Both the position numbers and the translations under genes were made by a program. A stretch of 63,767 nt of DNA from an uncultured Eubacteriales bacterium. GTDB lineage: Bacteria; Bacillota; Clostridia; Christensenellales; Aristaeellaceae. The notes below the pieces were generated by a model. The model worked only from the letters and a program-made list of their open reading frames with translations, did not search any database and was not told the origin of the DNA. Location of the stretch: contig CADCHI010000018.1 of the NCBI GenBank assembly GCA_902801165.1, positions 1-63,767 on the forward strand, given 5' to 3'. Shown one piece after another: positions 1 to 63,767 of the stretch. How positions within the stretch are numbered: position 1 is the stretch's first letter; the number at the start of each line of letters is the position of its first letter.

Positions 1-115
1 ACGGCTATAGAGACGATGAGTATTTCTTTACCCTCGTTCGCTATCTTGCTCTGCCTCTTGCTTGGCTTGAATCCCACAACTTTCCGTGAAGAGCCAAATA
101 ATAGAACAACATGAT

Positions 116-155
116 AATCCCCCTCCCGATGGATGAAATCGTCGGGAAGGGGATT
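116..155 (-). terminator. terminator-like hairpin after the formyl-THF cyclo-ligase gene
   Basis: Arms 116-129 and 142-155 pair with one mismatch around a 12-nt loop, about 25 bp past the stop of the minus-strand gene that ends at 180. The T-run after the stem is weak, so termination is inferred. Bases 1-115 hold nothing I can call. Confidence 0.6.
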
Positions 156-179
156 CTTCAAATGGGTATGTTTCGTACG

Positions 180-716
180 TCAATCGGTAATGACAAGATC
201 CACCGGCACATCGTAGTCCTCGACCTCCAGGTGATCGTATAACTGGAAGTCGTAGCACAGCGCCACCAGCGGATGATTGGGCTGCATTGCGAGATAGCGG
301 TCGTAGAAGCCGCCGCCATAGCCCACGCGATGCCCCTCGGGATCGAAGGCCAGCCCGGGCATCAGCACCAGCGCGGTCGCGTCGTCGGCAACGGGGCCGT
401 CTTCGATGGGCTCGGTGATGTTGAACGCCCCCTGGGGTGCCAGGTTGTCGAAGTTGTCGATCCAGATGAACACCATCTCGTTCCCGATGACCTTCGGCAC
501 CGCCACGCGCTTGCCGTCCGCCCAGGCACGCTCGATGATGGGGTTGGTGCGCACCTCCTGGTTGAAGGAAAGGTAGGCGTACAATGATTTTGCGTTTCTA
601 TATTGCTCCGTCGCAAACAGCTTTTCCGCCAGCACGGCGCTGTGCGCTTCGATCTCCTCTGGCGTCAGAGCGCGCTTTTTTGCGCCGATCTCCCGGCGCA
701 GGGCCTTTTTGTCCAT
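180..716 (-). CDS. fthC: 5-formyltetrahydrofolate cyclo-ligase (MTHFS)
   Basis: The 178-aa product should catalyse the ATP-dependent conversion of 5-formyl-THF to 5,10-methenyl-THF in the cytoplasm, returning a stalled folate to one-carbon metabolism. The family signature is clear: a basic N-terminal helix (residues 3-17) and the C-terminal block at 121-142 with YGGGFYDRYL at 133-142. Length is normal for the family. The ATG at 716 follows AGGGAGGGG. It lies on the same strand as the CODH/ACS genes, but a regulator, an orphan gene and a terminator intervene, so co-transcription with them is unlikely. A folate role nonetheless fits a Wood-Ljungdahl organism. Confidence 0.93.
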   Translation of the reverse strand: MDKKALRREIGAKKRALTPEEIEAHSAVLAEKLFATEQYRNAKSLYAYLSFNQEVRTNPIIERAWADGKRVAVPKVIGNEMVFIWIDNFDNLAPQGAFNITEPIEDGPVADDATALVLMPGLAFDPEGHRVGYGGGFYDRYLAMQPNHPLVALCYDFQLYDHLEVEDYDVPVDLVITD

Positions 717-771
717 TGGTATACCCCTCCCTAGAAATGAGAATGCGGCGAAAATGCCGCTGTGGAAAGGA

Positions 772-1536
772 TTATCTCTTCTTGTACAGAACGAGCTCCG
801 GGTTGAGGCCGTCCTTCTCGTAGGTGCAGATCAGTATGAAATCCATGCAGGCGAGAACGCCGAAGCATCGATCTCCGCCGAATTCCGATTCCAGCTGGTT
901 GCCCAGATAGGTGGTCTGGTCGTTGAGGAATTTCGCCTTCATGCCGCTGGGAAGGGGATATTCCAGGTTGACAAAGCTGCCGACCAGGGCGTTCAGCTTT
1001 TCAAGCCGGGGCATTCCCTCGATGTGCAGCGCGTTGATCTCGTCGATCAGCTGCTTTTTGAAGGCTTCAAACTGACCATCGTCGCTCAGTTCCTCGTAGC
1101 GCTTCCAGTAATCCAGCTGGGGCAGCGCCTGTTTCAGATAGGCGCGAGCCTGGTCCTCGGTGAAGCCCTGGCTGACCATGTTGGGTATGCAGACGTCGAT
1201 CAGGTCGTCCATGTCGCTGTAGGTATAGGTCCCGTCCGCGTAGCACCACTGGCAATAGTGGTCGTTGGGCGTTCCGTCCTTGTCCCGACCGAGGACCGCG
1301 TCCTCCAATGGCATGCCGCAGCACTGGCAGATCAGCTTTTGGGGCGAGCCCAGCAGCGTGTTGATGGAGACGCCGAAGAGCCTGGAGAGCAGCTTCAGGG
1401 TCTCCGTGTTCGGCACGGTGTCGCCATTCTCCCAGCGGGATACCGCCTGCCGGGTGACGAAGACCTTCTCGGCCAGCTCGTCCTGGGAAAGCCCCATGTT
1501 CGTCCTGAGTTGATGGATGACTTCCTGCGTATTCAT
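772..1536 (-). CDS. XRE-family regulator with zinc-ribbon domain
   Basis: A 254-aa protein. Residues 6-62 are a Cro/C1-type helix-turn-helix (LSQDELAEKVFVTRQAVSRW, then an N-G-D-T-V-P turn). A putative zinc ribbon follows, with Cys70, Cys72, Cys73, Cys95 and Cys98. The remaining ~150 residues are an unassigned alpha/beta region. I moved the start to the ATG at 1536, preceded by GGGAGG, because an upstream in-frame extension has no ribosome site. The protein probably binds DNA and may sense metal or redox state through the ribbon; the ligand and targets are unknown. A weak promoter (TTGCTT, 16 bp, TATAGT near 1579-1584) lies upstream on the same strand. Confidence 0.85.
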   Translation of the reverse strand: MNTQEVIHQLRTNMGLSQDELAEKVFVTRQAVSRWENGDTVPNTETLKLLSRLFGVSINTLLGSPQKLICQCCGMPLEDAVLGRDKDGTPNDHYCQWCYADGTYTYSDMDDLIDVCIPNMVSQGFTEDQARAYLKQALPQLDYWKRYEELSDDGQFEAFKKQLIDEINALHIEGMPRLEKLNALVGSFVNLEYPLPSGMKAKFLNDQTTYLGNQLESEFGGDRCFGVLACMDFILICTYEKDGLNPELVLYKKR

Positions 1537-1739
1537 GACAGGTACCTCCCGCGCAGATTTGTGGTCTGCGTTTATTCTACTATAGAGATACCCGGAACAC
1601 AAGCAACCCGCTGTTGCGGTCAGCCGGTTTCATACCGCTATTATTGAAGCACAGGCATTTTGCGCTTGGATCAATGGCGCAAAATTCAGTTGCTTCATGC
1701 GTCAAAACAACACATATAGAAATCCCTCTTATCGTTGGG

Positions 1740-2309
1740 TCAGTCTTTGGTTAAAAACAAAAAGTTCCCTTTCAGAAAGTGTTGGTAATCCAAGTGATCC
1801 TTGGCATTTCTGTATTCATCCATGATCATTTGCACGTTCCATTGCTTCATCGAGTCAGACATATCTTCATATCTGATGATCGAAATAAGTCCATCCCTTT
1901 CTGCCTGCAGAATGGCCTCATAGGCATCTGGAATGAATTCAACACCAGAGACCATAACGGGTTCACTGCTGGTAAAGGCATTTGGTATCTGAGTATCGAA
2001 ACCAGAGTCAACGATGGTTTCGGCTTGATAGATATAGCCAGACACGCCTTTGTAAGTAGTTTCGAGCGCATTTGGATAGTATTCTTCCAACTGCTGACGA
2101 CCCGCTTGATCGAAACCGTAAGGTCCCCACTTCTGCCATGCGCCTTCATATACAAATCCTGTCTCTTTGCAATACTTTTCAATGGCATTGCTCAGGTAGA
2201 CGAGCACGTTCTCTCTCTTGTCCGAAAAATAGATCAACGGGATTTTGTGGTTTGAAATCCGTGGCTCCAGGCAAGTGATGCCGCCGACCTGAGAAGCATG
2301 ATAGAACAT
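1740..2309 (-). CDS. conserved hypothetical protein, AT-richer than neighbours
   Basis: A 189-aa cytoplasmic protein with no signal peptide or membrane segment. It opens with YHAS and a PLIYFSDKRENVLVYLS block, is rich in Tyr, Glu and Asp, and resembles a family of uncharacterised Firmicutes proteins I cannot name. The N-terminal YHAS...YFSD layout loosely recalls ADP-ribosyltransferase-fold proteins, but I see no firm catalytic triad. The ATG at 2309 is preceded by TTGGAGGTAGAG, a strong ribosome site; an upstream TTG at 2321 overlaps that site and is unlikely. Base composition and codon use are visibly more AT-rich than in the flanking genes, which suggests recent acquisition. Confidence 0.75.
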   Translation of the reverse strand: MFYHASQVGGITCLEPRISNHKIPLIYFSDKRENVLVYLSNAIEKYCKETGFVYEGAWQKWGPYGFDQAGRQQLEEYYPNALETTYKGVSGYIYQAETIVDSGFDTQIPNAFTSSEPVMVSGVEFIPDAYEAILQAERDGLISIIRYEDMSDSMKQWNVQMIMDEYRNAKDHLDYQHFLKGNFLFLTKD

Positions 2310-2349
2310 CTCTACCTCCAAACGATTATCTTGCGTTTATAACGAAACA

Positions 2350-2382
2350 CCCACCCGTCCCAAATTCGTCGGGACGGGTGGG
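2350..2382 (-). terminator. intrinsic terminator of the acsA-cooC-acsB operon
   Basis: A 12-bp perfect GC-rich stem (2350-2361 with 2371-2382) and 9-nt loop lies 40 bp past the acsB stop. On the minus strand a short T-containing tail follows. It separates acsB from the orphan gene at 1740-2309. Confidence 0.8.
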
Positions 2383-2422
2383 GTAATTATGCGCGGCAGC
2401 AGATAGCTGTCGGCATTGCCGA

Positions 2423-4558
2423 CTACATCAGGGGCTCCATGCCCAGCACGGGATGGCCAACCTCGGTCAGGTAGTTCAGCAGCTCCTCGGGATCCTCGGT
2501 GCAGATGGTCTCGTCAGCGATCATGCTGGTGAAGTTCTCGATGCCGTAGAGCTCCTTGGCGGACTCGTTCAGGCGATCGGCGATCTGCTCCTTCAGGGCC
2601 TTCGGCAGCCAGACGATGCGGGCCAGGCCGCCCTCAGCCTTCAGGAACTTCTTGGAGGAGATGAAGTGCTTGCCGTGGCCCATGAAGCCCGGGGTCTGCA
2701 CACCGCCGCCGGTCATGGAGGCCAGCTCGGAGAAGCTCATGCCCATGGGGGTCATGCCCACGTGCTCGCGGTTGACGATGACCACGCCGTTGGACAGGGG
2801 CTCGATGCCACAGATGCACTCGAAGCAGCCGCAGGAGGTCATCGGGTCTTCCATGATGGAGTACAGGGTGACCTGCTCCAAGGCGCCGTGGGAGTACTTG
2901 TTGACGGCCTCGTTGACGTCCTCATAGCGGCCGACGCGCTCGTCGATCAGGCGGGTCTTGGGCACGATCTGGCAAGGACCGTTGGGGTCCAGCTCATTGG
3001 TGGCCTTGGCATCCAGCCAGGACACGGCGCCGCACAGGCCCAGACGCTCGGGGGTGACGATGCAGACGTGGGACGGGGAGAACGCCTGGCACAGGATGCA
3101 GGTGTAGAACACGTCCACGGACTCGTCGGTCATAGTCTTCAGGCGCTCGTCGCGCACGTCGAAGGTGTGGTTCGCCTCGGCGCGCAGCTCCTTGACCTTC
3201 TCGGGATCGGTGTAGATGCGGACCTGGCACTTGTCGACGACGGTGTCGTACTCGCTCTTGATCTTGGCATACAGCACCTCGCCGATGTGCTTGGCGCGGA
3301 AGCCGGCGTCGAAGGCGGCATCGCTCACGCGGATGCGGATCATGTCGCGCTGGCCGGTGTGCATCACGCCCTCGATGCAGTTCAGGAAGGAGTGGAACTT
3401 GCGCTCAAACACGCCCTCGAAGTCGGTCTGCATGGTCTTGCCGCAGACATCCACGATGTAGGCGATCGGGATCTTCGCGCCGTGCTCGAACTCGTCGAAG
3501 TCGGGGCCTTCCAGGGTGATCTTGTGGTCCTCGATCTCGTGGGGCTCCTTGGTCTGCACCAGCTCGACGCAGTCCACGCGGGAGCCGTCCATCTCGATGC
3601 GCATGTCCTTCTTGCGGATGATCTCGCCCTCGTAAGCGGAGGAGAAGGCCACGGGGATGTCGATGTTGGTGATCTTGATCTTGATGTCACGGGCCTCCAG
3701 GGAGGTCTCGATCCAATCCTGGGTGTTCTTGTACACGATCAGGGACTTCGGCACGGGCCAGGTGGGATCGTGGTCGTCATTGGTGATGACCGGGAAGCCC
3801 ATCTTGATGGCGCCGGCGCCGCAGGCCACGACGATGTCTGCCACAGGCGCATAGGCGTTGACGAACGCGAAGATGCGCTTGAAGGTGTAGTCGTGGAACG
3901 CCTGGGCGTCGCCGGGCTGGGTCGCGCCGAAGATGAAGGTCGCGCGGCACACCAGGGAGATGACGTGGCCAACGGACCAGATGTCGGGGCCGACGGCCAC
4001 GGCGCGAACGTTGAAGCCGGTGGTCATGCCCAGGGAGTGGACCTGGTCGATGATGCCGCCGATCATGAATACGAAGATACCGCGGGACTGGTAGCCCTTG
4101 ACGGTCTCCAGAGCTTCCTCAGCGGTGGGGGCGGGGCCGATCATGACCACGAAGCCGGGGATGTCGCGGGTGACCAGCGGAACGCCCAGCTCGCGCACCT
4201 CGGCGTCGGAGAAGTGGCCGTGGTATTGGGTGCCCTCATAGGGGGTGGGGGTGCGGGCATACTTGCAGGCCTCGATGACCTCGGCCGCCATGGCGGTGGC
4301 CACGCCGGAATCGAAGATGGACTTGGTGCGGTTCTCGCGGGTCATCATCTTGCGGATCTCGGCCAGAGCCGCCTTCAGCTCGCCCAGGGTGGTGACCTTG
4401 ATGCCCAGGTAGGCATAGATGCAGGCCAGGAAGTAAGCCGTGTCGGGCATCGTCATAGGCGCGTCTTCGCCCAGCTCGGCGATGACAGCGTTCAGCTCCT
4501 CTTCGGCCTTGAAGTACATTTCATCGGAACCACGGAATACAGTCTGAAACAGTCCCAT
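2423..4558 (-). CDS. acsB: acetyl-CoA synthase, CODH/ACS alpha subunit
   Basis: The 711-aa enzyme condenses a methyl group from the corrinoid protein, CO from CO dehydrogenase and CoA into acetyl-CoA, the last step of the Wood-Ljungdahl pathway. The A-cluster ligands are all visible: Cys487, Cys490, Cys499 and Cys509 (CILC...C...C) for the 4Fe-4S cubane, and the Cys576-Gly577-Cys578 motif for the distal nickel. Their spacing matches Moorella AcsB (506/509/518/528 and 595-597). Length is full. The ATG at 4558 has GAAAGGAAT upstream. It is the last gene of an acsA-cooC-acsB operon and is followed by a strong terminator. The corrinoid subunits acsC/acsD and the methyltransferase acsE are not in this window. 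Confidence 0.97.
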   Translation of the reverse strand: MGLFQTVFRGSDEMYFKAEEELNAVIAELGEDAPMTMPDTAYFLACIYAYLGIKVTTLGELKAALAEIRKMMTRENRTKSIFDSGVATAMAAEVIEACKYARTPTPYEGTQYHGHFSDAEVRELGVPLVTRDIPGFVVMIGPAPTAEEALETVKGYQSRGIFVFMIGGIIDQVHSLGMTTGFNVRAVAVGPDIWSVGHVISLVCRATFIFGATQPGDAQAFHDYTFKRIFAFVNAYAPVADIVVACGAGAIKMGFPVITNDDHDPTWPVPKSLIVYKNTQDWIETSLEARDIKIKITNIDIPVAFSSAYEGEIIRKKDMRIEMDGSRVDCVELVQTKEPHEIEDHKITLEGPDFDEFEHGAKIPIAYIVDVCGKTMQTDFEGVFERKFHSFLNCIEGVMHTGQRDMIRIRVSDAAFDAGFRAKHIGEVLYAKIKSEYDTVVDKCQVRIYTDPEKVKELRAEANHTFDVRDERLKTMTDESVDVFYTCILCQAFSPSHVCIVTPERLGLCGAVSWLDAKATNELDPNGPCQIVPKTRLIDERVGRYEDVNEAVNKYSHGALEQVTLYSIMEDPMTSCGCFECICGIEPLSNGVVIVNREHVGMTPMGMSFSELASMTGGGVQTPGFMGHGKHFISSKKFLKAEGGLARIVWLPKALKEQIADRLNESAKELYGIENFTSMIADETICTEDPEELLNYLTEVGHPVLGMEPLM

Positions 4559-4635
4559 GTATGTTTACATTCCTTTCATGATTGATTCTCTCGTACCCCG
4601 CGCTGCGGGGAGGGGGAGTGCGGGCAGCCGCCCGG

Positions 4636-5409
4636 TCACTGTGCCTTCTCGCCGTCGATGCGCGCCTTGATGGCCCGGATTTCCTCGACGGTTCGGGGGC
4701 TGGTGTCGTAGGGGGAGGTGCCGCGCCGGTCGGCGTCGATCACGTCCGCGTCATAGTGGATAAAGCCCAGCAGGTCTTCCGCCGGGATGCGGCTGCGCAG
4801 GAACTCCTCGTCCTGCTCGTCGCGCACCTTGTTGGCGACGACGCGCACCCGGGTGATGCCGATATCGGCAGCGAGCTGCTTGACCTTGGTGTAGGTCTGG
4901 ATGCTGCGGGCGCCGGGCTCGATGACCACGATAAACTGGTCCATCATGCTGGCAGTGCCGCGACCCAGGTGCTCAAGTCCCGCCTCCATGTCCATGACGA
5001 CCACATCGTCCTTGCGGAAGATGAGGCTGGAGAGCACGGCCTTGAGCATGACGTGCTCGGGGCAGACGCAGCCGGAGCCGCCGGTCTCCACCGTGCCCAT
5101 GACCAACAGCTTGACGCCGTTGATCTCGCGGGCGTAGGTGTCGGGAATATCGCTGACCTGGGGATTCAGTTTGAAGAATTTGTTGACGTTGTTCGCGCCG
5201 GTGCGCTCCTCCACCAGCTTCCGCATCTTGGAGATGGGAGTGATGGCGTTGACCTCCTCCTCGGAGAAGCCCAAGGCCAGGCCCAGGTTCGCGTCCGGAT
5301 CGACGTCCGCTGCGAGGACCGTGCGGCCCTCATCGGCATAAAGCCGCGCCAGGACAGAGGAGAGGGTGGTCTTGCCGACGCCGCCCTTGCCGGTAATTGC
5401 TACCTTCAT
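4636..5409 (-). CDS. cooC: CODH/ACS nickel-insertion ATPase (CooC/AcsF family)
   Basis: A 257-aa MinD/SIMIBI-class P-loop ATPase. The Walker A/deviant P-loop is at residues 7-15 (GKGGVGKTT) with a DVDPDANLG block after it. The GSGCVCPEH motif puts Cys114 and Cys116 as the CXC pair that binds Ni at the CooC dimer interface. The protein is expected to load nickel into the CODH C-cluster or the ACS A-cluster using ATP. It sits between acsA and acsB on the same strand, about 80 bp from each, as expected for a dedicated maturation factor. I cannot separate CooC from AcsF by eye. The ATG start is at 5409. Confidence 0.94.
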   Translation of the reverse strand: MKVAITGKGGVGKTTLSSVLARLYADEGRTVLAADVDPDANLGLALGFSEEEVNAITPISKMRKLVEERTGANNVNKFFKLNPQVSDIPDTYAREINGVKLLVMGTVETGGSGCVCPEHVMLKAVLSSLIFRKDDVVVMDMEAGLEHLGRGTASMMDQFIVVIEPGARSIQTYTKVKQLAADIGITRVRVVANKVRDEQDEEFLRSRIPAEDLLGFIHYDADVIDADRRGTSPYDTSPRTVEEIRAIKARIDGEKAQ

Positions 5410-5450
5410 CAGTCACTAAATCCTTTCGGTTCATGCCGGGACCGGAGAAG

Positions 5451-5468
5451 CGGGGGATTTGTCCCCCG
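5451..5468 (-). other. intercistronic hairpin between acsA and cooC
   Basis: A 7-bp G/C stem with a TTTG (CAAA) loop lies 20 nt past the acsA stop. There is no T-run on the minus strand, so it is more likely a processing, stability or partial-attenuation element than a full terminator. Confidence 0.45.
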
Positions 5469-5489
5469 TTTTCCATCCCCGATGATTGC

Positions 5490-7388
5490 TTAGATGCCCA
5501 GCGCGACGCGCTTCTCTTCGATGCGCTCGATCATGTCGTCGCCCATCTTCTCGATGTCCAGCTCGACGGTGAAGTTCGCGCCGACCCAATCCTTGATGCT
5601 GCCCTGCAGCAGGCCTTCGATGGCGGGGCCGCCCTTGGTGTAGGGGTTGACGCCCAGGAAGGTGTCGATGCCGGTGGCGACGACGTAGTTGCCGATGGAC
5701 ACGGCCTTCTCGGACATGTACTCGGGCGCGCAGCCGACCACGGGCACGTCGCAGATGTCGATGCCCCAATCCTTGGCGATGTCGGCCGCCAGGATCATCA
5801 TGCGGGAGATATCGACGCAGGAGCCCATGTGCAGGATCGGAGGAATGTCAACCAGCTCGCAGACGCGCTTCAGGCCCTCGCCGCACAGGTTCTTGGCTTC
5901 CTTGCTCAGCAGGCCGGCCTTGGCGGCAGCCTGGGCGGAGCAGCCGGAGACGATGACGATGATGTCGTTGGCGATCATCTTCTTCATCAGCTCGATGTGG
6001 GCGTAGTCATGACGCACACGGGGGTTGTTGCAGCCGACCAGTGCGACCGCGCCGCGCAGGACGCCGGACTTGACGCACTCGATCAGGGGCTTCATGGTGT
6101 TGACCTCGTTCACGTGGCTGTTGGTGACGCCGTCCAGGCACTTCTTGATGGCCTCGACGGAGTAGCCGACGGTGGCGTTGGTCTTCAACTGGGGAATGTG
6201 GACCAGATCCTTGTTGCGGTTCTGGAAGTTCCGAACGGCCAGCTCCACGATCTTGCGGGCATTCTCGCCGGCGGTGGCTTCGTTGAACTCGATGTAGTCG
6301 GAATCAGGCATCTGGGCAATGGGGCTGGTGGTGATGAACTTGGTGTGGAAGCACTTGGAGAGCGGGCCCAGGGCCGGGAAGATGCACTGCACGTCCACGA
6401 CGATGGCTTCGCAGGCGCCGGTCAGCACCACGTTCTCCTGCTGGAGGAAGTTGCCGGCCATGGGGATGCCGTGGCGCATGGCGACTTCGTTGGCGGTGCA
6501 GCACACGCCGGCGACGTTGATGCCCTTGGCGCCCATTTCCTTGGCCAGGGCGATCATTTCGGGATCCTGCGCGTAGAACACGACCATCTCAGACAGCGAC
6601 GGATCGTGGCCGTGCACGATGATGTTGACCATGTCCTCTTCCATGACGCCCAGGTTGGCGTTGGTGTCCACGGGCTTCGGGGTGCCGAACAGCACGTCGG
6701 AGAACTCGGTGCCCATCATGGATCCGCCCCAGCCGTCGGACATGCCGGCGCGCAGGGACTGGCGAACCAGTGCCTCGGGCAGGGAGGAACAGCCCATATG
6801 GGTCATGTGCATGGACTGGGAGACCTCGCGGTCGATGGCGCGGGGCTCGATGCCGGCGTCATGCCACACCTTCTGGCGCACCTCGGGGGCGCGCTTCAGG
6901 AAGCGCTGCACGCCGAAGGGTTTGCCGTACTCCAGCAGGCCGGTCTCGGCGACCTCGTGGGCCAGATCATAGATGTCGCGGCCCTCGGTCTCGATGTCCC
7001 ATTCCTTGGCGATGCGGATCAGCTTTTCGGGGTCCTTGACCTGGTAATCGCCGCCCTCCTTGGAGAGGTACAGCACGTGGGCGATGTTGCGGCCGTGGTC
7101 AGAGTGGGTGGCGGCGCCGCCAGCGGTGAAGCGCAGGTAGTTGCGGCCGACGATGCCGTCGCGGTCGCAACCGCAGATGCCACGGGGAGCCTTCGGAGTG
7201 ATGCGGCAGGGGCCCATGGTGCAGATGCGGCAGCAGATGCCCTCTTCGCCGAACTTACAGTGCGGAGTCTGGTTTTTGACGCGCTGCTGCCAGGTGTCAG
7301 CGCCAACCTTCGCCGCCGTCTCCAGCAGCCGGTTGGTTGCGGCTTCCATCTCCTCGAGAGTGATGAAGGTGTTGGTGATCTCGCTCAA
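5490..7388 (-). CDS. acsA: nickel carbon monoxide dehydrogenase catalytic subunit
   Basis: The 632-aa enzyme interconverts CO2 and CO (Ni-Fe-S C-cluster) and feeds CO to acetyl-CoA synthase. Visible ligands: D-cluster Cys44 and Cys52; B-cluster Cys53, Cys56, Cys61 and Cys72/74; C-cluster His261 (VHGHDP), Cys296/297 (GVCCTANE), and the cysteines in VVDVQC, LVGCNN, VSGCSAQ and MGSCVD. The start is a TTG at 7388, set by GGGAGG eight bases upstream. Longer in-frame extensions have no ribosome site and add a non-conserved, Cys-containing tail, and 632 aa is the normal CooS length. It is the first gene of the operon, transcribed from 7575-7603 through a long leader. It could also be named cooS. Confidence 0.97.
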   Translation of the reverse strand: MSEITNTFITLEEMEAATNRLLETAAKVGADTWQQRVKNQTPHCKFGEEGICCRICTMGPCRITPKAPRGICGCDRDGIVGRNYLRFTAGGAATHSDHGRNIAHVLYLSKEGGDYQVKDPEKLIRIAKEWDIETEGRDIYDLAHEVAETGLLEYGKPFGVQRFLKRAPEVRQKVWHDAGIEPRAIDREVSQSMHMTHMGCSSLPEALVRQSLRAGMSDGWGGSMMGTEFSDVLFGTPKPVDTNANLGVMEEDMVNIIVHGHDPSLSEMVVFYAQDPEMIALAKEMGAKGINVAGVCCTANEVAMRHGIPMAGNFLQQENVVLTGACEAIVVDVQCIFPALGPLSKCFHTKFITTSPIAQMPDSDYIEFNEATAGENARKIVELAVRNFQNRNKDLVHIPQLKTNATVGYSVEAIKKCLDGVTNSHVNEVNTMKPLIECVKSGVLRGAVALVGCNNPRVRHDYAHIELMKKMIANDIIVIVSGCSAQAAAKAGLLSKEAKNLCGEGLKRVCELVDIPPILHMGSCVDISRMMILAADIAKDWGIDICDVPVVGCAPEYMSEKAVSIGNYVVATGIDTFLGVNPYTKGGPAIEGLLQGSIKDWVGANFTVELDIEKMGDDMIERIEEKRVALGI

Positions 7389-7568
7389 TGTCAGTTCCTC
7401 CCAAGTAATCGATATTTGTTGCGAAAAACAGGGCTGGTGAACCGCCGCGCCGCTGTCGCCCGGGGGCGAAACGGCGGCTCTCAGGACGTACTGCACACCC
7501 ATGATTATGGGCGTGCAAACCCATCGAAGCCGGCATGAATCCACGGTGGCACAGACCAAGCCATGGTT
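7389..7568 (-). promoter_or_regulatory. ~180-nt hairpin-rich 5' leader of the CODH/ACS operon
   Basis: Between the predicted start site (~7568) and the TTG of acsA lie two strong inverted repeats. One is an 11-bp stem at 7492-7517 with a GATT loop; the other is a GC-rich stem-loop around 7442-7478. No known riboswitch consensus is recognisable to me. A regulatory leader is inferred from its length and structure. Confidence 0.5.
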
Positions 7569-7574
7569 GTTATT

Positions 7575-7603
7575 ATTTTATCAAATGTGGGTCACAAAGT
7601 CAA
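7575..7603 (-). promoter_or_regulatory. sigma-A type promoter for acsA-cooC-acsB
   Basis: On the minus strand the -35 is TTGACT (7598-7603), the spacer is 17 bp, and the -10 is TAAAAT (7575-7580). Confidence 0.8.
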
Positions 7604-7727
7604 TGGTCGTATCCCCCCGGGAGGCATTTTCAAAGGGAAGGTTTGATTAGATTATTATAAAGATGAAATTAATGCGCGGCGCAAAAAATGATCGGGTGAA
7701 AGTTAGTTTTTGCTATGAAAGGTTATA

Positions 7728-7757
7728 TTTACATAACTGGCTTTGCTCGGTTATAAT
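7728..7757 (+). promoter_or_regulatory. promoter for the ferredoxin gene
   Basis: The -35 is TTTACA (7728-7733), the spacer is 18 bp, and the -10 is TATAAT (7752-7757). It diverges from the CODH/ACS promoter, about 125 bp away. Confidence 0.75.
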
Positions 7758-7788
7758 GACACTATACAAATATTTGGAGGTTGCTGAA

Positions 7789-8169
7789 ATGAAGAAGCTG
7801 GTTGCGAAAAAAGATATCACCTGCATGGCGTGCCTGAGCTGTGTGCGCGCCTGCTCCGAGGCCTTCTACAAGGTGTTTGACCCGGCCAAGAGCTGCATTC
7901 AGATCGTGGACAACAAGGGCGACGCCAAGGTCAAGACCTGCATCCAGTGCGGCAAGTGCGCCCGCACCTGTCCCAACAACGCCATCACCCAGAACCCGAA
8001 GACCGGCGTGTACATGATCAACAAGAAGCTGTGCACTGCCTGCGGCGAGTGCGTGAAGGCCTGCCCCATGCAGGTCATGACCCTGGGCGACACCGCCACC
8101 AAGTGCATCGCCTGCGGCATCTGCGCCAAGGCCTGCCCGATGGAGTTGCTGGAGGTCGTCGAAAAGTAA
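7789..8169 (+). CDS. four-motif 4Fe-4S ferredoxin, probable CODH electron carrier
   Basis: A 126-aa soluble iron-sulfur protein with four CxxCxxCxxxC motifs: Cys12/15/18/22, Cys51/54/57/61, Cys82/85/88/92 and Cys106/109/112/116. Three of the four are followed by Pro, as in classical cluster-binding loops. The layout resembles CooF/HycB-type electron-transfer subunits but is shorter. The ATG at 7789 follows TTGGAGG; an upstream in-frame stretch has no ribosome site. It diverges from acsA, so a role passing electrons to or from CODH is a reasonable inference, though it could serve another oxidoreductase. A NADAR gene follows 31 bp downstream, probably on the same transcript. Confidence 0.85.
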   Translation: MKKLVAKKDITCMACLSCVRACSEAFYKVFDPAKSCIQIVDNKGDAKVKTCIQCGKCARTCPNNAITQNPKTGVYMINKKLCTACGECVKACPMQVMTLGDTATKCIACGICAKACPMELLEVVEK

Positions 8170-8200
8170 GGCCGCAAGGCGATCGCTGGGGGATATATCC

Positions 8201-8719
8201 ATGAAGTATGATCGCACAAACCTCCCCGCCGGGCCCATGCTCTTTTTCTGGCAGGACACCGGCGCGGTCGACGAGGGCTGCCTATGCCAGTGGCACCGCT
8301 GCGGGTTTGAGGCCGACGGCGTGCGCTATACCACCGCCGAGCAGTACATGATGGCCCACAAGGCGCTGCTGTTCGGGGATGACTTTGTCTTTCGCGCGAT
8401 CCTGGACACCGATGACCCGGACCAGCAGAAGGCCCTGGGCCGCATGGTTTCGGGCTTCGCTCCGGAGGTGTGGGAGGCGAACAAATACGCCATCGTCCGG
8501 GACGGCAACCTGGCCAAATTCAGCCAGAACCCGGACCTGCGCGCGTATCTGCTGGGCACGGGGGACGCCGTGCTGGTCGAAGCCAGCCCGGACGACGGCA
8601 TCTGGGGCATTGGCCTGGACGCTGAGGATCCCCGCGCCCGGGACCCGTTCCAGTGGCAGGGCGAGAACCTGCTGGGCTTTGCGCTGATGGAGGTGCGGGA
8701 CCGGCTGCGCGAGGGCTGA
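8201..8719 (+). CDS. NADAR family protein (YbiA-like)
   Basis: A 172-aa cytoplasmic protein of the NADAR family. Residues around 35-55 hold the family's YTTAEQYMMAHKALLF block, with the G-x-W-G-x-G-L region (GIWGIGL) and the LLG core near the C terminus. Known NADAR proteins are N-glycosidases that clean up reactive riboflavin intermediates or remove ADP-ribose from modified guanine in DNA; which substrate applies here cannot be read. The ATG at 8201 has GGGGGAT upstream. It follows the ferredoxin closely and is followed by a terminator, so the two form a short operon. Any functional link to CODH is unproven. Confidence 0.85.
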   Translation: MKYDRTNLPAGPMLFFWQDTGAVDEGCLCQWHRCGFEADGVRYTTAEQYMMAHKALLFGDDFVFRAILDTDDPDQQKALGRMVSGFAPEVWEANKYAIVRDGNLAKFSQNPDLRAYLLGTGDAVLVEASPDDGIWGIGLDAEDPRARDPFQWQGENLLGFALMEVRDRLREG

Positions 8720-8766
8720 GGGACATTCGGATCTCGGAATGGATCAACACAAACGCATAAATCTAT

Positions 8767-8797
8767 GGGCGGGAGCGTCGCTGCGGCGCTCCCGCCC
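8767..8797 (+). terminator. intrinsic terminator after the NADAR gene
   Basis: An 11-bp perfect GC stem (8767-8777 with 8787-8797) and 9-nt loop, followed by GTTTGCGTTTTG. Confidence 0.8.
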
Positions 8798-8916
8798 GTT
8801 TGCGTTTTGAGGACCGTATCTGTGTAAAATCAGACGGCGGGGTTCACGAAGGGCCCCTCGAGCGGCGTCTATTGGGTAGATGCAGGCGGATTTCCGCCGC
8901 GAGAGGAGGCATTGGA

Positions 8917-11160
8917 ATGAAAACCCTGTGGATGCTGCTGGCGGCGCTGGCCTGCGCCGCGCTGCTCGGGATGGCCGGAGCCGAGGAGAACCTCCTGCTG
9001 CCGACCGTGGACGGCGATTACGTGGAGCGAATGCTGTCCGACGGCGAGACCCTGTATGCCATGGGCGCGAAGCTGTACACCTGGCGCCCGGGGGACGAGG
9101 CCCTCGAGGTCTGGGAGGACGCCATAGAACTGCCGAAGCCTGAGGCAAAAGCCGACGGCTTCATGGAGGGCTGGAGAACCGCCTTCGACGGCGCGACCTT
9201 CTTTCTGAACGACGGCAGGCTTCAAGGGGCCCGGTTCACCACCGACGGCGAGGGCTGTCCGACGGCCTTCCAGGTGTTCGATGTCGTCCTTGAGGACGGC
9301 GCTGCCAGGGCCGCGAACGTGCGGACGCTGGGCGTTCCCAAGGCCCTGGAGGATGCGGACGGCCTGGAAAGAATGGTGGATGCGCTGGCGCGGGAGGGCG
9401 TGCTGTACCTGCTGGCGGGATGGGACGGCAATCTTCTCGTCACGGTGGACAGCCAGGCAGGAAGTCCGCATGTCGAGAAGCTGGAGGATTGGGCGGAACG
9501 CCGCCTGCTGGATACGCCGTCGGGCGTCCTGCTGGCGGAAACCGACTTTGACCAGATGCGGCTGTATCGAGTAAAAACAGACGAAAGTCTGGAATTAGTA
9601 TGTGGGGTGCCGAAGCGGGCGCAGGGCATCGCCGCCCTGCGGGACTCGGAGAGGGTGCTCGCCTCGGTGGAGGGGCGGATTTGTCCCATCGACCCGGCCT
9701 CGGGAACGCAGGGGGTTCCGGCCACGGCGCTGCCGGTGGAGCCCATGAGCGCGGTGCTGATGGATGGCGGGCGGCTCTACGCGGCGTCGGTGGCTGAATA
9801 TGTCGCGGTGATGGATGCCTCCGGCGAAATGCCGGAGGACGACGTGCTGGTCGTGCGGGGCAACCCCAGCATGTTCGACAACATCATGCTGGAATTTGCC
9901 GTCGCCCACCCGGAGGTGAAGCCCGTCCTGGTCGCGGACGGCGTGGGCGGTGAACTGCTGGACCAGATGCTCACCCGCGACACCGACGCGGACGTGTACA
10001 TACTCCAGACGGACTTTGACTCGGCCTTCGACGCGCTGCGGGAACGGGGCTTTGCGCTGCCGCTGGATTCCAGCGAGGCGCTGTCCGGGCTCATCGGGCG
10101 CATGTATCCCGGCATTCAGAGGAAGCTGTGCCGCGACGGCGTTCCCGTGGCGCTGCCGCTGGAGGGCTACTGTGACGGCATTGGCGTGAGCGAGGTGCTG
10201 CTCGACAAGCTGGGCCTTTCACTGGAGGATGTGCCGGACACCTGGCAGGGCTTCCTGGACTTCCTGGAGAACGAAATCCGACCCCGGCTGGACCTGCTGG
10301 GAGAGCGCGACCGTTTTACCTACGACGGCATGACGGAGGGAGTCTTCCGATGGTCGCTGCGCAATGAGATAATGAACGATTGGGTCTGGTGCGCGCAGGC
10401 CTCCGGGGTGATTCCCGATTACGGCGACCCGAGGCTGGCGGAGCTGCTGGAGCGCGTGGAACAAATGGATCTGACCGACTTTGGTCTGGAAGAGGACGCG
10501 GAGCGGGACGATGGCTTCTTCGGCGGCGGCTACAGCTGGGGCGGCGATACCGAATACCTGATCCAATTGGACGTTCCATATACCCTTGTATCGTATTCCG
10601 GCAATGAAGGGATGCCGCTGCTGCTGGGATTTGGGGACGATCTGCCCGGGACGATGGCCCTGAACCTGAAGGTCGCCCTCATCAGCCCCTACACCCGGCA
10701 TCCCGAGGCCGCCACGGCGCTGCTGGAGCTGATCGCGGAAAAACTCGACCCGACTTTGGTCTATTCGCTGTGCCCGGACCTGACAGAGCCCCTGCAGAGG
10801 CCGAACAAGGATGAGATCATCCGCAGCAACGAGGAGGAGATCGCCCGCCTCAGGGCGGAGCTGGAGACGGCGGAGCCCCGGGACAGGCAGATGCTGGAGG
10901 AGACGCTGGCACAGTGGCAGCAGAGCCTGGACGACTTCATGGAGAGGGGCATATGGCTGATTCCCGAGGACAAGCTCAGCTGGTACCGCGCCCATGACGA
11001 CTGCGTGATCGCGCGAAGCCCATCGTGGTTCGAGCAGGACGGCACCGGTGAGGCCGGTGAGCTGTTGAGGCAGTACGACGCCGGGCTGATCTCCACCCGG
11101 GAATTCCTGGCCGCCGTGGACCAAAAGGCCCGCATGCAGGCGCTGGAGCAGGGCGGCTGA
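8917..11160 (+). CDS. secreted protein with C-terminal solute-binding-protein domain
   Basis: A 747-aa exported protein. Residues 1-22 form a signal peptide ending ...GMAGA before EEN; there is no convincing lipobox. Residues ~25-300 look like a beta-rich repeat region of propeller or sensor type. From about 310 onward the sequence resembles extracellular solute-binding proteins of ABC importers (NIMLEFAVAHPEVKPVLV, DVYILQTDFDSAFDALRERG, then a long alpha/beta C lobe), with a Glu/Arg-rich helical insertion near 630-665. The ATG at 8917 follows GAGAGGAGG; an upstream extension is rejected. No permease or ATPase gene is adjacent, so this may be a stand-alone sensor or scavenger. Its ligand is unknown. 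Confidence 0.75.
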   Translation: MKTLWMLLAALACAALLGMAGAEENLLLPTVDGDYVERMLSDGETLYAMGAKLYTWRPGDEALEVWEDAIELPKPEAKADGFMEGWRTAFDGATFFLNDGRLQGARFTTDGEGCPTAFQVFDVVLEDGAARAANVRTLGVPKALEDADGLERMVDALAREGVLYLLAGWDGNLLVTVDSQAGSPHVEKLEDWAERRLLDTPSGVLLAETDFDQMRLYRVKTDESLELVCGVPKRAQGIAALRDSERVLASVEGRICPIDPASGTQGVPATALPVEPMSAVLMDGGRLYAASVAEYVAVMDASGEMPEDDVLVVRGNPSMFDNIMLEFAVAHPEVKPVLVADGVGGELLDQMLTRDTDADVYILQTDFDSAFDALRERGFALPLDSSEALSGLIGRMYPGIQRKLCRDGVPVALPLEGYCDGIGVSEVLLDKLGLSLEDVPDTWQGFLDFLENEIRPRLDLLGERDRFTYDGMTEGVFRWSLRNEIMNDWVWCAQASGVIPDYGDPRLAELLERVEQMDLTDFGLEEDAERDDGFFGGGYSWGGDTEYLIQLDVPYTLVSYSGNEGMPLLLGFGDDLPGTMALNLKVALISPYTRHPEAATALLELIAEKLDPTLVYSLCPDLTEPLQRPNKDEIIRSNEEEIARLRAELETAEPRDRQMLEETLAQWQQSLDDFMERGIWLIPEDKLSWYRAHDDCVIARSPSWFEQDGTGEAGELLRQYDAGLISTREFLAAVDQKARMQALEQGG

Positions 11161-11178
11161 ATAACCAACGGCAGACCT

Positions 11179-11206
11179 TTGAAAGTTAATGAACCTGTGC
11201 TATAAT
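11179..11206 (+). promoter_or_regulatory. promoter for the moxR-VWA operon
   Basis: The -35 is TTGAAA (11179-11184), the spacer is 16 bp, and the -10 is TATAAT (11201-11206). Confidence 0.7.
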
Positions 11207-11243
11207 CCTCCGTAGAAACGGAAATACGGGAGGATGGGTATCC

Positions 11244-12107
11244 GTGCGCCAGATTTTGGAACAACTGAAGGACAAGCTGAACGAGGAACAGTACATCGCC
11301 GACGACGCCCTGGTGACGACGCTCTACATCGCCGTGAAGCTGAACCGGCCGCTGCTGATCGAAGGCGCGGCGGGCGTGGGCAAGACCGAGGTCGCCAAGG
11401 CGGCGGCGAAGGCCTTCGGCCGGGAGCTGGTGCGCCTGCAGTGCTACGAGGGGCTGGACGAGTCCAAGGCGCTGTACGAGTGGAACTATCAGAAGCAGCT
11501 GCTGGCCATACAGATGGGCAATCAGGGCGGCGGGCAGGTCATGAAGGACCTCTTCGGAGAGGAATACCTGCTGGAGCGCCCGCTGTTGAAGTCGATCCGC
11601 AGCGACGAGCCCGTGGTGCTGCTGGTGGACGAGATCGACAAGGCGGATGCCGAGTTTGAAGCCTTCCTGCTGGAGCTGCTCAGCGAGATGCAGGTCACCA
11701 TTCCTGAGTACGGCACCGTCCGGGCCCGCAGCATGCCCTTCATCGTGCTGACCAGCAACCACACCCGCCCCCTCTCCGAGGCGCTGCGCCGGCGGTGTGC
11801 CTATATGTATCTGGAGTACCCGGACATCCCCAAGGAGATTGCCATACTGACGGCGAAGCTCCCTGGGCTGGACGAGGCGCTGGCGGCCCAGGTGGCCCGG
11901 GCTGTGGCCTATCTGCGCCAGAGCGACAACGTGACCAAGAAGCCCTCCGTGGCCGAGTCCCTGGACTGGGCCAGCGCGCTGATGGCCCTGGGCGTGGACG
12001 AGCTGGACGACGAGAGCGCCGCCGCGACCCTGGGCTTTGCCCTGAAGAACAACGACGACATTGCGCAGGTGCTGGCCGATGATGAGTTCATCCGAAGCTT
12101 TATTTGA
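11244..12107 (+). CDS. MoxR-family AAA+ ATPase
   Basis: A 287-aa AAA+ ATPase of the MoxR/CbbQ/NorQ class. Walker A is at residues 41-48 (GAAGVGKT), Walker B at 124-131 (VVLLVDEI), and a sensor-1 block (FIVLTSNHTRPLSEALRRR) follows. MoxR proteins work with VWA-domain partners as chaperones for metal-cofactor insertion or complex assembly. The partner here overlaps its 3' end. The start is a GTG at 11244 preceded by GGGAGG; the nearby ATG is out of frame. The substrate is unknown. CoxD/CoxE of aerobic CO dehydrogenase is the closest functional analogy, and NorQ/NorD another. Confidence 0.9.
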   Translation: MRQILEQLKDKLNEEQYIADDALVTTLYIAVKLNRPLLIEGAAGVGKTEVAKAAAKAFGRELVRLQCYEGLDESKALYEWNYQKQLLAIQMGNQGGGQVMKDLFGEEYLLERPLLKSIRSDEPVVLLVDEIDKADAEFEAFLLELLSEMQVTIPEYGTVRARSMPFIVLTSNHTRPLSEALRRRCAYMYLEYPDIPKEIAILTAKLPGLDEALAAQVARAVAYLRQSDNVTKKPSVAESLDWASALMALGVDELDDESAAATLGFALKNNDDIAQVLADDEFIRSFI

Positions 12108-13713
12108 CGAAAACGCCGTTCCGGAAGCGGAAATTGGCATGGAACAGACCAAAATCTGTGCAAACGGCGAGCGCATGAACCACTGTGAAAGCTGCGATCA
12201 CGGAGGGGATGCCTGCGACGCGGGTTCGAAGGCCTGCGACCATCACCACGGCGGCTGCGGCCACCCGGACGGTGAAAGCTGCGGCGACCACGGCGGCTGC
12301 AACCATCCTGACGGGGGCGGCTGTGGTCATCATCACGATGGGTGCGGCGATCACCACGGCCATTGCGGCCACCATCACGGGGGCTGCGACCATCAGGAAG
12401 GGAACCACCATGGCTGCGGCCATCACGGCCATGGACACGTCCAATTGAAACCGACACCGGTCGGAAAACTGTCCGGCTTTGTCTATTTCCTCCGGAACCA
12501 GGGCCTCGCGGTGGGCATCCATGAGACGGAGGACGCCTTGAAGGCCCTGGGACTGGTCGGCTTTGAGGACAGGGAGACCGTCCGCGACGCGCTGCGGGCG
12601 ATCTTCGCCGGAAGCCGCCGGGAGCAGGAGGTGTTCGACCGCTGCTTCAACCTGTACTTCGTCTCCCGGGAACAGTTCGAGCAGAACCAGGCCGCGCTGG
12701 CCGAGGCCGAGCGGGAGCTGGAGGAGCGGCGCAGGGAGCTGGAGGAGCGGCTGAGCGTCAACGGCAGGCCCATCGACATGCGGGAGGACCTGAAGGACGT
12801 GTATGCCCGCATGCCCCAGAGCGAGCGCGACCACCTGAAGGACGTGGTGGACAGGTTCTCCGAGAAGATGCAGCACGCGCCAAAGCTGTACGAGGGCTTC
12901 ATCCGCTCGGTGTTCATGAAGAGCCTGCTGGAGCAGCAGATGATCCTGGAGGACGCGGCGGAAGGCGCGCAGCAGGCGGACAGCGACGCGGACCTGTTGT
13001 TCCGGGACATCTCCAGCTTCAAGGAGGCGGACATTCCCAAGGCCCACCAGCTGATCGACCAGGTCACCCGGCGGATCAACGGCGAGATCAGTGCCCGGCG
13101 CAAGAGCGCGGGCCGCTCCGCCGCGCTGGACTTCCGCCGTACCCTGCGGGCGGGGCTCTCCACCGGCGGGGCGCTGTGCAGGCTGCGCTACAAGCGCAGG
13201 CACAGCCGCAAGAAGCACGTGGTGATGCTGTGCGACGTGTCAGGGTCGATGCTCCAGTTCTCGGAGTTCGCCATACGGTTTTTGAAGTCGCTGTCCGAGG
13301 TCTCGGATCATTCGGATATCTTCCTGTTCTCGGAGCAGGTGCAGAAGGTGAACCCCTTTGCGCTGCAGAACATGGATATGTTCAGCGGCTACGTGCGCTC
13401 CTCGGGCGTCTGGGGCCGGGGCACGAACATTGGCGCGGCGCTGGACGTGCTCCTGGCGGCGAGCCCGGCGGTGCTGACGCCGGGAACGGTGCTGCTGATC
13501 CTCAGCGACGGCAAGTCGGTGGACGTGGACCGGGCCGAGGCCGGGCTGATCCGGGCGGCCAGGTCCGCGGGCAGCGTGGTGTGGATGAACCCGATCCCGG
13601 AGGCGAAGTGGCAGTACCTGAAGGGGGCCACGCGGCTGAGGCAGCATTGCAGCATGGTGCCCTGTGGCACGCTGGACGAGCTGGCCAGGGCCTGCGCGAG
13701 GCTGATCGGATAA
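12082..13713 (+). CDS. VWA (CoxE-like) protein with N-terminal His/Cys-rich metal-binding stretch
   Basis: About 543 aa from the ATG at 12082, which overlaps moxR by 26 bp; the ATG at 12139 (525 aa) is an equally plausible start. Residues ~34-121 are a low-complexity stretch with about 24 His and 12 Cys, mostly in HHHGGC or GCGHH units, as in nickel-storage tails. A helical region with a Glu/Arg coiled coil (QAALAEAERELEERRRELEE) follows. The C-terminal CoxE-type VWA domain has the MIDAS motif Asp385-x-Ser387-x-Ser389 (DVSGSM) and SDGKSVDVD. It should pair with the MoxR ATPase in metallo-enzyme maturation. Linking it to the Ni enzymes 3.7 kb away is my inference. Confidence 0.85.
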   Translation: MSSSEALFDENAVPEAEIGMEQTKICANGERMNHCESCDHGGDACDAGSKACDHHHGGCGHPDGESCGDHGGCNHPDGGGCGHHHDGCGDHHGHCGHHHGGCDHQEGNHHGCGHHGHGHVQLKPTPVGKLSGFVYFLRNQGLAVGIHETEDALKALGLVGFEDRETVRDALRAIFAGSRREQEVFDRCFNLYFVSREQFEQNQAALAEAERELEERRRELEERLSVNGRPIDMREDLKDVYARMPQSERDHLKDVVDRFSEKMQHAPKLYEGFIRSVFMKSLLEQQMILEDAAEGAQQADSDADLLFRDISSFKEADIPKAHQLIDQVTRRINGEISARRKSAGRSAALDFRRTLRAGLSTGGALCRLRYKRRHSRKKHVVMLCDVSGSMLQFSEFAIRFLKSLSEVSDHSDIFLFSEQVQKVNPFALQNMDMFSGYVRSSGVWGRGTNIGAALDVLLAASPAVLTPGTVLLILSDGKSVDVDRAEAGLIRAARSAGSVVWMNPIPEAKWQYLKGATRLRQHCSMVPCGTLDELARACARLIG

Positions 13714-13741
13714 GAGACGCGGTTAAATCCACGTGAAATGT

Positions 13742-13770
13742 TTGACTTTTGCCCGTGTCGGCGCTACAAT
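13742..13770 (+). promoter_or_regulatory. promoter of the metA leader
   Basis: The -35 is TTGACT (13742-13747), the spacer is 17 bp, and the -10 is TACAAT (13765-13770). Transcription should start near 13777, just before the leader peptide. Confidence 0.8.
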
Positions 13771-13799
13771 ACTAAAAAACGTTGCGATGAGGTAGGATT

Positions 13800-13856
13800 A
13801 TGACGCGAAACCGCCGCAGTATGTGCATGGGCAGGAGGCCGAAGCAGCCTGCTTGA
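13800..13856 (+). CDS. 18-codon leader peptide with Met-Cys-Met, metA attenuator
   Basis: A short frame, MTRNRRSMCMGRRPKQPA, preceded by GAGGTAGG (13789-13796). Codons 8-10 are ATG TGC ATG, so ribosome stalling would report methionine or cysteine charging. The coding DNA 13802-13809 pairs perfectly with 13857-13864 just past the stop, and a terminator follows at 13879-13908. This is the layout of an amino-acid attenuator in front of a methionine-biosynthesis gene. It is too short for routine gene calling and is inferred from context. An alternative is that the same region is an RNA-only riboswitch (6-bp outer helix 13783-13788 with 13869-13874). Confidence 0.55.
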   Translation: MTRNRRSMCMGRRPKQPA

Positions 13857-13878
13857 TTCGCGTCGCCAATCGCGCGAG

Positions 13879-13908
13879 AAGGGGAAGCGGGCTGACCGCT
13901 TCCCTTTT
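13879..13908 (+). terminator. attenuator/terminator upstream of metA
   Basis: A 9-bp perfect stem (13882-13890 with 13896-13904), loop GCTGA, extended by A-T pairs and followed by TTTTGATTT. It lies between the metA promoter and metA, so it must be conditional. The stretch 13909-14044 shows no further gene. Confidence 0.8.
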
Positions 13909-14044
13909 GATTTATCGAAGACAGAGGGTTTTCCGGGTCGGCGGGTCCGGCAGAAACGCGCCGACAATCATTGATTGAACAGGGTGGGGGAAGGGCTCCG
14001 GAGGCGAAAAACCCGGAGGACGCCGCCCGACAGGAGGTAGGACC

Positions 14045-14962
14045 ATGCCGATCAAGATTCCCAACAGCTTGCCCGCCACCGGGGTGCTCGAAAGCGAAAA
14101 CATATTCGTCATCACCGAGTCCCGGGCCATCAGCCAGGACATCCGTCCGCTGCACATCCTGCTGCTGAACCTGATGCCCACAAAGGTGGCCACGGAGACC
14201 CAGCTGGCCCGCGTGCTGGGGAACACGCCCCTGCAGGTGGAGCTGGAGCTGCTGCAAGTGCGCTCCCACGAGTCCAGGAACGTGTCCCAGGAGCACATGC
14301 TGGCCTTCTACAAGACCTTCGACATGGTGCGCGAGAACCGCTACGACGGCATGGTCATCACCGGCGCGCCGGTGGAGCATTTGCCCTTTGAAGAGGTGGA
14401 TTACTGGGACGAGCTGTGCGAGATCATGGAGTGGAGCAAGACCCACGTGCACAGCACCTTCCACATCTGCTGGGGAGCGCAGGCGGGCCTCTACTACCAC
14501 TACGGCATCAAGAAATACGGCCTCGACAAGAAGCTGTTCGGCGTGTTTCCCCACGTGGTGGAGCGCCGCAGCTCCATACTGTTCCGGGGCTTTGACGACG
14601 TGTTCATGGTGCCCCATTCCCGCCACACCACCATTCGCCGGGAGGACGTGGAGGCGGTGCCGCAATTGAAGATCCTGGCCACGTCGAAGCAGGCGGGCAT
14701 CTACGCCATGGCCACCGACCAGGGGCGGCAGGTGTTCATCACCGGGCACTCCGAGTACGACCCGGACACGCTGGAGCGGGAGTACCTGCGGGACAAGAAC
14801 GCCGGCCTGCCCATCGAGGTGCCGAAGAACTACTATCCGAACGACGATGACACCCAGCCTCCGCTGACGAGCTGGCGGGCCCACGCGAACCTGCTGTACT
14901 CCAACTGGCTGAACTACTTCGTATATCAGAACACGCCCTACGACCTGAGCGAGATCAAGTGA
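14045..14962 (+). CDS. metA: homoserine O-acetyltransferase (MetA family)
   Basis: The 305-aa enzyme activates homoserine in methionine biosynthesis. Catalytic Cys142 ([10 protein letters not shown]), His235 and Glu237 (GHSEYD) fall at exactly the canonical MetA positions. Residue 111 is Glu (GAPVE). In this family Glu111 is the published marker of acetyl-CoA use, whereas Gly111 marks succinyl-CoA, so the product is predicted to be O-acetylhomoserine. The ATG at 14045 follows CAGGAGGTAGGACC. The gene is preceded by its own promoter, leader peptide and attenuator, which suggests control by methionine supply. A GNAT gene begins 17 bp downstream and is probably co-transcribed. Confidence 0.96.
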
Positions 14963-14979
14963 CGCCGAGGAGGATGCCC

Positions 14980-15540
14980 ATGAGACACGGAGGGACGAAG
15001 CGGCTCGAGACCGAGCGCCTGGTGCTGCGCCGATTCACGGTGGAGGATGCCCCGCAGATGTACGCCAACTGGGCTTCGGACCCGGTCGTCACCGAGTTTC
15101 TGACCTGGCCGACCCACGATTCCGTGGAGGTCACCCGGCAGGTGCTGACCTCCTGGGTGGAGGGCTACGCCCGCCCGGACGCCTACAACTGGGCGCTGGA
15201 GCTGAAGGAGAGCGGCGAGGTCATCGGAAGCCTGAGCGTCGTGCGGGCGGACGACGACATCGCCGAACTGGAGCTGGGCTGGTGCATGGGCCGCGCGTAT
15301 TGGGGCAGGGGACTGATGCCCGAGGCCGCTGCCGCGGTCGTCGGCTACCTTTTTGACGAGGTCGGCGCAAACCGGATCTGCGCCAAGCACGACGTGAACA
15401 ACCCGAAGTCAGGCCGGGTGATGGAGAAGATCGGCATGCGCCTGGAGGGCGTGCACCGCCAGGCCGGGCGCAACAACATGGGCGTCGTGGACCTCGCGGT
15501 CCATGCCGTGCTGGCTTCCGACCGGCGGGAAGGCAAATGA
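14980..15540 (+). CDS. GNAT acetyltransferase, RimJ/RimL-like
   Basis: A 186-aa N-acetyltransferase of the Acetyltransf_3 type. It opens with the typical RLETERLVLRRFTVEDA block, has GWCMGRAYWGRGLMPEA as the acetyl-CoA-binding motif (R/Q-x-x-G-x-G/A region) and ends with the VNNPKSGRVMEKIGM signature. It probably acetylates an amine on a protein N terminus or a small molecule; the substrate is not readable. The second ATG, at 14980, is chosen because GAGGAGG (14967-14973) sits six bases before it and abuts the ATG at 14974. It is probably the second gene of a metA operon. Confidence 0.88.
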   Translation: MRHGGTKRLETERLVLRRFTVEDAPQMYANWASDPVVTEFLTWPTHDSVEVTRQVLTSWVEGYARPDAYNWALELKESGEVIGSLSVVRADDDIAELELGWCMGRAYWGRGLMPEAAAAVVGYLFDEVGANRICAKHDVNNPKSGRVMEKIGMRLEGVHRQAGRNNMGVVDLAVHAVLASDRREGK

Positions 15541-15571
15541 GGTTTCTTTTGAGTGAATCCCCGTGCCGCGC

Positions 15572-15600
15572 TTGACGGAACGGGGGATTCAAACTATAAT
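15572..15600 (+). promoter_or_regulatory. strong promoter of the 15.6-kb ncRNA
   Basis: The -35 is TTGACG (15572-15577), the spacer is 17 bp, and the -10 is TATAAT (15595-15600). The first base of the closing RNA helix, 15607, coincides with the expected transcription start. Confidence 0.85.
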
Positions 15601-15606
15601 GAAATT

Positions 15607-15880
15607 GGCTTCCGCGCGTCCGTGGTTGAAAGTCGATGCCAGTCGCAGGCGAAACGATCCACGTAAGCCGGGAAAATTCCGGTGAGCATGGTGCGGCTTA
15701 GAAGTAAGTCCTGCCAACATCTATATTTCACGTTGAGAGAAGCAGTAGTGGGGAGGCATGAGGCCTTAGGAGCGAACCTTCCAGCAGGCGAGTGTGGGGT
15801 CAAAGACCAGGTCGGGCGCGGAAGCCGCTTTTGCGCCGTGAAGAGGAGTGCCGCGAGCGATTGCGGGCTCCTCTTTTCTT
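15607..15880 (+). ncRNA. large structured non-coding RNA, possibly raiA-type
   Basis: About 270 nt bounded by a near-consensus promoter and an intrinsic terminator, with no convincing reading frame on either strand. The 5' end (15607-15617) pairs perfectly over 11 bp with 15816-15826, closing a ~220-nt domain. Inside lie purine-rich segments typical of conserved RNA cores (CTTAGAAGTAAGTCC, GGGGAGGCATGAGG, TTAGGAGCGAACC, GGGTCAAAGACCAGGTC). Size, closing helix and host group fit the raiA motif, but I cannot verify the consensus. It is not RNase P, tmRNA, 6S or SRP RNA: the hallmark sequences of those are absent. No raiA or comF gene is adjacent. Confidence 0.75.
15841..15880 (+). terminator. 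terminator of the ncRNA
   Basis: Stem AAGAGGAG/CTCCTCTT plus inner CCGC/GCGG (15841-15875), followed by TTTTCTTGT. Confidence 0.85.
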
Positions 15881-16125
15881 GTATGGAGGCGCCACACAAG
15901 GCCCGCACCCCGTTGTCGCGGCGGGCGTTCCGGCGGGTCGAAGAACGGTGCCCATCAGGTCCCTTTGCCCGGAGCCAGCCGCCCGCGAGGGAAGGGGAGG
16001 ATAAGCACTGTACCACGGCAACAAAAAAGACGCCTTGGAGCCTGACGGAATCAAAAATGAACGCTTTTGATGCGAATGAAGTATAAAAATGCAGGATGGA
16101 TGGGATTTGCGTTCAAATCAGAAAT
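15881..16125. other. intergenic stretch with no gene seen
   Basis: Between the ncRNA terminator and the livJ regulatory region I find no frame with a ribosome site or plausible codon use. Composition shifts from GC-rich to AT-rich towards livJ. Confidence 0.5.
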
Positions 16126-16150
16126 AACGTAAAATACGCAAAAATACGTT
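16126..16150. promoter_or_regulatory. candidate operator upstream of livJ
   Basis: Inverted repeat AACGTA (16126-16131) / TACGTT (16145-16150) with a 13-bp AT-rich centre, 10 bp before the -35. Operator function is inferred from position only. Confidence 0.35.
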
Positions 16151-16160
16151 AAATCAATAC

Positions 16161-16189
16161 TTGACAACAAAATGCTCTACTTGTATAGT
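16161..16189 (+). promoter_or_regulatory. promoter of the liv operon
   Basis: The -35 is a perfect TTGACA (16161-16166), the spacer is 17 bp, and the -10 is TATAGT (16184-16189). Confidence 0.85.
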
Positions 16190-16256
16190 ATGCATTAACG
16201 ATATGTGAACACCAGTCAGTTCGCGTAGCGCAATTTCATCAGGGAGGAATCCGATT

Positions 16257-17399
16257 ATGAAGTTCAACAAGGCTATCGTCGCTATGATCCTCGCGATCGT
16301 AATGATTATGGGTCTGGCTTCCGCCGCCATGGCCGAGGACGCCCTCAAGATCGGCGTCATCGGTCCGTTCACCGGCGCAGCCGCCATCTACGGCAGCGCT
16401 TGCAAGTTTGGCGCTCAGGTTGCCGCGGAGCAGATCAACGCCCAGGGCGGCCTGCAGATCGAACTGCTGAACGAGGACGACGAGCACGACCCCGAGAAGT
16501 CCATCAATGCCTTCAACAACGTGCTGGACAACGGCGCTCAGATGATCGCCGGCACCACCACCACCAGCCCCTGCATCGCCGTGGGCGCCGAGGCCTATGA
16601 GGAGCGCGTGTTCATGCTGACTCCCTCCGCTTCCTCCCCGGACGTCACCGCGAACAAGGACAACGTGTATCAGGTGTGCTTCACCGATCCCGCCCAGGGC
16701 ACTGCCTCCGCTCAGTACATCAAGGAGCACAACCTGGCCACCAAGATCGCCATCATCTACAACAACGCTGACGCCTACTCCACCGGCATCTACCAGACCT
16801 TCATCGAGGAGGCCGCCGCGATCGGCCTGGAGGTCGTGCCCGAGGCCGTGACCACCTTCACCGACGAGACCACCGACTTCTCCGTGCAGGTTTCCGCGGC
16901 GAAGGACGCCGGCGCCGACCTGGTGTTCCTGCCCATCTACTACACCCCCGCTTCCATGATCCTGCAGACCGCCAAGACCATGGACTACGCGCCCGTGTTC
17001 TTCGGCGTGGACGGCATGGACGGCATCCTGACCATGGAAGGCTTCGACGCCAGCCTGGCTGAGGGCGTGTTCATGCTGACCCCCTTCTCCGCTGATGCCG
17101 AGGACGAGGCCACCAAGGCCTTCGTCGCCCGCTATCAGGAGATCACCGGCGAGATCCCGAACCAGTTCGCCGCGGATGCCTATGACGCCGTGTACGCCCT
17201 GTACACCGCCTCCGTCAACGCCGGCATCGACGGCAGCACCTCCTATCAGGATGCCTGCGAGAAGCTGATCGAGCAGTTCCAGACCCTGGAGATCACCGGC
17301 CTGACCGGCACCATGACCTGGGATTCCACTGGCGCCGTGTCCAAGACCCCGACCGCCGTCGTCATCGAGAACGGCCAGTACGTGGGCTTCAACGACTGA
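16257..17399 (+). CDS. livJ: branched-chain amino acid ABC transporter, substrate-binding protein
   Basis: A 380-aa type-I periplasmic-binding-fold protein (Leu/Ile/Val-binding class). Residues 1-26 are a signal peptide ending ASAAMA before ED; there is no lipobox, which is unusual for a Gram-positive binding protein, so membrane anchoring is unclear. The mature part starts with the classical IGVIGPFTGAAAIYG block and has the GTTTTSPC and MLTPSASSPDVT ligand-pocket segments. The ATG at 16257 follows CAGGGAGGAAT. It is first in a liv operon with its own promoter. A terminator-like hairpin and a long inverted repeat after it probably set its level above that of the permease genes. Confidence 0.93.
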   Translation: MKFNKAIVAMILAIVMIMGLASAAMAEDALKIGVIGPFTGAAAIYGSACKFGAQVAAEQINAQGGLQIELLNEDDEHDPEKSINAFNNVLDNGAQMIAGTTTTSPCIAVGAEAYEERVFMLTPSASSPDVTANKDNVYQVCFTDPAQGTASAQYIKEHNLATKIAIIYNNADAYSTGIYQTFIEEAAAIGLEVVPEAVTTFTDETTDFSVQVSAAKDAGADLVFLPIYYTPASMILQTAKTMDYAPVFFGVDGMDGILTMEGFDASLAEGVFMLTPFSADAEDEATKAFVARYQEITGEIPNQFAADAYDAVYALYTASVNAGIDGSTSYQDACEKLIEQFQTLEITGLTGTMTWDSTGAVSKTPTAVVIENGQYVGFND

Positions 17400-17422
17400 G
17401 CCTGAGGACCCCGTGTGTTTTA

Positions 17423-17449
17423 CCCGCCTCCGCCCTGTGCGGAGGCGGG
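17423..17449 (+). terminator. hairpin after livJ, partial terminator
   Basis: An 11-bp perfect GC stem (17423-17433 with 17439-17449), loop CCTGT, followed by GATATTCGGTTTTAT. It probably lets only part of the transcription continue into livHMGF. Confidence 0.65.
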
Positions 17450-17469
17450 GATATTCGGTTTTATATGGA

Positions 17470-17519
17470 GGTAACCAACGCTTGCCAGCACAAGGGCGTG
17501 CTGGTAAGCGTTGGTTACC
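17470..17519 (+). repeat. 22-bp near-perfect inverted repeat between livJ and livH
   Basis: Arms 17470-17491 and 17498-17519 pair along all 22 positions with a single G-T wobble (17484/17505), around loop AAGGGC. No T-run follows. It lies 31 bp before the livH start. Confidence 0.85.
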
Positions 17520-17549
17520 TTGAATCCGTTAAGTGAGGAGTTGGAATTC

Positions 17550-18434
17550 ATGGTATCGTTCCTGCGATTTCTGATCAATGGAATCAGCCTGGGCAGCGTC
17601 TATGCCATCATCGCGCTGGGCTACACCATGGTCTATGGCATCGCCAAGATGCTGAACTTCGCCCATGGCGATGTGATCATGGTCGGCGCGTATATCGCGT
17701 TCTGCGCCATTTCGTACCTTTCGCTGCCGCCGGTGCTGGCGGTGCTGTGCGCCATGGCGGTCTGCACGGCGCTGGGCGTCATCATCGAGGGCCTGGCCTA
17801 TCGGCCGCTGAGGCAGTCCGCTTCCCTGGCGGTGCTGATCACGGCCATCGGCGTGAGCTACTTCCTGCAGAACACGGCGCTGCTGATCTGGAGCTCCAAC
17901 CCCAAGATCTTCCCCTCGGCGTTCAGCTTCGGCACCATCAAGCTGTTTGACGGCAACCTCGTCATCAGCAGCGAGACGATCCTGACCATCATCGCCAATA
18001 TCGTGATCATGATCGCGCTGACGCTGTTCACCGGCCGGACGAAGATGGGCAAGGCCATGCGCGCCGTGTCGGAGGACAAGGGCGCCGCGGAGCTGATGGG
18101 CATCAACGTGAACCGCACCATCTCCCTGACCTTCGCCATCGGCTCCGCGCTGGCGGCCATCGCGGGCGTGCTGCTGTGCTCCGCCTATCCCACGCTGCAG
18201 CCCACCACCGGCTCCATGCCCGGCATCAAGGCCTTCACGGCGGCGGTGTTCGGCGGCATCGGTTCCATCCCCGGCGCCATGATCGGCGGCCTGCTGCTGG
18301 GCGTGATCGAGATCCTCGGCAAGGCCTACATTTCCACGGAGCTCGGCGATGCGCTGGTGTTCGCCGTGCTGATCGTCGTGCTGCTGTTCAAGCCCGCGGG
18401 CCTGCTGGGCAAGCCCGTGCGCGAGAAAGTGTGA
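17550..18434 (+). CDS. livH: branched-chain amino acid ABC transporter permease
   Basis: A 294-aa integral membrane protein of the LivH type. It begins FLRFLINGISLGSVYAIIAL and has about eight hydrophobic segments, the conserved MGINVNRTISLTFAIGSALA block that contacts the ATPase, and a second GIGSIPGAMIGGLLLG glycine-rich segment. It pairs with LivM to form the membrane channel for Leu/Ile/Val or related substrates. The ATG at 17550 follows GTGAGGAGTTGG; a longer in-frame extension would run through the upstream hairpin and is rejected. It lies 10 bp before livM in a tightly packed operon. Confidence 0.93.
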   Translation: MVSFLRFLINGISLGSVYAIIALGYTMVYGIAKMLNFAHGDVIMVGAYIAFCAISYLSLPPVLAVLCAMAVCTALGVIIEGLAYRPLRQSASLAVLITAIGVSYFLQNTALLIWSSNPKIFPSAFSFGTIKLFDGNLVISSETILTIIANIVIMIALTLFTGRTKMGKAMRAVSEDKGAAELMGINVNRTISLTFAIGSALAAIAGVLLCSAYPTLQPTTGSMPGIKAFTAAVFGGIGSIPGAMIGGLLLGVIEILGKAYISTELGDALVFAVLIVVLLFKPAGLLGKPVREKV

Positions 18435-18444
18435 GGTGATTGCC

Positions 18445-19500
18445 ATGAAGCTGAAGAAGAGTACGATCAACAACATCATCTCCTACGGCATCGTCATCAT
18501 CGCCTTCATCATCTGCCAGTCGATGATCTCGAGCGGCTCCATGTCCCGCTCGCTGCGGGGCCAGATGATCCCCATCTGCGTCTACATCGTGATGGCTGTT
18601 TCGCTGAACCTGGTCGTCGGCATCTCCGGCGAGCTGAGCCTCGGCCACGCGGGCTTCATGTGCGTCGGCGCGTTCTCAGGCATCATCGCCTCCGCCTGGC
18701 TGACGGCGGCTTTCGGCCTTGAGAACGAGATCGTCCGGCTGATCCTCGCCATGATCGCGGGCGGCATCGTTGCCGGCGTTTTCGGCGTGCTGATCGGCAT
18801 TCCGGTGCTCAGGCTCCGTGGCGACTACCTGGCCATCGTCACGCTGGCCTTCGGTGAGATCATCCGCAACGTGCTGAACTGCCTGTACTTCTCGCTGGAC
18901 GGCCGCAAGCTGTACGTCGCATTCAACAACCCCGCCATCCCCGGCACGATCCTGGTCAACGGCCCCAACGGCGCCAAGGACGTGGCGAAGATCTCCACCT
19001 TCCCGGTGGGCTTCGTGCTGATCCTGTTTGCGCTGTTCGTGGTGCTGAACCTGGTGAACAGCCGCTCGGGCCGCGCCATCATGGCCACCCGGGACAACCG
19101 GATCGCCGCGGAGGCCATGGGCATCAACGTCACCAAGTACAAGATGATGGCCTTCGTCACCGCCGCCGTGCTCGCGGGCATGGCTGGCGCGCTGTACGGC
19201 CTGAACTTCTCCACCATCACGGCGGCCAAGTTCAAGTTCGACACCTCGATACTGGTGCTGGTGTTCGTCGTGCTGGGCGGCATCGGCAACATCTGGGGCT
19301 CCATCATCGCCGCGGCGCTGCTGACCGTGCTGCCCGAGCTGCTGCGCGCGTTCGCGGATTACCGCATGCTGATCTACGCCATCGTGCTGATACTGGTCAT
19401 GCTGGCGACCAACAACCCGATGATCCGCTCGCTGTTCGGCAGGCTGATCCATCGCGGCGGGCCTGCGGCGCAGGCGCAGAAGGGAGGCGCGGCAGAATGA
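18445..19500 (+). CDS. livM: branched-chain amino acid ABC transporter permease
   Basis: A 351-aa integral membrane protein of the LivM type, the partner of LivH. It shows about nine hydrophobic segments, the SLNLVVGISGELSLGHAGFM motif near residue 50-70, the IPVLRLRGDYLAIVTLAFGE block, and the MGINVTKYKMMAFVTAA ATPase-contact loop. The C-terminal tail is Ala/Gly/Gln-rich. The ATG at 18445 follows GAGGTGATTGCC. Its last codons overlap the livG start by four bases, so translation is probably coupled. Confidence 0.93.
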   Translation: MKLKKSTINNIISYGIVIIAFIICQSMISSGSMSRSLRGQMIPICVYIVMAVSLNLVVGISGELSLGHAGFMCVGAFSGIIASAWLTAAFGLENEIVRLILAMIAGGIVAGVFGVLIGIPVLRLRGDYLAIVTLAFGEIIRNVLNCLYFSLDGRKLYVAFNNPAIPGTILVNGPNGAKDVAKISTFPVGFVLILFALFVVLNLVNSRSGRAIMATRDNRIAAEAMGINVTKYKMMAFVTAAVLAGMAGALYGLNFSTITAAKFKFDTSILVLVFVVLGGIGNIWGSIIAAALLTVLPELLRAFADYRMLIYAIVLILVMLATNNPMIRSLFGRLIHRGGPAAQAQKGGAAE

Positions 19501-20360
19501 CGCAGACCGAGAACAAGAAGCGGCTTTTGGACACCAAGATGGTGCCCGCGCCCAGCCAGGGCATCATTCCCGAGCGCGACTACTACAGCACCCCCGTGCT
19601 GGAGGCGCGCCACCTGGGCATCGAATTCGGCGGCCTGAAGGCCGTTGAGGATTTCAACCTGATCATCGGCAAGACGGAGATCGCCGGCCTGATCGGCCCC
19701 AACGGCGCGGGCAAGACCACCGTGTTCAACCTGCTGACCAAGGTCTACCAGCCCACGATGGGCACGGTGCTGGTCAACGGCAAGGACACCGCGGGCATGA
19801 ACACCGTCCAGGCCAACAAGCTGGGCATTGCCCGCACGTTCCAGAACATCCGCCTGTTCGACAACATGACGGTGGAGGACAACGTGCGCATCGGCCTGCA
19901 CAACCAGGTCAAGTACGGCATGTTCACCGGCATCTTCCGGCTGCCCGGCTACTGGAAGCAGGAGAAGCGTCAGCACGAGCAGGCGTTGGAGCTGCTGAGC
20001 CTCTTCGACATGCAGGACCTCGCCGGGGTCCGGGCGGGCTCGCTGCCCTACGGCGCCCAGCGCAGGCTGGAGATCGTCCGCGCGCTGGCGACCCATCCGT
20101 CGCTGCTGCTGCTGGACGAGCCCGCGGCGGGCATGAACCCCCACGAGACCGAGGAATTGATGCACAACATTATCAAGATCCGCGACCAGTTCCAGATCGC
20201 CATCATGCTGATCGAGCACGACATGAACCTGGTCATGGGCATCTGCGAGGGCATCTGCGTGCTGAACTACGGCAGGATCATCGCCAAGGGCACCGCCGAC
20301 GAGATCCAGGCCAATCCCACCGTGATCGAGGCCTATCTGGGCAAGAAGAAGGAGGGCTGA
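19497..20360 (+). CDS. livG: branched-chain amino acid ABC transporter ATPase
   Basis: A 287-aa ABC ATPase. Walker A is at residues 67-75 (GPNGAGKTT), Walker B is LLLLDEPAAGMN, and the H-loop lies in IMLIEHDMNLVMGI. The signature is the LivG-type variant LPYGAQRRLEIVRAL rather than LSGGQ. An N-terminal extension of about 30 residues before the ABC core is slightly longer than usual. It powers transport through LivHM in tandem with LivF. The ATG at 19497 overlaps livM's stop (ATGA), and livF starts two bases after its stop. Confidence 0.95.
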   Translation: MTQTENKKRLLDTKMVPAPSQGIIPERDYYSTPVLEARHLGIEFGGLKAVEDFNLIIGKTEIAGLIGPNGAGKTTVFNLLTKVYQPTMGTVLVNGKDTAGMNTVQANKLGIARTFQNIRLFDNMTVEDNVRIGLHNQVKYGMFTGIFRLPGYWKQEKRQHEQALELLSLFDMQDLAGVRAGSLPYGAQRRLEIVRALATHPSLLLLDEPAAGMNPHETEELMHNIIKIRDQFQIAIMLIEHDMNLVMGICEGICVLNYGRIIAKGTADEIQANPTVIEAYLGKKKEG

Positions 20361-20362
20361 GC

Positions 20363-21091
20363 ATGAGCGAAGCGAACGTGAGCAAGACCCTTCTGAAGGT
20401 GGACGACATCCACGTCTACTACGGCAGCATCCACGCCATCAAGGGCATCTCCTTCGAGGTGAACGAGGGCGAGATCGTGACGCTGATCGGCGCGAACGGC
20501 GCCGGCAAGTCCACCACGCTGAACACCGTCTCCGGCCTCCTGAAGCCCCGCAGCGGCGTCATCACCTTCGAGGGCAGGAGCATCGTGGGCATCGGCGCCA
20601 GCAAGGTGGTCGGCCTGGGCATGGCCCTGTGCCCCGAGGGACGCCGCGTGTTCCAGCAGATGACCGTGCGGGAAAACCTGGAGATGGGCGGCTTCTCTCG
20701 CCCGAAGGAGGAGATCCCTGCCTCGCTGGAGGACGTGTTCCAGCGCTTCCCCCGGCTGAAAGAGCGCGAAAAGCAGGTAGCGGGCACGCTGTCCGGCGGC
20801 GAGCAGCAGATGCTGGCCATGGGCCGCGCCCTGATGAGCAAGCCCAAGCTGCTGATGCTGGACGAGCCCTCCATGGGCCTCGCGCCGATCCTGGTGGAGC
20901 AGATCTTCGACATCATCAAGGAGCTGCACCGGGCGGGCACGACGATCCTGCTGGTGGAGCAGAACGCGCAGATGGCCCTGTCCGTGGCTGACCGCGCCTA
21001 TGTGCTGGGCACCGGCAAGATCACCATCTCCGGCAACGCCGCGGAGGTGCTGGCGGACGACCGCGTCCGCGCGGCCTACCTGGGCGGCTGA
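20363..21091 (+). CDS. livF: branched-chain amino acid ABC transporter ATPase
   Basis: A 242-aa ABC ATPase, the second nucleotide-binding subunit of the Liv importer. Walker A is GANGAGKST at residues 43-51, the signature is LSGGEQQMLAMGRAL, Walker B is LLMLDEPSMGLAP, and the H-loop is ILLVEQNAQMAL. The ATG at 20363 follows AAGGAGGGCTGAGC, which lies inside the end of livG. It is the last gene of the operon and is followed by an 18-bp terminator hairpin. Confidence 0.95.
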   Translation: MSEANVSKTLLKVDDIHVYYGSIHAIKGISFEVNEGEIVTLIGANGAGKSTTLNTVSGLLKPRSGVITFEGRSIVGIGASKVVGLGMALCPEGRRVFQQMTVRENLEMGGFSRPKEEIPASLEDVFQRFPRLKEREKQVAGTLSGGEQQMLAMGRALMSKPKLLMLDEPSMGLAPILVEQIFDIIKELHRAGTTILLVEQNAQMALSVADRAYVLGTGKITISGNAAEVLADDRVRAAYLGG

Positions 21092-21147
21092 CGCGGAGGC
21101 GGGGGAGCGTCGAACAGGCTTCCAATAGAATTTAAATAGAAAAAGGC

Positions 21148-21202
21148 CCTTCACCCCGTTCGGGATGGCAACCAATGAATGCCGTCCCGAACGGGGTGAA
21201 GG
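21148..21202. terminator. bidirectional terminator after livF
   Basis: An 18-bp perfect stem (21148-21165 with 21185-21202) and 19-nt loop, with A-rich sequence upstream and TCTTTTC downstream. It separates convergent genes livF (+) and the Tudor-like gene (-). Confidence 0.8.
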
Positions 21203-21241
21203 ATCTTTTCAATAGGCTTTGTTTTCACGCGCCTGCCGGCG

Positions 21242-21610
21242 TCAGCCCTCCGCCTTGGCCTTGTTCCGGGCGACGGCCGCCGCGCGGTTGGCCGCGGCCT
21301 TCTTCGCGGTGGAGACGCGCTTCTCCCGCATGGCCTCGAGGCGCATCTGGGTCAGCGCTTCCTCCCGCCGGCGCCGCGCTTCGATCTCCGCGCGGGCGAT
21401 TTCGGCGGCAGTCCGCTGGCTCTGGGCGAGGTCTTCCGCGGCCTGTGCCGCCGCAGAGGGGGTCTCAAAGGTCAAAAAGCGCTCGACGGCGGCGGGATAG
21501 GCAAAGACGCGGACCGCCCCATCGTCGAAGCGCACGGTGATGCGGGAATCCTCCAATCCCTCGACGGTGCCCCGGCCAAACCTGCTGTGTGTAACGATCT
21601 CTCCAATCAT
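21242..21610 (-). CDS. small Tudor-like domain protein with Ala/Arg-rich helix
   Basis: A 122-aa protein. Residues 1-45 (IVTHSRFGRGTVEGL, then DSRITVRFDDGAVRVF) match the beta-barrel Tudor-like fold found at the C terminus of PcrA/UvrD and in RapA/CarD proteins, which contacts RNA polymerase. Residues ~55-122 are a charged, alanine-rich helix or coiled coil ending in Lys/Ala. Such proteins may bind RNA polymerase or nucleic acid; no catalytic motif is present. The ATG at 21610 follows CAGGAGGATGG. It is monocistronic and convergent with livF. Confidence 0.75.
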   Translation of the reverse strand: MIGEIVTHSRFGRGTVEGLEDSRITVRFDDGAVRVFAYPAAVERFLTFETPSAAAQAAEDLAQSQRTAAEIARAEIEARRRREEALTQMRLEAMREKRVSTAKKAAANRAAAVARNKAKAEG

Positions 21611-21850
21611 AATCCATCCTCCTGAACTCCCGGCGAAGCCTTCGCCGGAAATATCCCTCCGACTATCATTATAACAAATCGCGGTGGTCGATTTCCAATG
21701 GGCAAATTCTGAAAAAATTGAAGGCGATTTCTGCGCGGGCAGGCGCGAAAACAGTCAAGGAGCGGCAGTTTTGCCGCGAAACGCGTTGAAAAGAGAAGAT
21801 GAATGGAGTAAAATGGTTAATCAGAACGAACCCATAAGGAGGAAACAACC

Positions 21851-23314
21851 ATGTCCTGTACAATCGTGCTGGTGGGCAAGCACGCCAGCAACGACCGTTC
21901 CACCATGATCGCCCGCACCGACGATGGCTCCTTTGACGTCAAGAAGCTGGTGGTCGTGGACCCGAAGAAGCAGCCCAGGAAATACAAGAGCGTCATCTCC
22001 CACGTGGAGATCGAGCTTCCGGACAACCCCATGCGCTACACCGCGTGCCCCAGCGTCGACAAGGCCCACGGCATTTGGGCTGCCACCGGCATCAACGCCG
22101 CCAACGTGGGCATGACCGCCACGGAGACCATCACCTCCAATCCCCGGGTGCTGGCCGCCGATCCGCTGGTGGAGTACAAGGCGGCGAAGTCCCGCCGGGA
22201 GAAGGACGTGCCCGGCGGCATCGGCGAGGAGGACATCGTGGTGCTGGTGCTGCCCTACATCCACTCCGCCCGGGAGGGCGTGGAGCGCCTCGGCGCGCTG
22301 CTGGAGCAGTACGGCACCTATGAGTCCAACGGCATTGCCTTCAACGACGCCGACGAGGTGTGGTGGCTGGAGACCATCGGCGGCCATCACTGGATGGCGC
22401 GGCGCATTCCCGAGGACCGCGTGGTGATCAACCCCAACCAGTTCGGCATGGACGCCTTCGACCTGGAGGACGCCTTCGGTGCCAGGGAGGCCCACCTGTG
22501 TTCCGCGGACCTCAAAGAGTTCATCCGGGACAACCATCTGGACCTGAACGCCGACGGCGTCTTCAATCCCCGGAACGTGTTCGGCTCCCGCACGGACATG
22601 GACCACATCTACAACACCCCCAGGGCCTGGTTCATGGGCCGCTACCTGACGCCCAAGTCCCACCGCTGGGATGGCCCCGACGCGGAGTTCACCCCGGAGA
22701 GCGACGACATCCCGTGGTCCATGAAGCCCGACCGGCTCGTGGCGGTGGAGGATGTGAAGTACCTGCTGTCCTCCCACTACCAGGGCACGCCCTTCAACCC
22801 CTATTCCAACCAGGACACCGGCAAGCGGGGCATGTACCGCTCCATCGGCATCAACCGCACCGGCGTGACCAGCGTGTGCCAGATCCGCGGCGACGCCCCG
22901 GAGGCCATCCGCGGCCTGGAATGGGTGTGCTTCGGGCCCACGACCTTTAACGCCCTGCTGCCGGTCTACACCAACGTGGCGGACGTGCCGGGCTACCTGA
23001 AGAACGTGACCCTGGACACCTCCACGGAGAACTTCTACTGGGGCAGCCGGCTGATCGCGGCGCTGGCGGACCACAACTACGCCACCAGCATCCAGCATGT
23101 CGAGCGCTACCAGAACGCCATGGCCTCCAAGGGACGCAGGCTGGTTTGGGAGTACGACAAGCGCATGGCCGAGACCGGCGACTTCGCGCTGGCGAAGGAG
23201 GCCAACGAGGCCATCTGCGCCATGGCGAAGGAGCAGACCATCTCCACGTTGAACAAGGTGCTGCTGGACGCGAGCCAGCACATGAAGAACGGCTACAACC
23301 GGGCGGATAATTAA
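21851..23314 (+). CDS. dipeptidase, peptidase family C69 (PepD-like)
   Basis: A 487-aa protein of the C69 dipeptidase family (Ntn-hydrolase fold). It starts MSCTIVLVGKHAS, placing Cys3 as the likely nucleophile exposed after loss of the first residues. Further family features are STMIARTDDGS, the ATGINAANVGMTATET block, the DADEVWWLETIGGHHW segment and a Trp/Tyr-rich C-terminal half. It should hydrolyse a broad range of dipeptides. No export signal is present, so it probably acts in the cytoplasm on peptides taken up by the cell. The ATG at 21851 follows AAGGAGGAAACAACC. Confidence 0.9.
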   Translation: MSCTIVLVGKHASNDRSTMIARTDDGSFDVKKLVVVDPKKQPRKYKSVISHVEIELPDNPMRYTACPSVDKAHGIWAATGINAANVGMTATETITSNPRVLAADPLVEYKAAKSRREKDVPGGIGEEDIVVLVLPYIHSAREGVERLGALLEQYGTYESNGIAFNDADEVWWLETIGGHHWMARRIPEDRVVINPNQFGMDAFDLEDAFGAREAHLCSADLKEFIRDNHLDLNADGVFNPRNVFGSRTDMDHIYNTPRAWFMGRYLTPKSHRWDGPDAEFTPESDDIPWSMKPDRLVAVEDVKYLLSSHYQGTPFNPYSNQDTGKRGMYRSIGINRTGVTSVCQIRGDAPEAIRGLEWVCFGPTTFNALLPVYTNVADVPGYLKNVTLDTSTENFYWGSRLIAALADHNYATSIQHVERYQNAMASKGRRLVWEYDKRMAETGDFALAKEANEAICAMAKEQTISTLNKVLLDASQHMKNGYNRADN

Positions 23315-23340
23315 TTCGAGCAAACTTTATGCGGGGAGGG

Positions 23341-23520
23341 CGATGGCGGCACTTTGCCCGAGCGCCATCGTGCTCTCCCGCGCCAAAAGAGAGCGCAGGC
23401 ATTTGGCTGTGAAACCGTCAGAAAGGCATGCCGGGTGGCCGAATCGACGCGCTCTCTTTGCGCCTCCGGCATGCCGTGCAGCCGATCTGGTATGCGGGGC
23501 TTTTGCCGGCATAAAAAACC
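23341..23520 (+). other. structured intergenic region after the dipeptidase gene
   Basis: Contains an 8-bp perfect hairpin (23341-23348 with 23363-23370) and an 11-bp perfect long-range stem (23386-23396 with 23449-23459) ending in TTT. It may be a terminator array or a small RNA. No frame here has a ribosome site; from 23521 to the promoter at 23609 I see nothing. Confidence 0.45.
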
Positions 23521-23608
23521 GACAAAAGTCCCGTATTTGCTCGGCGGAACGGCGCCGCCAAGTGTTAAATTTTTTTCGAATTTGTGGCGGAAAATGCCTC
23601 GAAAGGGC

Positions 23609-23637
23609 TGTACAAAATTGCTCCACTGTGTTATAAT
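23609..23637 (+). promoter_or_regulatory. promoter of the zinc-ribbon gene
   Basis: The -35 is TGTACA (23609-23614), the spacer is 17 bp, and the -10 is TATAAT (23632-23637). A ~115-nt untranslated leader precedes the gene. Confidence 0.7.
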
Positions 23638-23759
23638 ATTTCCAGCCCCGATTAGAGCGCTTCGAAACCGTATCCCTCCGGTGGAACCCTACCGATGACA
23701 GGAATCGGCAACAGAGACTATACATCGCATGGGCACACACAATTAGGAGGGTTTTTTCC

Positions 23760-24062
23760 ATGTTCGAAGACAAGACTTTGGTATGCCGTGACTGTGGCAA
23801 TGAGTTCATCTTCACCGCGTCTGAGCAGCAGTTCTACGCCGATAAGGGCTTCCAGAATGAGCCCGGCCGCTGCAAGGCATGCCGCGACAAGCGCAAGGCC
23901 GCTAACGGTGGTTTCAACCGCAGCGATCGCCCGATGTATGATGTGATCTGCGCCGAGTGCGGCCAGCCCACTCAGGTTCCCTTCCAGCCCCGCGGAGATC
24001 GCCCGGTGTATTGCCGCGCTTGCTTCGACAAGATGCGCATGGAGAACAACGATCGCTGGTAA
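23760..24062 (+). CDS. small zinc-ribbon protein
   Basis: A 100-aa protein with two treble-clef or zinc-ribbon units: CRDCGNEF with CKACRDKRKA, and CAECGQPTQV with CRACFDKM, each giving a C-x2-C...C-x2-C set. The linker is basic and Asn/Arg-rich. It matches the widespread Clostridia family of probable zinc-binding proteins of unknown role, perhaps nucleic-acid or ribosome associated. The ATG at 23760 follows TTAGGAGGG with a T-rich spacer, suggesting strong translation. It has its own promoter and terminator, so it is monocistronic. The four CxxC pairs are intact. Confidence 0.85.
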   Translation: MFEDKTLVCRDCGNEFIFTASEQQFYADKGFQNEPGRCKACRDKRKAANGGFNRSDRPMYDVICAECGQPTQVPFQPRGDRPVYCRACFDKMRMENNDRW

Positions 24063-24076
24063 TCCGGTGAGAATTG

Positions 24077-24102
24077 AGCCGTCCCGAAAGGGGCGGCTTT
24101 TT
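24077..24102 (+). terminator. intrinsic terminator after the zinc-ribbon gene
   Basis: A 9-bp stem (24077-24085 with 24090-24098), GAAA tetraloop and TTTTT tail: a textbook terminator. Confidence 0.9.
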
Positions 24103-24182
24103 CGTGCGCTGGACGCGACAGGGCGCAGGGGCTGGACCGCGCTGTCCGGGCCCGGGGCATGGCTTGGGAGGCGCTGCGGGTG

Positions 24183-24211
24183 TGGACAGCGCGGCGGAAG
24201 GCTGGTATAAT
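24183..24211 (+). promoter_or_regulatory. promoter of the umuC-like/yolD-like operon
   Basis: The -35 is TGGACA (24183-24188), the spacer is 17 bp, and the -10 is TATAAT (24206-24211). No clear LexA box (CGAAC-N4-GTTCG) was found between it and the gene. Confidence 0.65.
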
Positions 24212-24244
24212 GAAGGCAGGAACGCGCGAAAGGAGGCGGAAGGA

Positions 24245-25789
24245 ATGAACATCATCGCCATCGACCTGAAGTCCTTCTACGCCTCCGTGGAGTGCCGGGA
24301 GCGCGGGCTCGACCCGCTGACCACCCACCTGGTGGTGGCCGACGCCGCCCGGACGGAGAAGACCATCTGCCTTGCGGTATCCCCGGCGCTGAAGGCCTAC
24401 GGCGTGTCCGGCAGGCCGAGGCTGTTCGAGGTGGTGCAGGCCGTGCGGCAGATCAACGCGGCCCGCAGGCAGGCGGCCCCCGGGAAGAAGCTGACCGGGC
24501 GGTCCAGCTCCCAGCCGGAGCTGGAGGCCGATCCCTCCCTGGCGCTGGAATACGTGGTCGCCCAGCCGCAGATGGCCCACTACATCCGCACCAGCGCACG
24601 CATCTACAACATCTACACCCGCTTCATCTCGCCGGAGGACATCCACGTCTACAGCGTGGACGAGGTGTTCATGGACGTGACCCACTACGTGCACCTGTAC
24701 CGGGAGGAGGCCGAACAGGCCGGTATGGACCCGGTGCACTTCCTGGCGCTGAAGATGGTGCGGGAGGTGCTCTATGCCACGGGCATCACCGCCACGGCGG
24801 GCATCGGCACCAACCTGTACCTGGCCAAGGTGGCCATGGACGTGGTGGCCAAGCGCGTAGAGCCGGACAAGGACGGCGTGCGCATCGCGGAGCTGGACGA
24901 GCGCAGCTACCGGGAGCAGATGTGGTCCCACCGCCCGCTGACGGACTTCTGGCGCGTGGGCCGGGGCTATGCGCGGAAGCTGGAGGCCGAGGGCCTGTTC
25001 ACCATGGGGGACATCGCCCGATGCTCCGAGGGGGGCAGCGGCGACTACTACAACGAGGAGCTGCTCTATCGGCTCTTCGGCGTGAACGCGGAGCTGCTGA
25101 TCGACCATGCCTGGGGCTGGGAGCCCTGCACGATCGCCGACATCAAGGGCTACAAGCCCGAGAGCAACAGCCTCAGCGTGGGGCAGGTATTGAAGTGCCC
25201 CTACGACTTTGAGCAGGGGCGGCTGATCGTCCGGGAGATGACCGACAGCCTGGCGCTGGACCTGGTGAGCAAGAAGCTCGAGACCAACCAGCTGGAGCTG
25301 ACGGTCTGCTACGATCGGGAGAACCTGACCGACGCCGCCCGGCGAAGGGCCTATACCGGCCCGGTGACGCTGGACTACTACGGGCGGGAGGCCCCCAAGC
25401 AGGCCCACGGCAGCGCCAACCTGCCGGGCTACACCTCCTCCAGCCGGGAGATCATCGCCGCCATGATGGCGCTGTACGACAGGATCGTGAACCCGAAGCT
25501 GCTGGTGCGGCGGATGTTCGTGGTGGCCAACCGCGTCAAGGACGAGCGGGACGTGCGGGAGGCGGAGGCCGCCGAGAGCGTCCAGCTGGACATGTTTACC
25601 GACTACGAGGCGCTGGAGAAGCGGCAGGCCGAGGCCGAGGCCGCGCGGGAACGGGAGCGCCGCCAGCAGGAGGTCGTGCTGGAGATCAAGCAGAAGTTCG
25701 GCAAGAACGCCATATTGAAGGGCATGAACTTCCAGGAGGCTGCCACCGCCCGGGAGCGCAACGACCAGATCGGCGGCCACAGGGCGTGA
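24245..25789 (+). CDS. Y-family DNA polymerase (UmuC/UvrX-like)
   Basis: A 514-aa translesion polymerase. The N-terminal catalytic motif is IIAIDLKSFYASVECRERG (Asp7 and the Tyr steric gate region), and the second acidic motif is VYSVDEVFMDVT. The thumb helix-hairpin-helix, the little-finger domain and a Glu/Arg-rich C-terminal helix follow. The ending, longer than in DinB, and the partner YolD gene place it with Firmicutes UvrX/YqjW-type polymerases rather than DinB. It should bypass DNA lesions at the cost of fidelity. The ATG at 24245 follows AAAGGAGGCGGAAGGA; an upstream extension is rejected. yolD starts 28 bp downstream. Confidence 0.9.
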   Translation: MNIIAIDLKSFYASVECRERGLDPLTTHLVVADAARTEKTICLAVSPALKAYGVSGRPRLFEVVQAVRQINAARRQAAPGKKLTGRSSSQPELEADPSLALEYVVAQPQMAHYIRTSARIYNIYTRFISPEDIHVYSVDEVFMDVTHYVHLYREEAEQAGMDPVHFLALKMVREVLYATGITATAGIGTNLYLAKVAMDVVAKRVEPDKDGVRIAELDERSYREQMWSHRPLTDFWRVGRGYARKLEAEGLFTMGDIARCSEGGSGDYYNEELLYRLFGVNAELLIDHAWGWEPCTIADIKGYKPESNSLSVGQVLKCPYDFEQGRLIVREMTDSLALDLVSKKLETNQLELTVCYDRENLTDAARRRAYTGPVTLDYYGREAPKQAHGSANLPGYTSSSREIIAAMMALYDRIVNPKLLVRRMFVVANRVKDERDVREAEAAESVQLDMFTDYEALEKRQAEAEAARERERRQQEVVLEIKQKFGKNAILKGMNFQEAATARERNDQIGGHRA

Positions 25790-25817
25790 CCCGAGCGGTA
25801 GAGAGGAGGCGAGGTCA

Positions 25818-26252
25818 ATGGGCGAGTACGATGACATCATGGACAGGCCGCATCACGTGTCCCGTCGGCATCCGCGCATGACGATGCTGAACCGCGCCGC
25901 GCAGTTCTCGCCCTTTGCCGCGCTGACGGGCTTCGGCGCGGAGATCATCGAGGCGGCCCGGGAGACGGAGCGCTGGATCGAGCTGTCCGAGGAGGAAAAG
26001 GCCGTGATCAGCGAGCGCCTCGGGCAGCTGGCGAAGCGCCTACCCGCCGAGGCCAGCGTGACCTGGTTCATCCACGATGCCCGCAAGGAGGGCGGACGCT
26101 ACGTGACGCGGGACGTGCGCATCAAGCAGATCCTACCCGCGGAGGGGCGCATCGTGCTGGCGGGTGGCGAGAATATCGACATGGACGAGCTGCTGGATGT
26201 CGAACTGCCGGGGCCAGAGGGCAGGCAGGCCATTGAAAGGCGCGACTTATAA
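25818..26252 (+). CDS. YolD-like protein, UmuC partner
   Basis: A 144-aa protein of the YolD-like family. It shows the family opening (MDRPHHVSRRHPRMT, then AAQFSPFAALTGF), a helical middle, and a C-terminal beta part (RIVLAGGENIDMDELLDVEL). In Bacilli and Clostridia these genes sit next to UmuC-type polymerases and are thought to act as accessory factors, perhaps in the role of UmuD. The ATG at 25818 follows AGAGGAGGCGAGGTCA. It is the second gene of the operon, and a 28-bp inverted repeat lies about 55 bp after its stop. Confidence 0.85.
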   Translation: MGEYDDIMDRPHHVSRRHPRMTMLNRAAQFSPFAALTGFGAEIIEAARETERWIELSEEEKAVISERLGQLAKRLPAEASVTWFIHDARKEGGRYVTRDVRIKQILPAEGRIVLAGGENIDMDELLDVELPGPEGRQAIERRDL

Positions 26253-26307
26253 AAGAATCACGCCTTTCGATCCTGTATTATTCTCGGTTTATTCATTATA
26301 AAAAGCT

Positions 26308-26383
26308 AAAGATCCTTCGCTTCGCTCAGGATGACGAGTTTCCAGCTGTGACGCTGTCATCCTGAGCGAAGCGAAGGATCTTT
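26308..26383. repeat. 28-bp perfect inverted repeat (GATCCTTCGC type)
   Basis: Arms 26308-26335 and 26356-26383 are perfectly complementary around a 20-nt loop, flanked by A-runs and T-runs. It lies between convergent genes, so it can terminate both. A degenerate copy is at 42937-43009. The core CTTCGCTTCGCTCAGGATGA is a repeat type seen in many bacterial genomes. Confidence 0.85.
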
Positions 26384-26491
26384 CCACTTTTAATAGTTGG
26401 CCTTTTGCTCTTATCAAAGTATTATTGTCAGCGGTTCGCGCTTGAAGGAGAAGCCGCGGCGCTCTGACGCGGCGCGGGACTGCCTGGGTGG

Positions 26492-27859
26492 TCACTCCTC
26501 CGGATAGGAGACGCCTTCCGGCAGCTCGGAGACCACGTTCACGGTGAATCGGTCCTCCGCGCCGCTGCTGGCGCGAACGGTGATGGTGGCGGAGCCGTAG
26601 CCGCCGACCAGGGTCACCAGGCCGCGCTGGTTGACGGTGGCCACCAGGTCGTTGTCCGTCTCGTAGGTGAGCCGCCGGTTGTCCGCGTCGGCGGGGATGA
26701 TCTCGGCCTCGAGCTGGATGGGGATGACCGTCTGCTCCCGCAGCACGTAGAGCTGGTCCAGGTTCAGGCGGATCTCCTCGACCGGGGTCTGCACCTTCAG
26801 GCTGCAGCTGGCGATCTTGCCGTCGGCGGCGGCGCTGATGCGGGCCGTGCCGGTGCCGGTGGCGGTGATGACGCCGTCCGCGACGGTGGCAACGGCGGGG
26901 TTGCTGCTGGTCCAGGTGATGTAGTGGCCGCTGGCGTCCTCGTCGGTCTGGCCGTCGGCGCCGATGAACCGGGGCTCGAGGCTCAGGCTGGTGCCGCGGT
27001 CCAGCGTGGCGGCGGCGGGGGAGACGGTGAAGTCCTCGGCCGCGGGCTCCACGTTCACCACGGTGCTGGCGGTCAGTCCGTCCCTGGAGAAGACGCTGAG
27101 CACCGCCGTGCCGGGGGCCGCGGCGTAGATGTTGCCGTCGTTCTGCACGCGCAATATGGATTCGTCGCTGCTGGTCCAGCGGGTGACGTCGTCGGTGGTG
27201 TCCTGGGGCAGGTAACGCACGCCCATCAGCACGTAGCTGCCCTCGCCAACGGTGAGCTCCTCGGGCGTGATGCGCACGGCGTTGCCCGAGACGTGCACGC
27301 TGACATCCGCCCAGGCGGTCAGCCCGTTGGCGGCGGTGGCGACCACACGGGTGCGGCCTCCGCCCACGGCGGAGACGCGGCCCACCGCGTCCACTTGGGC
27401 CACGTTCTCGTCCTGGCTGCTCCACTGCACCAGGGTGTTCTCGGCGCCTTCGTTGAATATGGCCCGCAGGCCGGAGACCTGGCCCTTCTCCATGGAAAGA
27501 AAGTGGGTGTTCAGCGTGAGGGTTGCGTCCGGGACGCCGATGACGTCGATCTGTACCAGGGCCCGCGCGCCGTTTTCGGCGTCCAGGCGGATCTGCGCCT
27601 TGCCGGGCCCCTCGGCGGTGACCACGCCGCCGGACGTGACCGTGGCGACGGCCTCGTCGGTGGAGGCATAGGAGACGGCCTGGGGCACATCGGAATCCAG
27701 CCGGTAGCTGAGCGCATAGCTGTCGCCCGGGCTCATCCTGACAGAGCGCGGGTGTGCGTAGAGATAATCCTCGGTGCCGTAGCGCATCGGCGCGAACAGC
27801 AGCAGGGCGGCAATCAACGCGAACAGCAGCTTCGCAAGCGTACCATAGGCGGTCTTCAT
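26492..27859 (-). CDS. membrane-anchored protein with Big2 Ig-like repeats
   Basis: A 455-aa protein with a short cytoplasmic start, one hydrophobic segment (residues ~8-25, LAKLLFALIAALLLFAPM) and a long extracellular part. That part is about five bacterial Ig-like (Big2) domains, each marked by a VATV/VTSGGVV...GPGKAQIRL-type pattern. There is no sortase motif, so the N-terminal segment probably acts as the anchor. It may be an adhesin or cell-wall spacer. It shares the repeat class with the giant protein at 59209-63600 but has no protease domain. The ATG start is at 27859. Its promoter at 27898-27926 overlaps an inverted repeat shared with the divergent gene. Confidence 0.82.
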   Translation of the reverse strand: MKTAYGTLAKLLFALIAALLLFAPMRYGTEDYLYAHPRSVRMSPGDSYALSYRLDSDVPQAVSYASTDEAVATVTSGGVVTAEGPGKAQIRLDAENGARALVQIDVIGVPDATLTLNTHFLSMEKGQVSGLRAIFNEGAENTLVQWSSQDENVAQVDAVGRVSAVGGGRTRVVATAANGLTAWADVSVHVSGNAVRITPEELTVGEGSYVLMGVRYLPQDTTDDVTRWTSSDESILRVQNDGNIYAAAPGTAVLSVFSRDGLTASTVVNVEPAAEDFTVSPAAATLDRGTSLSLEPRFIGADGQTDEDASGHYITWTSSNPAVATVADGVITATGTGTARISAAADGKIASCSLKVQTPVEEIRLNLDQLYVLREQTVIPIQLEAEIIPADADNRRLTYETDNDLVATVNQRGLVTLVGGYGSATITVRASSGAEDRFTVNVVSELPEGVSYPEE

Positions 27860-27890
27860 GGATGTGGGCCTCGCTTATACACAATTCTAC

Positions 27891-27987
27891 ATTCTCCATT
27901 ATACGGGACAACGCCGGACAGGTCAACGTATTTTTGGGTTTGGTCTTGCAAAAAAGGCGGCAATGCGTTAAACTTATAATGGAGAAT
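27891..27987. promoter_or_regulatory. divergent promoter region with 13-bp inverted repeat over both -10 boxes
   Basis: ATTCTCCATTATA (27891-27903) is the exact reverse complement of 27975-27987. Each arm contains a -10 TATAAT. For the minus strand the -35 is TTGACC (27921-27926) with a 17-bp spacer. The plus side has only a weak -35. Confidence 0.6.
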
Positions 27988-28067
27988 GGTGTTGACCGGC
28001 CGGCGCGGAGGCTTGCGCCGAAGGACGGCAGGCCATGCGACGGCGGCACACAAAGGAGCGGATATAT

Positions 28068-28352
28068 ATGAAGCTGAAGCTGACCGAGACCCAGCTGGGC
28101 GCGCTGAAGGCCTTCCTCGCGAATTGCGAGGACGCGGAAGCGCTTTCCGAGCGGGAGTACGTGGCGGATTTGTACGACATCGAGCGGCCCGTTTCCCTGG
28201 ACCTCGTTTTCGTGAAGGGCGGCGTGGCCGTGGACGGCGCGGCGGAGCTGAAGTACGACGAGGAGCAGGACGGCTGGTACATGGGCGAGCGCCTGGAGAC
28301 GCCCGAACTGGTGCTGGCGGCGCTGGAGCAGGCGGGCGCGCTGGGCGCGTGA
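28068..28352 (+). CDS. small hypothetical protein, coupled to RadC-like gene
   Basis: A 94-aa acidic protein (MKLKLTETQLGALKAF... ending ALEQAGALGA) with a helical N terminus, a beta-like middle and no Cys, signal peptide or membrane segment. I do not recognise the family. The ATG at 28068 follows CAAAGGAG with a 9-nt spacer; the longer upstream frame lacks a site. Its stop overlaps the GTG start of the JAB-domain gene (GTGA), which implies translational coupling and possibly joint function. Confidence 0.65.
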   Translation: MKLKLTETQLGALKAFLANCEDAEALSEREYVADLYDIERPVSLDLVFVKGGVAVDGAAELKYDEEQDGWYMGERLETPELVLAALEQAGALGA

Positions 28353-29110
28353 GCAGCGGTGCGCGCGGCAGGAATGCTGACGAACCCGTCCGGGACGTGG
28401 CGATCGACCGCCGGGAGGCGCTGTACGAGGCCATCGAGGAGGCCCAGCGCTTCCTGCGGGGACAGGAGGCGGCGGAGGCGTTCATGGAGGATGTGCGGCT
28501 GAGCTATCCCGCGCCGCAGTACTTCCTGGAGGCCCCGCGTTCGACGCTGATGACCTCGGGCCTGAGCGGCACGGATGCCTTTTACTACGCGCTGATCCCC
28601 AGCCTGACGCGGACGGTGCTCTCCCAGCAGCGGGGCCTGAACCCCAGGCTGGACGCGCTCTCGCGGATGGCGCCCTACCTGAAGACGCTGTACGTGGGCG
28701 TCCACGTGGAGTGCTTCTACCTGATCCTGCTGAACGGCAGGGGACAGCTGATCCGGCCGGTGCTGCTGCAAAAGGGCGCGGTGGACGCGGCGCCCTTCTA
28801 CCTGAGGCAGGTGCTGATGGCCACGCTCCAGGAGGAAGCCCGCTACATCGTGCTGGCCCACAACCACCCCGGCGGCACGCTGAGGCCCTCCCGGGAGGAC
28901 CTGCTGTGCACGCTGCGGGCGCTGAACGCCATGGCTCCGCTGGGCGTGCCGCTGCTGGACCACATCATCGTGGCCGGGGACAGGATCGTCAGCATCCGCC
29001 AGACGGGCATGCTCCAGGAGCTGCTGTGGACCGCCGCCATGCCGACGGGACGCATCGTCCGCGGCTGGCTGGACGTGGACACCATGGCTAACGATACACT
29101 CACTTTATAA
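28349..29110 (+). CDS. RadC-like JAB/MPN domain protein
   Basis: A 253-aa protein. The C-terminal half is a RadC-type JAB/MPN metallo-hydrolase domain, with the zinc motif H-x-H-P...S-x-x-D (VLAHNHPGGTLRPSREDL), an upstream Glu in the CFYLILLNG strand region, and DHIIVAGDRIVSI after it. The N-terminal ~90 residues are helical, in the place of the RadC HhH region. RadC proteins are of uncertain biochemical role despite the old DNA-repair name. The GTG at 28349 is chosen because it overlaps the stop of the upstream 94-aa gene; no good ATG fits. Confidence 0.8.
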   Translation: MSSGARGRNADEPVRDVAIDRREALYEAIEEAQRFLRGQEAAEAFMEDVRLSYPAPQYFLEAPRSTLMTSGLSGTDAFYYALIPSLTRTVLSQQRGLNPRLDALSRMAPYLKTLYVGVHVECFYLILLNGRGQLIRPVLLQKGAVDAAPFYLRQVLMATLQEEARYIVLAHNHPGGTLRPSREDLLCTLRALNAMAPLGVPLLDHIIVAGDRIVSIRQTGMLQELLWTAAMPTGRIVRGWLDVDTMANDTLTL

Positions 29111-29254
29111 ATCTTAATAATTCGTGTAATGTACACAAAAAATGCGAAAATTAACAAGATCATAATGGGAATAACCGGGAATTACGCCGGATTTAAACAT
29201 TGATGGGTTATACTGATTTAAATTGAACATGGACGCTGACAGGGAGGGAACCAC

Positions 29255-30325
29255 ATGTATCTTGATCATCGCGTGACGGTGAAGATTGCCCGCATACTGG
29301 ATATGATCGATCTATCCGCGCTCCTGCTGGACTACAGCGGAAACGTGATTCTGCCGGAGGGCGACTCCCGCAGCTTCACCATGCCGGACGACATCCTCCA
29401 AAACCCCACGGTGCCCTTCGTGTACGGCGGCGTCACGCTGATCGGCACGGCCGAGGAGCAGCCGGTGTTCATCTGCCTGCACGGCGACAGCGAGGACGTG
29501 AAGAAGTGCGCGGTGCTCTGCGCGGAGATCATCAACATGATGATGCGCGAGGACATGAGCCAGACCAGCCGCGAGCAGTCCCTGAGGCTGATGCTGCGGG
29601 GCGAGGTCGAGGGCGCCGAGTTCGAGTCGCTGGCCGCCGAGCACGACATCCCCTTGCAGAAGAACCGCTGCGTGCTGTACTTCTACTTCCAGGACATGGA
29701 GGTCGAGCAGGCGATCCGCCTGATGAGCGACGCCATGGACGACGAGAACGACATGATCACCGAGGTGGGCCACCACTCCGTGGCCATGCTGAAGGCTGTG
29801 GACGAGGAAGCCGACTTCGCCGAGATCGAGGAGTACGCCAACGCCTTCGAGAGCAGCCTGCTGACGGAGACCGGCAACACCGTGTACATCGGCATCTCCG
29901 ACCCCTGCTCGGAGCTGGTCGCCATCCCGGACGCCTACGCCGAGGCGCGCAACGCCATCAACGTGGGCCGGGTCTACCACAGCAACAAGCACGTGTTCGT
30001 CTACCGCAACCTGCTGCTGGAGCGCTTCCTCAGCGATGTCTCCCCGGAGATGGGCGCGAGCTACAACGCGAAGATCTTCAACCGCAAGACCGCGCGGCTG
30101 TTCAACGACGAGATGGTCCACACCATCGAGACGTTCTTCGACAACAGCCTGAACCTCTCCGAGACGGCGCGCAAGCTCTACATACACCGCAACACGCTGG
30201 TCTACCGCCTGGAGAAGGTGCAGCACGCCATCGGCCTGGACCTGCGGAACTTCGACGACGCGGTGACCTTCAAGATGATGATGCTGCTGGGCAAGGGCGA
30301 GAACAGCCGCAAGTACCGCCTGTAA
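29255..30325 (+). CDS. PucR/CdaR-type transcriptional regulator
   Basis: A 356-aa protein. The C-terminal ~60 residues are the PucR helix-turn-helix (ETFFDNSLNLSETARKLYIH, then RNTLVYRLEKVQHAIGLDL), nearly identical in layout to CdaR/PucR family proteins. The middle resembles the degenerate GGDEF-like domain usual in this family (VYIGISDPC...AIPDAYAEARNAINVG). The N terminus may be a small sensory domain. Family members activate purine, sugar-acid or stress genes; the target here is unknown. The ATG at 29255 follows ACAGGGAGGGAACCAC. It is not part of an obvious operon; the protease gene downstream starts 149 bp later. Confidence 0.85.
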   Translation: MYLDHRVTVKIARILDMIDLSALLLDYSGNVILPEGDSRSFTMPDDILQNPTVPFVYGGVTLIGTAEEQPVFICLHGDSEDVKKCAVLCAEIINMMMREDMSQTSREQSLRLMLRGEVEGAEFESLAAEHDIPLQKNRCVLYFYFQDMEVEQAIRLMSDAMDDENDMITEVGHHSVAMLKAVDEEADFAEIEEYANAFESSLLTETGNTVYIGISDPCSELVAIPDAYAEARNAINVGRVYHSNKHVFVYRNLLLERFLSDVSPEMGASYNAKIFNRKTARLFNDEMVHTIETFFDNSLNLSETARKLYIHRNTLVYRLEKVQHAIGLDLRNFDDAVTFKMMMLLGKGENSRKYRL

Positions 30326-30473
30326 TGTCCGAAGGGACAGCCCCATAGTGTTAAGGGAAGCCCGGATGCGCCGGCCTGATCGCCGGCGTATCTGTTTGAA
30401 TGCGGGCGAGGCGCGGGGAGCATTCGCGCGCCGTCCGGCCAATCACTGAAAACAAACCACGTTCGGAGGAACC

Positions 30474-31718
30474 ATGAGCAAACACACGCTGCGCACCCTC
30501 GCGCTCATCTGGGCGGCGGTGATGATCGCCGTCATCTCCTCGACGGCGACGCTGTTGATTTCCGGCAGGAGCCAGCTGCGCGCCCCGGATGAAACGCGCA
30601 TCTCCGAGGAGGACTACGCGCTCATCCAGCGCTACAGCCGCCTGGACGAGGTGCGCCGGACGATGCTGGACGAGTATTACCACGAGCTGGACGAGGAGAC
30701 ACTGGTCCTCGGTGCGATACGGGGCATGGCGGCCTCCGTGGAGGACCCGTACACCTTCTATTACACCTCGGAGGAGATGACCCGGCAGCAGGAGAACAGC
30801 AGCGGCAGGTACCAGGGCATCGGCACGCTGCTGGAGAACACCGCCGAAGGGGCCATCCAGGTGGTGCGGGTCTATCCCAATACCCCTGCCGAGGCCGCGG
30901 GCCTGCGGGCGGGGGACGTGCTGGTGGCCGTGGACGGCATTGCCATCAGCGGCGCGGACGGCCGGACCTACAACGAGGCGGTGAACATGATCCGCGGCGA
31001 GGGCGGCACCAGCGTGGTGCTGACCGTGGTCCGAGACGGCGCGCGCAGGGACATCACCGTGGAGCGGGGCGACGTAGCCATCAGCTACGCCAGCTACCAG
31101 GTCATCGCCGGGAACCTCGGCTACCTGTCCATCACCCAGTTCACCGGCGACGCGGAGAAGGTGGTGATGGAGGCGCTGGACACCTTCGAGGCGCAGAAGG
31201 TCGCGGGCCTGATCATCGACCTGCGCAACAACCCTGGCGGGCTGCTGGACCAGGTGGTCAACATCGCGGACCGGCTGCTGCCCAAGGGCGTGATCGTCTA
31301 CATCAAGGACCGGGACGGCACCCGGGAGGACTTCTATTCCGATGAAGCCATGTACGACGTGCCCCTGGTGGTGCTGGTGAACGACATGTCCGCCAGCGCG
31401 TCGGAGATCCTGGCCTCGGCAGTGCAGGTCTTCGGGCGGGGCACCATCATCGGCACGAACACCTACGGCAAGGGCGTCGTGCAGTCCCTCAAGACCTACC
31501 CGGAGGATGGCGCCGGCATCCAGCTGACCACCTCCCAGTATTACGACGGCAACGATCGCTCCCCCCAGGGCGTGGGCGTGAAGCCGGACCTGGAGCTGGC
31601 CCTGGTGGGCGGCTCCGTGCCGCTGGAGCCCGACCCCGCCAGCGACAACCAGCTGGCGGCGGCCATCGACGAGCTGCGCCGGCAGGCCAGCGGCGGCCAG
31701 TCCGTGCTGACGCCGTGA
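30474..31718 (+). CDS. S41 family carboxy-terminal processing protease (CtpA/CtpB-like)
   Basis: A 414-aa membrane-anchored protease. There is one N-terminal hydrophobic segment (residues ~9-30), a PDZ domain (~100-185; GIGTLLENTAEGAIQVVRVY, AGLRAGDVLVAVDG) and the S41 catalytic domain. The Ser-Lys dyad is Ser308 (SASASE) and Lys333 (TYGKG), 25 apart as in CtpB and Prc. It acts outside the membrane, trimming C termini of exported or spore-related proteins. The ATG at 30474 follows TTCGGAGGAACC. It ends with a strong terminator hairpin at 31736-31783. Confidence 0.93.
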   Translation: MSKHTLRTLALIWAAVMIAVISSTATLLISGRSQLRAPDETRISEEDYALIQRYSRLDEVRRTMLDEYYHELDEETLVLGAIRGMAASVEDPYTFYYTSEEMTRQQENSSGRYQGIGTLLENTAEGAIQVVRVYPNTPAEAAGLRAGDVLVAVDGIAISGADGRTYNEAVNMIRGEGGTSVVLTVVRDGARRDITVERGDVAISYASYQVIAGNLGYLSITQFTGDAEKVVMEALDTFEAQKVAGLIIDLRNNPGGLLDQVVNIADRLLPKGVIVYIKDRDGTREDFYSDEAMYDVPLVVLVNDMSASASEILASAVQVFGRGTIIGTNTYGKGVVQSLKTYPEDGAGIQLTTSQYYDGNDRSPQGVGVKPDLELALVGGSVPLEPDPASDNQLAAAIDELRRQASGGQSVLTP

Positions 31719-31735
31719 GAAAAGAAGAACAATCC

Positions 31736-31783
31736 AAGCGCGAACGCGAAAACCCAAATGTCGGGCGACCCGCGTTCGCGCTT
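31736..31783 (+). terminator. terminator hairpin after the S41 protease gene
   Basis: A 13-bp perfect stem (31736-31748 with 31771-31783) and 22-nt loop, followed by ATAATAT. Confidence 0.7.
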
Positions 31784-31820
31784 ATAATATAGGTGTATCG
31801 GGGAAGCGAGAGGGATCGCC

Positions 31821-31919
31821 AGATGTGTTTCTAAAGTCGAGGATGTACAGTTTCGGGTGCATCGGGCTGCAGTTCGGGGTGCCGAAAATGCATGTTCGGG
31901 ATTATGGAAACACACTCTA
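31821..31919 (-). repeat. MITE-like element, TAGAGT family, divergent copy
   Basis: Read on the minus strand it starts TAGAGTGTGTTTCC and carries ATGCATTTTCGGCA, as in the copies at 43038 and 63673. It ends GAAACACATCT, an inverted version of its start. About 99 bp. The rest of the 31719-32045 gap shows nothing else besides the upstream terminator. Confidence 0.55.
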
Positions 31920-32045
31920 TCCCCAGGGAAGGGAAGTGCCCAGCATGAAAAACACCGGCATTCGCATTGACGGCTTGTAGCGCGACTCGATAAACGGGAG
32001 AGGCTTCGGGCATAGGCGTCGCGCCGCCCGGAGCGCAATTGAGCC

Positions 32046-32360
32046 ATGAGCCATACCGTCAACAACTACCCCAACATCCGCCACCGCGTGCAGTGCGGAC
32101 GCGCCGCCCGCGGCATCGACGATCGACACGAATACGCCGCCTGCGGCTTCGAGGGACTCAGAAGCTGCGTGAAGGCCAAGGAGCGCTGGCTTCTGTGTCT
32201 CTGGAGCGACTTCGATTGCTTCAACAAAGCCGGACGCAGCAGCGGTTGGAAGCACTACAAGGCCCTCAAACAATGGGAACACAACGTCAAGACTCGAGAG
32301 AAACAACGCAACAGCCGCGTCCGCAAGGCCCTCAAACGCGGAGAATGGCCCTTTGAATGA
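32046..32360 (+). CDS. small basic hypothetical protein
   Basis: A 104-aa protein with high Arg/Lys content in its C-terminal half (EKQRNSRVRKALKRGEWPFE), five Trp and four Cys. Codon use (CGC, AAC, GCC, CTC) fits the genome, and a terminator follows directly, which supports it as a real gene. The ribosome site (CGGAGCG, about 10 nt before the ATG) is weak. An overlapping frame on the same strand lacks these signs. I do not recognise the family; the basic tail suggests nucleic-acid binding. Confidence 0.55.
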   Translation: MSHTVNNYPNIRHRVQCGRAARGIDDRHEYAACGFEGLRSCVKAKERWLLCLWSDFDCFNKAGRSSGWKHYKALKQWEHNVKTREKQRNSRVRKALKRGEWPFE

Positions 32361-32365
32361 GACGA

Positions 32366-32396
32366 GGCGCAGAGCAAGAAAGGATTGCTCTGCGTC
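32366..32396 (+). terminator. intrinsic terminator after the small basic protein gene
   Basis: A 12-bp stem (32366-32377 with 32385-32396, one G-T pair), loop GAAAGGA, and ATTTTTTG tail. Confidence 0.9.
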
Positions 32397-32461
32397 ATTT
32401 TTTGATATATCATTAGTCCGTATGTCCAAAAACAAAAAGCCGGTCATTCGACCGGCTTTGG

Positions 32462-32532
32462 CAGGGGCAGTAAGATTCGAACTCACAACAAAGGTTTTGG
32501 AGACCCACGTGTTACCATTACACCATGCCCCT
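32462..32532 (-). tRNA. tRNA-Trp (CCA anticodon)
   Basis: Read on the minus strand, the acceptor arm AGGGGCA pairs with TGCCCCT and the discriminator is G. The D-loop holds AATGGTAA, the anticodon loop is CTCCAAA (anticodon CCA), and the T-arm is GTGAG-TTCGAAT-CTTAC. No CCA end is encoded. The promoter at 32554-32582 is a perfect consensus. Confidence 0.95.
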
Positions 32533-32553
32533 ATGTTCTCACGAACGAATATG

Positions 32554-32582
32554 ATTATAACCCAAGTGCGCGCGAATGTCAA
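32554..32582 (-). promoter_or_regulatory. promoter of tRNA-Trp
   Basis: Minus strand -35 TTGACA (32577-32582), 17-bp spacer, -10 TATAAT (32554-32559): perfect sigma-A consensus. Confidence 0.9.
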
Positions 32583-32688
32583 TAGCTTGCGGATATTAAA
32601 TTTAAACTGCCGGCGGGGAAGGGGAAAAATCGACGCCAAGGACCGGCTGAGGTGATAAAATATTAACGTAAGATGATATTCCAGTTCC

Positions 32689-32717
32689 TTGACTAAATAA
32701 AATGAACGATGTATAGT
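32689..32717 (+). promoter_or_regulatory. promoter of the cbiC-like gene
   Basis: The -35 is TTGACT (32689-32694), the spacer is 17 bp, and the -10 is TATAGT (32712-32717). Confidence 0.75.
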
Positions 32718-32776
32718 TATATATGTGCAATGCGTGATATATTCGCATAGTTGTGCTTTTGAAATGGAGTGTAAGA

Positions 32777-33388
32777 ATGTTCAAAAATGTATCGGGCGGC
32801 AGCGGTCGGCATCGCACTGCCGCGCCATATATCAATCCAGCGGTCGCCAACATACTCAAGATGGTCGAAGAAGAAACGCGCGATCACGCGCTGGTGCAGA
32901 GCATATACTTTGGACCGACGGCCCTGACGCATATTCGCCGGGTCATTGAAACGGGAGGCTCCATCATCACCGATACCACGCTGGTGGCCAACGACATCGA
33001 TTCAAGCCTGCTGGGCAACAAGGGCGCGAAGGTCCTCTGCTTCATCGAAGATCCCCAGGTGGTCAGCATCGCCGAGCAGCGGCACACCACCCGCGCCGAG
33101 GTCGCCGTGGACTACGGCCTCGCCGTCGAGGGCCCGAAGCTGATGGTGGTGGGCAGTGCGCCCGCCGCGGTGGGCCGCATGATCGTGCGGCGGCAGCATG
33201 AGCCGCTGAACGACGTGTGCGTGCTCGCGGCGCCGACCGGCTTTGCCAGCATCGTGCAGATGAAGGAACGGCTGATGGACAGCGACCTGAACTCCATCGT
33301 CGTGCGCGGCAAGAAGGGCGGCATTCCGGCCACCACCGCCATACTTAACGCCATACTGCGGGAGATCGCCCAGAATCCGAACGGATGA
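32777..33388 (+). CDS. CbiC/CobH-like protein (precorrin-8X methylmutase family), divergent
   Basis: A 203-aa protein. The middle and C-terminal parts fit the precorrin-8X methylmutase fold: GGSIITDTTLVANDID, AEVAVDYGLAVEGPKLMVVG, VLAAPTGFASIVQMKERL, and GKKGGIPATTAILNAIL. That enzyme moves the C-11 methyl to C-12 in cobalamin synthesis, relevant because CODH/ACS needs a corrinoid protein. The N-terminal segment that normally carries the catalytic His (VIHxxGD) instead reads ALVQSIYFGP, so activity is uncertain. No other cobalamin genes are nearby. The ATG at 32777 follows TGGAGTGTAAG. It is monocistronic between its own promoter and a terminator. Confidence 0.75.
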   Translation: MFKNVSGGSGRHRTAAPYINPAVANILKMVEEETRDHALVQSIYFGPTALTHIRRVIETGGSIITDTTLVANDIDSSLLGNKGAKVLCFIEDPQVVSIAEQRHTTRAEVAVDYGLAVEGPKLMVVGSAPAAVGRMIVRRQHEPLNDVCVLAAPTGFASIVQMKERLMDSDLNSIVVRGKKGGIPATTAILNAILREIAQNPNG

Positions 33389-33401
33389 CCCTATAAACAA
33401 T

Positions 33402-33433
33402 ACGCCGCCGGGGAATCGCTTCCCTGGCGGCGT
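33402..33433 (+). terminator. terminator after the cbiC-like gene
   Basis: A 14-bp stem with one mismatch or wobble (33402-33415 with 33420-33433), TCGC loop, then TCGTTTGTG. Confidence 0.8.
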
Positions 33434-33500
33434 TCGTTTGTGTCAATCAGGCGCACGGCGCAAAGCCGAAGACAATACTTGAGCGGGACAGCGTGCATGA

Positions 33501-34163
33501 CTATACACTCTCGGCGAGAATGTATGCGCGCAGCGCTTCGACGGTGTCAAAGGCATGGGGCAGCTCGATATCGCCCAGCTCGCTGCGGTTGCGATAGCCC
33601 CAGCTGACCCACGCGCCAGAGATGCCGGCGTTCTTCGCGGTCATCAGGTCCGTGTCGCTGTCGCCGACGTACAGCGCCCGGGCGGCATCCGCGCCGAGCT
33701 CGCGCAGGATCAGGTGAACGCCGTCCGGGGCGGGCTTCTTCGGGATGCCCTCCCGCTCGCCCAGGGCCAGGTCGACCAGGCCGGGAAAGTGGGTCTCACA
33801 AAGCAGGCGCACGGCGTTGTCCACCTTGTTGGAGTTGCAGGCCACGCGAACGCCCTCGGCCCGCAGGGCTCGCAGCAGCTCCGGGATGCCGGGGTAGGGG
33901 CGGGTGTGGACGCTGACGTTGGCGGTGTAGTGGACCTTGAAATCGGCCAGCACCTGCGCCTGGACCGCTTCCGGCGTGCCCTCCGGGACGGAGAGCCGAA
34001 TCAGGTTGCGCACGCCGTTGCCGATGGCCTGCCGCACCTGCTCCGTCGCTCGGGCGGGAAAGCCGTGGGCGGCGAGGGCGTGGTTGGTCGAGGCCGCCAG
34101 GTCGTCCAGCGTGTTCAGCAGCGTGCCGTCAAGGTCGAATATGACGAGATCGTAGTTTGTCAT
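33501..34163 (-). CDS. HAD-family phosphatase, phosphoglycolate phosphatase-like
   Basis: A 220-aa HAD hydrolase. Motif I is FDLDGTLLNT (Asp10 nucleophile, Asp12), motif II is VACNSNKVD, and motif IV is YVGDSDTDLMTAKNAG. The helical C1 cap and SWGYRNRSEL C-terminal segment are typical of Gph/PpaX proteins. It could hydrolyse phosphoglycolate, pyrophosphate or a sugar phosphate; the fold alone does not decide. The ATG at 34163 follows GGGAGCGCG; an upstream in-frame extension lacks a site. It is monocistronic and convergent with the cbiC-like gene. Confidence 0.87.
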   Translation of the reverse strand: MTNYDLVIFDLDGTLLNTLDDLAASTNHALAAHGFPARATEQVRQAIGNGVRNLIRLSVPEGTPEAVQAQVLADFKVHYTANVSVHTRPYPGIPELLRALRAEGVRVACNSNKVDNAVRLLCETHFPGLVDLALGEREGIPKKPAPDGVHLILRELGADAARALYVGDSDTDLMTAKNAGISGAWVSWGYRNRSELGDIELPHAFDTVEALRAYILAESV

Positions 34164-34282
34164 GGTATCGCGCTCCCGGTTTGGTTTGCCTCCATCATAC
34201 CAGAGACAGGGAAAGGCTGGGCGCCGTTTGGGATAAAAATGTGTTATCCCGGCGAACAATCGCCATATTGGGGGCGTTGGAA

Positions 34283-34311
34283 TTGAATTTTGCACCGCGA
34301 TGTGCTACAAT
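34283..34311 (+). promoter_or_regulatory. promoter of the methyltransferase-hslO region
   Basis: The -35 is TTGAAT (34283-34288), the spacer is 17 bp, and the -10 is TACAAT (34306-34311). A ~120-nt leader precedes the gene. Confidence 0.7.
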
Positions 34312-34440
34312 ATAACATGGTGAAGTGTGGAACTCATCTCAATCTGAACTCGGCCGCCCGGCGCGTACAGGTCCGCCTTTGGATTGAGCCGGGTTTGAAA
34401 TACAACACAGAGCGGCGATGCCGCCGGATGGGAGCGTTCG

Positions 34441-35187
34441 ATGCCGGCCTACGAAGCCTTTGCCGATTGGTACGACGTCCTGATGGACGATGTGGATTAC
34501 GACGCCTGGGCGGAGCATTACCTGGCGCTGCTGGCGCGGGCCGGGGTCAGGCCCCGCGCGCTGTGCGACTGCGCCTGCGGCACGGGGTCCCTCTCCGTGC
34601 GGTTTGCCGCCCAGGGAATCCGCGTGACCGGCGTGGACCTGTCCGGCGAAATGCTGGAGGCGGCCCGGGAAAAGGCGCTGCGAAGCGGCGCGCAGGCGAT
34701 GTTCGTGCGCCAGGACATGTGCGCGCTGGAGCTGCCCCGGCCCGTGGACGCGCTGGTGTGCGGCTGCGACGGCGTGAACTACCTGCTGGACGACGACAGG
34801 CTCCGGGCCTTCTTTGGCAGGGCCCGCGCGTCGATCAAGCTGGGCGGGGCGCTGGCCTTCGACGTGTCCTCGCCCTGGAAGCTGGAGCACACCCTGGGGA
34901 ACAATTTCTACGGCGAGGAGCGGGACGACGTGGCCTACCTGTGGAGCAACCGCTTCGATCCGGCCGCGCGGACCGTCACCATGGACCTGACGTTCTTTGT
35001 TAGGCAGAGGGACGAATTGTACCGGCGCTTTTCCGAGGTCCACGTCCAGAAGGCCCACGACCCGGAGCACCTCATGGCGCTGCTGACGGAGAGCGGCTTC
35101 AAGTCTGTCGAGGTGTTCGGCGGCATGACCTTCGACCCGCCGAAGCCGGAGGACGAGCGGCTGCACATCCTCGCCGTGCGCGAATAG
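34441..35187 (+). CDS. class I SAM-dependent methyltransferase
   Basis: A 248-aa methyltransferase. The motifs are: ALCDCACGTGSLSVRFA (SAM-binding motif I, GTGS loop), VTGVDLSGEMLEAAREKA (motif II, acidic end), and CGCDGVNYLLDD (motif III/IV). The start MPAYEAFADWYDVLMDDVDY is shared with many Firmicutes methyltransferases of unknown substrate. The ATG at 34441 follows TGGGAGCG. It lies 19 bp before hslO, so the two are likely co-transcribed. Confidence 0.88.
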   Translation: MPAYEAFADWYDVLMDDVDYDAWAEHYLALLARAGVRPRALCDCACGTGSLSVRFAAQGIRVTGVDLSGEMLEAAREKALRSGAQAMFVRQDMCALELPRPVDALVCGCDGVNYLLDDDRLRAFFGRARASIKLGGALAFDVSSPWKLEHTLGNNFYGEERDDVAYLWSNRFDPAARTVTMDLTFFVRQRDELYRRFSEVHVQKAHDPEHLMALLTESGFKSVEVFGGMTFDPPKPEDERLHILAVRE

Positions 35188-35206
35188 AGCTTTAAGGAGA
35201 GAAAAC

Positions 35207-36106
35207 ATGAGTTTGATGAATCAGGACGGAATACTGCACATATCGCTTTTGGAGGGCCAGGCGCGGGCCATACTGATCGAGAGCACCGCCATGGTGCAGC
35301 GGGCGAAGGAGATCCACGGCCTGTCGAAGATCGCCACAGCCGCGCTGGGCCGCACGCTCTCCGCGACGGCCATGATGGGCTCCATGCTGAAGGGCAGGGA
35401 TGAGAGCGTGACCGCCTCCATCCGCGGCGGCGGGCCCATCGGCACCGTGCTGGCCGTGGCCGACAGCAACGGCTGTGTGAAGGGCTATGTGGATCACCCG
35501 GAGATCGACCTGCCGCGCACGGGGCCTAAGCTGCCCGTGGGGGCGGCGGTGGGCCGGGATGGCCGGCTGACCGTGATCAAGGACATGCACCTTCGCGAGC
35601 CCTACGTGGGCCAGGTCAACCTGGTCTCCGGCGAGATCGCCGAGGACTTCGCCATGTACTTCACCGCCTCCGAGCAGACGCCGTCGCTGGTGTCGCTGGG
35701 CGTGCTCGTCTCCGACGAGAAGGTGGAGGCCGCCGGCGGGCTGATCGTGCAGATGCTGCCCGGGGCCAGCGAGGCTGCCCTGCAGTCCGTGGAGAACAGC
35801 GCGGGCATGTTCATGGATATATCGGGCACCATTAAGGAATACCATCTCGACGGCGCGGTGGACCAGCTGCTGATGCACCTCCAGCCCGTGGTGCTGGAGC
35901 GCCGGGAGAGCCGCTATGAGTGCGATTGCAGCCGCGGCCGCGTGGAGCGCGCGCTGATCACCCTGGGCGCCGAGGAATTGACCGACATGATCGAAACCCA
36001 GCACGGCGCGCAGGTGGACTGCCACTTCTGCAACAAGCGCTACAGCTTTACCGAAGAGGACCTGAGGCAGCTGCTGGCCGCGGCCACCGCGAAGTCGGAG
36101 GGCTGA
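35207..36106 (+). CDS. hslO: Hsp33 redox-regulated chaperone
   Basis: A 299-aa cytoplasmic holdase activated by oxidation. The N-terminal domain has the family's ATAALGRTLSATAMMGSMLK and SIRGGGPIGTVLAVAD blocks. The C-terminal redox switch is intact: CDC (C-x-C) and CHFC (C-x-x-C), which bind zinc when reduced and form disulfides under oxidative stress. That fits an anaerobe exposed to oxygen. The ATG at 35207 follows TAAGGAGAG. It is in a run of same-strand genes with a methyltransferase upstream and a TPR protein 74 bp downstream. Confidence 0.96.
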   Translation: MSLMNQDGILHISLLEGQARAILIESTAMVQRAKEIHGLSKIATAALGRTLSATAMMGSMLKGRDESVTASIRGGGPIGTVLAVADSNGCVKGYVDHPEIDLPRTGPKLPVGAAVGRDGRLTVIKDMHLREPYVGQVNLVSGEIAEDFAMYFTASEQTPSLVSLGVLVSDEKVEAAGGLIVQMLPGASEAALQSVENSAGMFMDISGTIKEYHLDGAVDQLLMHLQPVVLERRESRYECDCSRGRVERALITLGAEELTDMIETQHGAQVDCHFCNKRYSFTEEDLRQLLAAATAKSEG

Positions 36107-36180
36107 CGCCGGCGGGCAGAGGCGCCGCGCGGGACGCGGCAATGATTGATAAATGGAATGCTTATGATCATGGAGGCTGA

Positions 36181-37860
36181 ATGAGCAAGGACATCAAGGT
36201 GGTCTCCTTCGCCCGGTCGCCGGCTTATGTGCACCACCGGGCGATGATGAACCGCCGGGACAACAACATCGTGGACGCCCTGGAGCTGCTGCGCCGGGCG
36301 GTGGAGGAATCGCCGGACAACCGGGAATACCGGCTGGACCTGGCGGAGCTCTACTGCGAAATGGGCTGCCACGCCCAGTCCAACCGCCTGCTGCTGGACA
36401 TGCTGGCGGAGGGCGAGGGGCCGTCCGAGTGCTACTACGGGCTGGCGCTGAACCAGCTGGGCCTGAATGACGTGCCCGGCGCGCGCCAGGCGCTGCGGCT
36501 CTACCGGTCCAGCGACCCGGAGGGCGCGCACCTGGAGGAGGTGCGGCAGCTGGCGGCGGAGCTCGACTTCTACAGCGAGATCAGCCACACGGCGCGCCGG
36601 CTGAACCGGGCCGCCCGCATTGCCAACCGGGCCTGCGAGGCCATGAAGAGCGACAACCCGGAGCGGGCCTGCCGGCTGTTCGAGCAGTCCCTGTCGCTGG
36701 CCTCGGAGCAGTACGACATGCGCGCGCTCTACGCCATGGCGCTGCTGATCCGCGGAGACCGGGAGGCGGCGCGAAGGGAGGCCGAGCGGGCCGCCGAGGG
36801 CTACCCGCCCTCCGTGCGGGCGCTCTGCGTCTGCGCGCAGGTCATGTACCTGCTGGATGAAGTGCAAGAGGCCTGGGGGCTGATCGCGCGGGCCGCCGCC
36901 GAGAAGCCCGAGGGGCAGGAGCTGCGGCTGATGGTCTACGCCATGGGCGAGCTGCGCCTGCACGAGCAGGTGGCCGAGAGCGCGCGACTGGCGCTGCAGG
37001 AATCGCCCTTTGACCGGGACCTGATGCACATGCGGGCCATCGCGCTGTACAACAGCGGGGTGCCGCAGGAGCGCCTGACCCGTTTCTGGGAGCGGATACT
37101 GCGCATCGATCCCCAGGACAGCGTGGCCCAGTTCTACCAGGAGACCGCGCTCGCCGGACGCCTCGGGGAATACACCCTCGACTACAGCTACCAGGTGCCC
37201 CGGGAGGAGTTCGCCCGCAGGCTTTCCCTGCTGGTGGGATACCTGGGCGAGGGCTTCGAGCGCGTGGAGGCCCTTTGGAACGAAGACGCCGGCTTCCGCC
37301 AGCTGCTGGGCTGGGCGGTTCGCGCCGAGGACAGCAGCCTGAGCCGCGCCGCCATGGTCACGCTGACGGCCATCGATTCCGAGGAATCCCGGAGCCTGCT
37401 GCGAAGCCTGCTGTTCAGCGGGGAGGTTCCGCTGGAGCTGAAGCTCCACGCGGCGCTGTCCCTCAGGCTGCAGGGCATCTCCATGGACCGCATACTGCCC
37501 GCCGGCGCAGGGCTGACCGACGGCCTGCTGCCGGACGCGGAGGCGATGCTGTCCCAGCTGCCCGTGGGCGAGCGCGCGCTGGTGCGCTATGCCGACGAGG
37601 TCCTCCAGCGGGAATACGACGTCGAGGCGCTGTCAAAGCTATTGCTGATGTGGTCGGCCTACAGGCAGTCCCGGGGGACGAAGGCGGACCCGCTGCGCTG
37701 CATCGAGGGAGCGTCCGCCGCGCTGGCCTACAACTACCTGCTGCTCTACGGGCCGAAGCCGGAGATCGGAAAGCTGGCAAAGGCATTCAACTGTGCCCCG
37801 AGGCAGCTGCTGTTTTACGCCCGCCGCATGGCCGGGTGCCTGGAACGCATTACAAAGTGA
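36181..37860 (+). CDS. TPR-like repeat protein of unknown function
   Basis: A 559-aa soluble protein, almost entirely helical. Residues ~25-320 look like tetratricopeptide-type repeats (for example NREYRLDLAELYCEMGCHAQ and NPERACRLFEQSLSLASEQY). The C-terminal ~60 residues (EIGKLAKAFNCAPRQLLFYA) resemble a small helix-turn-helix. The mix suggests a scaffold or a regulator that binds partners through its repeats. The ATG at 36181 follows ATGGAGGCTGA. It is followed within 36 bp by a HEAT-like gene, and the trio 36181-40074 appears to be one unit. I do not recognise an established family. Confidence 0.7.
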   Translation: MSKDIKVVSFARSPAYVHHRAMMNRRDNNIVDALELLRRAVEESPDNREYRLDLAELYCEMGCHAQSNRLLLDMLAEGEGPSECYYGLALNQLGLNDVPGARQALRLYRSSDPEGAHLEEVRQLAAELDFYSEISHTARRLNRAARIANRACEAMKSDNPERACRLFEQSLSLASEQYDMRALYAMALLIRGDREAARREAERAAEGYPPSVRALCVCAQVMYLLDEVQEAWGLIARAAAEKPEGQELRLMVYAMGELRLHEQVAESARLALQESPFDRDLMHMRAIALYNSGVPQERLTRFWERILRIDPQDSVAQFYQETALAGRLGEYTLDYSYQVPREEFARRLSLLVGYLGEGFERVEALWNEDAGFRQLLGWAVRAEDSSLSRAAMVTLTAIDSEESRSLLRSLLFSGEVPLELKLHAALSLRLQGISMDRILPAGAGLTDGLLPDAEAMLSQLPVGERALVRYADEVLQREYDVEALSKLLLMWSAYRQSRGTKADPLRCIEGASAALAYNYLLLYGPKPEIGKLAKAFNCAPRQLLFYARRMAGCLERITK

Positions 37861-37896
37861 CGGCCCCGAAAATGGCCGGGAGGGAGACCACGTTCG

Positions 37897-38715
37897 ATGA
37901 AGATATACGATTTTGACGAGAAATTCTACGACTATGTGCGCACCTGGATGGCGATGCACCCCGGCATGACCGAGAAGCAGGTCGAGGAGAGCTACAACGA
38001 GATCATGCTGAACTGGCTGAACGCCCCGGCCAAGTGGCTGGACGGCGAAAAGCCCGGGGAATACTTCCTGCGCTACAGCGAGCCCAAGGACCTGATGAAG
38101 CTGCTGGAGGAGTACGACAAGCGGAAGATCGGCCTGCCGGAGCCGCTGTACAGCCGGGTGGTCGCCCTGGGGGAGACCTGCGTGCCCGCGCTGACGAAGA
38201 TGGTCCAGAACACCGACCGGCCGGAATCGATCCGGGCGACGGCGCTGGCCATGCTGCGGGACATTGGCAGCGACGACAGCAAGCCGCTGTACGTGGAGCT
38301 GGTGTGCGCCGGCAAGGAGGGCGACGACCTGAGCGAGATGGCGGCGGACATCCTCTCCGACGGCGACGGCGCGGAGATCGAGGCGCTGCTGGAGCGCTAC
38401 GACGCCGCGAACGAGCAGGCGCAGTCCCGGATCCTGGGCATCTGCACCAACTTCCCGGGAGACGACAGGATCTTCAACTACCTGGTGGACAAGCTGCGCA
38501 ATCGCCCGGAGCAGCGCTCCCTCTACGCCTCCTTCCTGGGCAAGCTGGGCGACCCCAGGGCCATCGAGCCGCTGAAGTCGTTCCTGACGCTGACGGACAT
38601 TACCTACCTGGACTACATCGAGCTGAGAAACGCGGTGGAGGAGCTGGGCGGCGACGCGGGCGAGGAGCGCACCTTCTACGGCGACCCGGACTTTGAAGCC
38701 ATGCGGAACATGTGA
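37897..38715 (+). CDS. HEAT-repeat-like protein
   Basis: A 272-aa protein. After an N-terminal helical region (residues 1-75, W-rich), repeated helical pairs follow a HEAT/PBS pattern: LYSRVVALGETCVPALTKM, SIRATALAMLRDIGSDDSKP, LYASFLGKLGDPRAIEPLKS. There is no catalytic motif, signal or membrane segment. HEAT proteins usually bind other proteins. The ATG at 37897 follows CGGGAGGGAGACC. It is flanked by helical-repeat genes on the same strand (36 bp and 45 bp gaps), suggesting an assembly or adaptor role shared with them. Confidence 0.7.
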   Translation: MKIYDFDEKFYDYVRTWMAMHPGMTEKQVEESYNEIMLNWLNAPAKWLDGEKPGEYFLRYSEPKDLMKLLEEYDKRKIGLPEPLYSRVVALGETCVPALTKMVQNTDRPESIRATALAMLRDIGSDDSKPLYVELVCAGKEGDDLSEMAADILSDGDGAEIEALLERYDAANEQAQSRILGICTNFPGDDRIFNYLVDKLRNRPEQRSLYASFLGKLGDPRAIEPLKSFLTLTDITYLDYIELRNAVEELGGDAGEERTFYGDPDFEAMRNM

Positions 38716-38760
38716 GCGCTCTCGACGGGTGCCGATACATTGCGCGAGGGAGGGGATTGT

Positions 38761-40074
38761 ATGTACTGCTCGCACTGCGGGAAAAAGGTGACCGACACGA
38801 TGCTGTTCTGCCCGTTCTGCGGCGATCCGATCGTGATACCGGATCAGGACGACGACGTTCCCTCCCAGCCGGCACCGGCGGAGAAGGAACCCCGCCACGT
38901 CCGGCGCGACGCGGAAACCGCGACGGAGCCGTCTGCCGCGACGCCTGGCGCCGGGGCCCCGGAACCGGCAGCTGTATGGGAGCCCGCGACCGGGCCTGAT
39001 GCCGCGGCTGCGGTTCCCAACGACGCAGAAGAAGCGCCTGTGGGCGACAAGGAGCCGGCAAGGGAGGCCGAATCGGAGAGGGACCCCTGGGCCGCGAGGC
39101 CCCTGGAGGAGACCGCCTCCGAACCCCTCTGGCCGTCGGACGCCGAGTGGGAGGCCATGCGGTCCGAGCTGGAAAAGGCGGGCAAGGGCGAGACTTCGGA
39201 GGCGGACGCCAAGGCGGAGCTCGAACAGTGGAGCCGGGAACGCGGCCGCCTCTCCGACGAGCTGTCGGGCAAGCCGGCTTTTTCGCCCCTCGCGCTGGAG
39301 CAGGACGAGGCGGAGGAGGACTGGCGCGGCGAGATTGAGCGGAAGAAGCAGGCCGTCGTCCAGGAGAAAAAGCCCCCGGAGGTCCGGCAGAGCGACGCCC
39401 CAAAGGCGAGGCTGGAGGGCCGCGCGCCCAAATTGAAGGCAGGCGCGGAGGACGCGGCATCCCCGGGGAAGAAGCGGAAGGCGGCCAGCACGCTGGTGCC
39501 CGCAAAGGCCCAGGACCTGGACGACCTGTTCATGGATGACGAGGACGAGCTCGACGACTTCGGCGGCGACTTCTCCGAGGAGGAGTACGCCTACGAGGAA
39601 GAGGGGGAGAGCAGCTTCTTCATGCGCCATATCCGTGGCTTTGTGGGCCTGGCGCTGCTGATGATCCTCGCGCTGATGTTCGTGATCTACGCCTTCTCCA
39701 AGGCGGGGCAGCTTTCCCTGGCCCGGGTGAACCTGGCCTGGAGCGTGAACGCCTACAGGCAGCTGGGGGACGACAGCTCCGCGGACGAACAGTATGAGTC
39801 CGCCGGACAGTATTACGAGCGGGCCCTTTCCCGGGACGAGGACAACTACGACCTGGCCTCCGCGGCGGCCATGGCCTACATTCGGGCGGAGAACCTGGAG
39901 AAGGCCACGCAGATGTTGAAGCGCTGCGCAGAGCTGAAGCCGGAGGCGCTGGAGGCCTACTACTACCTGCTCCAGCTGTACCCCGACGCGGCCAACCGCC
40001 CCTGGGAGATCACGCAGCTGATCCAGCAGGGCTACCAGCTGACCGGCGATTCACGGCTGAACGTCACCGGTTGA
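38761..40074 (+). CDS. zinc-ribbon, disordered, single-TM protein with TPR-like C terminus
   Basis: A 437-aa protein. Residues 1-25 are a zinc ribbon (MYCSHCGKK...CPFCGDP; two CxxC pairs). Residues ~30-270 are acidic and Ala/Pro/Glu-rich, likely disordered, with a Lys-rich patch near 220-240. One transmembrane segment (GFVGLALLMILALMFVIYAF) follows near 290. The rest, outside the membrane if the N terminus is inside, looks like TPR helices (SAGQYYERALSRDEDNYDLA, LEKATQMLKRCAELKPEALE). The ATG at 38761 follows GGGAGGGGATTGT. The zinc-ribbon-TM layout is common in Clostridia membrane proteins of unknown role. It ends the repeat-protein trio. Confidence 0.72.
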   Translation: MYCSHCGKKVTDTMLFCPFCGDPIVIPDQDDDVPSQPAPAEKEPRHVRRDAETATEPSAATPGAGAPEPAAVWEPATGPDAAAAVPNDAEEAPVGDKEPAREAESERDPWAARPLEETASEPLWPSDAEWEAMRSELEKAGKGETSEADAKAELEQWSRERGRLSDELSGKPAFSPLALEQDEAEEDWRGEIERKKQAVVQEKKPPEVRQSDAPKARLEGRAPKLKAGAEDAASPGKKRKAASTLVPAKAQDLDDLFMDDEDELDDFGGDFSEEEYAYEEEGESSFFMRHIRGFVGLALLMILALMFVIYAFSKAGQLSLARVNLAWSVNAYRQLGDDSSADEQYESAGQYYERALSRDEDNYDLASAAAMAYIRAENLEKATQMLKRCAELKPEALEAYYYLLQLYPDAANRPWEITQLIQQGYQLTGDSRLNVTG

Positions 40075-40188
40075 GCGGCGGACCGGCGTGAGAATCGCAA
40101 AGACATAGCGGACAGATCATCTTGGCCAGCGCGTTCCGGGGTGGACGCGCCGGCCGGCATCTGTCGCGACACGGAAGGAGGAAGGAAC

Positions 40189-41226
40189 ATGGACGGGCTG
40201 CCGAACCCCTGCTTTGTGCTGGCGCCGATGGACGGCATGACCCACGCCTCCTTCCGCACGATCTGCTTTGAGTACGGCGCGGACGGCGCGACCACCGAGA
40301 TGATACAGTCCCTGGCCCTCGGCAGGGCGAAGAAGCGGCTGAGCGCCGCCTTCGCGGAGACGATGATCCGCTATCCCGACGAGGGCAACCTGGCCGCGCA
40401 GCTGATCGGCAGGAACCCCGCCATGATGGCGGAATCGGCCCGACGGCTGACGGCCATGGAGCGCTTCGACGCCATCGACATCAACATGGGCTGCCCGGCC
40501 CGGAAGGTGGTGGGCAGCGGGAACGGCGCCGCGCTGATGAAGGAGCCGGAGCTGGCGATCGAGGTGATGCGGGCTGTCCGGGAGGCGACGGTCCTGCCGG
40601 TGCGGCTCAAGATGCGGCTGGGCTGGGACGCGGAGCACATCACCGCGCCGCAGCTGGCCAGGGCGGCGGATGAACTGGGCTTCCAGTCCATCGTCGTGCA
40701 CGGCCGCACGCGGACGCAGATGTATTCCGGCGACGTGAACGTCGAGGCCCTCCGGGAACTGTGCGCGTCGGTGCGCATCCCCGTGCTGGCCAACGGCGGG
40801 GTGACCTGCGCGGAGGACGCGCTGGCATTTCTGGAAAAGACCGGCGCGGCGGGGGTGAGCATCGGCCGCGCGGCGCTGAAGCAGCCCTGGGTATTCGACG
40901 ACATCCGCAGACTGCGGGCCGGGGAGGCTGTACCGAAGCGCCTCGCGCCGGAGCGCGTCCGGCTCTTGATTCGCCTCGCCACGCTGGCCTGCGGACACCG
41001 GCCCGAGAAGGTGGCGATCAGCGAGATGCGCAAGTTCAGCGGGTGGCTGCTGCCGGGGCTCACCGGGTACAGGGAAGTGCTGCTGGCGCTGAACGGCATT
41101 GCGGATCTGGAGGGGTACCGTCGGCTGCTGGAGGGATACCTGAACGGCCTGGAGCGCGCGAACGACCTGGAGGTCCATCCGGAGCTGACGCCGGAGGCCT
41201 CCCTCGATACGGTCCGGCAGCGCTGA
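40189..41226 (+). CDS. tRNA-dihydrouridine synthase (Dus family)
   Basis: A 345-aa FMN enzyme that reduces uridines in the tRNA D-loop. It has the family opening (FVLAPMDGMTHASFRTICFE), the catalytic Cys102 in INMGCPARKV, the VRLKMRLGW and IVVHGRTRTQMYSG FMN/RNA-binding motifs, and PVLANGGVTCAEDAL and IGRAALKQPW in the C-terminal half of the barrel. DusB-like is the best subgroup guess. The ATG at 40189 follows AAGGAGGAAGGAAC; the 16-codon upstream extension has no site. It is apparently monocistronic. Confidence 0.93.
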   Translation: MDGLPNPCFVLAPMDGMTHASFRTICFEYGADGATTEMIQSLALGRAKKRLSAAFAETMIRYPDEGNLAAQLIGRNPAMMAESARRLTAMERFDAIDINMGCPARKVVGSGNGAALMKEPELAIEVMRAVREATVLPVRLKMRLGWDAEHITAPQLARAADELGFQSIVVHGRTRTQMYSGDVNVEALRELCASVRIPVLANGGVTCAEDALAFLEKTGAAGVSIGRAALKQPWVFDDIRRLRAGEAVPKRLAPERVRLLIRLATLACGHRPEKVAISEMRKFSGWLLPGLTGYREVLLALNGIADLEGYRRLLEGYLNGLERANDLEVHPELTPEASLDTVRQR

Positions 41227-41327
41227 GGCGCGGAGGGCGGCGTCGTCGCCGGACTCCGCTGCCATGAACGGAGGGCTCGCAAGGCGGTTTGCCTTCAATA
41301 GGGGCGGACTGGTCAGCTGTGTTTAAC

Positions 41328-41356
41328 TTTACAGATGCGATTCATTGTGGTAAAAT
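41328..41356 (+). promoter_or_regulatory. promoter of the DUF6465 gene
   Basis: The -35 is TTTACA (41328-41333), the spacer is 17 bp, and the -10 is TAAAAT (41351-41356). Confidence 0.75.
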
Positions 41357-41383
41357 GTGAAAAAACACAAGGAGTTGATCCAA

Positions 41384-41848
41384 ATGCCGAGAAAGAAGCT
41401 GCAGGATACGATCGAAAAGACCGAGGAAGCGCTGGCCGTTGCCGAGATCGAGACGAAGAAGGCCACCCGTACCACCGCCCGCAAGGCGAAGACCGCCGTC
41501 GCCAAGGCCGTTGAGACCGTCGCCGGCGATGTGAAGGACGCCGCGGAAAAGGCGATCGTCGCCACCGAGATCGAGACCGGCAAGGCCAAGGCCAAGCGCA
41601 CGCGCAAGACTGCCGAGGCGAAGGAAGCCGTCAAGAGCGCCACCGAGAAGGCGAAGACCACGGTGAAGCGGGCCAAGGCCGCGAAGCTGAGCGTGGTCAT
41701 CCAGTCCCCGATGGGCGGCAACATCACCGCGGACGAGATCGCCGCGAAGATTCCCGCCGACGCCGAGAGCGTGTTCGTCCGCGTGGACCAGAACAAGCTG
41801 TGGTGGGTGAAGAAGGACGGCGAGACCGGCTCCGTCGATATCTGGTAA
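41384..41848 (+). CDS. DUF6465-type protein with histone-H1-like Lys/Ala/Thr tail
   Basis: A 154-aa protein. Residues 1-~98 are a Lys/Ala/Thr/Glu-rich helix (KKATRTTARKAKTAVAKAVE; KAKAKRTRKTAEAKEAVKSA) resembling bacterial histone-H1-like proteins. Residues ~100-154 form a compact domain (LSVVIQSPMGGNITADEIAA ... SVFVRVDQNKLWWVKKDGET) that matches DUF6465 of Clostridia. The function is unknown; the tail suggests DNA or polyanion binding, or cell-envelope association. The ATG at 41384 follows AAGGAGTTGATCC. With its own promoter and terminator it is monocistronic and probably highly expressed. Confidence 0.8.
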   Translation: MPRKKLQDTIEKTEEALAVAEIETKKATRTTARKAKTAVAKAVETVAGDVKDAAEKAIVATEIETGKAKAKRTRKTAEAKEAVKSATEKAKTTVKRAKAAKLSVVIQSPMGGNITADEIAAKIPADAESVFVRVDQNKLWWVKKDGETGSVDIW

Positions 41849-41907
41849 TCCAGGAGGCACTGCCCTTTCGATCGACCGCGAATTGCGCGGAGATCGTCGC
41901 ATAGCGG

Positions 41908-41940
41908 ACCCCCTCTGCGAACAATCGTGCAGAGGGGGTT
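41908..41940 (+). terminator. intrinsic terminator after the DUF6465 gene
   Basis: An 11-bp perfect stem (41908-41918 with 41929-41939) and 10-nt loop, followed by TCCATTT. Confidence 0.8.
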
Positions 41941-41987
41941 CCATTTGGGGGCTCAATCGTCAACAGAAAACCGGGGGAGACACGGTC

Positions 41988-42920
41988 ATGGAGTATTGGA
42001 TCGACATCATTCTACAGTTTTTCGTATTCGGGTTTGCGGGCTGGTGCATGGAGGTCGCCCTCAAGTACAGGCAGTACCACCGCTTCATCAACCGCGGCTT
42101 CCTGACCGGGCCGATATGCCCGATCTACGGCTTTGGCGTGGCGCTGATCACCATCGTCGTGGGCAATCTTGCCAGTGTTGAGTCCGGCCCCATCATGACC
42201 TTCGCCCTGTCCCTGGTGATCTGCGGCGCGGTGGAATACCTGACGAGCCTGGTCCTGGAGAAGATCTTCCACGCCCGCTGGTGGGACTACAGCCAGAAGC
42301 CCATGAATCTGCACGGGCGGGTCTGGATCGGCAACCTGATCCTGTTCGGCCTGGCAGGCGTGGCGATCATCCACGTGGTGGATCCCGCCTTCTTCGAGCT
42401 GCTCGGCCGCGTTTCGATCGTCGTCCGAAGGGCGGCCACGCTGGCCCTCCTGGCGATCCTCGCCGCGGACTTTGTCATCTCCTTCTTCGTGTTGAAGCTG
42501 GTCAAGGTCGGCGTCGACAGCAGCGAAGCGGACAACACCGAGCAGATCAGCCTGGAAGTCCGCCAGCTGCTGACCAACCGGTCCTACTTCCACAAGCGCT
42601 TCTCCGACGCCTATCCCGATGTGATCTACAGGACCGAGCGCGTGCAGGCCCGGATCGCGGCGGTGAAGGCGGAGGCAGAGCGCATGCACCAGGAGGCGGA
42701 GAAGCGCCTCGAGGCGCGTGCGGGCAAGGTCGCGGCCAGCCTCGAGCCGGCGTACATGATCCGCGCCGACCTGGTTGGCAAGCAGGACGAGCTGATCGCG
42801 ATGCTCTACGACGAAAACTCGGCCAGCGACGATATGAAGCGCTTGAAGGCCGAGATCGACCGGCAAAAGGAACGCCTGGAGAGCCACGTGCTGATCAAGC
42901 GCCCCGGCGGCAGGCGCTGA
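41988..42920 (+). CDS. CmpB/DUF1113-type membrane protein (putative ABC transporter permease)
   Basis: A 310-aa protein. The N-terminal ~180 residues hold about five membrane segments and the family signature FFVFGFAGWCMEVALKYRQY, FINRGFLTGPICPIYGFG, and WWDYSQKPMNLHGRV. The C-terminal ~120 residues are a charged cytoplasmic helix or coiled coil (RIAAVKAEAERMHQEAEKRL). The family is often labelled putative ABC transporter permease, but the evidence for transport is thin and no ATPase is adjacent. The ATG at 41988 follows GGGGGAGACACGGTC. A degenerate GATCCTTCGC repeat lies 16 bp after the stop. Confidence 0.85.
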   Translation: MEYWIDIILQFFVFGFAGWCMEVALKYRQYHRFINRGFLTGPICPIYGFGVALITIVVGNLASVESGPIMTFALSLVICGAVEYLTSLVLEKIFHARWWDYSQKPMNLHGRVWIGNLILFGLAGVAIIHVVDPAFFELLGRVSIVVRRAATLALLAILAADFVISFFVLKLVKVGVDSSEADNTEQISLEVRQLLTNRSYFHKRFSDAYPDVIYRTERVQARIAAVKAEAERMHQEAEKRLEARAGKVAASLEPAYMIRADLVGKQDELIAMLYDENSASDDMKRLKAEIDRQKERLESHVLIKRPGGRR

Positions 42921-42936
42921 GCCCGGAAGAGAGACG

Positions 42937-43009
42937 AAGATCCTTCGCCTTGCTCAGGATTGACACCGAAACGGAGTCCTGTCATCCTGAACGCCGGCGA
43001 AGGATCTTT
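42937..43009. repeat. degenerate copy of the GATCCTTCGC inverted repeat
   Basis: Arms 42939-42960 and ~42980-43007 match the 26308-26383 repeat in sequence but have several mismatches, especially in the right arm (GAACGCCGGCGAAGGATC). It too lies between convergent genes and may terminate both. Confidence 0.7.
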
Positions 43010-43037
43010 CGTTTTGCGGAAAAAGATGGCATGGGAC

Positions 43038-43149
43038 TAGAGTCTGTTTCTAAATTCGGAAAGATGCATTTTCGGCATCTAATCCTCCATTTCAGCGTTG
43101 GTTTCCCTTGACTTAGCCCCACTAAGCCTGCGGAAAACCACACACTCTA
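43038..43149 (+). repeat. MITE-like element, TAGAGT family, full copy
   Basis: 112 bp, starting TAGAGTCTGTTTCTAAAT and ending in an imperfect inverted version (CCACACACTCTA). Its first ~75 bp are nearly identical to 63673-63750. There is no coding capacity. It ends 15 bp from the stop of the RNase R gene. Confidence 0.75.
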
Positions 43150-43164
43150 ATCTGTCCACAGGCA

Positions 43165-45291
43165 TTATGCTTCGTCCGTTTCCGGGGCTGTCGGCTCCGC
43201 TCGGGGCGGCAGCAGCTCGAAGTTGATCTCGCCCAGGGGGATGTTCGCCCGCTCCAGGCGCACGCGGACCCGGTCGCCCAGCTTGAACACGGTGCCCGTG
43301 GCGCTGCCGACCAGGCGGCTGCGCTCCTTGTCGAACTCGTAATAGTCGTCCAACTGAGCGATGTGCACCAGGCCCTCCACGCGGTTGGGCAGCGTGACGT
43401 AGAAGCCCCAGCCGGTGACGGAGGAGATGGTGCCGTCGAACTTGCGCCCGGCCTGGCCGGAGATCCAGGCCGCCATCATGATGCTGTCGGCCTGGCGCTC
43501 GGCGGTGACGGCGGAATACTCCCGGGTGGAGCACTCCGACGCCAGCTCGCCCATGCGGCCGGAGAGGCGCTCGGCCTCCGCCTGCCGCCCGTCGACCAGC
43601 AGCTTCAGCATGCGGTGTACGATCAGGTCCGGGTAGCGGCGGATCGGCGAGGTGAAGTGGCAGTAGTCCTTCAGTGCCATGGCGAAGTGGCCCAGGGGCT
43701 TGTCGTCATAGCGCGCACGCTTCAGCGCCCGGAGCAGCGTGGTGCGGATCACGTCCCGGGCAGGGTGGTCCTTCACCTGCTCGAGGATGCCCTGGAGCAC
43801 GCCGGGATGGGGCTCCGGGCCGATGTGGGTGTACAGGTCCAGGCTCTCCAGCAGCGATTCCAGCGCGAACAGGCGGTCGCTGTCCGGCGATTCATGCACG
43901 CGGTAGACGAAGGGCAGCTCCGTCGTCCGGGCCAGCGCGGCCACGGTCTCGTTGGCGGCGAGCATGAAGTCTTCGATGATGCGCTCGCCCTCGCCCCGGG
44001 GCTGGCAGAGGATCTCGACGGGCCTGCCCTGGTCGTCCAGCACGAACTCCGGCTCGTCGATCTCAAAGTCGATGGCGCCCCGGGCCTGGCGGCGGGAGCG
44101 CAGCTGGTGGGAGAGGGCGCGCATGTCGAAGAGGGCCTCACGGACCTCCGCGGGAATGTCTGTGTCGCCGCCCTCGAACATGCGGTTCACGGCCTCATAG
44201 GTCAGCCGCGCATGGGAATGGATCACCGACTTGTACAGCCTGTGGTCCACCACGCGGCCATTCTCAACGGTCATCAGCAGGCTGAGGGCCAGGCGGTCCA
44301 CGTCCGGCATCAGCGAGCAGAGGTTGTTGGAAAGGCACTCCGGCAGCATCGGCACGGTGTAGCCCGGCAGGTAGAGGGACGTGCCCCGCAGCAGCGCGTC
44401 CTCGTCGATGGCGGTGCCGGGGCGTACGTAGTGGCTGACGTCCGCGATGTGCACGCCCAGCTCCCAGCCTCTTTCCATGCGCCTGATGGACACGGCGTCG
44501 TCGAAGTCCTTGGCGGTGGCGCCGTCGATGGTGAAGGTGAGCAGGCCGCGCAGGTCCTCCCGGCCCGCCAGGTCCTCCGGCAGGACGGTCTCGGGCATGG
44601 CGGCGGCTTCCATTTCCACCGCCTCCGGGCGCTCCGTGGCGAAGCCGTGGTCCTCGGCGGCGGCCTTCATCAGCGCCAGCAGGCTGTTCTCGTTGCCGAG
44701 CACGCGCAGGACGCTGGCGTAGATGGGCCGGTTCTGCACGGGATACTTCTCGATCTTCAGCAGCGCGATCTGGTCGTTCTTGACGAAGGAGAGGTCGCCG
44801 GTCAACACCACGTCATAGGGGATGCGCAGGTCGCAGGGCACGGCGGTGGCGAGGGTCCTGGCCTCCGCGCGGCGGTTCGGGCTGCCCTTGGGAGCCTTGC
44901 GCTCGATGCGCACATAGGCGGCGAAGGTGTCCTTCGCCCGCTTGAGCAGGTCGGTGAGCAGGCAGTGGTCGCCCAGGGGTCGGACCATCACCAGGTCGTC
45001 CGGCATGCAGCGCTCGGCGCCGGACATCGTCAGGGTCATGGCGGGCGCGCCGGACAGGGGATGGGCCATGGGCGTGCCGTTGCGCTGGAAGGATACCCGG
45101 GCGGCGGTGAGGCCGATGACCTCCGGGATGGCGTAGCCGCCCTTGCGGGTCGCGGCAACGCGGCCCTCCCGGGTCAGTTCGGCGAGGACCTGTTCCACCT
45201 GCTCCAGCGGCGCTTCCAGCGCTTCGGACAGCTGGCGGGCGGTGCGCGGCGCGGCCGCGCTTTTTATGGCTTCAAATATCTGCTCTTTCAT
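43165..45291 (-). CDS. rnr: ribonuclease R
   Basis: A 708-aa 3'-5' exoribonuclease. Domains in order: an N-terminal winged helix (residues 1-60), cold-shock OB folds (~65-225), the RNB catalytic domain (~245-570) with the acidic Mg-binding motif TIDGATAKDFDDAVSI, HIADVSHYVRPG and the CHFTSPIRRYPDLIVHR block, and an S1 domain (~620-695). The Lys-rich tail of E. coli RNase R is absent; the C terminus is acidic. It degrades structured RNA and helps mature tmRNA and rRNA. The ATG at 45291 overlaps the end of the upstream CorC/HlyC gene by 20 bp. Confidence 0.96.
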   Translation of the reverse strand: MKEQIFEAIKSAAAPRTARQLSEALEAPLEQVEQVLAELTREGRVAATRKGGYAIPEVIGLTAARVSFQRNGTPMAHPLSGAPAMTLTMSGAERCMPDDLVMVRPLGDHCLLTDLLKRAKDTFAAYVRIERKAPKGSPNRRAEARTLATAVPCDLRIPYDVVLTGDLSFVKNDQIALLKIEKYPVQNRPIYASVLRVLGNENSLLALMKAAAEDHGFATERPEAVEMEAAAMPETVLPEDLAGREDLRGLLTFTIDGATAKDFDDAVSIRRMERGWELGVHIADVSHYVRPGTAIDEDALLRGTSLYLPGYTVPMLPECLSNNLCSLMPDVDRLALSLLMTVENGRVVDHRLYKSVIHSHARLTYEAVNRMFEGGDTDIPAEVREALFDMRALSHQLRSRRQARGAIDFEIDEPEFVLDDQGRPVEILCQPRGEGERIIEDFMLAANETVAALARTTELPFVYRVHESPDSDRLFALESLLESLDLYTHIGPEPHPGVLQGILEQVKDHPARDVIRTTLLRALKRARYDDKPLGHFAMALKDYCHFTSPIRRYPDLIVHRMLKLLVDGRQAEAERLSGRMGELASECSTREYSAVTAERQADSIMMAAWISGQAGRKFDGTISSVTGWGFYVTLPNRVEGLVHIAQLDDYYEFDKERSRLVGSATGTVFKLGDRVRVRLERANIPLGEINFELLPPRAEPTAPETDEA

Positions 45292-46507
45292 GCTGTATCA
45301 GGACCTGGTCGACCTTGCGGCGCGCCGCGCTCTCCACGGTGACCTTGAGGCCGTTGTAGTCGAAGGTGTCGCCGGGCTGCGGAAAGTGCCCGAGCACCTC
45401 CAGCACCCAGCCGTTGACGGTGACGGAGTCGAAGTCCTCCGCGATGGGAACATGCTGGCGCAGGTCGTCCAGGCTGGCGCCGCCGGACACCCGGAGGCTG
45501 CCGTCGGGCAGTTGGACGATGTCCTCCACCACCTCGTCGTGCTCGTCCCAGATCTCGCCCACGAGCTCCTCCAGGATGTCCTCCATGGTCACGATGCCGG
45601 AGACGCCGCCGTATTCGTCCACCACCACGGCCATGTGGTTCTTGGTCCGCTGGAGCAGCTTCAGCAGCACGCCCAGCTGGGTGGAGGGCACCACGCACAG
45701 CGGCGCGGTCATCATCTCGCGGATGGACTTGCTGTCCCGCAGGCGATAGAAGTCCTTTTCGTGGAGTATGCCCACGATGGTGTCGATGCTATCCTCGTAG
45801 ACGGGAATCCGGGAGCGGCCGCTCTCCTCGAAGGTATGGGCGATCTTCTCCAGACTGTCCTCCACGTCCACGGCGACCAGCTCCACGCGGGGGGTGAGGA
45901 TGTCCTCGGCGGTGAGGTCGTTGAACTCGATGGCGGACCGGATCAGCTCGCTCTCGTGCTCGTCGATCTCGCCCTCGTTCTCGGCCTCCTCCACGATGGT
46001 GATCAGCTCCTCCTCGGTGATGCCCCGGTCTTCCTCCGGCTTCACCACTCGGTAGATCAGCTTCTGCCAGCAGGTGGTGAGGAAGATGATGGGGGCGAGG
46101 AGGTGGAGGATGGCATTCAACGCCGGGTAGAACGCCAGCGCGATCTTCTCGGGGTGTTCCTTGGCGATGCTCTTGGGGGCGATCTCGCCGAACATCAGCA
46201 CCACGACGGTCATCACCGCCGTGGACACAGAAACGCCCGCGCCGCCGATGAGCCTGACAAACAGGACCGTCGCCAGCGAGGCGGAGAGGATGTTCACGAT
46301 GTTGTTGCCCACCAGTATGCCCGAGAGCAGCCGGTCGTAGTCCTCGGCGAGGGCCAGCGCCTTGGCCGCGCGGCGGCTGCCGCCCTGGGCCATGTTCTTG
46401 AGCCGCACCCGGTTCAGGCTGGTGTAGGCGGTTTCAGAGGCGGAAAAAAACGCGGACATCGCCACCAGGACGATGAGCGCCAGAATGGATGTACCGTTGC
46501 CGTCCAT
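45272..46507 (-). CDS. CorC/HlyC-type membrane protein with CBS domains
   Basis: A 411-aa protein with three parts. An N-terminal DUF21/CNNM membrane domain (residues 1-~145) contains [20 protein letters not shown]. Two CBS domains (~200-320; [40 protein letters not shown]) follow. The CorC_HlyC transporter-associated domain is at the C terminus. Members are linked to Mg2+/Co2+ efflux and are not true hemolysins. The ATG is at 46507. Its stop codon lies 20 bp inside rnr, suggesting a coupled two-gene operon, an arrangement I do not recognise as standard. Confidence 0.92.
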
Positions 46508-46602
46508 TAAGGACTGTCACGCTCCTTGCTATGTCGATATTGTGCGCGCGGCGGCAGCCCATGGCCGCCGCCGCAGTGGTCAAATCCTATGTTCGCTGCC
46601 GG

Positions 46603-47616
46603 TCAGTCCAGAAGGCCGGCCACGTTTTCCGCGCGATACCCAAGCTCCTCGATCAGGGCGGGCCTGTCGGGCAGGCTGGACATCAGCACCTTGGTGGAAC
46701 CCTCGAGCACCACGTCCTCCAGCGCCGCGGGCACGAGCACGCAGTCGAAGGGATTGAGCGCCAGTTCGCCGTCGCGCCAGCGCAGGGTGCACTCGCCCAT
46801 GGGCGTGAGGAACAGCATGCGGCCCTTTTCCAGCGGCATTTTGCCGGACAGGTTCAGTCGGCAGAGCTCGAAGTGGGTGTCGGAGATATAATAGGTGCGG
46901 CTGCCGCCCTTGCACAGCACGGTGGTGCCCTCGATCTTCTCCAGGCTCAGATCCGGTCGGCAGACCTCCAGCGCCTTGTCGACGTGCAGCGGGCGGGAAT
47001 TGCCGTTCTTGTCCACGCGGCCCCAGTCCCACAGGCGGTAGGTGACGTCGCTGGTCTGCTGGATCTCGTAGCACAGGATGCCCTCGCCCAGGGCGTGGAC
47101 CATGCCGCTCGGGACATAATAGACGTCGCCCGGGCGCACGGTGCGCCAGCGCAGGCATTCCTCGAGGCGGCCCTCGTCGATGATCTGCTTCAGCGGCTCG
47201 CCGTTGGTCTCCACGCCGTAGACGATCCTGGCGCCGGGCTCGGCGTTGAGGATGATCCAGGCCTCGGTCTTGCCAGTGACGCGCTCGCCGTTGACGGTGT
47301 CGCTGTCGCCGGGATGGACCTGCACGGAGAGGGGCAGCAGGGTATCCAGCAGCTTGAGCAGCAGGGGGAACCGGCCTCCGGTGGTGCCGGTGAGCTCCTC
47401 GCCCCACAGCTCGACCATGCGGCACAGGGATTTGCCGGCGTGGGGGCCGTTGGAGACCATGCTCTCGAGGCCCGGCAGGGCGGAGATCTCCAGGCTCTCG
47501 CCGGTGGCATCCTCAGGCGCGTCCTTCATGAGCGTATCGCGCAGCATGTGGCCGCCCCAGGGGGTCTCTTCGCCGTGGCGGAATACAGGGGCCATCAAAA
47601 GTGGATATAAACTCAT
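46603..47616 (-). CDS. manA: mannose-6-phosphate isomerase, type I
   Basis: A 337-aa zinc cupin enzyme interconverting mannose-6-P and fructose-6-P. Metal and active-site features include LSVQVHPGDSDTVNG (a metal His), the TEAWIILNAEPGARIVYG strand, and GDVYYVPSGMVHALGEGILC (a second metal His). It is the short Firmicutes form. The ATG at 47616 follows GAAGGAGGATGTGAAGT, and a promoter sits at 47737-47765. It could serve mannose use or GDP-mannose supply; there are no neighbouring sugar genes. Confidence 0.93.
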   Translation of the reverse strand: MSLYPLLMAPVFRHGEETPWGGHMLRDTLMKDAPEDATGESLEISALPGLESMVSNGPHAGKSLCRMVELWGEELTGTTGGRFPLLLKLLDTLLPLSVQVHPGDSDTVNGERVTGKTEAWIILNAEPGARIVYGVETNGEPLKQIIDEGRLEECLRWRTVRPGDVYYVPSGMVHALGEGILCYEIQQTSDVTYRLWDWGRVDKNGNSRPLHVDKALEVCRPDLSLEKIEGTTVLCKGGSRTYYISDTHFELCRLNLSGKMPLEKGRMLFLTPMGECTLRWRDGELALNPFDCVLVPAALEDVVLEGSTKVLMSSLPDRPALIEELGYRAENVAGLLD

Positions 47617-47736
47617 ACTTCACATCCTCCTTCGTTGTGGGCCGCCTTCGGCGCCGTTTGCAGCGCCGGAAAACTGGCCTTGCAAAAGCTGCCTGCGTGG
47701 ATTATACTGGAAGTTGTAATCACCCCAGACAATGAT

Positions 47737-47765
47737 AATGTAACATGATGTTGCCCCAATGTCAA
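47737..47765 (-). promoter_or_regulatory. promoter of manA
   Basis: Minus strand -35 TTGACA (47760-47765), 17-bp spacer, -10 TACATT (47737-47742). Confidence 0.75.
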
Positions 47766-47819
47766 GGGATGGAGCAAAAACAATGGCCCTCGAGGGGCCG
47801 CGGAGGGGAGGGAAGCCCG

Positions 47820-50129
47820 GTGGCGAAGGTTCATTCGGTGAGCGTGCGCGCTCTGGCGGAGTTCGCCTTTGAAAAGGGCGACCTGATTCCCGCGGCCCGG
47901 GCGGCCTCCCGCATGCGGGACGGCGTGCGCGGCCACCAGGTGCTCCAGGAGATGCTGCCGGTCAGCTGGCGGCCCGAGGTGCCCGTGAGCCGGGACATCC
48001 CCATCGGCGGCCGGGTCCTGCGCGTGCACGGCCGGGCGGACGCGCTGTTCCTGGACGGCGAGACCGTCCGGGTGCTGGAGATCAAGACCACCACGAAGAA
48101 TCCCTCGGGGATCATGAAGTACGACTATCCCGTCCACTGGGCCCAGGGGGAGATCTACGCGGCGCTGTTCTGCCTGAACACCGGGGCGTCCCTAGCCGAG
48201 GTGCGGCTGACCTACGCGCGGCTGGACGGCAGCAAGCGGGAGTTTTCCGAGGATTACAACGCGTGGGAGCTGGAGGAGCGGCTGATGGCCTACGCCCGGC
48301 CCTACCTGGACTGGATCTCCCGGGTGGACGACTGGAAGGAGACCTCGAAGCCCACGCTGGACGACCTGCCCTTTCCCTTCGACAGCTTCCGGGAGGGCCA
48401 GCGGGAGATGGCGGCGCAGGTCTTCCTGGCGATGAAGAACCACGGCAACGCCCTGATTGAGGCCCCCACGGGCATCGGCAAGACGGCGGCTTCGCTGTTC
48501 GGGGCGCTGAAGGCGCTGGGCAAGGGCTACGTCACGGCGCTGTTCTACCTGACGGCCCGCACCACAGGCCGACGGGCGGCGGAGGAGGCGCTGGACCGGA
48601 TGCGCGGCATGGGCCTGGCCCTGCGCAGCGTGACCATCACCGCCAAGGAGAAGGCGTGCCTGCTGGAGAAGCGGGACTGCGCGGGCTGCCCCTACGCCGC
48701 GGGCTACTATGACCGGCGGCGGGACGCGCTGAAGCAGGCCATGGGCATCCAGAAGCTGGACGCCGATGCCATCCGGGAGCTGGCCCTGGACCACGAGCTG
48801 TGCCCCTTCGAGCTGTCACTGGACATCTCCGAGACGGCGGACGTGATCATCTGCGACTACAACTACGCCTTCGACCCCAAGGTGCGCCTGAAGCGCTACT
48901 TCGATTCCAAGTCCGGCGCGGGCCTGCTGGTGGACGAGGCCCACAACCTGGCGGACCGCGCCCGGGACATGCTCTCCGCAGAGCTCTCCGGGCGGCGCGC
49001 GGACGAGCTGCGAAAGGCGCTGGCCCAATTCGAGGGCAAGGACAGCCCGATGGTGCGCCTGCTGGGCGAGCTGCTCCGGGCCCTGGACGGGCGGGAGGTG
49101 GAGCAGGAGTGCGCCTCGGACCCGCCAGAGGCCGTCATCGAGGCGATGAAGCGATTCGTGGAGATCGCCACGGAGCTGGAGAGCGCGGAGCCCGAGGTCA
49201 TGGAGTTCATCTACGACGCCCAGTGGTTCGTCCGCGTGGCGAAGCAGTACGATCCGGAGCACTACCGGGCGCTGATCACGCCGGACGAGCGCTGGCTGAA
49301 CCTCCGCCTGTGGTGCTTCGATCCGTCGAAGCACCTGAAGCGGGCCCTGTCCCGGGTCAGCGGCGCGGCGCTGTTTTCGGCGACGCTGGCGCCGATGAAC
49401 TACTATGCCTCGATCCTCGGCGCGGACGGCGAGGCGGACACCTCCCTGCGGCTGGAATCGCCCTTCCCGCGGGAAAACCTGTGCGTTTTGCGCATGTCCC
49501 TGGCCGTGGGGCTCAAGGACCGGGAGCGCACGCTGAACGCCGTGGCCCAGGTGATCCATGCCATGGCCCAGGCCAAGCCGGGAAACTACCTGGCCTGCTT
49601 TCCCTCCTATGCCTACATGACCATGGCCTTTCGCCGCTATCGCATGCTGTGGCCCTACGAGGACGTGATCTGCCAGCAGAGCACCATGCCGGAGAAGGCC
49701 CGGGCGGAGTTTATCGCCCGGTTCGAGGCTTCGCCTAAGCACGGCATGGTGGCCTTTGTGGTGCTGGGCGGCGTGTTCGCCGAGGGCGTGGACCTGCCAG
49801 AGGACCGGCTGTCCGGCGCGGCGATCGTGACCATCGGCATCCCACAGCTGAGCTTTGAGCGGGAACAGCTCCGGGAGCTGCTGGACGACGGGGACGAGGG
49901 CGGCTATGACGCGGCCTACGTCTATCCCGGCGTACGCCGGGTGCTGCAGGCCGCGGGCCGCGTGATCCGCACGGAGAAGGACCGGGGCGTGGTGCTGCTG
50001 ATGGACGCTCGCTACCGGCAGGAGAAGTATCGCTCGCTGATGCCGCCTCACTGGGACGTGGAGGACGTGAAGAAGATGAGCGAGCTGAACGCGCGGCTCA
50101 AGGCCTTTTGGGAGGAATCCGGGAAATAA
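47820..50129 (+). CDS. PD-(D/E)XK nuclease fused to XPD/DinG-type Fe-S helicase
   Basis: A 769-aa protein. Residues ~1-190 resemble a RecB/Cas4-type nuclease, with an Asp in RADALFLDGE and the E-x-K pair Glu87/Lys89 (LEIKTTTK), followed by a Gln/Glu helix (HWAQGEIYAALF). The helicase part has Walker A near 215 (EAPTGIGKTAAS), four iron-sulfur cysteines (Cys280, Cys287, Cys290, Cys328) and a DEAH box near 371 (VDEAHNLADRA). Motif VI-like AAGRVIRTEKDRG is near the end. It should unwind DNA 5'-3' and may cut it. The GTG at 47820 follows GGAGGG; an upstream extension lacks a site. Confidence 0.88.
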   Translation: MAKVHSVSVRALAEFAFEKGDLIPAARAASRMRDGVRGHQVLQEMLPVSWRPEVPVSRDIPIGGRVLRVHGRADALFLDGETVRVLEIKTTTKNPSGIMKYDYPVHWAQGEIYAALFCLNTGASLAEVRLTYARLDGSKREFSEDYNAWELEERLMAYARPYLDWISRVDDWKETSKPTLDDLPFPFDSFREGQREMAAQVFLAMKNHGNALIEAPTGIGKTAASLFGALKALGKGYVTALFYLTARTTGRRAAEEALDRMRGMGLALRSVTITAKEKACLLEKRDCAGCPYAAGYYDRRRDALKQAMGIQKLDADAIRELALDHELCPFELSLDISETADVIICDYNYAFDPKVRLKRYFDSKSGAGLLVDEAHNLADRARDMLSAELSGRRADELRKALAQFEGKDSPMVRLLGELLRALDGREVEQECASDPPEAVIEAMKRFVEIATELESAEPEVMEFIYDAQWFVRVAKQYDPEHYRALITPDERWLNLRLWCFDPSKHLKRALSRVSGAALFSATLAPMNYYASILGADGEADTSLRLESPFPRENLCVLRMSLAVGLKDRERTLNAVAQVIHAMAQAKPGNYLACFPSYAYMTMAFRRYRMLWPYEDVICQQSTMPEKARAEFIARFEASPKHGMVAFVVLGGVFAEGVDLPEDRLSGAAIVTIGIPQLSFEREQLRELLDDGDEGGYDAAYVYPGVRRVLQAAGRVIRTEKDRGVVLLMDARYRQEKYRSLMPPHWDVEDVKKMSELNARLKAFWEESGK

Positions 50130-50136
50130 AAACATC

Positions 50137-50174
50137 CCAGACCGAAGTCTGGAATGTATACAGACCAAAGTCTG
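50137..50174. repeat. pair of CAGACC/GTCTGG palindromes after the helicase gene
   Basis: CCAGAC-CGAA-GTCTGG (50137-50152) and CAGAC-CAAA-GTCTG (50161-50174) lie in tandem between convergent genes. Related copies (CAGACCAAGGTCTG) occur at the end of the gene at 57047 and, degenerate, near 54736. They may act as weak terminators. Confidence 0.55.
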
Positions 50175-50233
50175 GGAATGATTTGCCGGGCAGACATCGC
50201 AATCGCGACGATCCCGTGAAGCGCCAAGGGCGT

Positions 50234-51226
50234 TTACAGCTCCATGGAAAGGTAGATCATGTCCTTCAGCGGCGCGCCGTTCTCGAGGATCGGCTCCGGG
50301 TAGTGCTCGGTGAAGAAATCTTCCGCCACATAGGCCCTGCGGAAGCCCAGCGCCTCGTAGAAGGCGACGTTGGCGGGGCTGGTGCCTACGTACATCGAAC
50401 CGCCCCGGGAGGCGTACAGCTTCGCCAGGTGGCGCACCAGGCGGCTGCCATAGCCCTTGTGGCGCTGCGGCTCGACCACCGCCAGGTTCTTGAGCTCCCA
50501 GTTAGCATCCTCCCTGCGGGTGACGACGGCCACGGCGGCGGCCTGGCCGTTGACCAGCAGCACGTACAGGTCGCCGGCGTCAAGGTAGCCCGCGATCATT
50601 TCCCGACTGGGGTCGGCTTCCAGCAGCAGGGGCAGGTAGGCCTCCTTCCCGGCGGCGATCCTGCGAATCTCCTGCGGCGCCAGCTCGCCCTTGGCCCAGT
50701 GCTTGCGGCACAGTGCCACGTAGCTCTCGTTGCCGCCCAGGACGATCTGCTCGCCGGCCTTGACCACCTTGCCGCCCATCACGCGGGCGTTCATGGTGGC
50801 CTTGCGGCCGCACCAGCAGACGGTCTTGATCTCCTCGATGGTGTCCGCCCAGGCCATCAGCCAGTGGCTGCCCTCGAAAAGATTGCCCTGAAAGTCCGCC
50901 CGCAGGCCGTAGCAGATGACGGGGATGTTCAGGTTGTCCACGATGTCCACCAGTCGCTGCACCTGGTCCTTCTTCAGGAACTGGCATTCGTCCACGATGA
51001 TGCAATCGTAGGCGGTCAGATCCAGCGAATCCAATTCCTCCACGAAGCGGCAGGGCGCGCTCAGCCCGGAGCGGGAGCCCACGGTGCGGGCGCCGTCCCG
51101 GTTGTCCAGCATCGGCTTGAGCATCAGCGCGTTCTGGCCGCGCTCCTGGTAGTTGTATTGAACCATGATGGCGTTGGCGGTCTTGGAGGACCCCATCGCG
51201 CCATATCGGAAATAGAGCTTTGCCAT
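50234..51226 (-). CDS. thymidine kinase fused to GNAT acetyltransferase
   Basis: A 330-aa two-domain protein. Residues 1-~190 are a type II thymidine kinase: P-loop GAMGSSKT (9-16), lid and zinc region (CWCGRKATMNAR, YVALCRKHW), Walker B VDECQFLKKDQV, and a pattern otherwise matching Tdk. Residues ~195-330 are a GNAT domain with the acetyl-CoA motif QRHKGYGSRLVRHL and NVAFYEALGFRRAY. Tdk phosphorylates thymidine for dTMP salvage; the acetyltransferase target is unknown. A single open frame with no internal stop or site argues for a true fusion. The ATG is at 51226. Confidence 0.9.
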   Translation of the reverse strand: MAKLYFRYGAMGSSKTANAIMVQYNYQERGQNALMLKPMLDNRDGARTVGSRSGLSAPCRFVEELDSLDLTAYDCIIVDECQFLKKDQVQRLVDIVDNLNIPVICYGLRADFQGNLFEGSHWLMAWADTIEEIKTVCWCGRKATMNARVMGGKVVKAGEQIVLGGNESYVALCRKHWAKGELAPQEIRRIAAGKEAYLPLLLEADPSREMIAGYLDAGDLYVLLVNGQAAAVAVVTRREDANWELKNLAVVEPQRHKGYGSRLVRHLAKLYASRGGSMYVGTSPANVAFYEALGFRRAYVAEDFFTEHYPEPILENGAPLKDMIYLSMEL

Positions 51227-51395
51227 AGTGAGACGATCCCTCCTGACGTACTTGCACCATTATACGACAAACCGGCGCGGCCGTCCAGTGGGAAGCGAAT
51301 AAAATCTTGCCGTCCGGCAGAAGCGCAGCGTTTTCAAATCGCCCTTTGGAAACGCCGGGGGTGTATCGCTCTGGCCGGAATGAGGAGGAAAGCCG

Positions 51396-52562
51396 ATGAA
51401 GATCGCCGGCATCATCGCCGAATACAATCCCTTTCACAACGGGCACGCCCTGCACGTGCGCCGCACCCGCGAGGCGACCGGCTGCGATTACGTGATTGCC
51501 TGCATGGACGGGCACTTCACCCAGCGGGGCGAGGCGGCCCGATTCTCCAAGTGGGCCCGGGTCCGCATGGCGCTGAGCTGCGGCGTGGACGCCGTGTTTG
51601 AGCTTCCGGCGCTGTTCGCGGTCCGCCCGGCCGAGGTCTTTGCCGCGGGCGGCGTGGCGATCCTCGACGGCCTTGGCGCGGATGTGCTCTCCTTCGGCAG
51701 CGAGACGGCGGATCTTGGCGCGCTGAACGCCCTGGCGGAGATCTCCCTGAATGAGCCGGAATCGGTGTCGGAGGCCGTGCGGAGGGGCCTTGAAGCGGGA
51801 AAATCCCACACCCGGGCCCGGGGGGAGGCCGTCGCCGGCTACCTGGGCCTGGACCCGGAGGCGCTCAACCAGCCCAACGCAATCCTCGCGGTGGAATACC
51901 TGCGGGCGCTGCGCAAGAGGGGCTCGCGCATGGAGGCGGCGGCCATCGAGCGCGTCGGCGGCTATCACGACCGGGCGCTGGGGACCTTCGCCTCGGCCTC
52001 CGCAGTGCGGGCCGCCTTTGAACGGGGGGATGTGGAAGGGGCGCTCTCGGCGATTCCCGGGAACGCCCGGCCCTTCGCCCTGCCCGACGCCATGCACGGC
52101 ATGGACGACCTGCTGCTCTACCGGCTGCGGGGCATGAGCCCGGAGGCACTCGTCGCCCTTCCCGAGGTGGGCGAGGGCCTTGAGAACCGAATCGGGAAGC
52201 TCTGCCGGGAGCATGCCTCGCGGCAGGCGCTGCTCGAGGCGTTGAAGTGCAAGCGCTACACCTGGTCGCGGCTGAGCCGAACGCTGACCCAGGCGATGAT
52301 CGGCATGGATTCGGGCCTGGCGGCGGCCTGTCCCGAGCCGCCCTACGCCCGCCTGCTGGGCGCGCGGGAGGACGCGAAGCCCCTGCTTCGGGAGCTCGGC
52401 GCCAGGGCCTCGATCCCCATCGCTTCCTCCGCGGAGGCGCTTCGCGGGAACCCCTGCTTTGAACTGGAATGTCGCGCCACGGACCTGTGGGCGCTGATGC
52501 ACGACGTGCCCGCGGAGCGCCTGCCAGGGCGGGAATTCACCGAGCGATTCGTGAAGGTGTAA
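51396..52562 (+). CDS. tmcAL: tRNA(Met) cytidine acetate ligase
   Basis: A 388-aa enzyme (formerly YlbM) that activates acetate with ATP and forms N4-acetylcytidine at C34 of elongator tRNA-Met. The nucleotidyltransferase motif is GIIAEYNPFHNGHALHVRRT (H-x-G-H type), followed by CMDGHFTQRGEAA and the FGSET block. The alpha-helical C-terminal part is normal (YTWSRLSRTLTQAMIG). The ATG at 51396 follows TGAGGAGGAAAGCCG. It is monocistronic, divergent from tdk, and followed by a terminator. Confidence 0.94.
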   Translation: MKIAGIIAEYNPFHNGHALHVRRTREATGCDYVIACMDGHFTQRGEAARFSKWARVRMALSCGVDAVFELPALFAVRPAEVFAAGGVAILDGLGADVLSFGSETADLGALNALAEISLNEPESVSEAVRRGLEAGKSHTRARGEAVAGYLGLDPEALNQPNAILAVEYLRALRKRGSRMEAAAIERVGGYHDRALGTFASASAVRAAFERGDVEGALSAIPGNARPFALPDAMHGMDDLLLYRLRGMSPEALVALPEVGEGLENRIGKLCREHASRQALLEALKCKRYTWSRLSRTLTQAMIGMDSGLAAACPEPPYARLLGAREDAKPLLRELGARASIPIASSAEALRGNPCFELECRATDLWALMHDVPAERLPGREFTERFVKV

Positions 52563-52586
52563 TGGGTATCGCTGACACGGGGCAAT

Positions 52587-52626
52587 CAAAAGAGCCGCGA
52601 AGGGCTGTGCGCCTTCCCGGCTCTCT
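52587..52626. terminator. bidirectional terminator between tmcAL and tlyA
   Basis: The stem AGAGCCG (52591-52597) / CGGCTCT (52618-52624), with a further GAAGG/CCTTC pairing inside, has A-rich sequence to the left and TCTTCAT to the right. Confidence 0.75.
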
Positions 52627-52686
52627 TCATATAGGGTGTGATGGCCCGTCGTCTTGAAATTTCCGGCTGATCCCGAAAGCGGCCCG

Positions 52687-53499
52687 CTACAGCCTCGCGG
52701 CGTGGGCGGCGCGGACCACCGCGTCGATGCGCTCGGGCGGAACGGATTCCGGGCAGGCCTGCGCGGGCAGCATGTCGGCGAGGAACTCCAGGTTGCCGTC
52801 GCCGCCGGCGATGGGCGAATACTCCAGCGCGCGGACCTGCCACCCCAGGGTGGGCGCGAACGCGACGAGGTCCGCCAGGATCTGGCGGTGGACCTTCGGG
52901 TCCGAGACGATGCCCCGCTTGCCCACCAGGCGGCGGCCCGCCTCGAACTGGGGCTTGACCAGGCTGATCATCCGCCCCTCGCTGCCCAGCGTTTCAAAGG
53001 CGGCGGGAAGGATCAGCTTGATGGAGATGAAGGAGACGTCCATGACCGCGAGGGTCGGGCGCTCCGGGAACATGGCGGGACTCAGCGTCCGGGCGTTGAC
53101 GTGCTCCATAGAGGTGACCCGCGGGTCCGCGGCGAGCTCAGGAACCAGCTGGCCGCTGCCCACGTCCACGGCATAGATGTGCCTCGCCCCGGCCCGCAGC
53201 AGCACGTCGGTGAAGCCGCCGGTGGACGCGCCGATGTCCACGCAGACGCGGCCGGTGGCGTCGGCGCCAAAGGCGCGCAGGGCCTTCTCCAGCTTCAAGC
53301 CGCCCCGGCTGACGTAGGGGTGCAGCTCGCCGGTGACGGCCAGCGCGTCCGTCACCGAGACCTTCTGCGCGGCCTTGCGAATGACGGCGCCGTTCAGCGT
53401 GGCCAGCCCGGCCGCGATCATCGCCTGGGCCTTCTCGCGGCTGGGTGCAAGGCCCCTTGAAACCAGCGCCGCGTCGGCGCGAACCCTGTCTTCATCCAT
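52687..53499 (-). CDS. TlyA family rRNA 2'-O-methyltransferase
   Basis: A 270-aa protein. An S4 RNA-binding domain (residues ~4-65; RVRADAALVSRGLAPSREKA) precedes an FtsJ-like methyltransferase domain (~65-250) with SAM motif CVDIGASTGGFTDVLLRAGA, the YAVDVGSGQLV turn, and catalytic-region motifs MDVSFISIKLILP and ISLVKPQFEAG. TlyA methylates rRNA ribose 2'-OH groups (C1409/C1920 in mycobacteria); 'hemolysin A' is a legacy label. The ATG at 53499 is chosen because GGAGG lies just before it and overlaps the alternative ATG at 53514. Confidence 0.93.
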   Translation of the reverse strand: MDEDRVRADAALVSRGLAPSREKAQAMIAAGLATLNGAVIRKAAQKVSVTDALAVTGELHPYVSRGGLKLEKALRAFGADATGRVCVDIGASTGGFTDVLLRAGARHIYAVDVGSGQLVPELAADPRVTSMEHVNARTLSPAMFPERPTLAVMDVSFISIKLILPAAFETLGSEGRMISLVKPQFEAGRRLVGKRGIVSDPKVHRQILADLVAFAPTLGWQVRALEYSPIAGGDGNLEFLADMLPAQACPESVPPERIDAVVRAAHAARL

Positions 53500-53573
53500 G
53501 TCGATAACCTCCATTTATCGCCCGAAGGCCCTGTCTGGACTGGAAATATATGCATAATGACCCGGAATTGATT

Positions 53574-53602
53574 GACGAATCCTGCATAATATTATAAAAT
53601 AC
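53574..53602 (+). promoter_or_regulatory. promoter of the CAP-domain gene
   Basis: The -35 is TTGACG (53574-53579), the spacer is 17 bp, and the -10 is TAAAAT (53597-53602). Confidence 0.8.
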
Positions 53603-53645
53603 TCGTGAAATATATTTCGGAATAATGACGGAAGGAATGATAACA

Positions 53646-54704
53646 GTGAAAATACTGAGAAAGACAGCCGCGCTGTGCCTGTGCCTGATGTTCACGGCAT
53701 TTGCGGTGGCGGAGGGGAGCATCTCCGTCGGCCTGACAAGCGGCGGCGCGCTGGAGGTCAGCTGGAGCGGCGCGGGCTGCGAAAGCTGCGAACTGACGAT
53801 CTACCGGGATGGCTGGCCGCTGTGCGCGCGGAGCGCCGAGGGCGACAGCGGAACGCTGTACTTCGATATCGGAGACAATCCGGGAACCTACAAGGCGCGG
53901 CTGAGGACGGATTCGGGCTGCGTTACCTCCGGCGAAGTCACCCTGTCCCGGACCGGGGAGCCTGAGGGGACGCCGGAGCCCACGGCCCAGCCCGAGCCCA
54001 CCCAAGCGCCGGACGCGGCGGAGAGCCCCGCGATGCCTGACGACCCCGCCGACGCGCCGGAGCCGGTCACCCCGGAGCCGGAGGACGCGGAACAGCCGGA
54101 CGATGGGGAGTCGCCGGAATGTGATCCTGGGGAGAACGGGCAGCCCGGCTGCGAAGCGACGCCGGAGACCGGCGAAGCCCTCCTGCCCGGCGGCGACGGC
54201 CAGCCCACGGAAGCGCCGGAAGTAACCCCGACGCCCGAACCGACGGCCACGGTGACGCCGACGCCTGCGCCGACGCCCACGGCGACGGTCAGGCTGACGG
54301 CGACGCCGGTTCCCACCGCGCAGGTACATACCAGCACCCCGACCGCCGCGCTCTCGAGGGAGGAGGAAGTCATCTCCCAGGTCAACGTGGAGCGGGCCAA
54401 GCAGGGGCTCCAGCCCCTGAGCGTCAGCGCAGAGCTGAGCCGGGCCGCGGCAGTCCGCGCGGCGGAGATCGCCGTCAGCTTTTCCCACACGCGCCCCGAC
54501 GGCACCCCCTGGACGACCGTCAGCGATTACGCCTACGGCGAGAACATCGCCATGGGCCAGCGGACCGCGGACAAGGTGATGGCTGCGTGGATGAGCTCTC
54601 CCGGCCATCGCGCGAACATACTGCACGCAAACTATGGCACCATCGGCGTGTGTGCCTATGTCAGCGGCGGCGTAACCTACTGGGTCCAGCTGTTCGGCAA
54701 GTGA
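53646..54704 (+). CDS. secreted CAP/SCP-domain protein (YkwD-like)
   Basis: A 352-aa exported protein. A signal peptide (KTAALCLCLMFTAFAVAEG) is followed by a beta-rich domain (~25-110), a Pro/Thr/Glu-rich spacer (~110-235) and a C-terminal CAP domain (~238-352). The CAP motifs are EEVISQVNVERAKQGLQPL, AVSFSHTRPDGTPW, YAYGENIAMG and SSPGHRANIL, including the His/Glu set of the family. Bacterial CAP proteins are secreted, of uncertain biochemical role. The start is probably the GTG at 53646, placed 9 nt after GGAAGGA; ATGs at 53637 and 53625 are alternatives. A promoter and terminator bracket the gene. Confidence 0.88.
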   Translation: MKILRKTAALCLCLMFTAFAVAEGSISVGLTSGGALEVSWSGAGCESCELTIYRDGWPLCARSAEGDSGTLYFDIGDNPGTYKARLRTDSGCVTSGEVTLSRTGEPEGTPEPTAQPEPTQAPDAAESPAMPDDPADAPEPVTPEPEDAEQPDDGESPECDPGENGQPGCEATPETGEALLPGGDGQPTEAPEVTPTPEPTATVTPTPAPTPTATVRLTATPVPTAQVHTSTPTAALSREEEVISQVNVERAKQGLQPLSVSAELSRAAAVRAAEIAVSFSHTRPDGTPWTTVSDYAYGENIAMGQRTADKVMAAWMSSPGHRANILHANYGTIGVCAYVSGGVTYWVQLFGK

Positions 54705-54750
54705 TCGCGGAAATCCAATAAAACCCAGAAACAAACCAAGGTCTGTATCG

Positions 54751-54786
54751 AACCATGGCTCCGGGATGCCCGGGGCCATGGTTTTT
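54751..54786 (+). terminator. intrinsic terminator after the CAP-domain gene
   Basis: Stem AACCATGGC...CCGGG with CCCGG...GCCATGGTT (54751-54783), loop ATG, tail TTTTTGTTGTTTT. Confidence 0.9.
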
Positions 54787-54829
54787 GTTGTTTTATATGA
54801 TGGAGACGCAGAATGGAAGATCCCAATCG

Positions 54830-56242
54830 TCAGGCTTCGACCATGTTGTTCAGCCAGATGCCCCGGCGGAGCAGGATGTAGCCGAAGACGCACTTGATGA
54901 TGTCCGCCAGCTGCACGCACAGGTAGATCAGCAGCACCGGCATGGCGGTCAGATGCACCAGGCACCAGGCCAGAGGCACGGCGACCACCCAGGTATAGCC
55001 GCTGTCAAACAGGAAGGTGATCATCGTCTTGCCGCCGGACCGCAGCGTGAAGTAGGCGGTGTTGCAGAAGGCGATCAGCGGCAGGCAGAAGGAGTAGATC
55101 CTCAGCAGCTGCGTCGCCAGGGCCCGAACCTCGTCGGAGGTGCGATAGACCCGGGGAATCAGCGGCGCGACCACGTTCATCACCAGCATGGTCGCCGCGC
55201 TGATGGCGATGGAAAAGGCGATCAGCTTCCATGCCTGGGACTTTGCCTCCTCCATGTTGTTCGCGCCCAGGGACTGGCCCACGATGATGGCGGTGGCGCT
55301 GCCCATGGAGAGGATCGTGACGATGAACAGGTTGCCAATGGTGTTGGAGATGTTCATGGCGGCGACCACGTCCAGGCCGCGCACGGAATAGCACTGGGCC
55401 AGCGTCGTCATGCCCATGGACCACAGCGTCTCGTTGACCAGCAGCGGCAGGCCCTTCAGCGTGATGGACCGGACCAGCGTCGAGGGAATGCGCAGGCTGG
55501 AATAGACGCCCTCGATGAAGCGGTAGCGCTCCACGTGGGTGTGGGTGTAGGACACCACGATGGTGAGCTCCACGAAGCGGGACAGTACTGTGGCGATGGC
55601 CGCGCCCTCAACCCCCAGCTTCGGGAAGCCCAGGTGTCCGAAGATCAGCAGGTAGTTGAACAACAGGTTCACGAACACCGCCGCGATGCCCGCGAACATC
55701 GGCAGGCGGGTCTCGCCGGTCTCGCGCAGGGTGCTGGCGTAGACCTGCGTCATGGCGAAGGGGAACAGCCCCAGCAGCATGATCCGCAGGTAGCCCAGCC
55801 CGTGCTCCAGCGTGACCGCCACGCGGGCGGGATCGCCCTCGTCGTGCAGGAAGCGGGTGATCAGGAATTTCCCGCCGGTGAGGAACACCGCCAGCGCCAG
55901 CAGCAGCAGGATCGCGCAGGCGTACAGCTTGTAGCGGAAGCAGTGGCGCACGCCCTCCTGGTTGTCCGCGCCATAGAACTGGGCGGAGAAGATGCCCGCG
56001 CCGGAGAGCCCGCCGAACACGCACAGGTTGAACACGAACAACAGCTGGTTGGCGATGGAGACGCCCGACATCTGCTCGGTGCCCACCTGGCCCACCATGA
56101 TGTTGTCCAGCAGGTTGACGAAGTTGGTGATGGCGTTCTGAATGATGATGGGGATGACGATGGCGAGCACCATGCCGTAAAAGGCGCGGCTGCCGATCAG
56201 CGTGTGGCGCAGGGACCGCCGTCCCGTGGGAAACTGGGACAT
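54830..56242 (-). CDS. MATE-family efflux transporter
   Basis: A 470-aa membrane protein with about 12 hydrophobic segments. The first repeat has IVIPIIIQNAITNFVNLLDN and MVGQVGTEQMSGVSIANQLL, the conserved MATE start; the second has LPLLVNETLWSMG and MNISNTIGNLF. It should use a Na+ or H+ gradient to export drugs or metabolites; the substrate is unknown. The ATG at 56242 follows CACAGGAGGTTCCCAAAC. It is monocistronic and divergent from mnmM. Confidence 0.92.
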   Translation of the reverse strand: MSQFPTGRRSLRHTLIGSRAFYGMVLAIVIPIIIQNAITNFVNLLDNIMVGQVGTEQMSGVSIANQLLFVFNLCVFGGLSGAGIFSAQFYGADNQEGVRHCFRYKLYACAILLLLALAVFLTGGKFLITRFLHDEGDPARVAVTLEHGLGYLRIMLLGLFPFAMTQVYASTLRETGETRLPMFAGIAAVFVNLLFNYLLIFGHLGFPKLGVEGAAIATVLSRFVELTIVVSYTHTHVERYRFIEGVYSSLRIPSTLVRSITLKGLPLLVNETLWSMGMTTLAQCYSVRGLDVVAAMNISNTIGNLFIVTILSMGSATAIIVGQSLGANNMEEAKSQAWKLIAFSIAISAATMLVMNVVAPLIPRVYRTSDEVRALATQLLRIYSFCLPLIAFCNTAYFTLRSGGKTMITFLFDSGYTWVVAVPLAWCLVHLTAMPVLLIYLCVQLADIIKCVFGYILLRRGIWLNNMVEA

Positions 56243-56459
56243 GTTTGGGAACCTCCTGTGAGGGGATCGGGTATCGTTGGAAATCGTCCTTCCGGCGCGC
56301 GTTTCAACGCCCCTATCATAGCACAGGCCGGGATGGGGTTCAACGAACGCCGTGAAAAGAATGCGGGAGATCGGCTTAACTTTGCCCTGGCTGCTGGCTT
56401 CGCGGATTGCCAGCGCGGGGGAAATGGTGTATAATCGGGAGGATCTGGAGGGATGCGAT

Positions 56460-57047
56460 ATGATGAAGGACTTCCGTTCCGCGCGCTACTGGGCGTCGGA
56501 GCTGATCGAACCCGGGCTCGGCGAGGGCATGGTGTGCGTGGACGCCACGATGGGCAACGGCCACGACACGCTGTGGCTCTGCGGCCTCGTGGGGGAAACG
56601 GGCCGGGTGTACGGCTTTGACGTGCAGGAGGAGGCGGTGGAGCGCACCCGGGCGCGCCTCTGCGAGGCGGGTCTCGGGCAGAGGGCGACGCTGTTCTGCG
56701 AGGGCCACGAGCACATGGCCCAGCGCGTCGAGCAGCCCGTGGACCTGGTCATGTTCAACCTGGGCTGGCTGCCTGGCGCGGCCCACGGCGTGACCACCCG
56801 GACGGAGACGACGCTTCTGGCCGTGGAGGCGGCGCTGTCGATCCTGAAGCCTGGGGGACTTGTGACCATTTGCGTCTATCCTGGGCACGCGGAAGGCGCG
56901 AAGGAGCTGGAGGCGCTGAAAAAATGGGCGTCCGCGCTGGACGCCCGCCGCTATGACGCGATGCTGCGCTGCTACATGAACCAGCCCAATGACCCGCCGC
57001 AGCTGATCGCTGTCAAGCGAAAGCTGGAGAAACAGACCAAGGTCTGA
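56460..57047 (+). CDS. mnmM: tRNA wobble-uridine methyltransferase MnmM (YtqB-like)
   Basis: A 195-aa class I methyltransferase of the rRNA-methylase/YtqB family. The SAM motif is CVDATMGNGHDTLWLCGL, followed by VYGFDVQEEAVERTRARL, DLVMFNLGWLPGA (catalytic-region NLG motif), and ITICVYPGH-like GLVTICVYPGHAEG. In B. subtilis this family makes mnm5(s2)U at tRNA position 34. The ATG at 56460 follows CTGGAGGGATGCGAT; the in-frame sequence upstream is non-conserved. The 3' end carries a CAGACC palindrome, and the convergent ABC gene begins soon after. Confidence 0.88.
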   Translation: MMKDFRSARYWASELIEPGLGEGMVCVDATMGNGHDTLWLCGLVGETGRVYGFDVQEEAVERTRARLCEAGLGQRATLFCEGHEHMAQRVEQPVDLVMFNLGWLPGAAHGVTTRTETTLLAVEAALSILKPGGLVTICVYPGHAEGAKELEALKKWASALDARRYDAMLRCYMNQPNDPPQLIAVKRKLEKQTKV

Positions 57048-57133
57048 TGGTGAAATAACAGACTATGGTCGGCGTTATTCGTCCTCCGACTGATACATGC
57101 GGTACAGGTTGTAGTAGACGCCCTTCTTCGCCA

Positions 57134-58852
57134 TCAGCGCGTCGTGGCTGCCCTGCTCGACGATGCCCTCGTCGGTGAGCACCAGTATGGTCTCGCCGCG
57201 CCGCGGATGGTGGTCAGGCGGTGGGCGATGGTGAAGGTGGTTCGGCCCTTCATCAGCCCCTCCAGGGACTGCTGCACCAGGTGCTCGGATTCGTTGTCCA
57301 GGGCGCTGGTGGCCTCATCCAGGATCAGGATCGGCGGGTTCTTCAGGAACACCCGGGCGATGGAGATGCGCTGCTTCTGGCCGCCGGACAGCTTCACGCC
57401 GTGCTCGCCGACGTAGGTGTCATAGCCGTTTTCCAGCTCCGAGATGAACTCGTGGGCTCCCGCCAGCTTGGCGGCCTGGATGATCTCCTCCCGGGTGGCG
57501 CCGGGACGGCCGTACTCGATGTTGGTCAGCACCGTGCCGGAGAAGAGGTAGACGTCCTGCTGCACCATGCCGATCTGCTTGCGCAGGGAATGGAGGGTGT
57601 AGTCCCGGATGTCCGTGCCGTCGATGCGGATGACGCCGGAGGTGACCTCGTAGAAGCGGGGGATCAGGTTGCACAGGGTGGTTTTGCCGCCGCCGGAGGG
57701 CCCCACCAGGGCGACGCTCTCGCCGGGATTGACGTGGAGGTTGATGTGGCTCAGCACGTTGGTGCCGCCGTCGTCATAGGCGAAGGAGACGTCGTCGAAT
57801 TCCAGCTTGCCGGAGACGTCCTCCAGCTCCCGGGCCCCGGGCAGGTCGTGGATGGCGACGGGCTCCTCCATGACCTCGGCGAAGCGCTCGATGCCGGTGA
57901 CGCCCCGCTGGAAGTTCTCGGTGAACTCCACCAGGCGGCGCACGGAGGCCAGCAGCGTGGTGACGTACAGCAGGTAGGCCACGAGATCCGCCGCGGAGAT
58001 GCGGCCCTGGATCATGAAGATGGCTCCGACGCACACCACCAGGATGTACATGATGCCGTCGAACATGCGGGTGACGGAGTGGAAGCCGGCCATGTTGTGG
58101 TACATGCGGCGCTTGACGCTCAGAAAGGCGCTGTTTCCCTCGGCGAACTTTTCCTCTTCGATGTCCTCGTTGGCAAAGGACTTGACCACGCGAATGCCGG
58201 ACAGGCTGTCCTCCACCCGGGCGTTGATCTCGCCCAGCTGGTGGCGGGAATCCTTGAAGGACTTGCGCATGGGCTTGGCGAAGCGGTCCGAGAACACCAC
58301 CATCAGCGGCAGCGACGCGAATATGATCAGCGTCAGGGGGATGTTCATGCCGCAGAGGATCACAAAGGCCACGACCACCTTGATGCTGGTGATGAACAGC
58401 TCCTCCGGGAAGTGATGGGCGAATTCGGTGATGTCGAACAGGTCGCTGGTGATGCGGGACATCAACTGGCCGATCTTCGTCTTGCTGTAGTAGGCGTGAG
58501 GGAGCTTCTGCATGTGGGCGAAGAGGTCCCGGCGCATGTCGGTCTCGATGTGCGTGCCCATGATGTGGCCCACGGACTGCATGAAGTAGTTGGCCGCCGT
58601 ATCCACGATGCGCAGCGCCACGTAGAGCAGGCTGAGCTTGACCACCGTGGCGATGGTCAGCGCAGCGAGGTTCGTGGTGCCCAGGTTGGTGATATACCGC
58701 ACGATCAGCGGCAGCACGAGGTCGCAGATCGTGGTCAGCGACGCGCAGAACAGGTCCAGCAGCAGGACCGGCAGGCGGGGCTTGAAATAGGGCAGAAAGT
58801 GCCTGAATATGCGCAGGTTGTCCTGCATCGTGCGCCTCTGGGTGTGCTGCAT
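57134..58852 (-). CDS. ABC exporter (fused TM and ATPase), 3' end frameshifted
   Basis: 572 aa as it reads. Six membrane segments (residues ~15-300) lead into the ATPase: Walker A GPSGGGKTT, Q-loop MVQQDVYLFSGTV, signature LSGGQKQRISIARV, Walker B ILILDEATSALD, and AHRLTTIRG. After that Gly the frame breaks near 57192-57206 in a GC-rich run, giving an unrelated 20-aa tail. The other frame continues as ETILVLTDEGIVEQGSHD and ends at TAA 57075-57077, the normal end for the family. Either a sequencing error or a real truncation of ~36 residues. The ATG at 58852 follows AAAGGAGAG. It is probably a homodimeric multidrug or lipid exporter. Confidence 0.9.
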   Translation of the reverse strand: MQHTQRRTMQDNLRIFRHFLPYFKPRLPVLLLDLFCASLTTICDLVLPLIVRYITNLGTTNLAALTIATVVKLSLLYVALRIVDTAANYFMQSVGHIMGTHIETDMRRDLFAHMQKLPHAYYSKTKIGQLMSRITSDLFDITEFAHHFPEELFITSIKVVVAFVILCGMNIPLTLIIFASLPLMVVFSDRFAKPMRKSFKDSRHQLGEINARVEDSLSGIRVVKSFANEDIEEEKFAEGNSAFLSVKRRMYHNMAGFHSVTRMFDGIMYILVVCVGAIFMIQGRISAADLVAYLLYVTTLLASVRRLVEFTENFQRGVTGIERFAEVMEEPVAIHDLPGARELEDVSGKLEFDDVSFAYDDGGTNVLSHINLHVNPGESVALVGPSGGGKTTLCNLIPRFYEVTSGVIRIDGTDIRDYTLHSLRKQIGMVQQDVYLFSGTVLTNIEYGRPGATREEIIQAAKLAGAHEFISELENGYDTYVGEHGVKLSGGQKQRISIARVFLKNPPILILDEATSALDNESEHLVQQSLEGLMKGRTTFTIAHRLTTIRGAARPYWCSPTRASSSRAATTR

Positions 58853-58893
58853 GGCCGTGCTCTCCTTTGTACGTTTCAAGAGCGTTTTCTTTC

Positions 58894-58921
58894 ATTGTAA
58901 AATAATCAGAAGGGCTGTCAA
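58894..58921 (-). promoter_or_regulatory. promoter of the ABC exporter gene
   Basis: Minus strand -35 TTGACA (58916-58921), 16-bp spacer, -10 TACAAT (58894-58899). From 58922 to 59132 I see no gene. Confidence 0.75.
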
Positions 58922-59132
58922 GCAGGAAAGGATTAATTCCGACCCTTCCTGTTTCCTTTTGTGCGTGTTAAAATTTCCGCAGCGCTAACCATTTTTACCC
59001 GAGGAGCGTCTTTTTGTATAGGGGACAGAATGCGGGGGAAGAGCCGCGTACGTCCATGGGAGCGGGAACGGACCCTTCGATCGAATATGCGGCTTTTGAC
59101 ACAGAATCGGTCCAAATAAATGTTTCAGAAGA

Positions 59133-59162
59133 TTGACAATTTGATTGGTACTGTTGTAAAAT
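59133..59162 (+). promoter_or_regulatory. promoter of the Big2-caspase gene
   Basis: The -35 is a perfect TTGACA (59133-59138), the spacer is 18 bp, and the -10 is TAAAAT (59157-59162). Confidence 0.8.
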
Positions 59163-59208
59163 ATAACCTGTATAGGCATATATTGTATTCGCATAAGGAG
59201 AATGCGTC

Positions 59209-62200
59209 ATGAAGAAGACACTGTGTATGCTGCTCGCGCTGATCCTGGTTGCCTCCGCGCTACCGGTCAATCTGGCGGCTGCGTTTGCGGAAGCCGGGAT
59301 CGAGGTCGAGACGGAGACGGAGGGCGAGGTGCTTCCCGTGGAGAACGGGGAGGAACCCGAACTGGTCGTCGAGGAACCCGAAACGGACCTGCCCGGGGAG
59401 AACGAACCCCAGGCGCAGCCCGGGGAGGAACCCTCCGCCGAACCCGCGCAGGAGGAAGCGGTCCGCTATGCCCGCGCCCTGGACGCCCTTTCCATTTACA
59501 AGGCGTCCGACCTGCGGGAGAGGCATGCCGTCCTTCCCAAGGAGAGCGTCGTGCTCGTCCTGGAGTCTGCCGAGACCTGGATGCGCGTGGCCGTGAATAC
59601 CCAGAAGGGCGTCGTCGAGGGCTATGTCGCCATCGATGCGGTTGAAGTCCTGGCCGGCGAAGCCCTGGAGCGCTTCCTGGACGACCTCGCCGTGAACGGC
59701 GTGGACGCCCTCTACAATGACGATATCAACCTGCCCCTTGCCACCGTCGAGGCGGCGTTTGACGGCGACGCGGCGTCGGAGCCCGCGCCACAGCAGCCGG
59801 CGGAGGGGGAAGGCGGCGAGGGAGCCGCGCCCGAGACCAACGGGCCGGTTGAGCCTGCGGCCGAACCCGAGAACGGAACGCAGGACCCGGATGATCCTTC
59901 CGGCACTCCCGAGGCCGAAGGACAGGAGCCGCAGGGCGAAGTCCAGCCCACCGCCGAGCCGACGGCCGCGCCGACTGCCGAACCCACGGCTGCGCCGACC
60001 GCCGCTCCCACCGTAGCGCCGACCGCTGCGCCCACCGCCGCTCCCACCGCCGCTCCCACCGCCGTTCCCACCGCCGTGCCCACCACCGCGCCGACGGCCG
60101 TACCCACCGAGGCGCCTGCAGCGGAGCCCGAGGACGACGGCGAGCATGCCGTGCTGGCCGCGGAGCCCGGGAGCCCCACGGAGCCCGGCGATCCCACTGA
60201 CCTTGTGCTCAGCGCGTCCCAGATCACCGTGGGCGTGAAGGAGAAGTATGCCCTGCTGACGGCGACCCTCGTTCCCGCCAACAGCGCCACGACCATCACC
60301 TGGCGGACCAGCAAGGCCAAGGTGGCCAAGGTCAACGCGGAAACCGGCGTGGTCACCGGCGTGAAGGCCGGCACCGCCATCATCTACGCCACGACGGCCA
60401 ACGGCATCGAGAAGAGCTGCACGGTGACGGTCATGAAGGCGCCTTCCAAGGTGACCCTGAACACCAAGAATGTGACCATCGCCGAGGGCGGCCAGACCTA
60501 CAAGCTGACGGCCACCCTGCCGAAAAAGACCACCTCCACGCTGACCTATACCTCTTCCAACGAGGCCGTCGCCAAGGTGGATGCCAGCGGCCTGATCACC
60601 GGCGTCGCGCCCGGCTCCGCCACGATTACCGTATCCACCTTCAACAAGAAGAAGGCCAAGTGCAAGGTGAAGGTCATAGCCGCGCCGGACCAGGTGTTCC
60701 TGCCGGAGGCGATCACCATCGGCGAGATGCAGCACTACAAGCTGGCCGCCTCCGTGGTGGGCGTCAACAACGCCGAATCCGCCTCTACCTATACCTTTAC
60801 CGCTGAAAATGGTACCGGGGCCATCACCGTCGATCCCGCCACCGGCGAGGTCGTGGGCGTCAAGCCCGGCACGGCCAAGGTGCGGGTCAAGACCTACAAC
60901 GGCGTGACCACCCACCTGAACGGCAGCGTGCGGACGGAGACCGTCTGCGCGGTGACCGTCGTGGAAGCCCCGGTGGAGATCAAGCTGGCGACGAACAACG
61001 TGTCCATCGGCGTGAAGCAGACGCTGGCGCTGTATCCGCAGATGATTTCCTCCAAGGGCGCCGTGATGAGCGGCGTGGATTACACCATCACCAGCAGCAA
61101 CAAGAAGAAGCTGTCCGTCAGCAACGACGGCGTCGTGAAGGGCATCAAGACCGGCACCTTCAAGGTGACCGTGACGGCCTACAACGGCGTGTCCGCGGTC
61201 TGCACGGTGAAAGTGGTCAAGGCCCCCTCCAAGGTCACGCTGTCGCCCGCGAAGCCCACCATCGGCGTGGGCCAGACCGTGAAGCTGGGCGTCAAGTTCC
61301 CGAAGGGCGGCCTGGCGAGCTACACCTTCTCCAGCAGCGATACGACCACCGTCTCCGTGGACGGCGAGGGCAACATCACCGGCCTGAAGGAGGGCTCGGC
61401 CACCATCACGGTGAAGACCAGCAACGGCAAGAAGGCCAAGGCCACCGTGAAGGTCTCCCGAGCGCCGGGCTACCTGAATCTGAACGCGGACTATGACCTG
61501 GAGTTCGACCCGATCAACAACAATTACAGCACCGTCTACAGGAAGACGCTGAATCCGGGAGGAACCTTCCAGCTCACCTATGAGAATGAGTACCTGACCT
61601 ACGGCGGCGTAGCCTCCTATCAGTCGAAGAATCCCTCCGTGGCCACCGTCAGCGCCAGCGGCCTGATCACCGCCGTCGCCCCGGGCACCGCCGACATCAT
61701 CGTGAAGTCCACCGGCGGCGCGGAAGCCCTGTGCCGCGTGACGGTCACCGGCACGCTGCCCGCCTCCATCGCCTTCAACAACGCCGACGCCACCGTGCGC
61801 GCTGGCCAGAGCATCGCCATGCCCACGCTGAGGGGCGCGAACATCACCGCCGCCCAGCTGGCTTCTGCCACCTACGCCACCGGCAACGCCGGCATCGTCG
61901 TGGCCGAGTGGGTCGAGGCGGACGCCCAGTGGAAGCTGCGGGGCGTGAACGCCGGCTCCACCACCGTGACCGCCACGGCTGCGGGCGCTTCGGCCACATT
62001 GAACGTGACCGTCACCGCCGCGAACCTGACCTCTACGGAGCTGCACTTTGAGGATGCCACGGTCTACATGGCCCTGAACCAGGTGTGGAAGCCCGTGGTG
62101 AAGGATGAATACGACGTGACCGTGAACGCGGCGCTGACCTCGGACAAGCCCGAGATCGTGGCCGTGACCGCTTCCGGCGAGCTGAAGGGCATCGCCGAGG

Positions 62201-63600
62201 GCAAGGCCGTCATCACGGCGACCAGCGGCAGCCTGACGGCGAAGATGACCGTCTGCGTGCAGGCCTCCGGCGCGACCGTTCAGCTGACCCCGGCCACCCT
62301 CAAGCTGGCCGTCGGACAGCGCGAGACTGTGAAGGCCAGGGTGAACAACGACGGCGCTTCCTCGAACGTGACCTACGCCTCCACCAATGCCTCCGTGGCC
62401 ATGGTCAACGCCTCCGGCGTGGTCGTCGCCCGGGCGGCGGGCAGCGCGACCATCACCGCCACCGCCTACAATGGCACAACCGCAACCTGCGCCGTGACCG
62501 TCACCAAGGCGCCCAGCAAGATCGCCCTCGAGCCCGCCTCGATCACGGGCCGGGTGGGGGATGCCGGCGTGCAGCTCAAGTGGAGCTTCGGCGCGTCCGA
62601 CGAGACGGGCACCGTGACCTTCTCTTCCAGCAACGCGGGCATTGCCTCTGTCAGCGCTGCCGGCGTCGTGACCCTCGCGGCGGTGGGCACCGCCACGGTG
62701 ACCGCCCAGACCCACAACGGCCTGACGGCGACCATCGACGTGACCGTGCTGCCCCAGAAGCCGGAATCCACCACGCCGAAGTACCGCCTGTTCGCGGCCT
62801 ACAGCTACTTCGATTCCAGTTACAAGGGCTACATTCCCTTTACCCGCAACAATGCCGAGAGCTTGGCGAACACCTTCCAGAAGTCCAGCATCAGCGGCAT
62901 CGGCTACAGCACGAAGGTGATGGGGAACCCGTCCAAGACGCAGCTGCTGTCCGGCATCTCCAGCTACTTCTCCGGGACCACGGACAAGGACGTCAGCATC
63001 GTGTACCTGTGCTCCCACGGCCACATGACCGGTAATTACACCGGCTACCGCATGTCCCTGCCGGGCTATGACGAGAACCCGAACAACGCCAACTACTACC
63101 TGACCTCCACGGAGATCTTCAACTGCATCAGCCGCATCAATGGCAACGTCATCCTGATCCTCGACTCCTGCTACAGCGGCACGTTCCTGCAGGATATGCA
63201 GGGCCGGTTGAACGCCCAGGGCGGACGGATCGCCGTGATGACCGCGGCCTCCGATACCCGCGCCACCTTCTACAAGGTCAAGGACACCAATAAGTCCGTG
63301 GACTTCTTCACGTTCTTCCTGCTGCAGGGCCTCGGCTACAATTCCACGAACCATTGGTGGAACGGCAACGCCGGCGGCAGCTCCGGCAGCTACCCGGGCT
63401 ATCTGGCGGCGGACAAGGCCGGCAACAATGACGGCATCGTGACGCTGGGCGAGTTCTACGACTTCGCCTCCAAGAGCATCGCCACCAACATTCCCAAGTA
63501 CATGAAGAAGAGCTGGTACTGGGGCGACACAAAGCGCGTGCAGGTGACGCGGTTCAGCGAGGGCAACCTGAGGGATCTCGTGATCTACAAGGCGGGCTGA
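59209..63600 (+). CDS. giant secreted protein: SH3-like, APT repeats, ten Big2 domains, caspase-like protease
   Basis: A 1463-aa exported protein. Signal peptide ~1-25 (MLLALILVASALPVNLAAAF). Acidic stretch to ~85, then an SH3-like domain (~85-145; LSIYKASDLRERHAVLP). A disordered spacer contains ~15 repeats of the APT/EPT unit (59950-60120). Ten Big2 Ig-like domains span ~330-1185, joined by APSKV-type linkers. The C-terminal ~275 residues are a caspase-fold (clan CD) peptidase: His1270 in YLCSHGH and Cys1321 in LILDSCYSG, the expected dyad. There is no sortase motif or membrane anchor. The ATG at 59209 follows ATAAGGAGAATGCGTC. It probably acts at the cell surface; targets are unknown. Confidence 0.88.
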   Translation: MKKTLCMLLALILVASALPVNLAAAFAEAGIEVETETEGEVLPVENGEEPELVVEEPETDLPGENEPQAQPGEEPSAEPAQEEAVRYARALDALSIYKASDLRERHAVLPKESVVLVLESAETWMRVAVNTQKGVVEGYVAIDAVEVLAGEALERFLDDLAVNGVDALYNDDINLPLATVEAAFDGDAASEPAPQQPAEGEGGEGAAPETNGPVEPAAEPENGTQDPDDPSGTPEAEGQEPQGEVQPTAEPTAAPTAEPTAAPTAAPTVAPTAAPTAAPTAAPTAVPTAVPTTAPTAVPTEAPAAEPEDDGEHAVLAAEPGSPTEPGDPTDLVLSASQITVGVKEKYALLTATLVPANSATTITWRTSKAKVAKVNAETGVVTGVKAGTAIIYATTANGIEKSCTVTVMKAPSKVTLNTKNVTIAEGGQTYKLTATLPKKTTSTLTYTSSNEAVAKVDASGLITGVAPGSATITVSTFNKKKAKCKVKVIAAPDQVFLPEAITIGEMQHYKLAASVVGVNNAESASTYTFTAENGTGAITVDPATGEVVGVKPGTAKVRVKTYNGVTTHLNGSVRTETVCAVTVVEAPVEIKLATNNVSIGVKQTLALYPQMISSKGAVMSGVDYTITSSNKKKLSVSNDGVVKGIKTGTFKVTVTAYNGVSAVCTVKVVKAPSKVTLSPAKPTIGVGQTVKLGVKFPKGGLASYTFSSSDTTTVSVDGEGNITGLKEGSATITVKTSNGKKAKATVKVSRAPGYLNLNADYDLEFDPINNNYSTVYRKTLNPGGTFQLTYENEYLTYGGVASYQSKNPSVATVSASGLITAVAPGTADIIVKSTGGAEALCRVTVTGTLPASIAFNNADATVRAGQSIAMPTLRGANITAAQLASATYATGNAGIVVAEWVEADAQWKLRGVNAGSTTVTATAAGASATLNVTVTAANLTSTELHFEDATVYMALNQVWKPVVKDEYDVTVNAALTSDKPEIVAVTASGELKGIAEGKAVITATSGSLTAKMTVCVQASGATVQLTPATLKLAVGQRETVKARVNNDGASSNVTYASTNASVAMVNASGVVVARAAGSATITATAYNGTTATCAVTVTKAPSKIALEPASITGRVGDAGVQLKWSFGASDETGTVTFSSSNAGIASVSAAGVVTLAAVGTATVTAQTHNGLTATIDVTVLPQKPESTTPKYRLFAAYSYFDSSYKGYIPFTRNNAESLANTFQKSSISGIGYSTKVMGNPSKTQLLSGISSYFSGTTDKDVSIVYLCSHGHMTGNYTGYRMSLPGYDENPNNANYYLTSTEIFNCISRINGNVILILDSCYSGTFLQDMQGRLNAQGGRIAVMTAASDTRATFYKVKDTNKSVDFFTFFLLQGLGYNSTNHWWNGNAGGSSGSYPGYLAADKAGNNDGIVTLGEFYDFASKSIATNIPKYMKKSWYWGDTKRVQVTRFSEGNLRDLVIYKAG

Positions 63601-63629
63601 CGCGGAGACGACAAATGAATTCATGCAAA

Positions 63630-63659
63630 GGGCGGCCGGAGAGGAATCTCCGGTCGCCC
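63630..63659 (+). terminator. terminator hairpin after the Big2-caspase gene
   Basis: A 13-bp stem with one G-T pair (63630-63642 with 63647-63659) and GGAA tetraloop. The following T-run is poor. Confidence 0.7.
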
Positions 63660-63672
63660 GAATCGTTGGAAT

Positions 63673-63767
63673 TAGAGTCTGTTTCTAAATTCGGAAAGAT
63701 GCATTTTCGGCATCTAATCTTCCATTTCTGCGTTGATTTCCCTTGACTTTTACGCACCGCCGCTACT
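63673..63767 (+). repeat. MITE-like element, TAGAGT family, cut by the window end
   Basis: Starts TAGAGTCTGTTTCTAAAT and matches 43038-43115 with only a few substitutions over ~75 bp, then diverges. Its right end is probably outside the window. Confidence 0.7.

Follow-up and report, generated by a model that had tools for sequence, protein, structure and literature searches.

Organization of the metA locus

The window analysed here, a stretch of 63,767 nt, belongs to the genome of an uncultured Clostridia lineage (designated G000), and all coordinates refer to positions within it. The product of its metA gene is of the homoserine O-acetyltransferase type, with a score of 499.5 bits against the acetyltransferase model NF047918, above the cut-off of 460.5, and of 440.6 bits against the succinyl model TIGR01001, under the cut-off of 495. 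The features found upstream of this gene are listed in Table 1. Promoter, ribosome site, 18-codon frame, 8-bp helix and terminator had been described in the original prediction, a reading made from the letters of this stretch, and all of them were recovered in place; furthermore, the arrangement goes beyond chance, as metA is preceded by it in five further genomes of the same genus.

Table 1. Features of the metA leader region, in window positions.
Feature	Position	Strand	Basis and comment
Conserved element TTAAATCCACGTGAAATGTTTGACTTTT, extending from the 5' side into the -35 box (metA promoter)	13723..13750	+	Comparison with relatives, by eye
Sigma-70-type promoter TTGACT-17-TACAAT	13742..13770	+	Promoter scan; -35 TTGACT at 13742-13747, -10 TACAAT at 13765-13770, spacer 17 nt; resembles the metA promoter of leaderless relatives (by eye)
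Shine-Dalgarno GAGGTAGG of the leader frame	13789..13796	+	Sequence; SD-like stretch in the other five leaders (by eye)
18-codon leader peptide MTRNRRSMCMGRRPKQPA and stop	13800..13856	+	ATG at 13800, TGA ending at 13856; 18-codon ungapped frame in 6/6 leaders
Outer 8-bp helix, 5' arm GACGCGAA	13802..13809	+	Fold; 89% of cells paired over six leaders
Met8-Cys9-Met10 codons	13821..13829	+	Both Met invariant in six leaders, Cys not
Segment 1, GGGCAGG	13829..13835	+	Partner of segment 2; a ribosome standing at the Met codons would cover it
Segment 2, CAGCCUGCUU = CAGCCTGCTT, codons 16-18 and first stop base	13845..13854	+	Pairs with segment 1 or 3
Outer 8-bp helix, 3' arm TTCGCGTC	13857..13864	+	Complementary to GACGCGAA; fold
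Intrinsic terminator hairpin and T tract	13878..13908	+	Folding; 94% of cells paired over six leaders
Segment 3, AAGCGGGCTG = AAGCGGGCUG, 5' arm and loop of the terminator	13885..13894	+	Antiterminator partner of segment 2
metA, homoserine O-acetyltransferase type	14045..14962	+	NCBIfam NF047918; Pfam PF04204

A sigma-70 scan, which covers one promoter type only, returned a single promoter-like site in 13650-14100, against a mean of 0.1 in shuffled sequences. The conserved element that extends into the -35 box is A/T-rich and follows the pattern TTAAA-N5-GTGAAA-N-GTTTGAC; it is recognisable in many members of the genus, leader-bearing or leaderless (judged by eye and uncounted), and at up to 3 mismatches it occupies a single site in its own genome. 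It is possibly an operator or an UP element.

Several further observations concern the surroundings of the gene. A pair of genes for an AAA ATPase and a VWA (CoxE-like) protein (11244-13710, +) lies directly 5' of the metA promoter, and a similar gene end precedes metA in several relatives (by eye). In many relatives from outside the genus (L015, L019, L024 and others), a conserved C-terminal stretch starting MADARTCCLHPAS is found just 5' of metA, which we take to be the end of an upstream sulfhydrylase-type gene. A raiA RNA (RF03072, 199 bits; 15609-15824, +) is located shortly 3' of metA and a GNAT gene, and was also found in 5 of 12 loci scanned, all five within the genus. The terminator and the metA start are separated by 136 nt in the window (13909-14044), including about 100 extra bases with possible hairpins that are present in G000 and G206 only; in G207, G016, G202 and G216 the gap is of approximately 30-45 bases.

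Conservation of the leader frame

The six leaders, which are mutually non-independent sequences, each contain a frame of the same length (Table 2). Their alignment showed 0 gaps in the frame columns, whereas the examined columns of the 3' flank contained 35 gap cells; none occurred in the few columns examined on the 5' side. Met1, Arg3, Met8, Met10, Pro17 and Ala18 are invariant in all six. Mean pairwise identity was 0.37 at codons 4-7, 0.93 at codons 8-10 and 0.92 at codons 16-18 plus the stop, with values of 0.40 for the ribosome-site region and 0.49 for the spacer; the terminator had 0.79, rising to 0.91 on omission of G216. The comparison of relatives that had been put forward as a test speaks for attenuation by ribosome stalling: an 18-codon frame with both Met codons has been retained, and codons 4-7 have drifted. 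Synonymous changes affect the Arg3 codon in three leaders and the Pro17 and Ala18 codons in G216, where CCG GCC stands in place of CCT GCT and Pro-Ala is retained despite the RNA change.

Table 2. The six leaders: peptides, codon 9, Cys codons, and predicted pairing of segments 2 and 3.
Genome	Leader peptide	Codon 9	Cys codons	Ribosome-free folds: lengths with at least 9 segment 2:3 pairs	Shuffled frames with 2:3 energy as good, per 2000
G000 (window)	MTRNRRSMCMGRRPKQPA	Cys	1	1/5	59
G206	MTRNRRSMRMGRMPQQPA	Arg	0	0/5	346
G207	MARGIVNMCMRRRQRQPA	Cys	1	4/5	7
G016	MARFFREMYMCRWQKQPA	Tyr	1	3/5	4
G202	MTRNRFFMCMCRRQQRPA	Cys	2	3/5	26
G216	MTRRIVNMCMAGMLRQPA	Cys	1	3-8 pairs	477 (the segment used ended short of the stretch that pairs in the ribosome folds)

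Ribosome stalling at Met and Cys codons had been the mechanism originally suggested. Its Met part is borne out by the invariance of Met8 and Met10 in the six leaders and by the exclusive pairings described below, but Cys is not conserved at codon 9. A requirement for Cys sensing is rejected, as a Cys codon is absent from the G206 leader and codon 9 is variable; given the numbers of Cys codons per leader, Met is the signal that has been kept and Cys is dispensable. Both Met codons are unpaired in the window fold, except for the last base of Met10, and this fold therefore leaves their conservation unexplained. The gene located 3' of the leader, metA, belongs to the methionine pathway, and codons 8 and 10 match the product of that pathway in all six leaders.

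Predicted alternative pairings of the leader RNA

A pairing absent from the earlier description involves three segments of the leader, of which segment 2 may pair with segment 1 or with segment 3. In the window, the segment 2:3 helix comprises 10 bp with an energy of -18.7 kcal/mol, and the terminator hairpin folds with -21.4 kcal/mol; the antiterminator (segment 2:3) and terminator pairings are mutually exclusive in the predicted structures. The 8-bp helix between the start of the frame and the bases after its stop, noted in the original prediction, is not the switch but a partly conserved outer helix, and the part of antiterminator would fall to segment 2:3. Segment 1 has another sequence in G216, with its pairing retained.

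According to the mechanism that we propose, the transcript would begin at the promoter listed in Table 1 and a ribosome would translate the 18-codon frame. With ample Met-tRNA, the ribosome would come to stand at the stop codon and cover segment 2, upon which the terminator would form and metA would not be transcribed. With scarce Met-tRNA, it would wait at Met8 or Met10, covering segment 1 and leaving segment 2 free for segment 3; the terminator would thereby be blocked and metA transcribed.

Transcripts ending at the segment 3 end or longer (five lengths) were folded with the RNA behind the leading edge of the ribosome removed. With the ribosomal A site at Met8 or Met10, 9-11 segment 2:3 pairs were predicted in 5 of the 6 leaders for transcripts cut at the segment 3 end, and this pairing persisted in longer transcripts, except for G202 with the ribosome at Met10, in which 2 pairs were found at the longest length. 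With the A site at the stop, 0 such pairs were predicted in all six leaders at all five lengths. In the remaining leader, G216, terminator and segment 2 are unlike those of the others and the 10-bp helix is lacking; an alternative pairing, weaker and interrupted, was predicted for it, with 9-11 pairs at 4 of the 5 lengths when more of the loop was included. In full-length folds, the terminator or an alternative structure holding its 3' arm wins with or without a ribosome, and the order of folding therefore matters.

Using a leading edge at +13, segment 2:3 pairing was predicted for a ribosome placed from codon 2 to approximately codon 12 in five of the six leaders, with a dip in G206 (4.7 expected pairs with the ribosome at codon 7). 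This range of relief is broader than the Met codons, and the role assigned to these codons therefore rests on their conservation and not on folding. Folds without a ribosome varied among leaders (Table 2); as some of them retain 2:3 pairs, failed initiation need not cause termination. Compared with shuffled frames, the 2:3 pairing energies are modest (Table 2). Compensatory changes were found in no antiterminator pair among the six leaders, one of the ten pairs lying on a gap-shifted column; since no pair changes on both sides, this helix rests on conservation.

The leader parts, their conservation and the exclusive pairings are established by sequence, comparison and folding, and we infer stalling of the ribosome, coupling of transcription with translation, and a response to methionine. 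Those defining features of an attenuator that sequence and folding can reveal appear to be present, except that the folds of the untranslated leader differ by leader and by length. From these data, the metA leader is probably a ribosome-mediated transcription attenuator whose signal is the amount of elongator tRNA-Met that is charged.

Part of the conservation could be explained in another way, namely by a nascent peptide that, once finished (QPA-stop) or in part, would arrest the ribosome when methionine or SAM is sensed, instead of the ribosome being kept at Met codons by a shortage of charged tRNA. Arg3, Pro17 and Ala18 are indeed invariant as residues despite the synonymous codon changes, and segment 2 would be covered by a ribosome arrested at the stop, with termination as the result. 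However, the helices and the antiterminator also account for the conservation of codons 1-3 and 16-18, a ribosome released normally at the stop would give the same outcome and make arrest unnecessary, and arrest alone leaves the invariant Met8 and Met10 unexplained. Six sequences are too few to part a constraint on the peptide from one on the RNA, and we consider peptide arrest improbable.

RNA structure and searches for known regulatory RNAs

The fold of the leader RNA (13765-13915) had an energy of -59.9 kcal/mol, compared with a shuffle mean of -45.0 (z -4.1), and 0 of 200 shuffles were as good. Over the six leaders, 92.5% of cells are paired in the structure formed by the outer helix, the inner helix (93%) and the terminator. 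The two innermost pairs of the outer helix are broken in 3/6 and 2/6 leaders, respectively, and none of its pairs has changed on both sides among the six. The terminator hairpin is present in the post-stop fold of all six leaders, and the T tracts are interrupted in G207 and G016. The window terminator was not called by a simple terminator scan, in our surmise because the stem enters the T tract. Two pairs of the whole structure, both in the terminator, changed on both sides, a result matched by 14 of 500 shuffles; since versions of the structure slid along the alignment show 0-4 such pairs, covariation lends little support.

S-box or T-box RNAs are the usual regulators of methionine biosynthesis in Firmicutes, and neither had been seen at metA in the original prediction. 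This observation stands: within 13700-14100, no Rfam family was matched even at E values up to 5, including the SAM families and the T-box (RF00230), and over the whole window only the raiA RNA and one tRNA reached the gathering score. Elsewhere in the same genome, one SAM-I riboswitch match precedes metK, and 17 T-box matches were obtained, 4 of them above the gathering score and none at metA; one of the weaker T-boxes (62.7 bits) precedes metG. Both usual systems are therefore present in this genome and yet unmatched at metA. Outside the genus, a T-box (926-1166, 99 bits) lies directly 5' of metA at locus L047, and another one appears to precede metA at locus L023 of genome G087, a member of another genus of the same family (2462-2710, 56 bits, E 1.2e-9, under the gathering score); the control of metA therefore varies among relatives. 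No SAM riboswitch was reported in the 17 distinct non-genus loci scanned.

An orphan riboswitch, in which the frame would be incidental and the RNA itself would recognise a metabolite, for instance SAM or methionine, would account for a leader that folds far better than its shuffles and for the high proportions of paired cells in the outer helix, inner helix and terminator (89%, 93% and 94%); methionine genes are, in addition, usual riboswitch targets. Besides the lack of an Rfam match in 13700-14100, several features argue against it. The conserved unpaired stretches are few, mainly AUG-N-N-C-AUG and the bases around the stop, which is small for a binding pocket; the frame length and both Met codons are kept ungapped in all six leaders, whereas the 3' flank is gapped; and the outer helix has no compensatory pair, its two innermost pairs being broken in three and two leaders. 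A riboswitch is hence disfavoured, and we regard it as distinctly improbable.

Distribution among relatives

The genus is represented in our collection by 28 genomes, 26 of them with metA, and 25 of these are readable, as G204 starts inside metA at a contig end. The leader was found in 6 of the 25 (G000, G206, G207, G016, G202 and G216), with MetA proteins 85-100% identical to that of the window. In the other 19, metA follows a promoter, or a short stretch without such a frame and terminator (by eye; no match to model R2). This model, built on the six leaders, gave 6 strong matches among 308 genomes of the family (90.9-131.6 bits; next 35.2), all of them preceding metA. A second model, R1, with the terminator stem one base off the R2 register, recovered the same six from these genomes (99.0-127.8 bits; next 28.8). 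The R2 match of 35.2 bits (G145) is a hairpin that matches on both strands, and the weak R1 matches that were inspected, judged by eye and by their frames only, resemble coding sequence or hairpins belonging to other genes. For loci ending at contig ends (e.g., L160, L169 and L175), the inspected stretch may omit the R1 match.

Among 396 sampled genomes of the order, G000 and G016 alone gave strong matches (next best 27.0 bits for R1 and 30.6 bits for R2), the other four leader genomes presumably not having been drawn. In the family and order searches alike, filters were stricter and few candidates were scored per genome, and distant forms of the leader may therefore have been missed. As far as the searches extended, the attenuator appears to be confined to some members of one genus. 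In a metA DNA tree of 29 rows, with 8 of 25 inner branches open, the distribution of the leader requires three changes. The first branch within the genus is G216 (support of 81/81 for the rest), and a single gain with two losses would suit the tree; transfer of the leader may be compatible with it as well.

A terminator scan of 131 metA upstream regions, including the repeats of one genome, flagged 24 loci, 9 of them leader copies. Inspection of the other 15 (L010 and L132 included) revealed no convincing Met leader, and two were T-boxes. The scan is insensitive, given that in G207 and G016 it overlooked the terminator of the leader. The leaderless loci contained 12 SD-preceded small frames, 4 of them with at least 2 internal Met, and three of these four are the end of an upstream gene; the count of internal Met in such frames is non-discriminating. 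A T-box regular expression was too unspecific for counting.

A third explanation, that the leader is a short terminated transcript (a small RNA or the gene of a small protein) and that metA has its own promoter 3' of the terminator, is highly improbable: the 136 nt that precede metA in the window would offer room and our scan covers one promoter type, but the only promoter-like site in 13650-14100 lies upstream, the approximately 30-45 bases in G207, G016, G202 and G216 leave little space for another one, leaderless relatives have a metA promoter similar to the one that precedes the leader, and the strong matches to the element all precede metA.

Discussion

Leader-peptide attenuators have been described in enteric bacteria for the trp, his, leu, thr, ilv and phe systems. 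Like these classical attenuators, the proposed metA attenuator has a short translatable frame with codons for the end product, located before the gene, and predicted competing 1:2, 2:3 and terminator pairings. A leader peptide also replaces T-boxes at hisS and hisZ of Firmicutes, according to the description in PMC2965389, and at metA, too, a leader peptide would take the place of a T-box; as such, leader peptides are therefore no novelty among Firmicutes. Compared by description with the classical leaders and with the his leaders of Firmicutes, the metA leader differs in having two split Met codons (AUG-NNN-AUG) and no run, and belongs to a different gene and host group.

Two other leader RNAs of methionine genes respond to tRNA-Met. 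The T-box of the Staphylococcus aureus met leader is described as binding tRNA directly, with a preference for initiator tRNA (PMC3771891). The proposed metA leader would likewise control transcription through the charging of tRNA-Met; unlike that T-box, it has no T-box match, and a ribosome would read its internal Met codons, which are decoded by the elongator. The SAM-I (S-box) riboswitch of Xanthomonas, also a leader RNA that controls methionine genes, is described in PMC7270179 as sensing initiator tRNA too, with a preference for the initiator, and the metA leader is without SAM-I match. A reading of elongator charging would set the metA leader apart from both leaders, as these are portrayed in the two sources.

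With regard to sulfur amino acids, the uORFC-8-2 motif before cysS of Rhodobacterales is presented as a candidate for attenuation at Cys codons (PMC8632094). Both this motif and the metA leader are candidates for ribosome-mediated attenuation with two conserved codons for a sulfur amino acid, the former differing in its tandem Cys codons, its tRNA synthetase gene and its occurrence in Alphaproteobacteria. The Cys leader peptides of Actinobacteria are likewise frames for genes of sulfur amino acids, but in the account given in PMC1262725 they have runs of Cys near the stop and no evident terminator; no conserved RNA structure upstream of actinobacterial methionine operons is recorded in that account. 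No Met leader-peptide attenuator was found among the literature matches listed, in a search that left most subscription papers outside.

The more specific proposal, of an attenuator that gauges elongator tRNA-Met charging, occurs in part of one genus, and implies closeness of ribosome and RNA polymerase on the leader of a Firmicute, is in our opinion plausible rather than probable. If true, methionine would join, through such a leader peptide, the amino acids that are read by ribosome stalling. A Met leader would also pose a puzzle: Met starts every frame, and starvation for Met would therefore also affect, and lack of Met block, initiation of the leader's own translation. The RNA polymerase of Bacillus subtilis runs ahead of the ribosome (Johnson et al. 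2020, as summarised in PMC7858274), and a working attenuator in a Clostridia lineage would therefore make coupling there testable on a small and defined RNA. Natural comparisons are also available within the genus, in which 19 of 25 readable genomes are leaderless and have the same metA.
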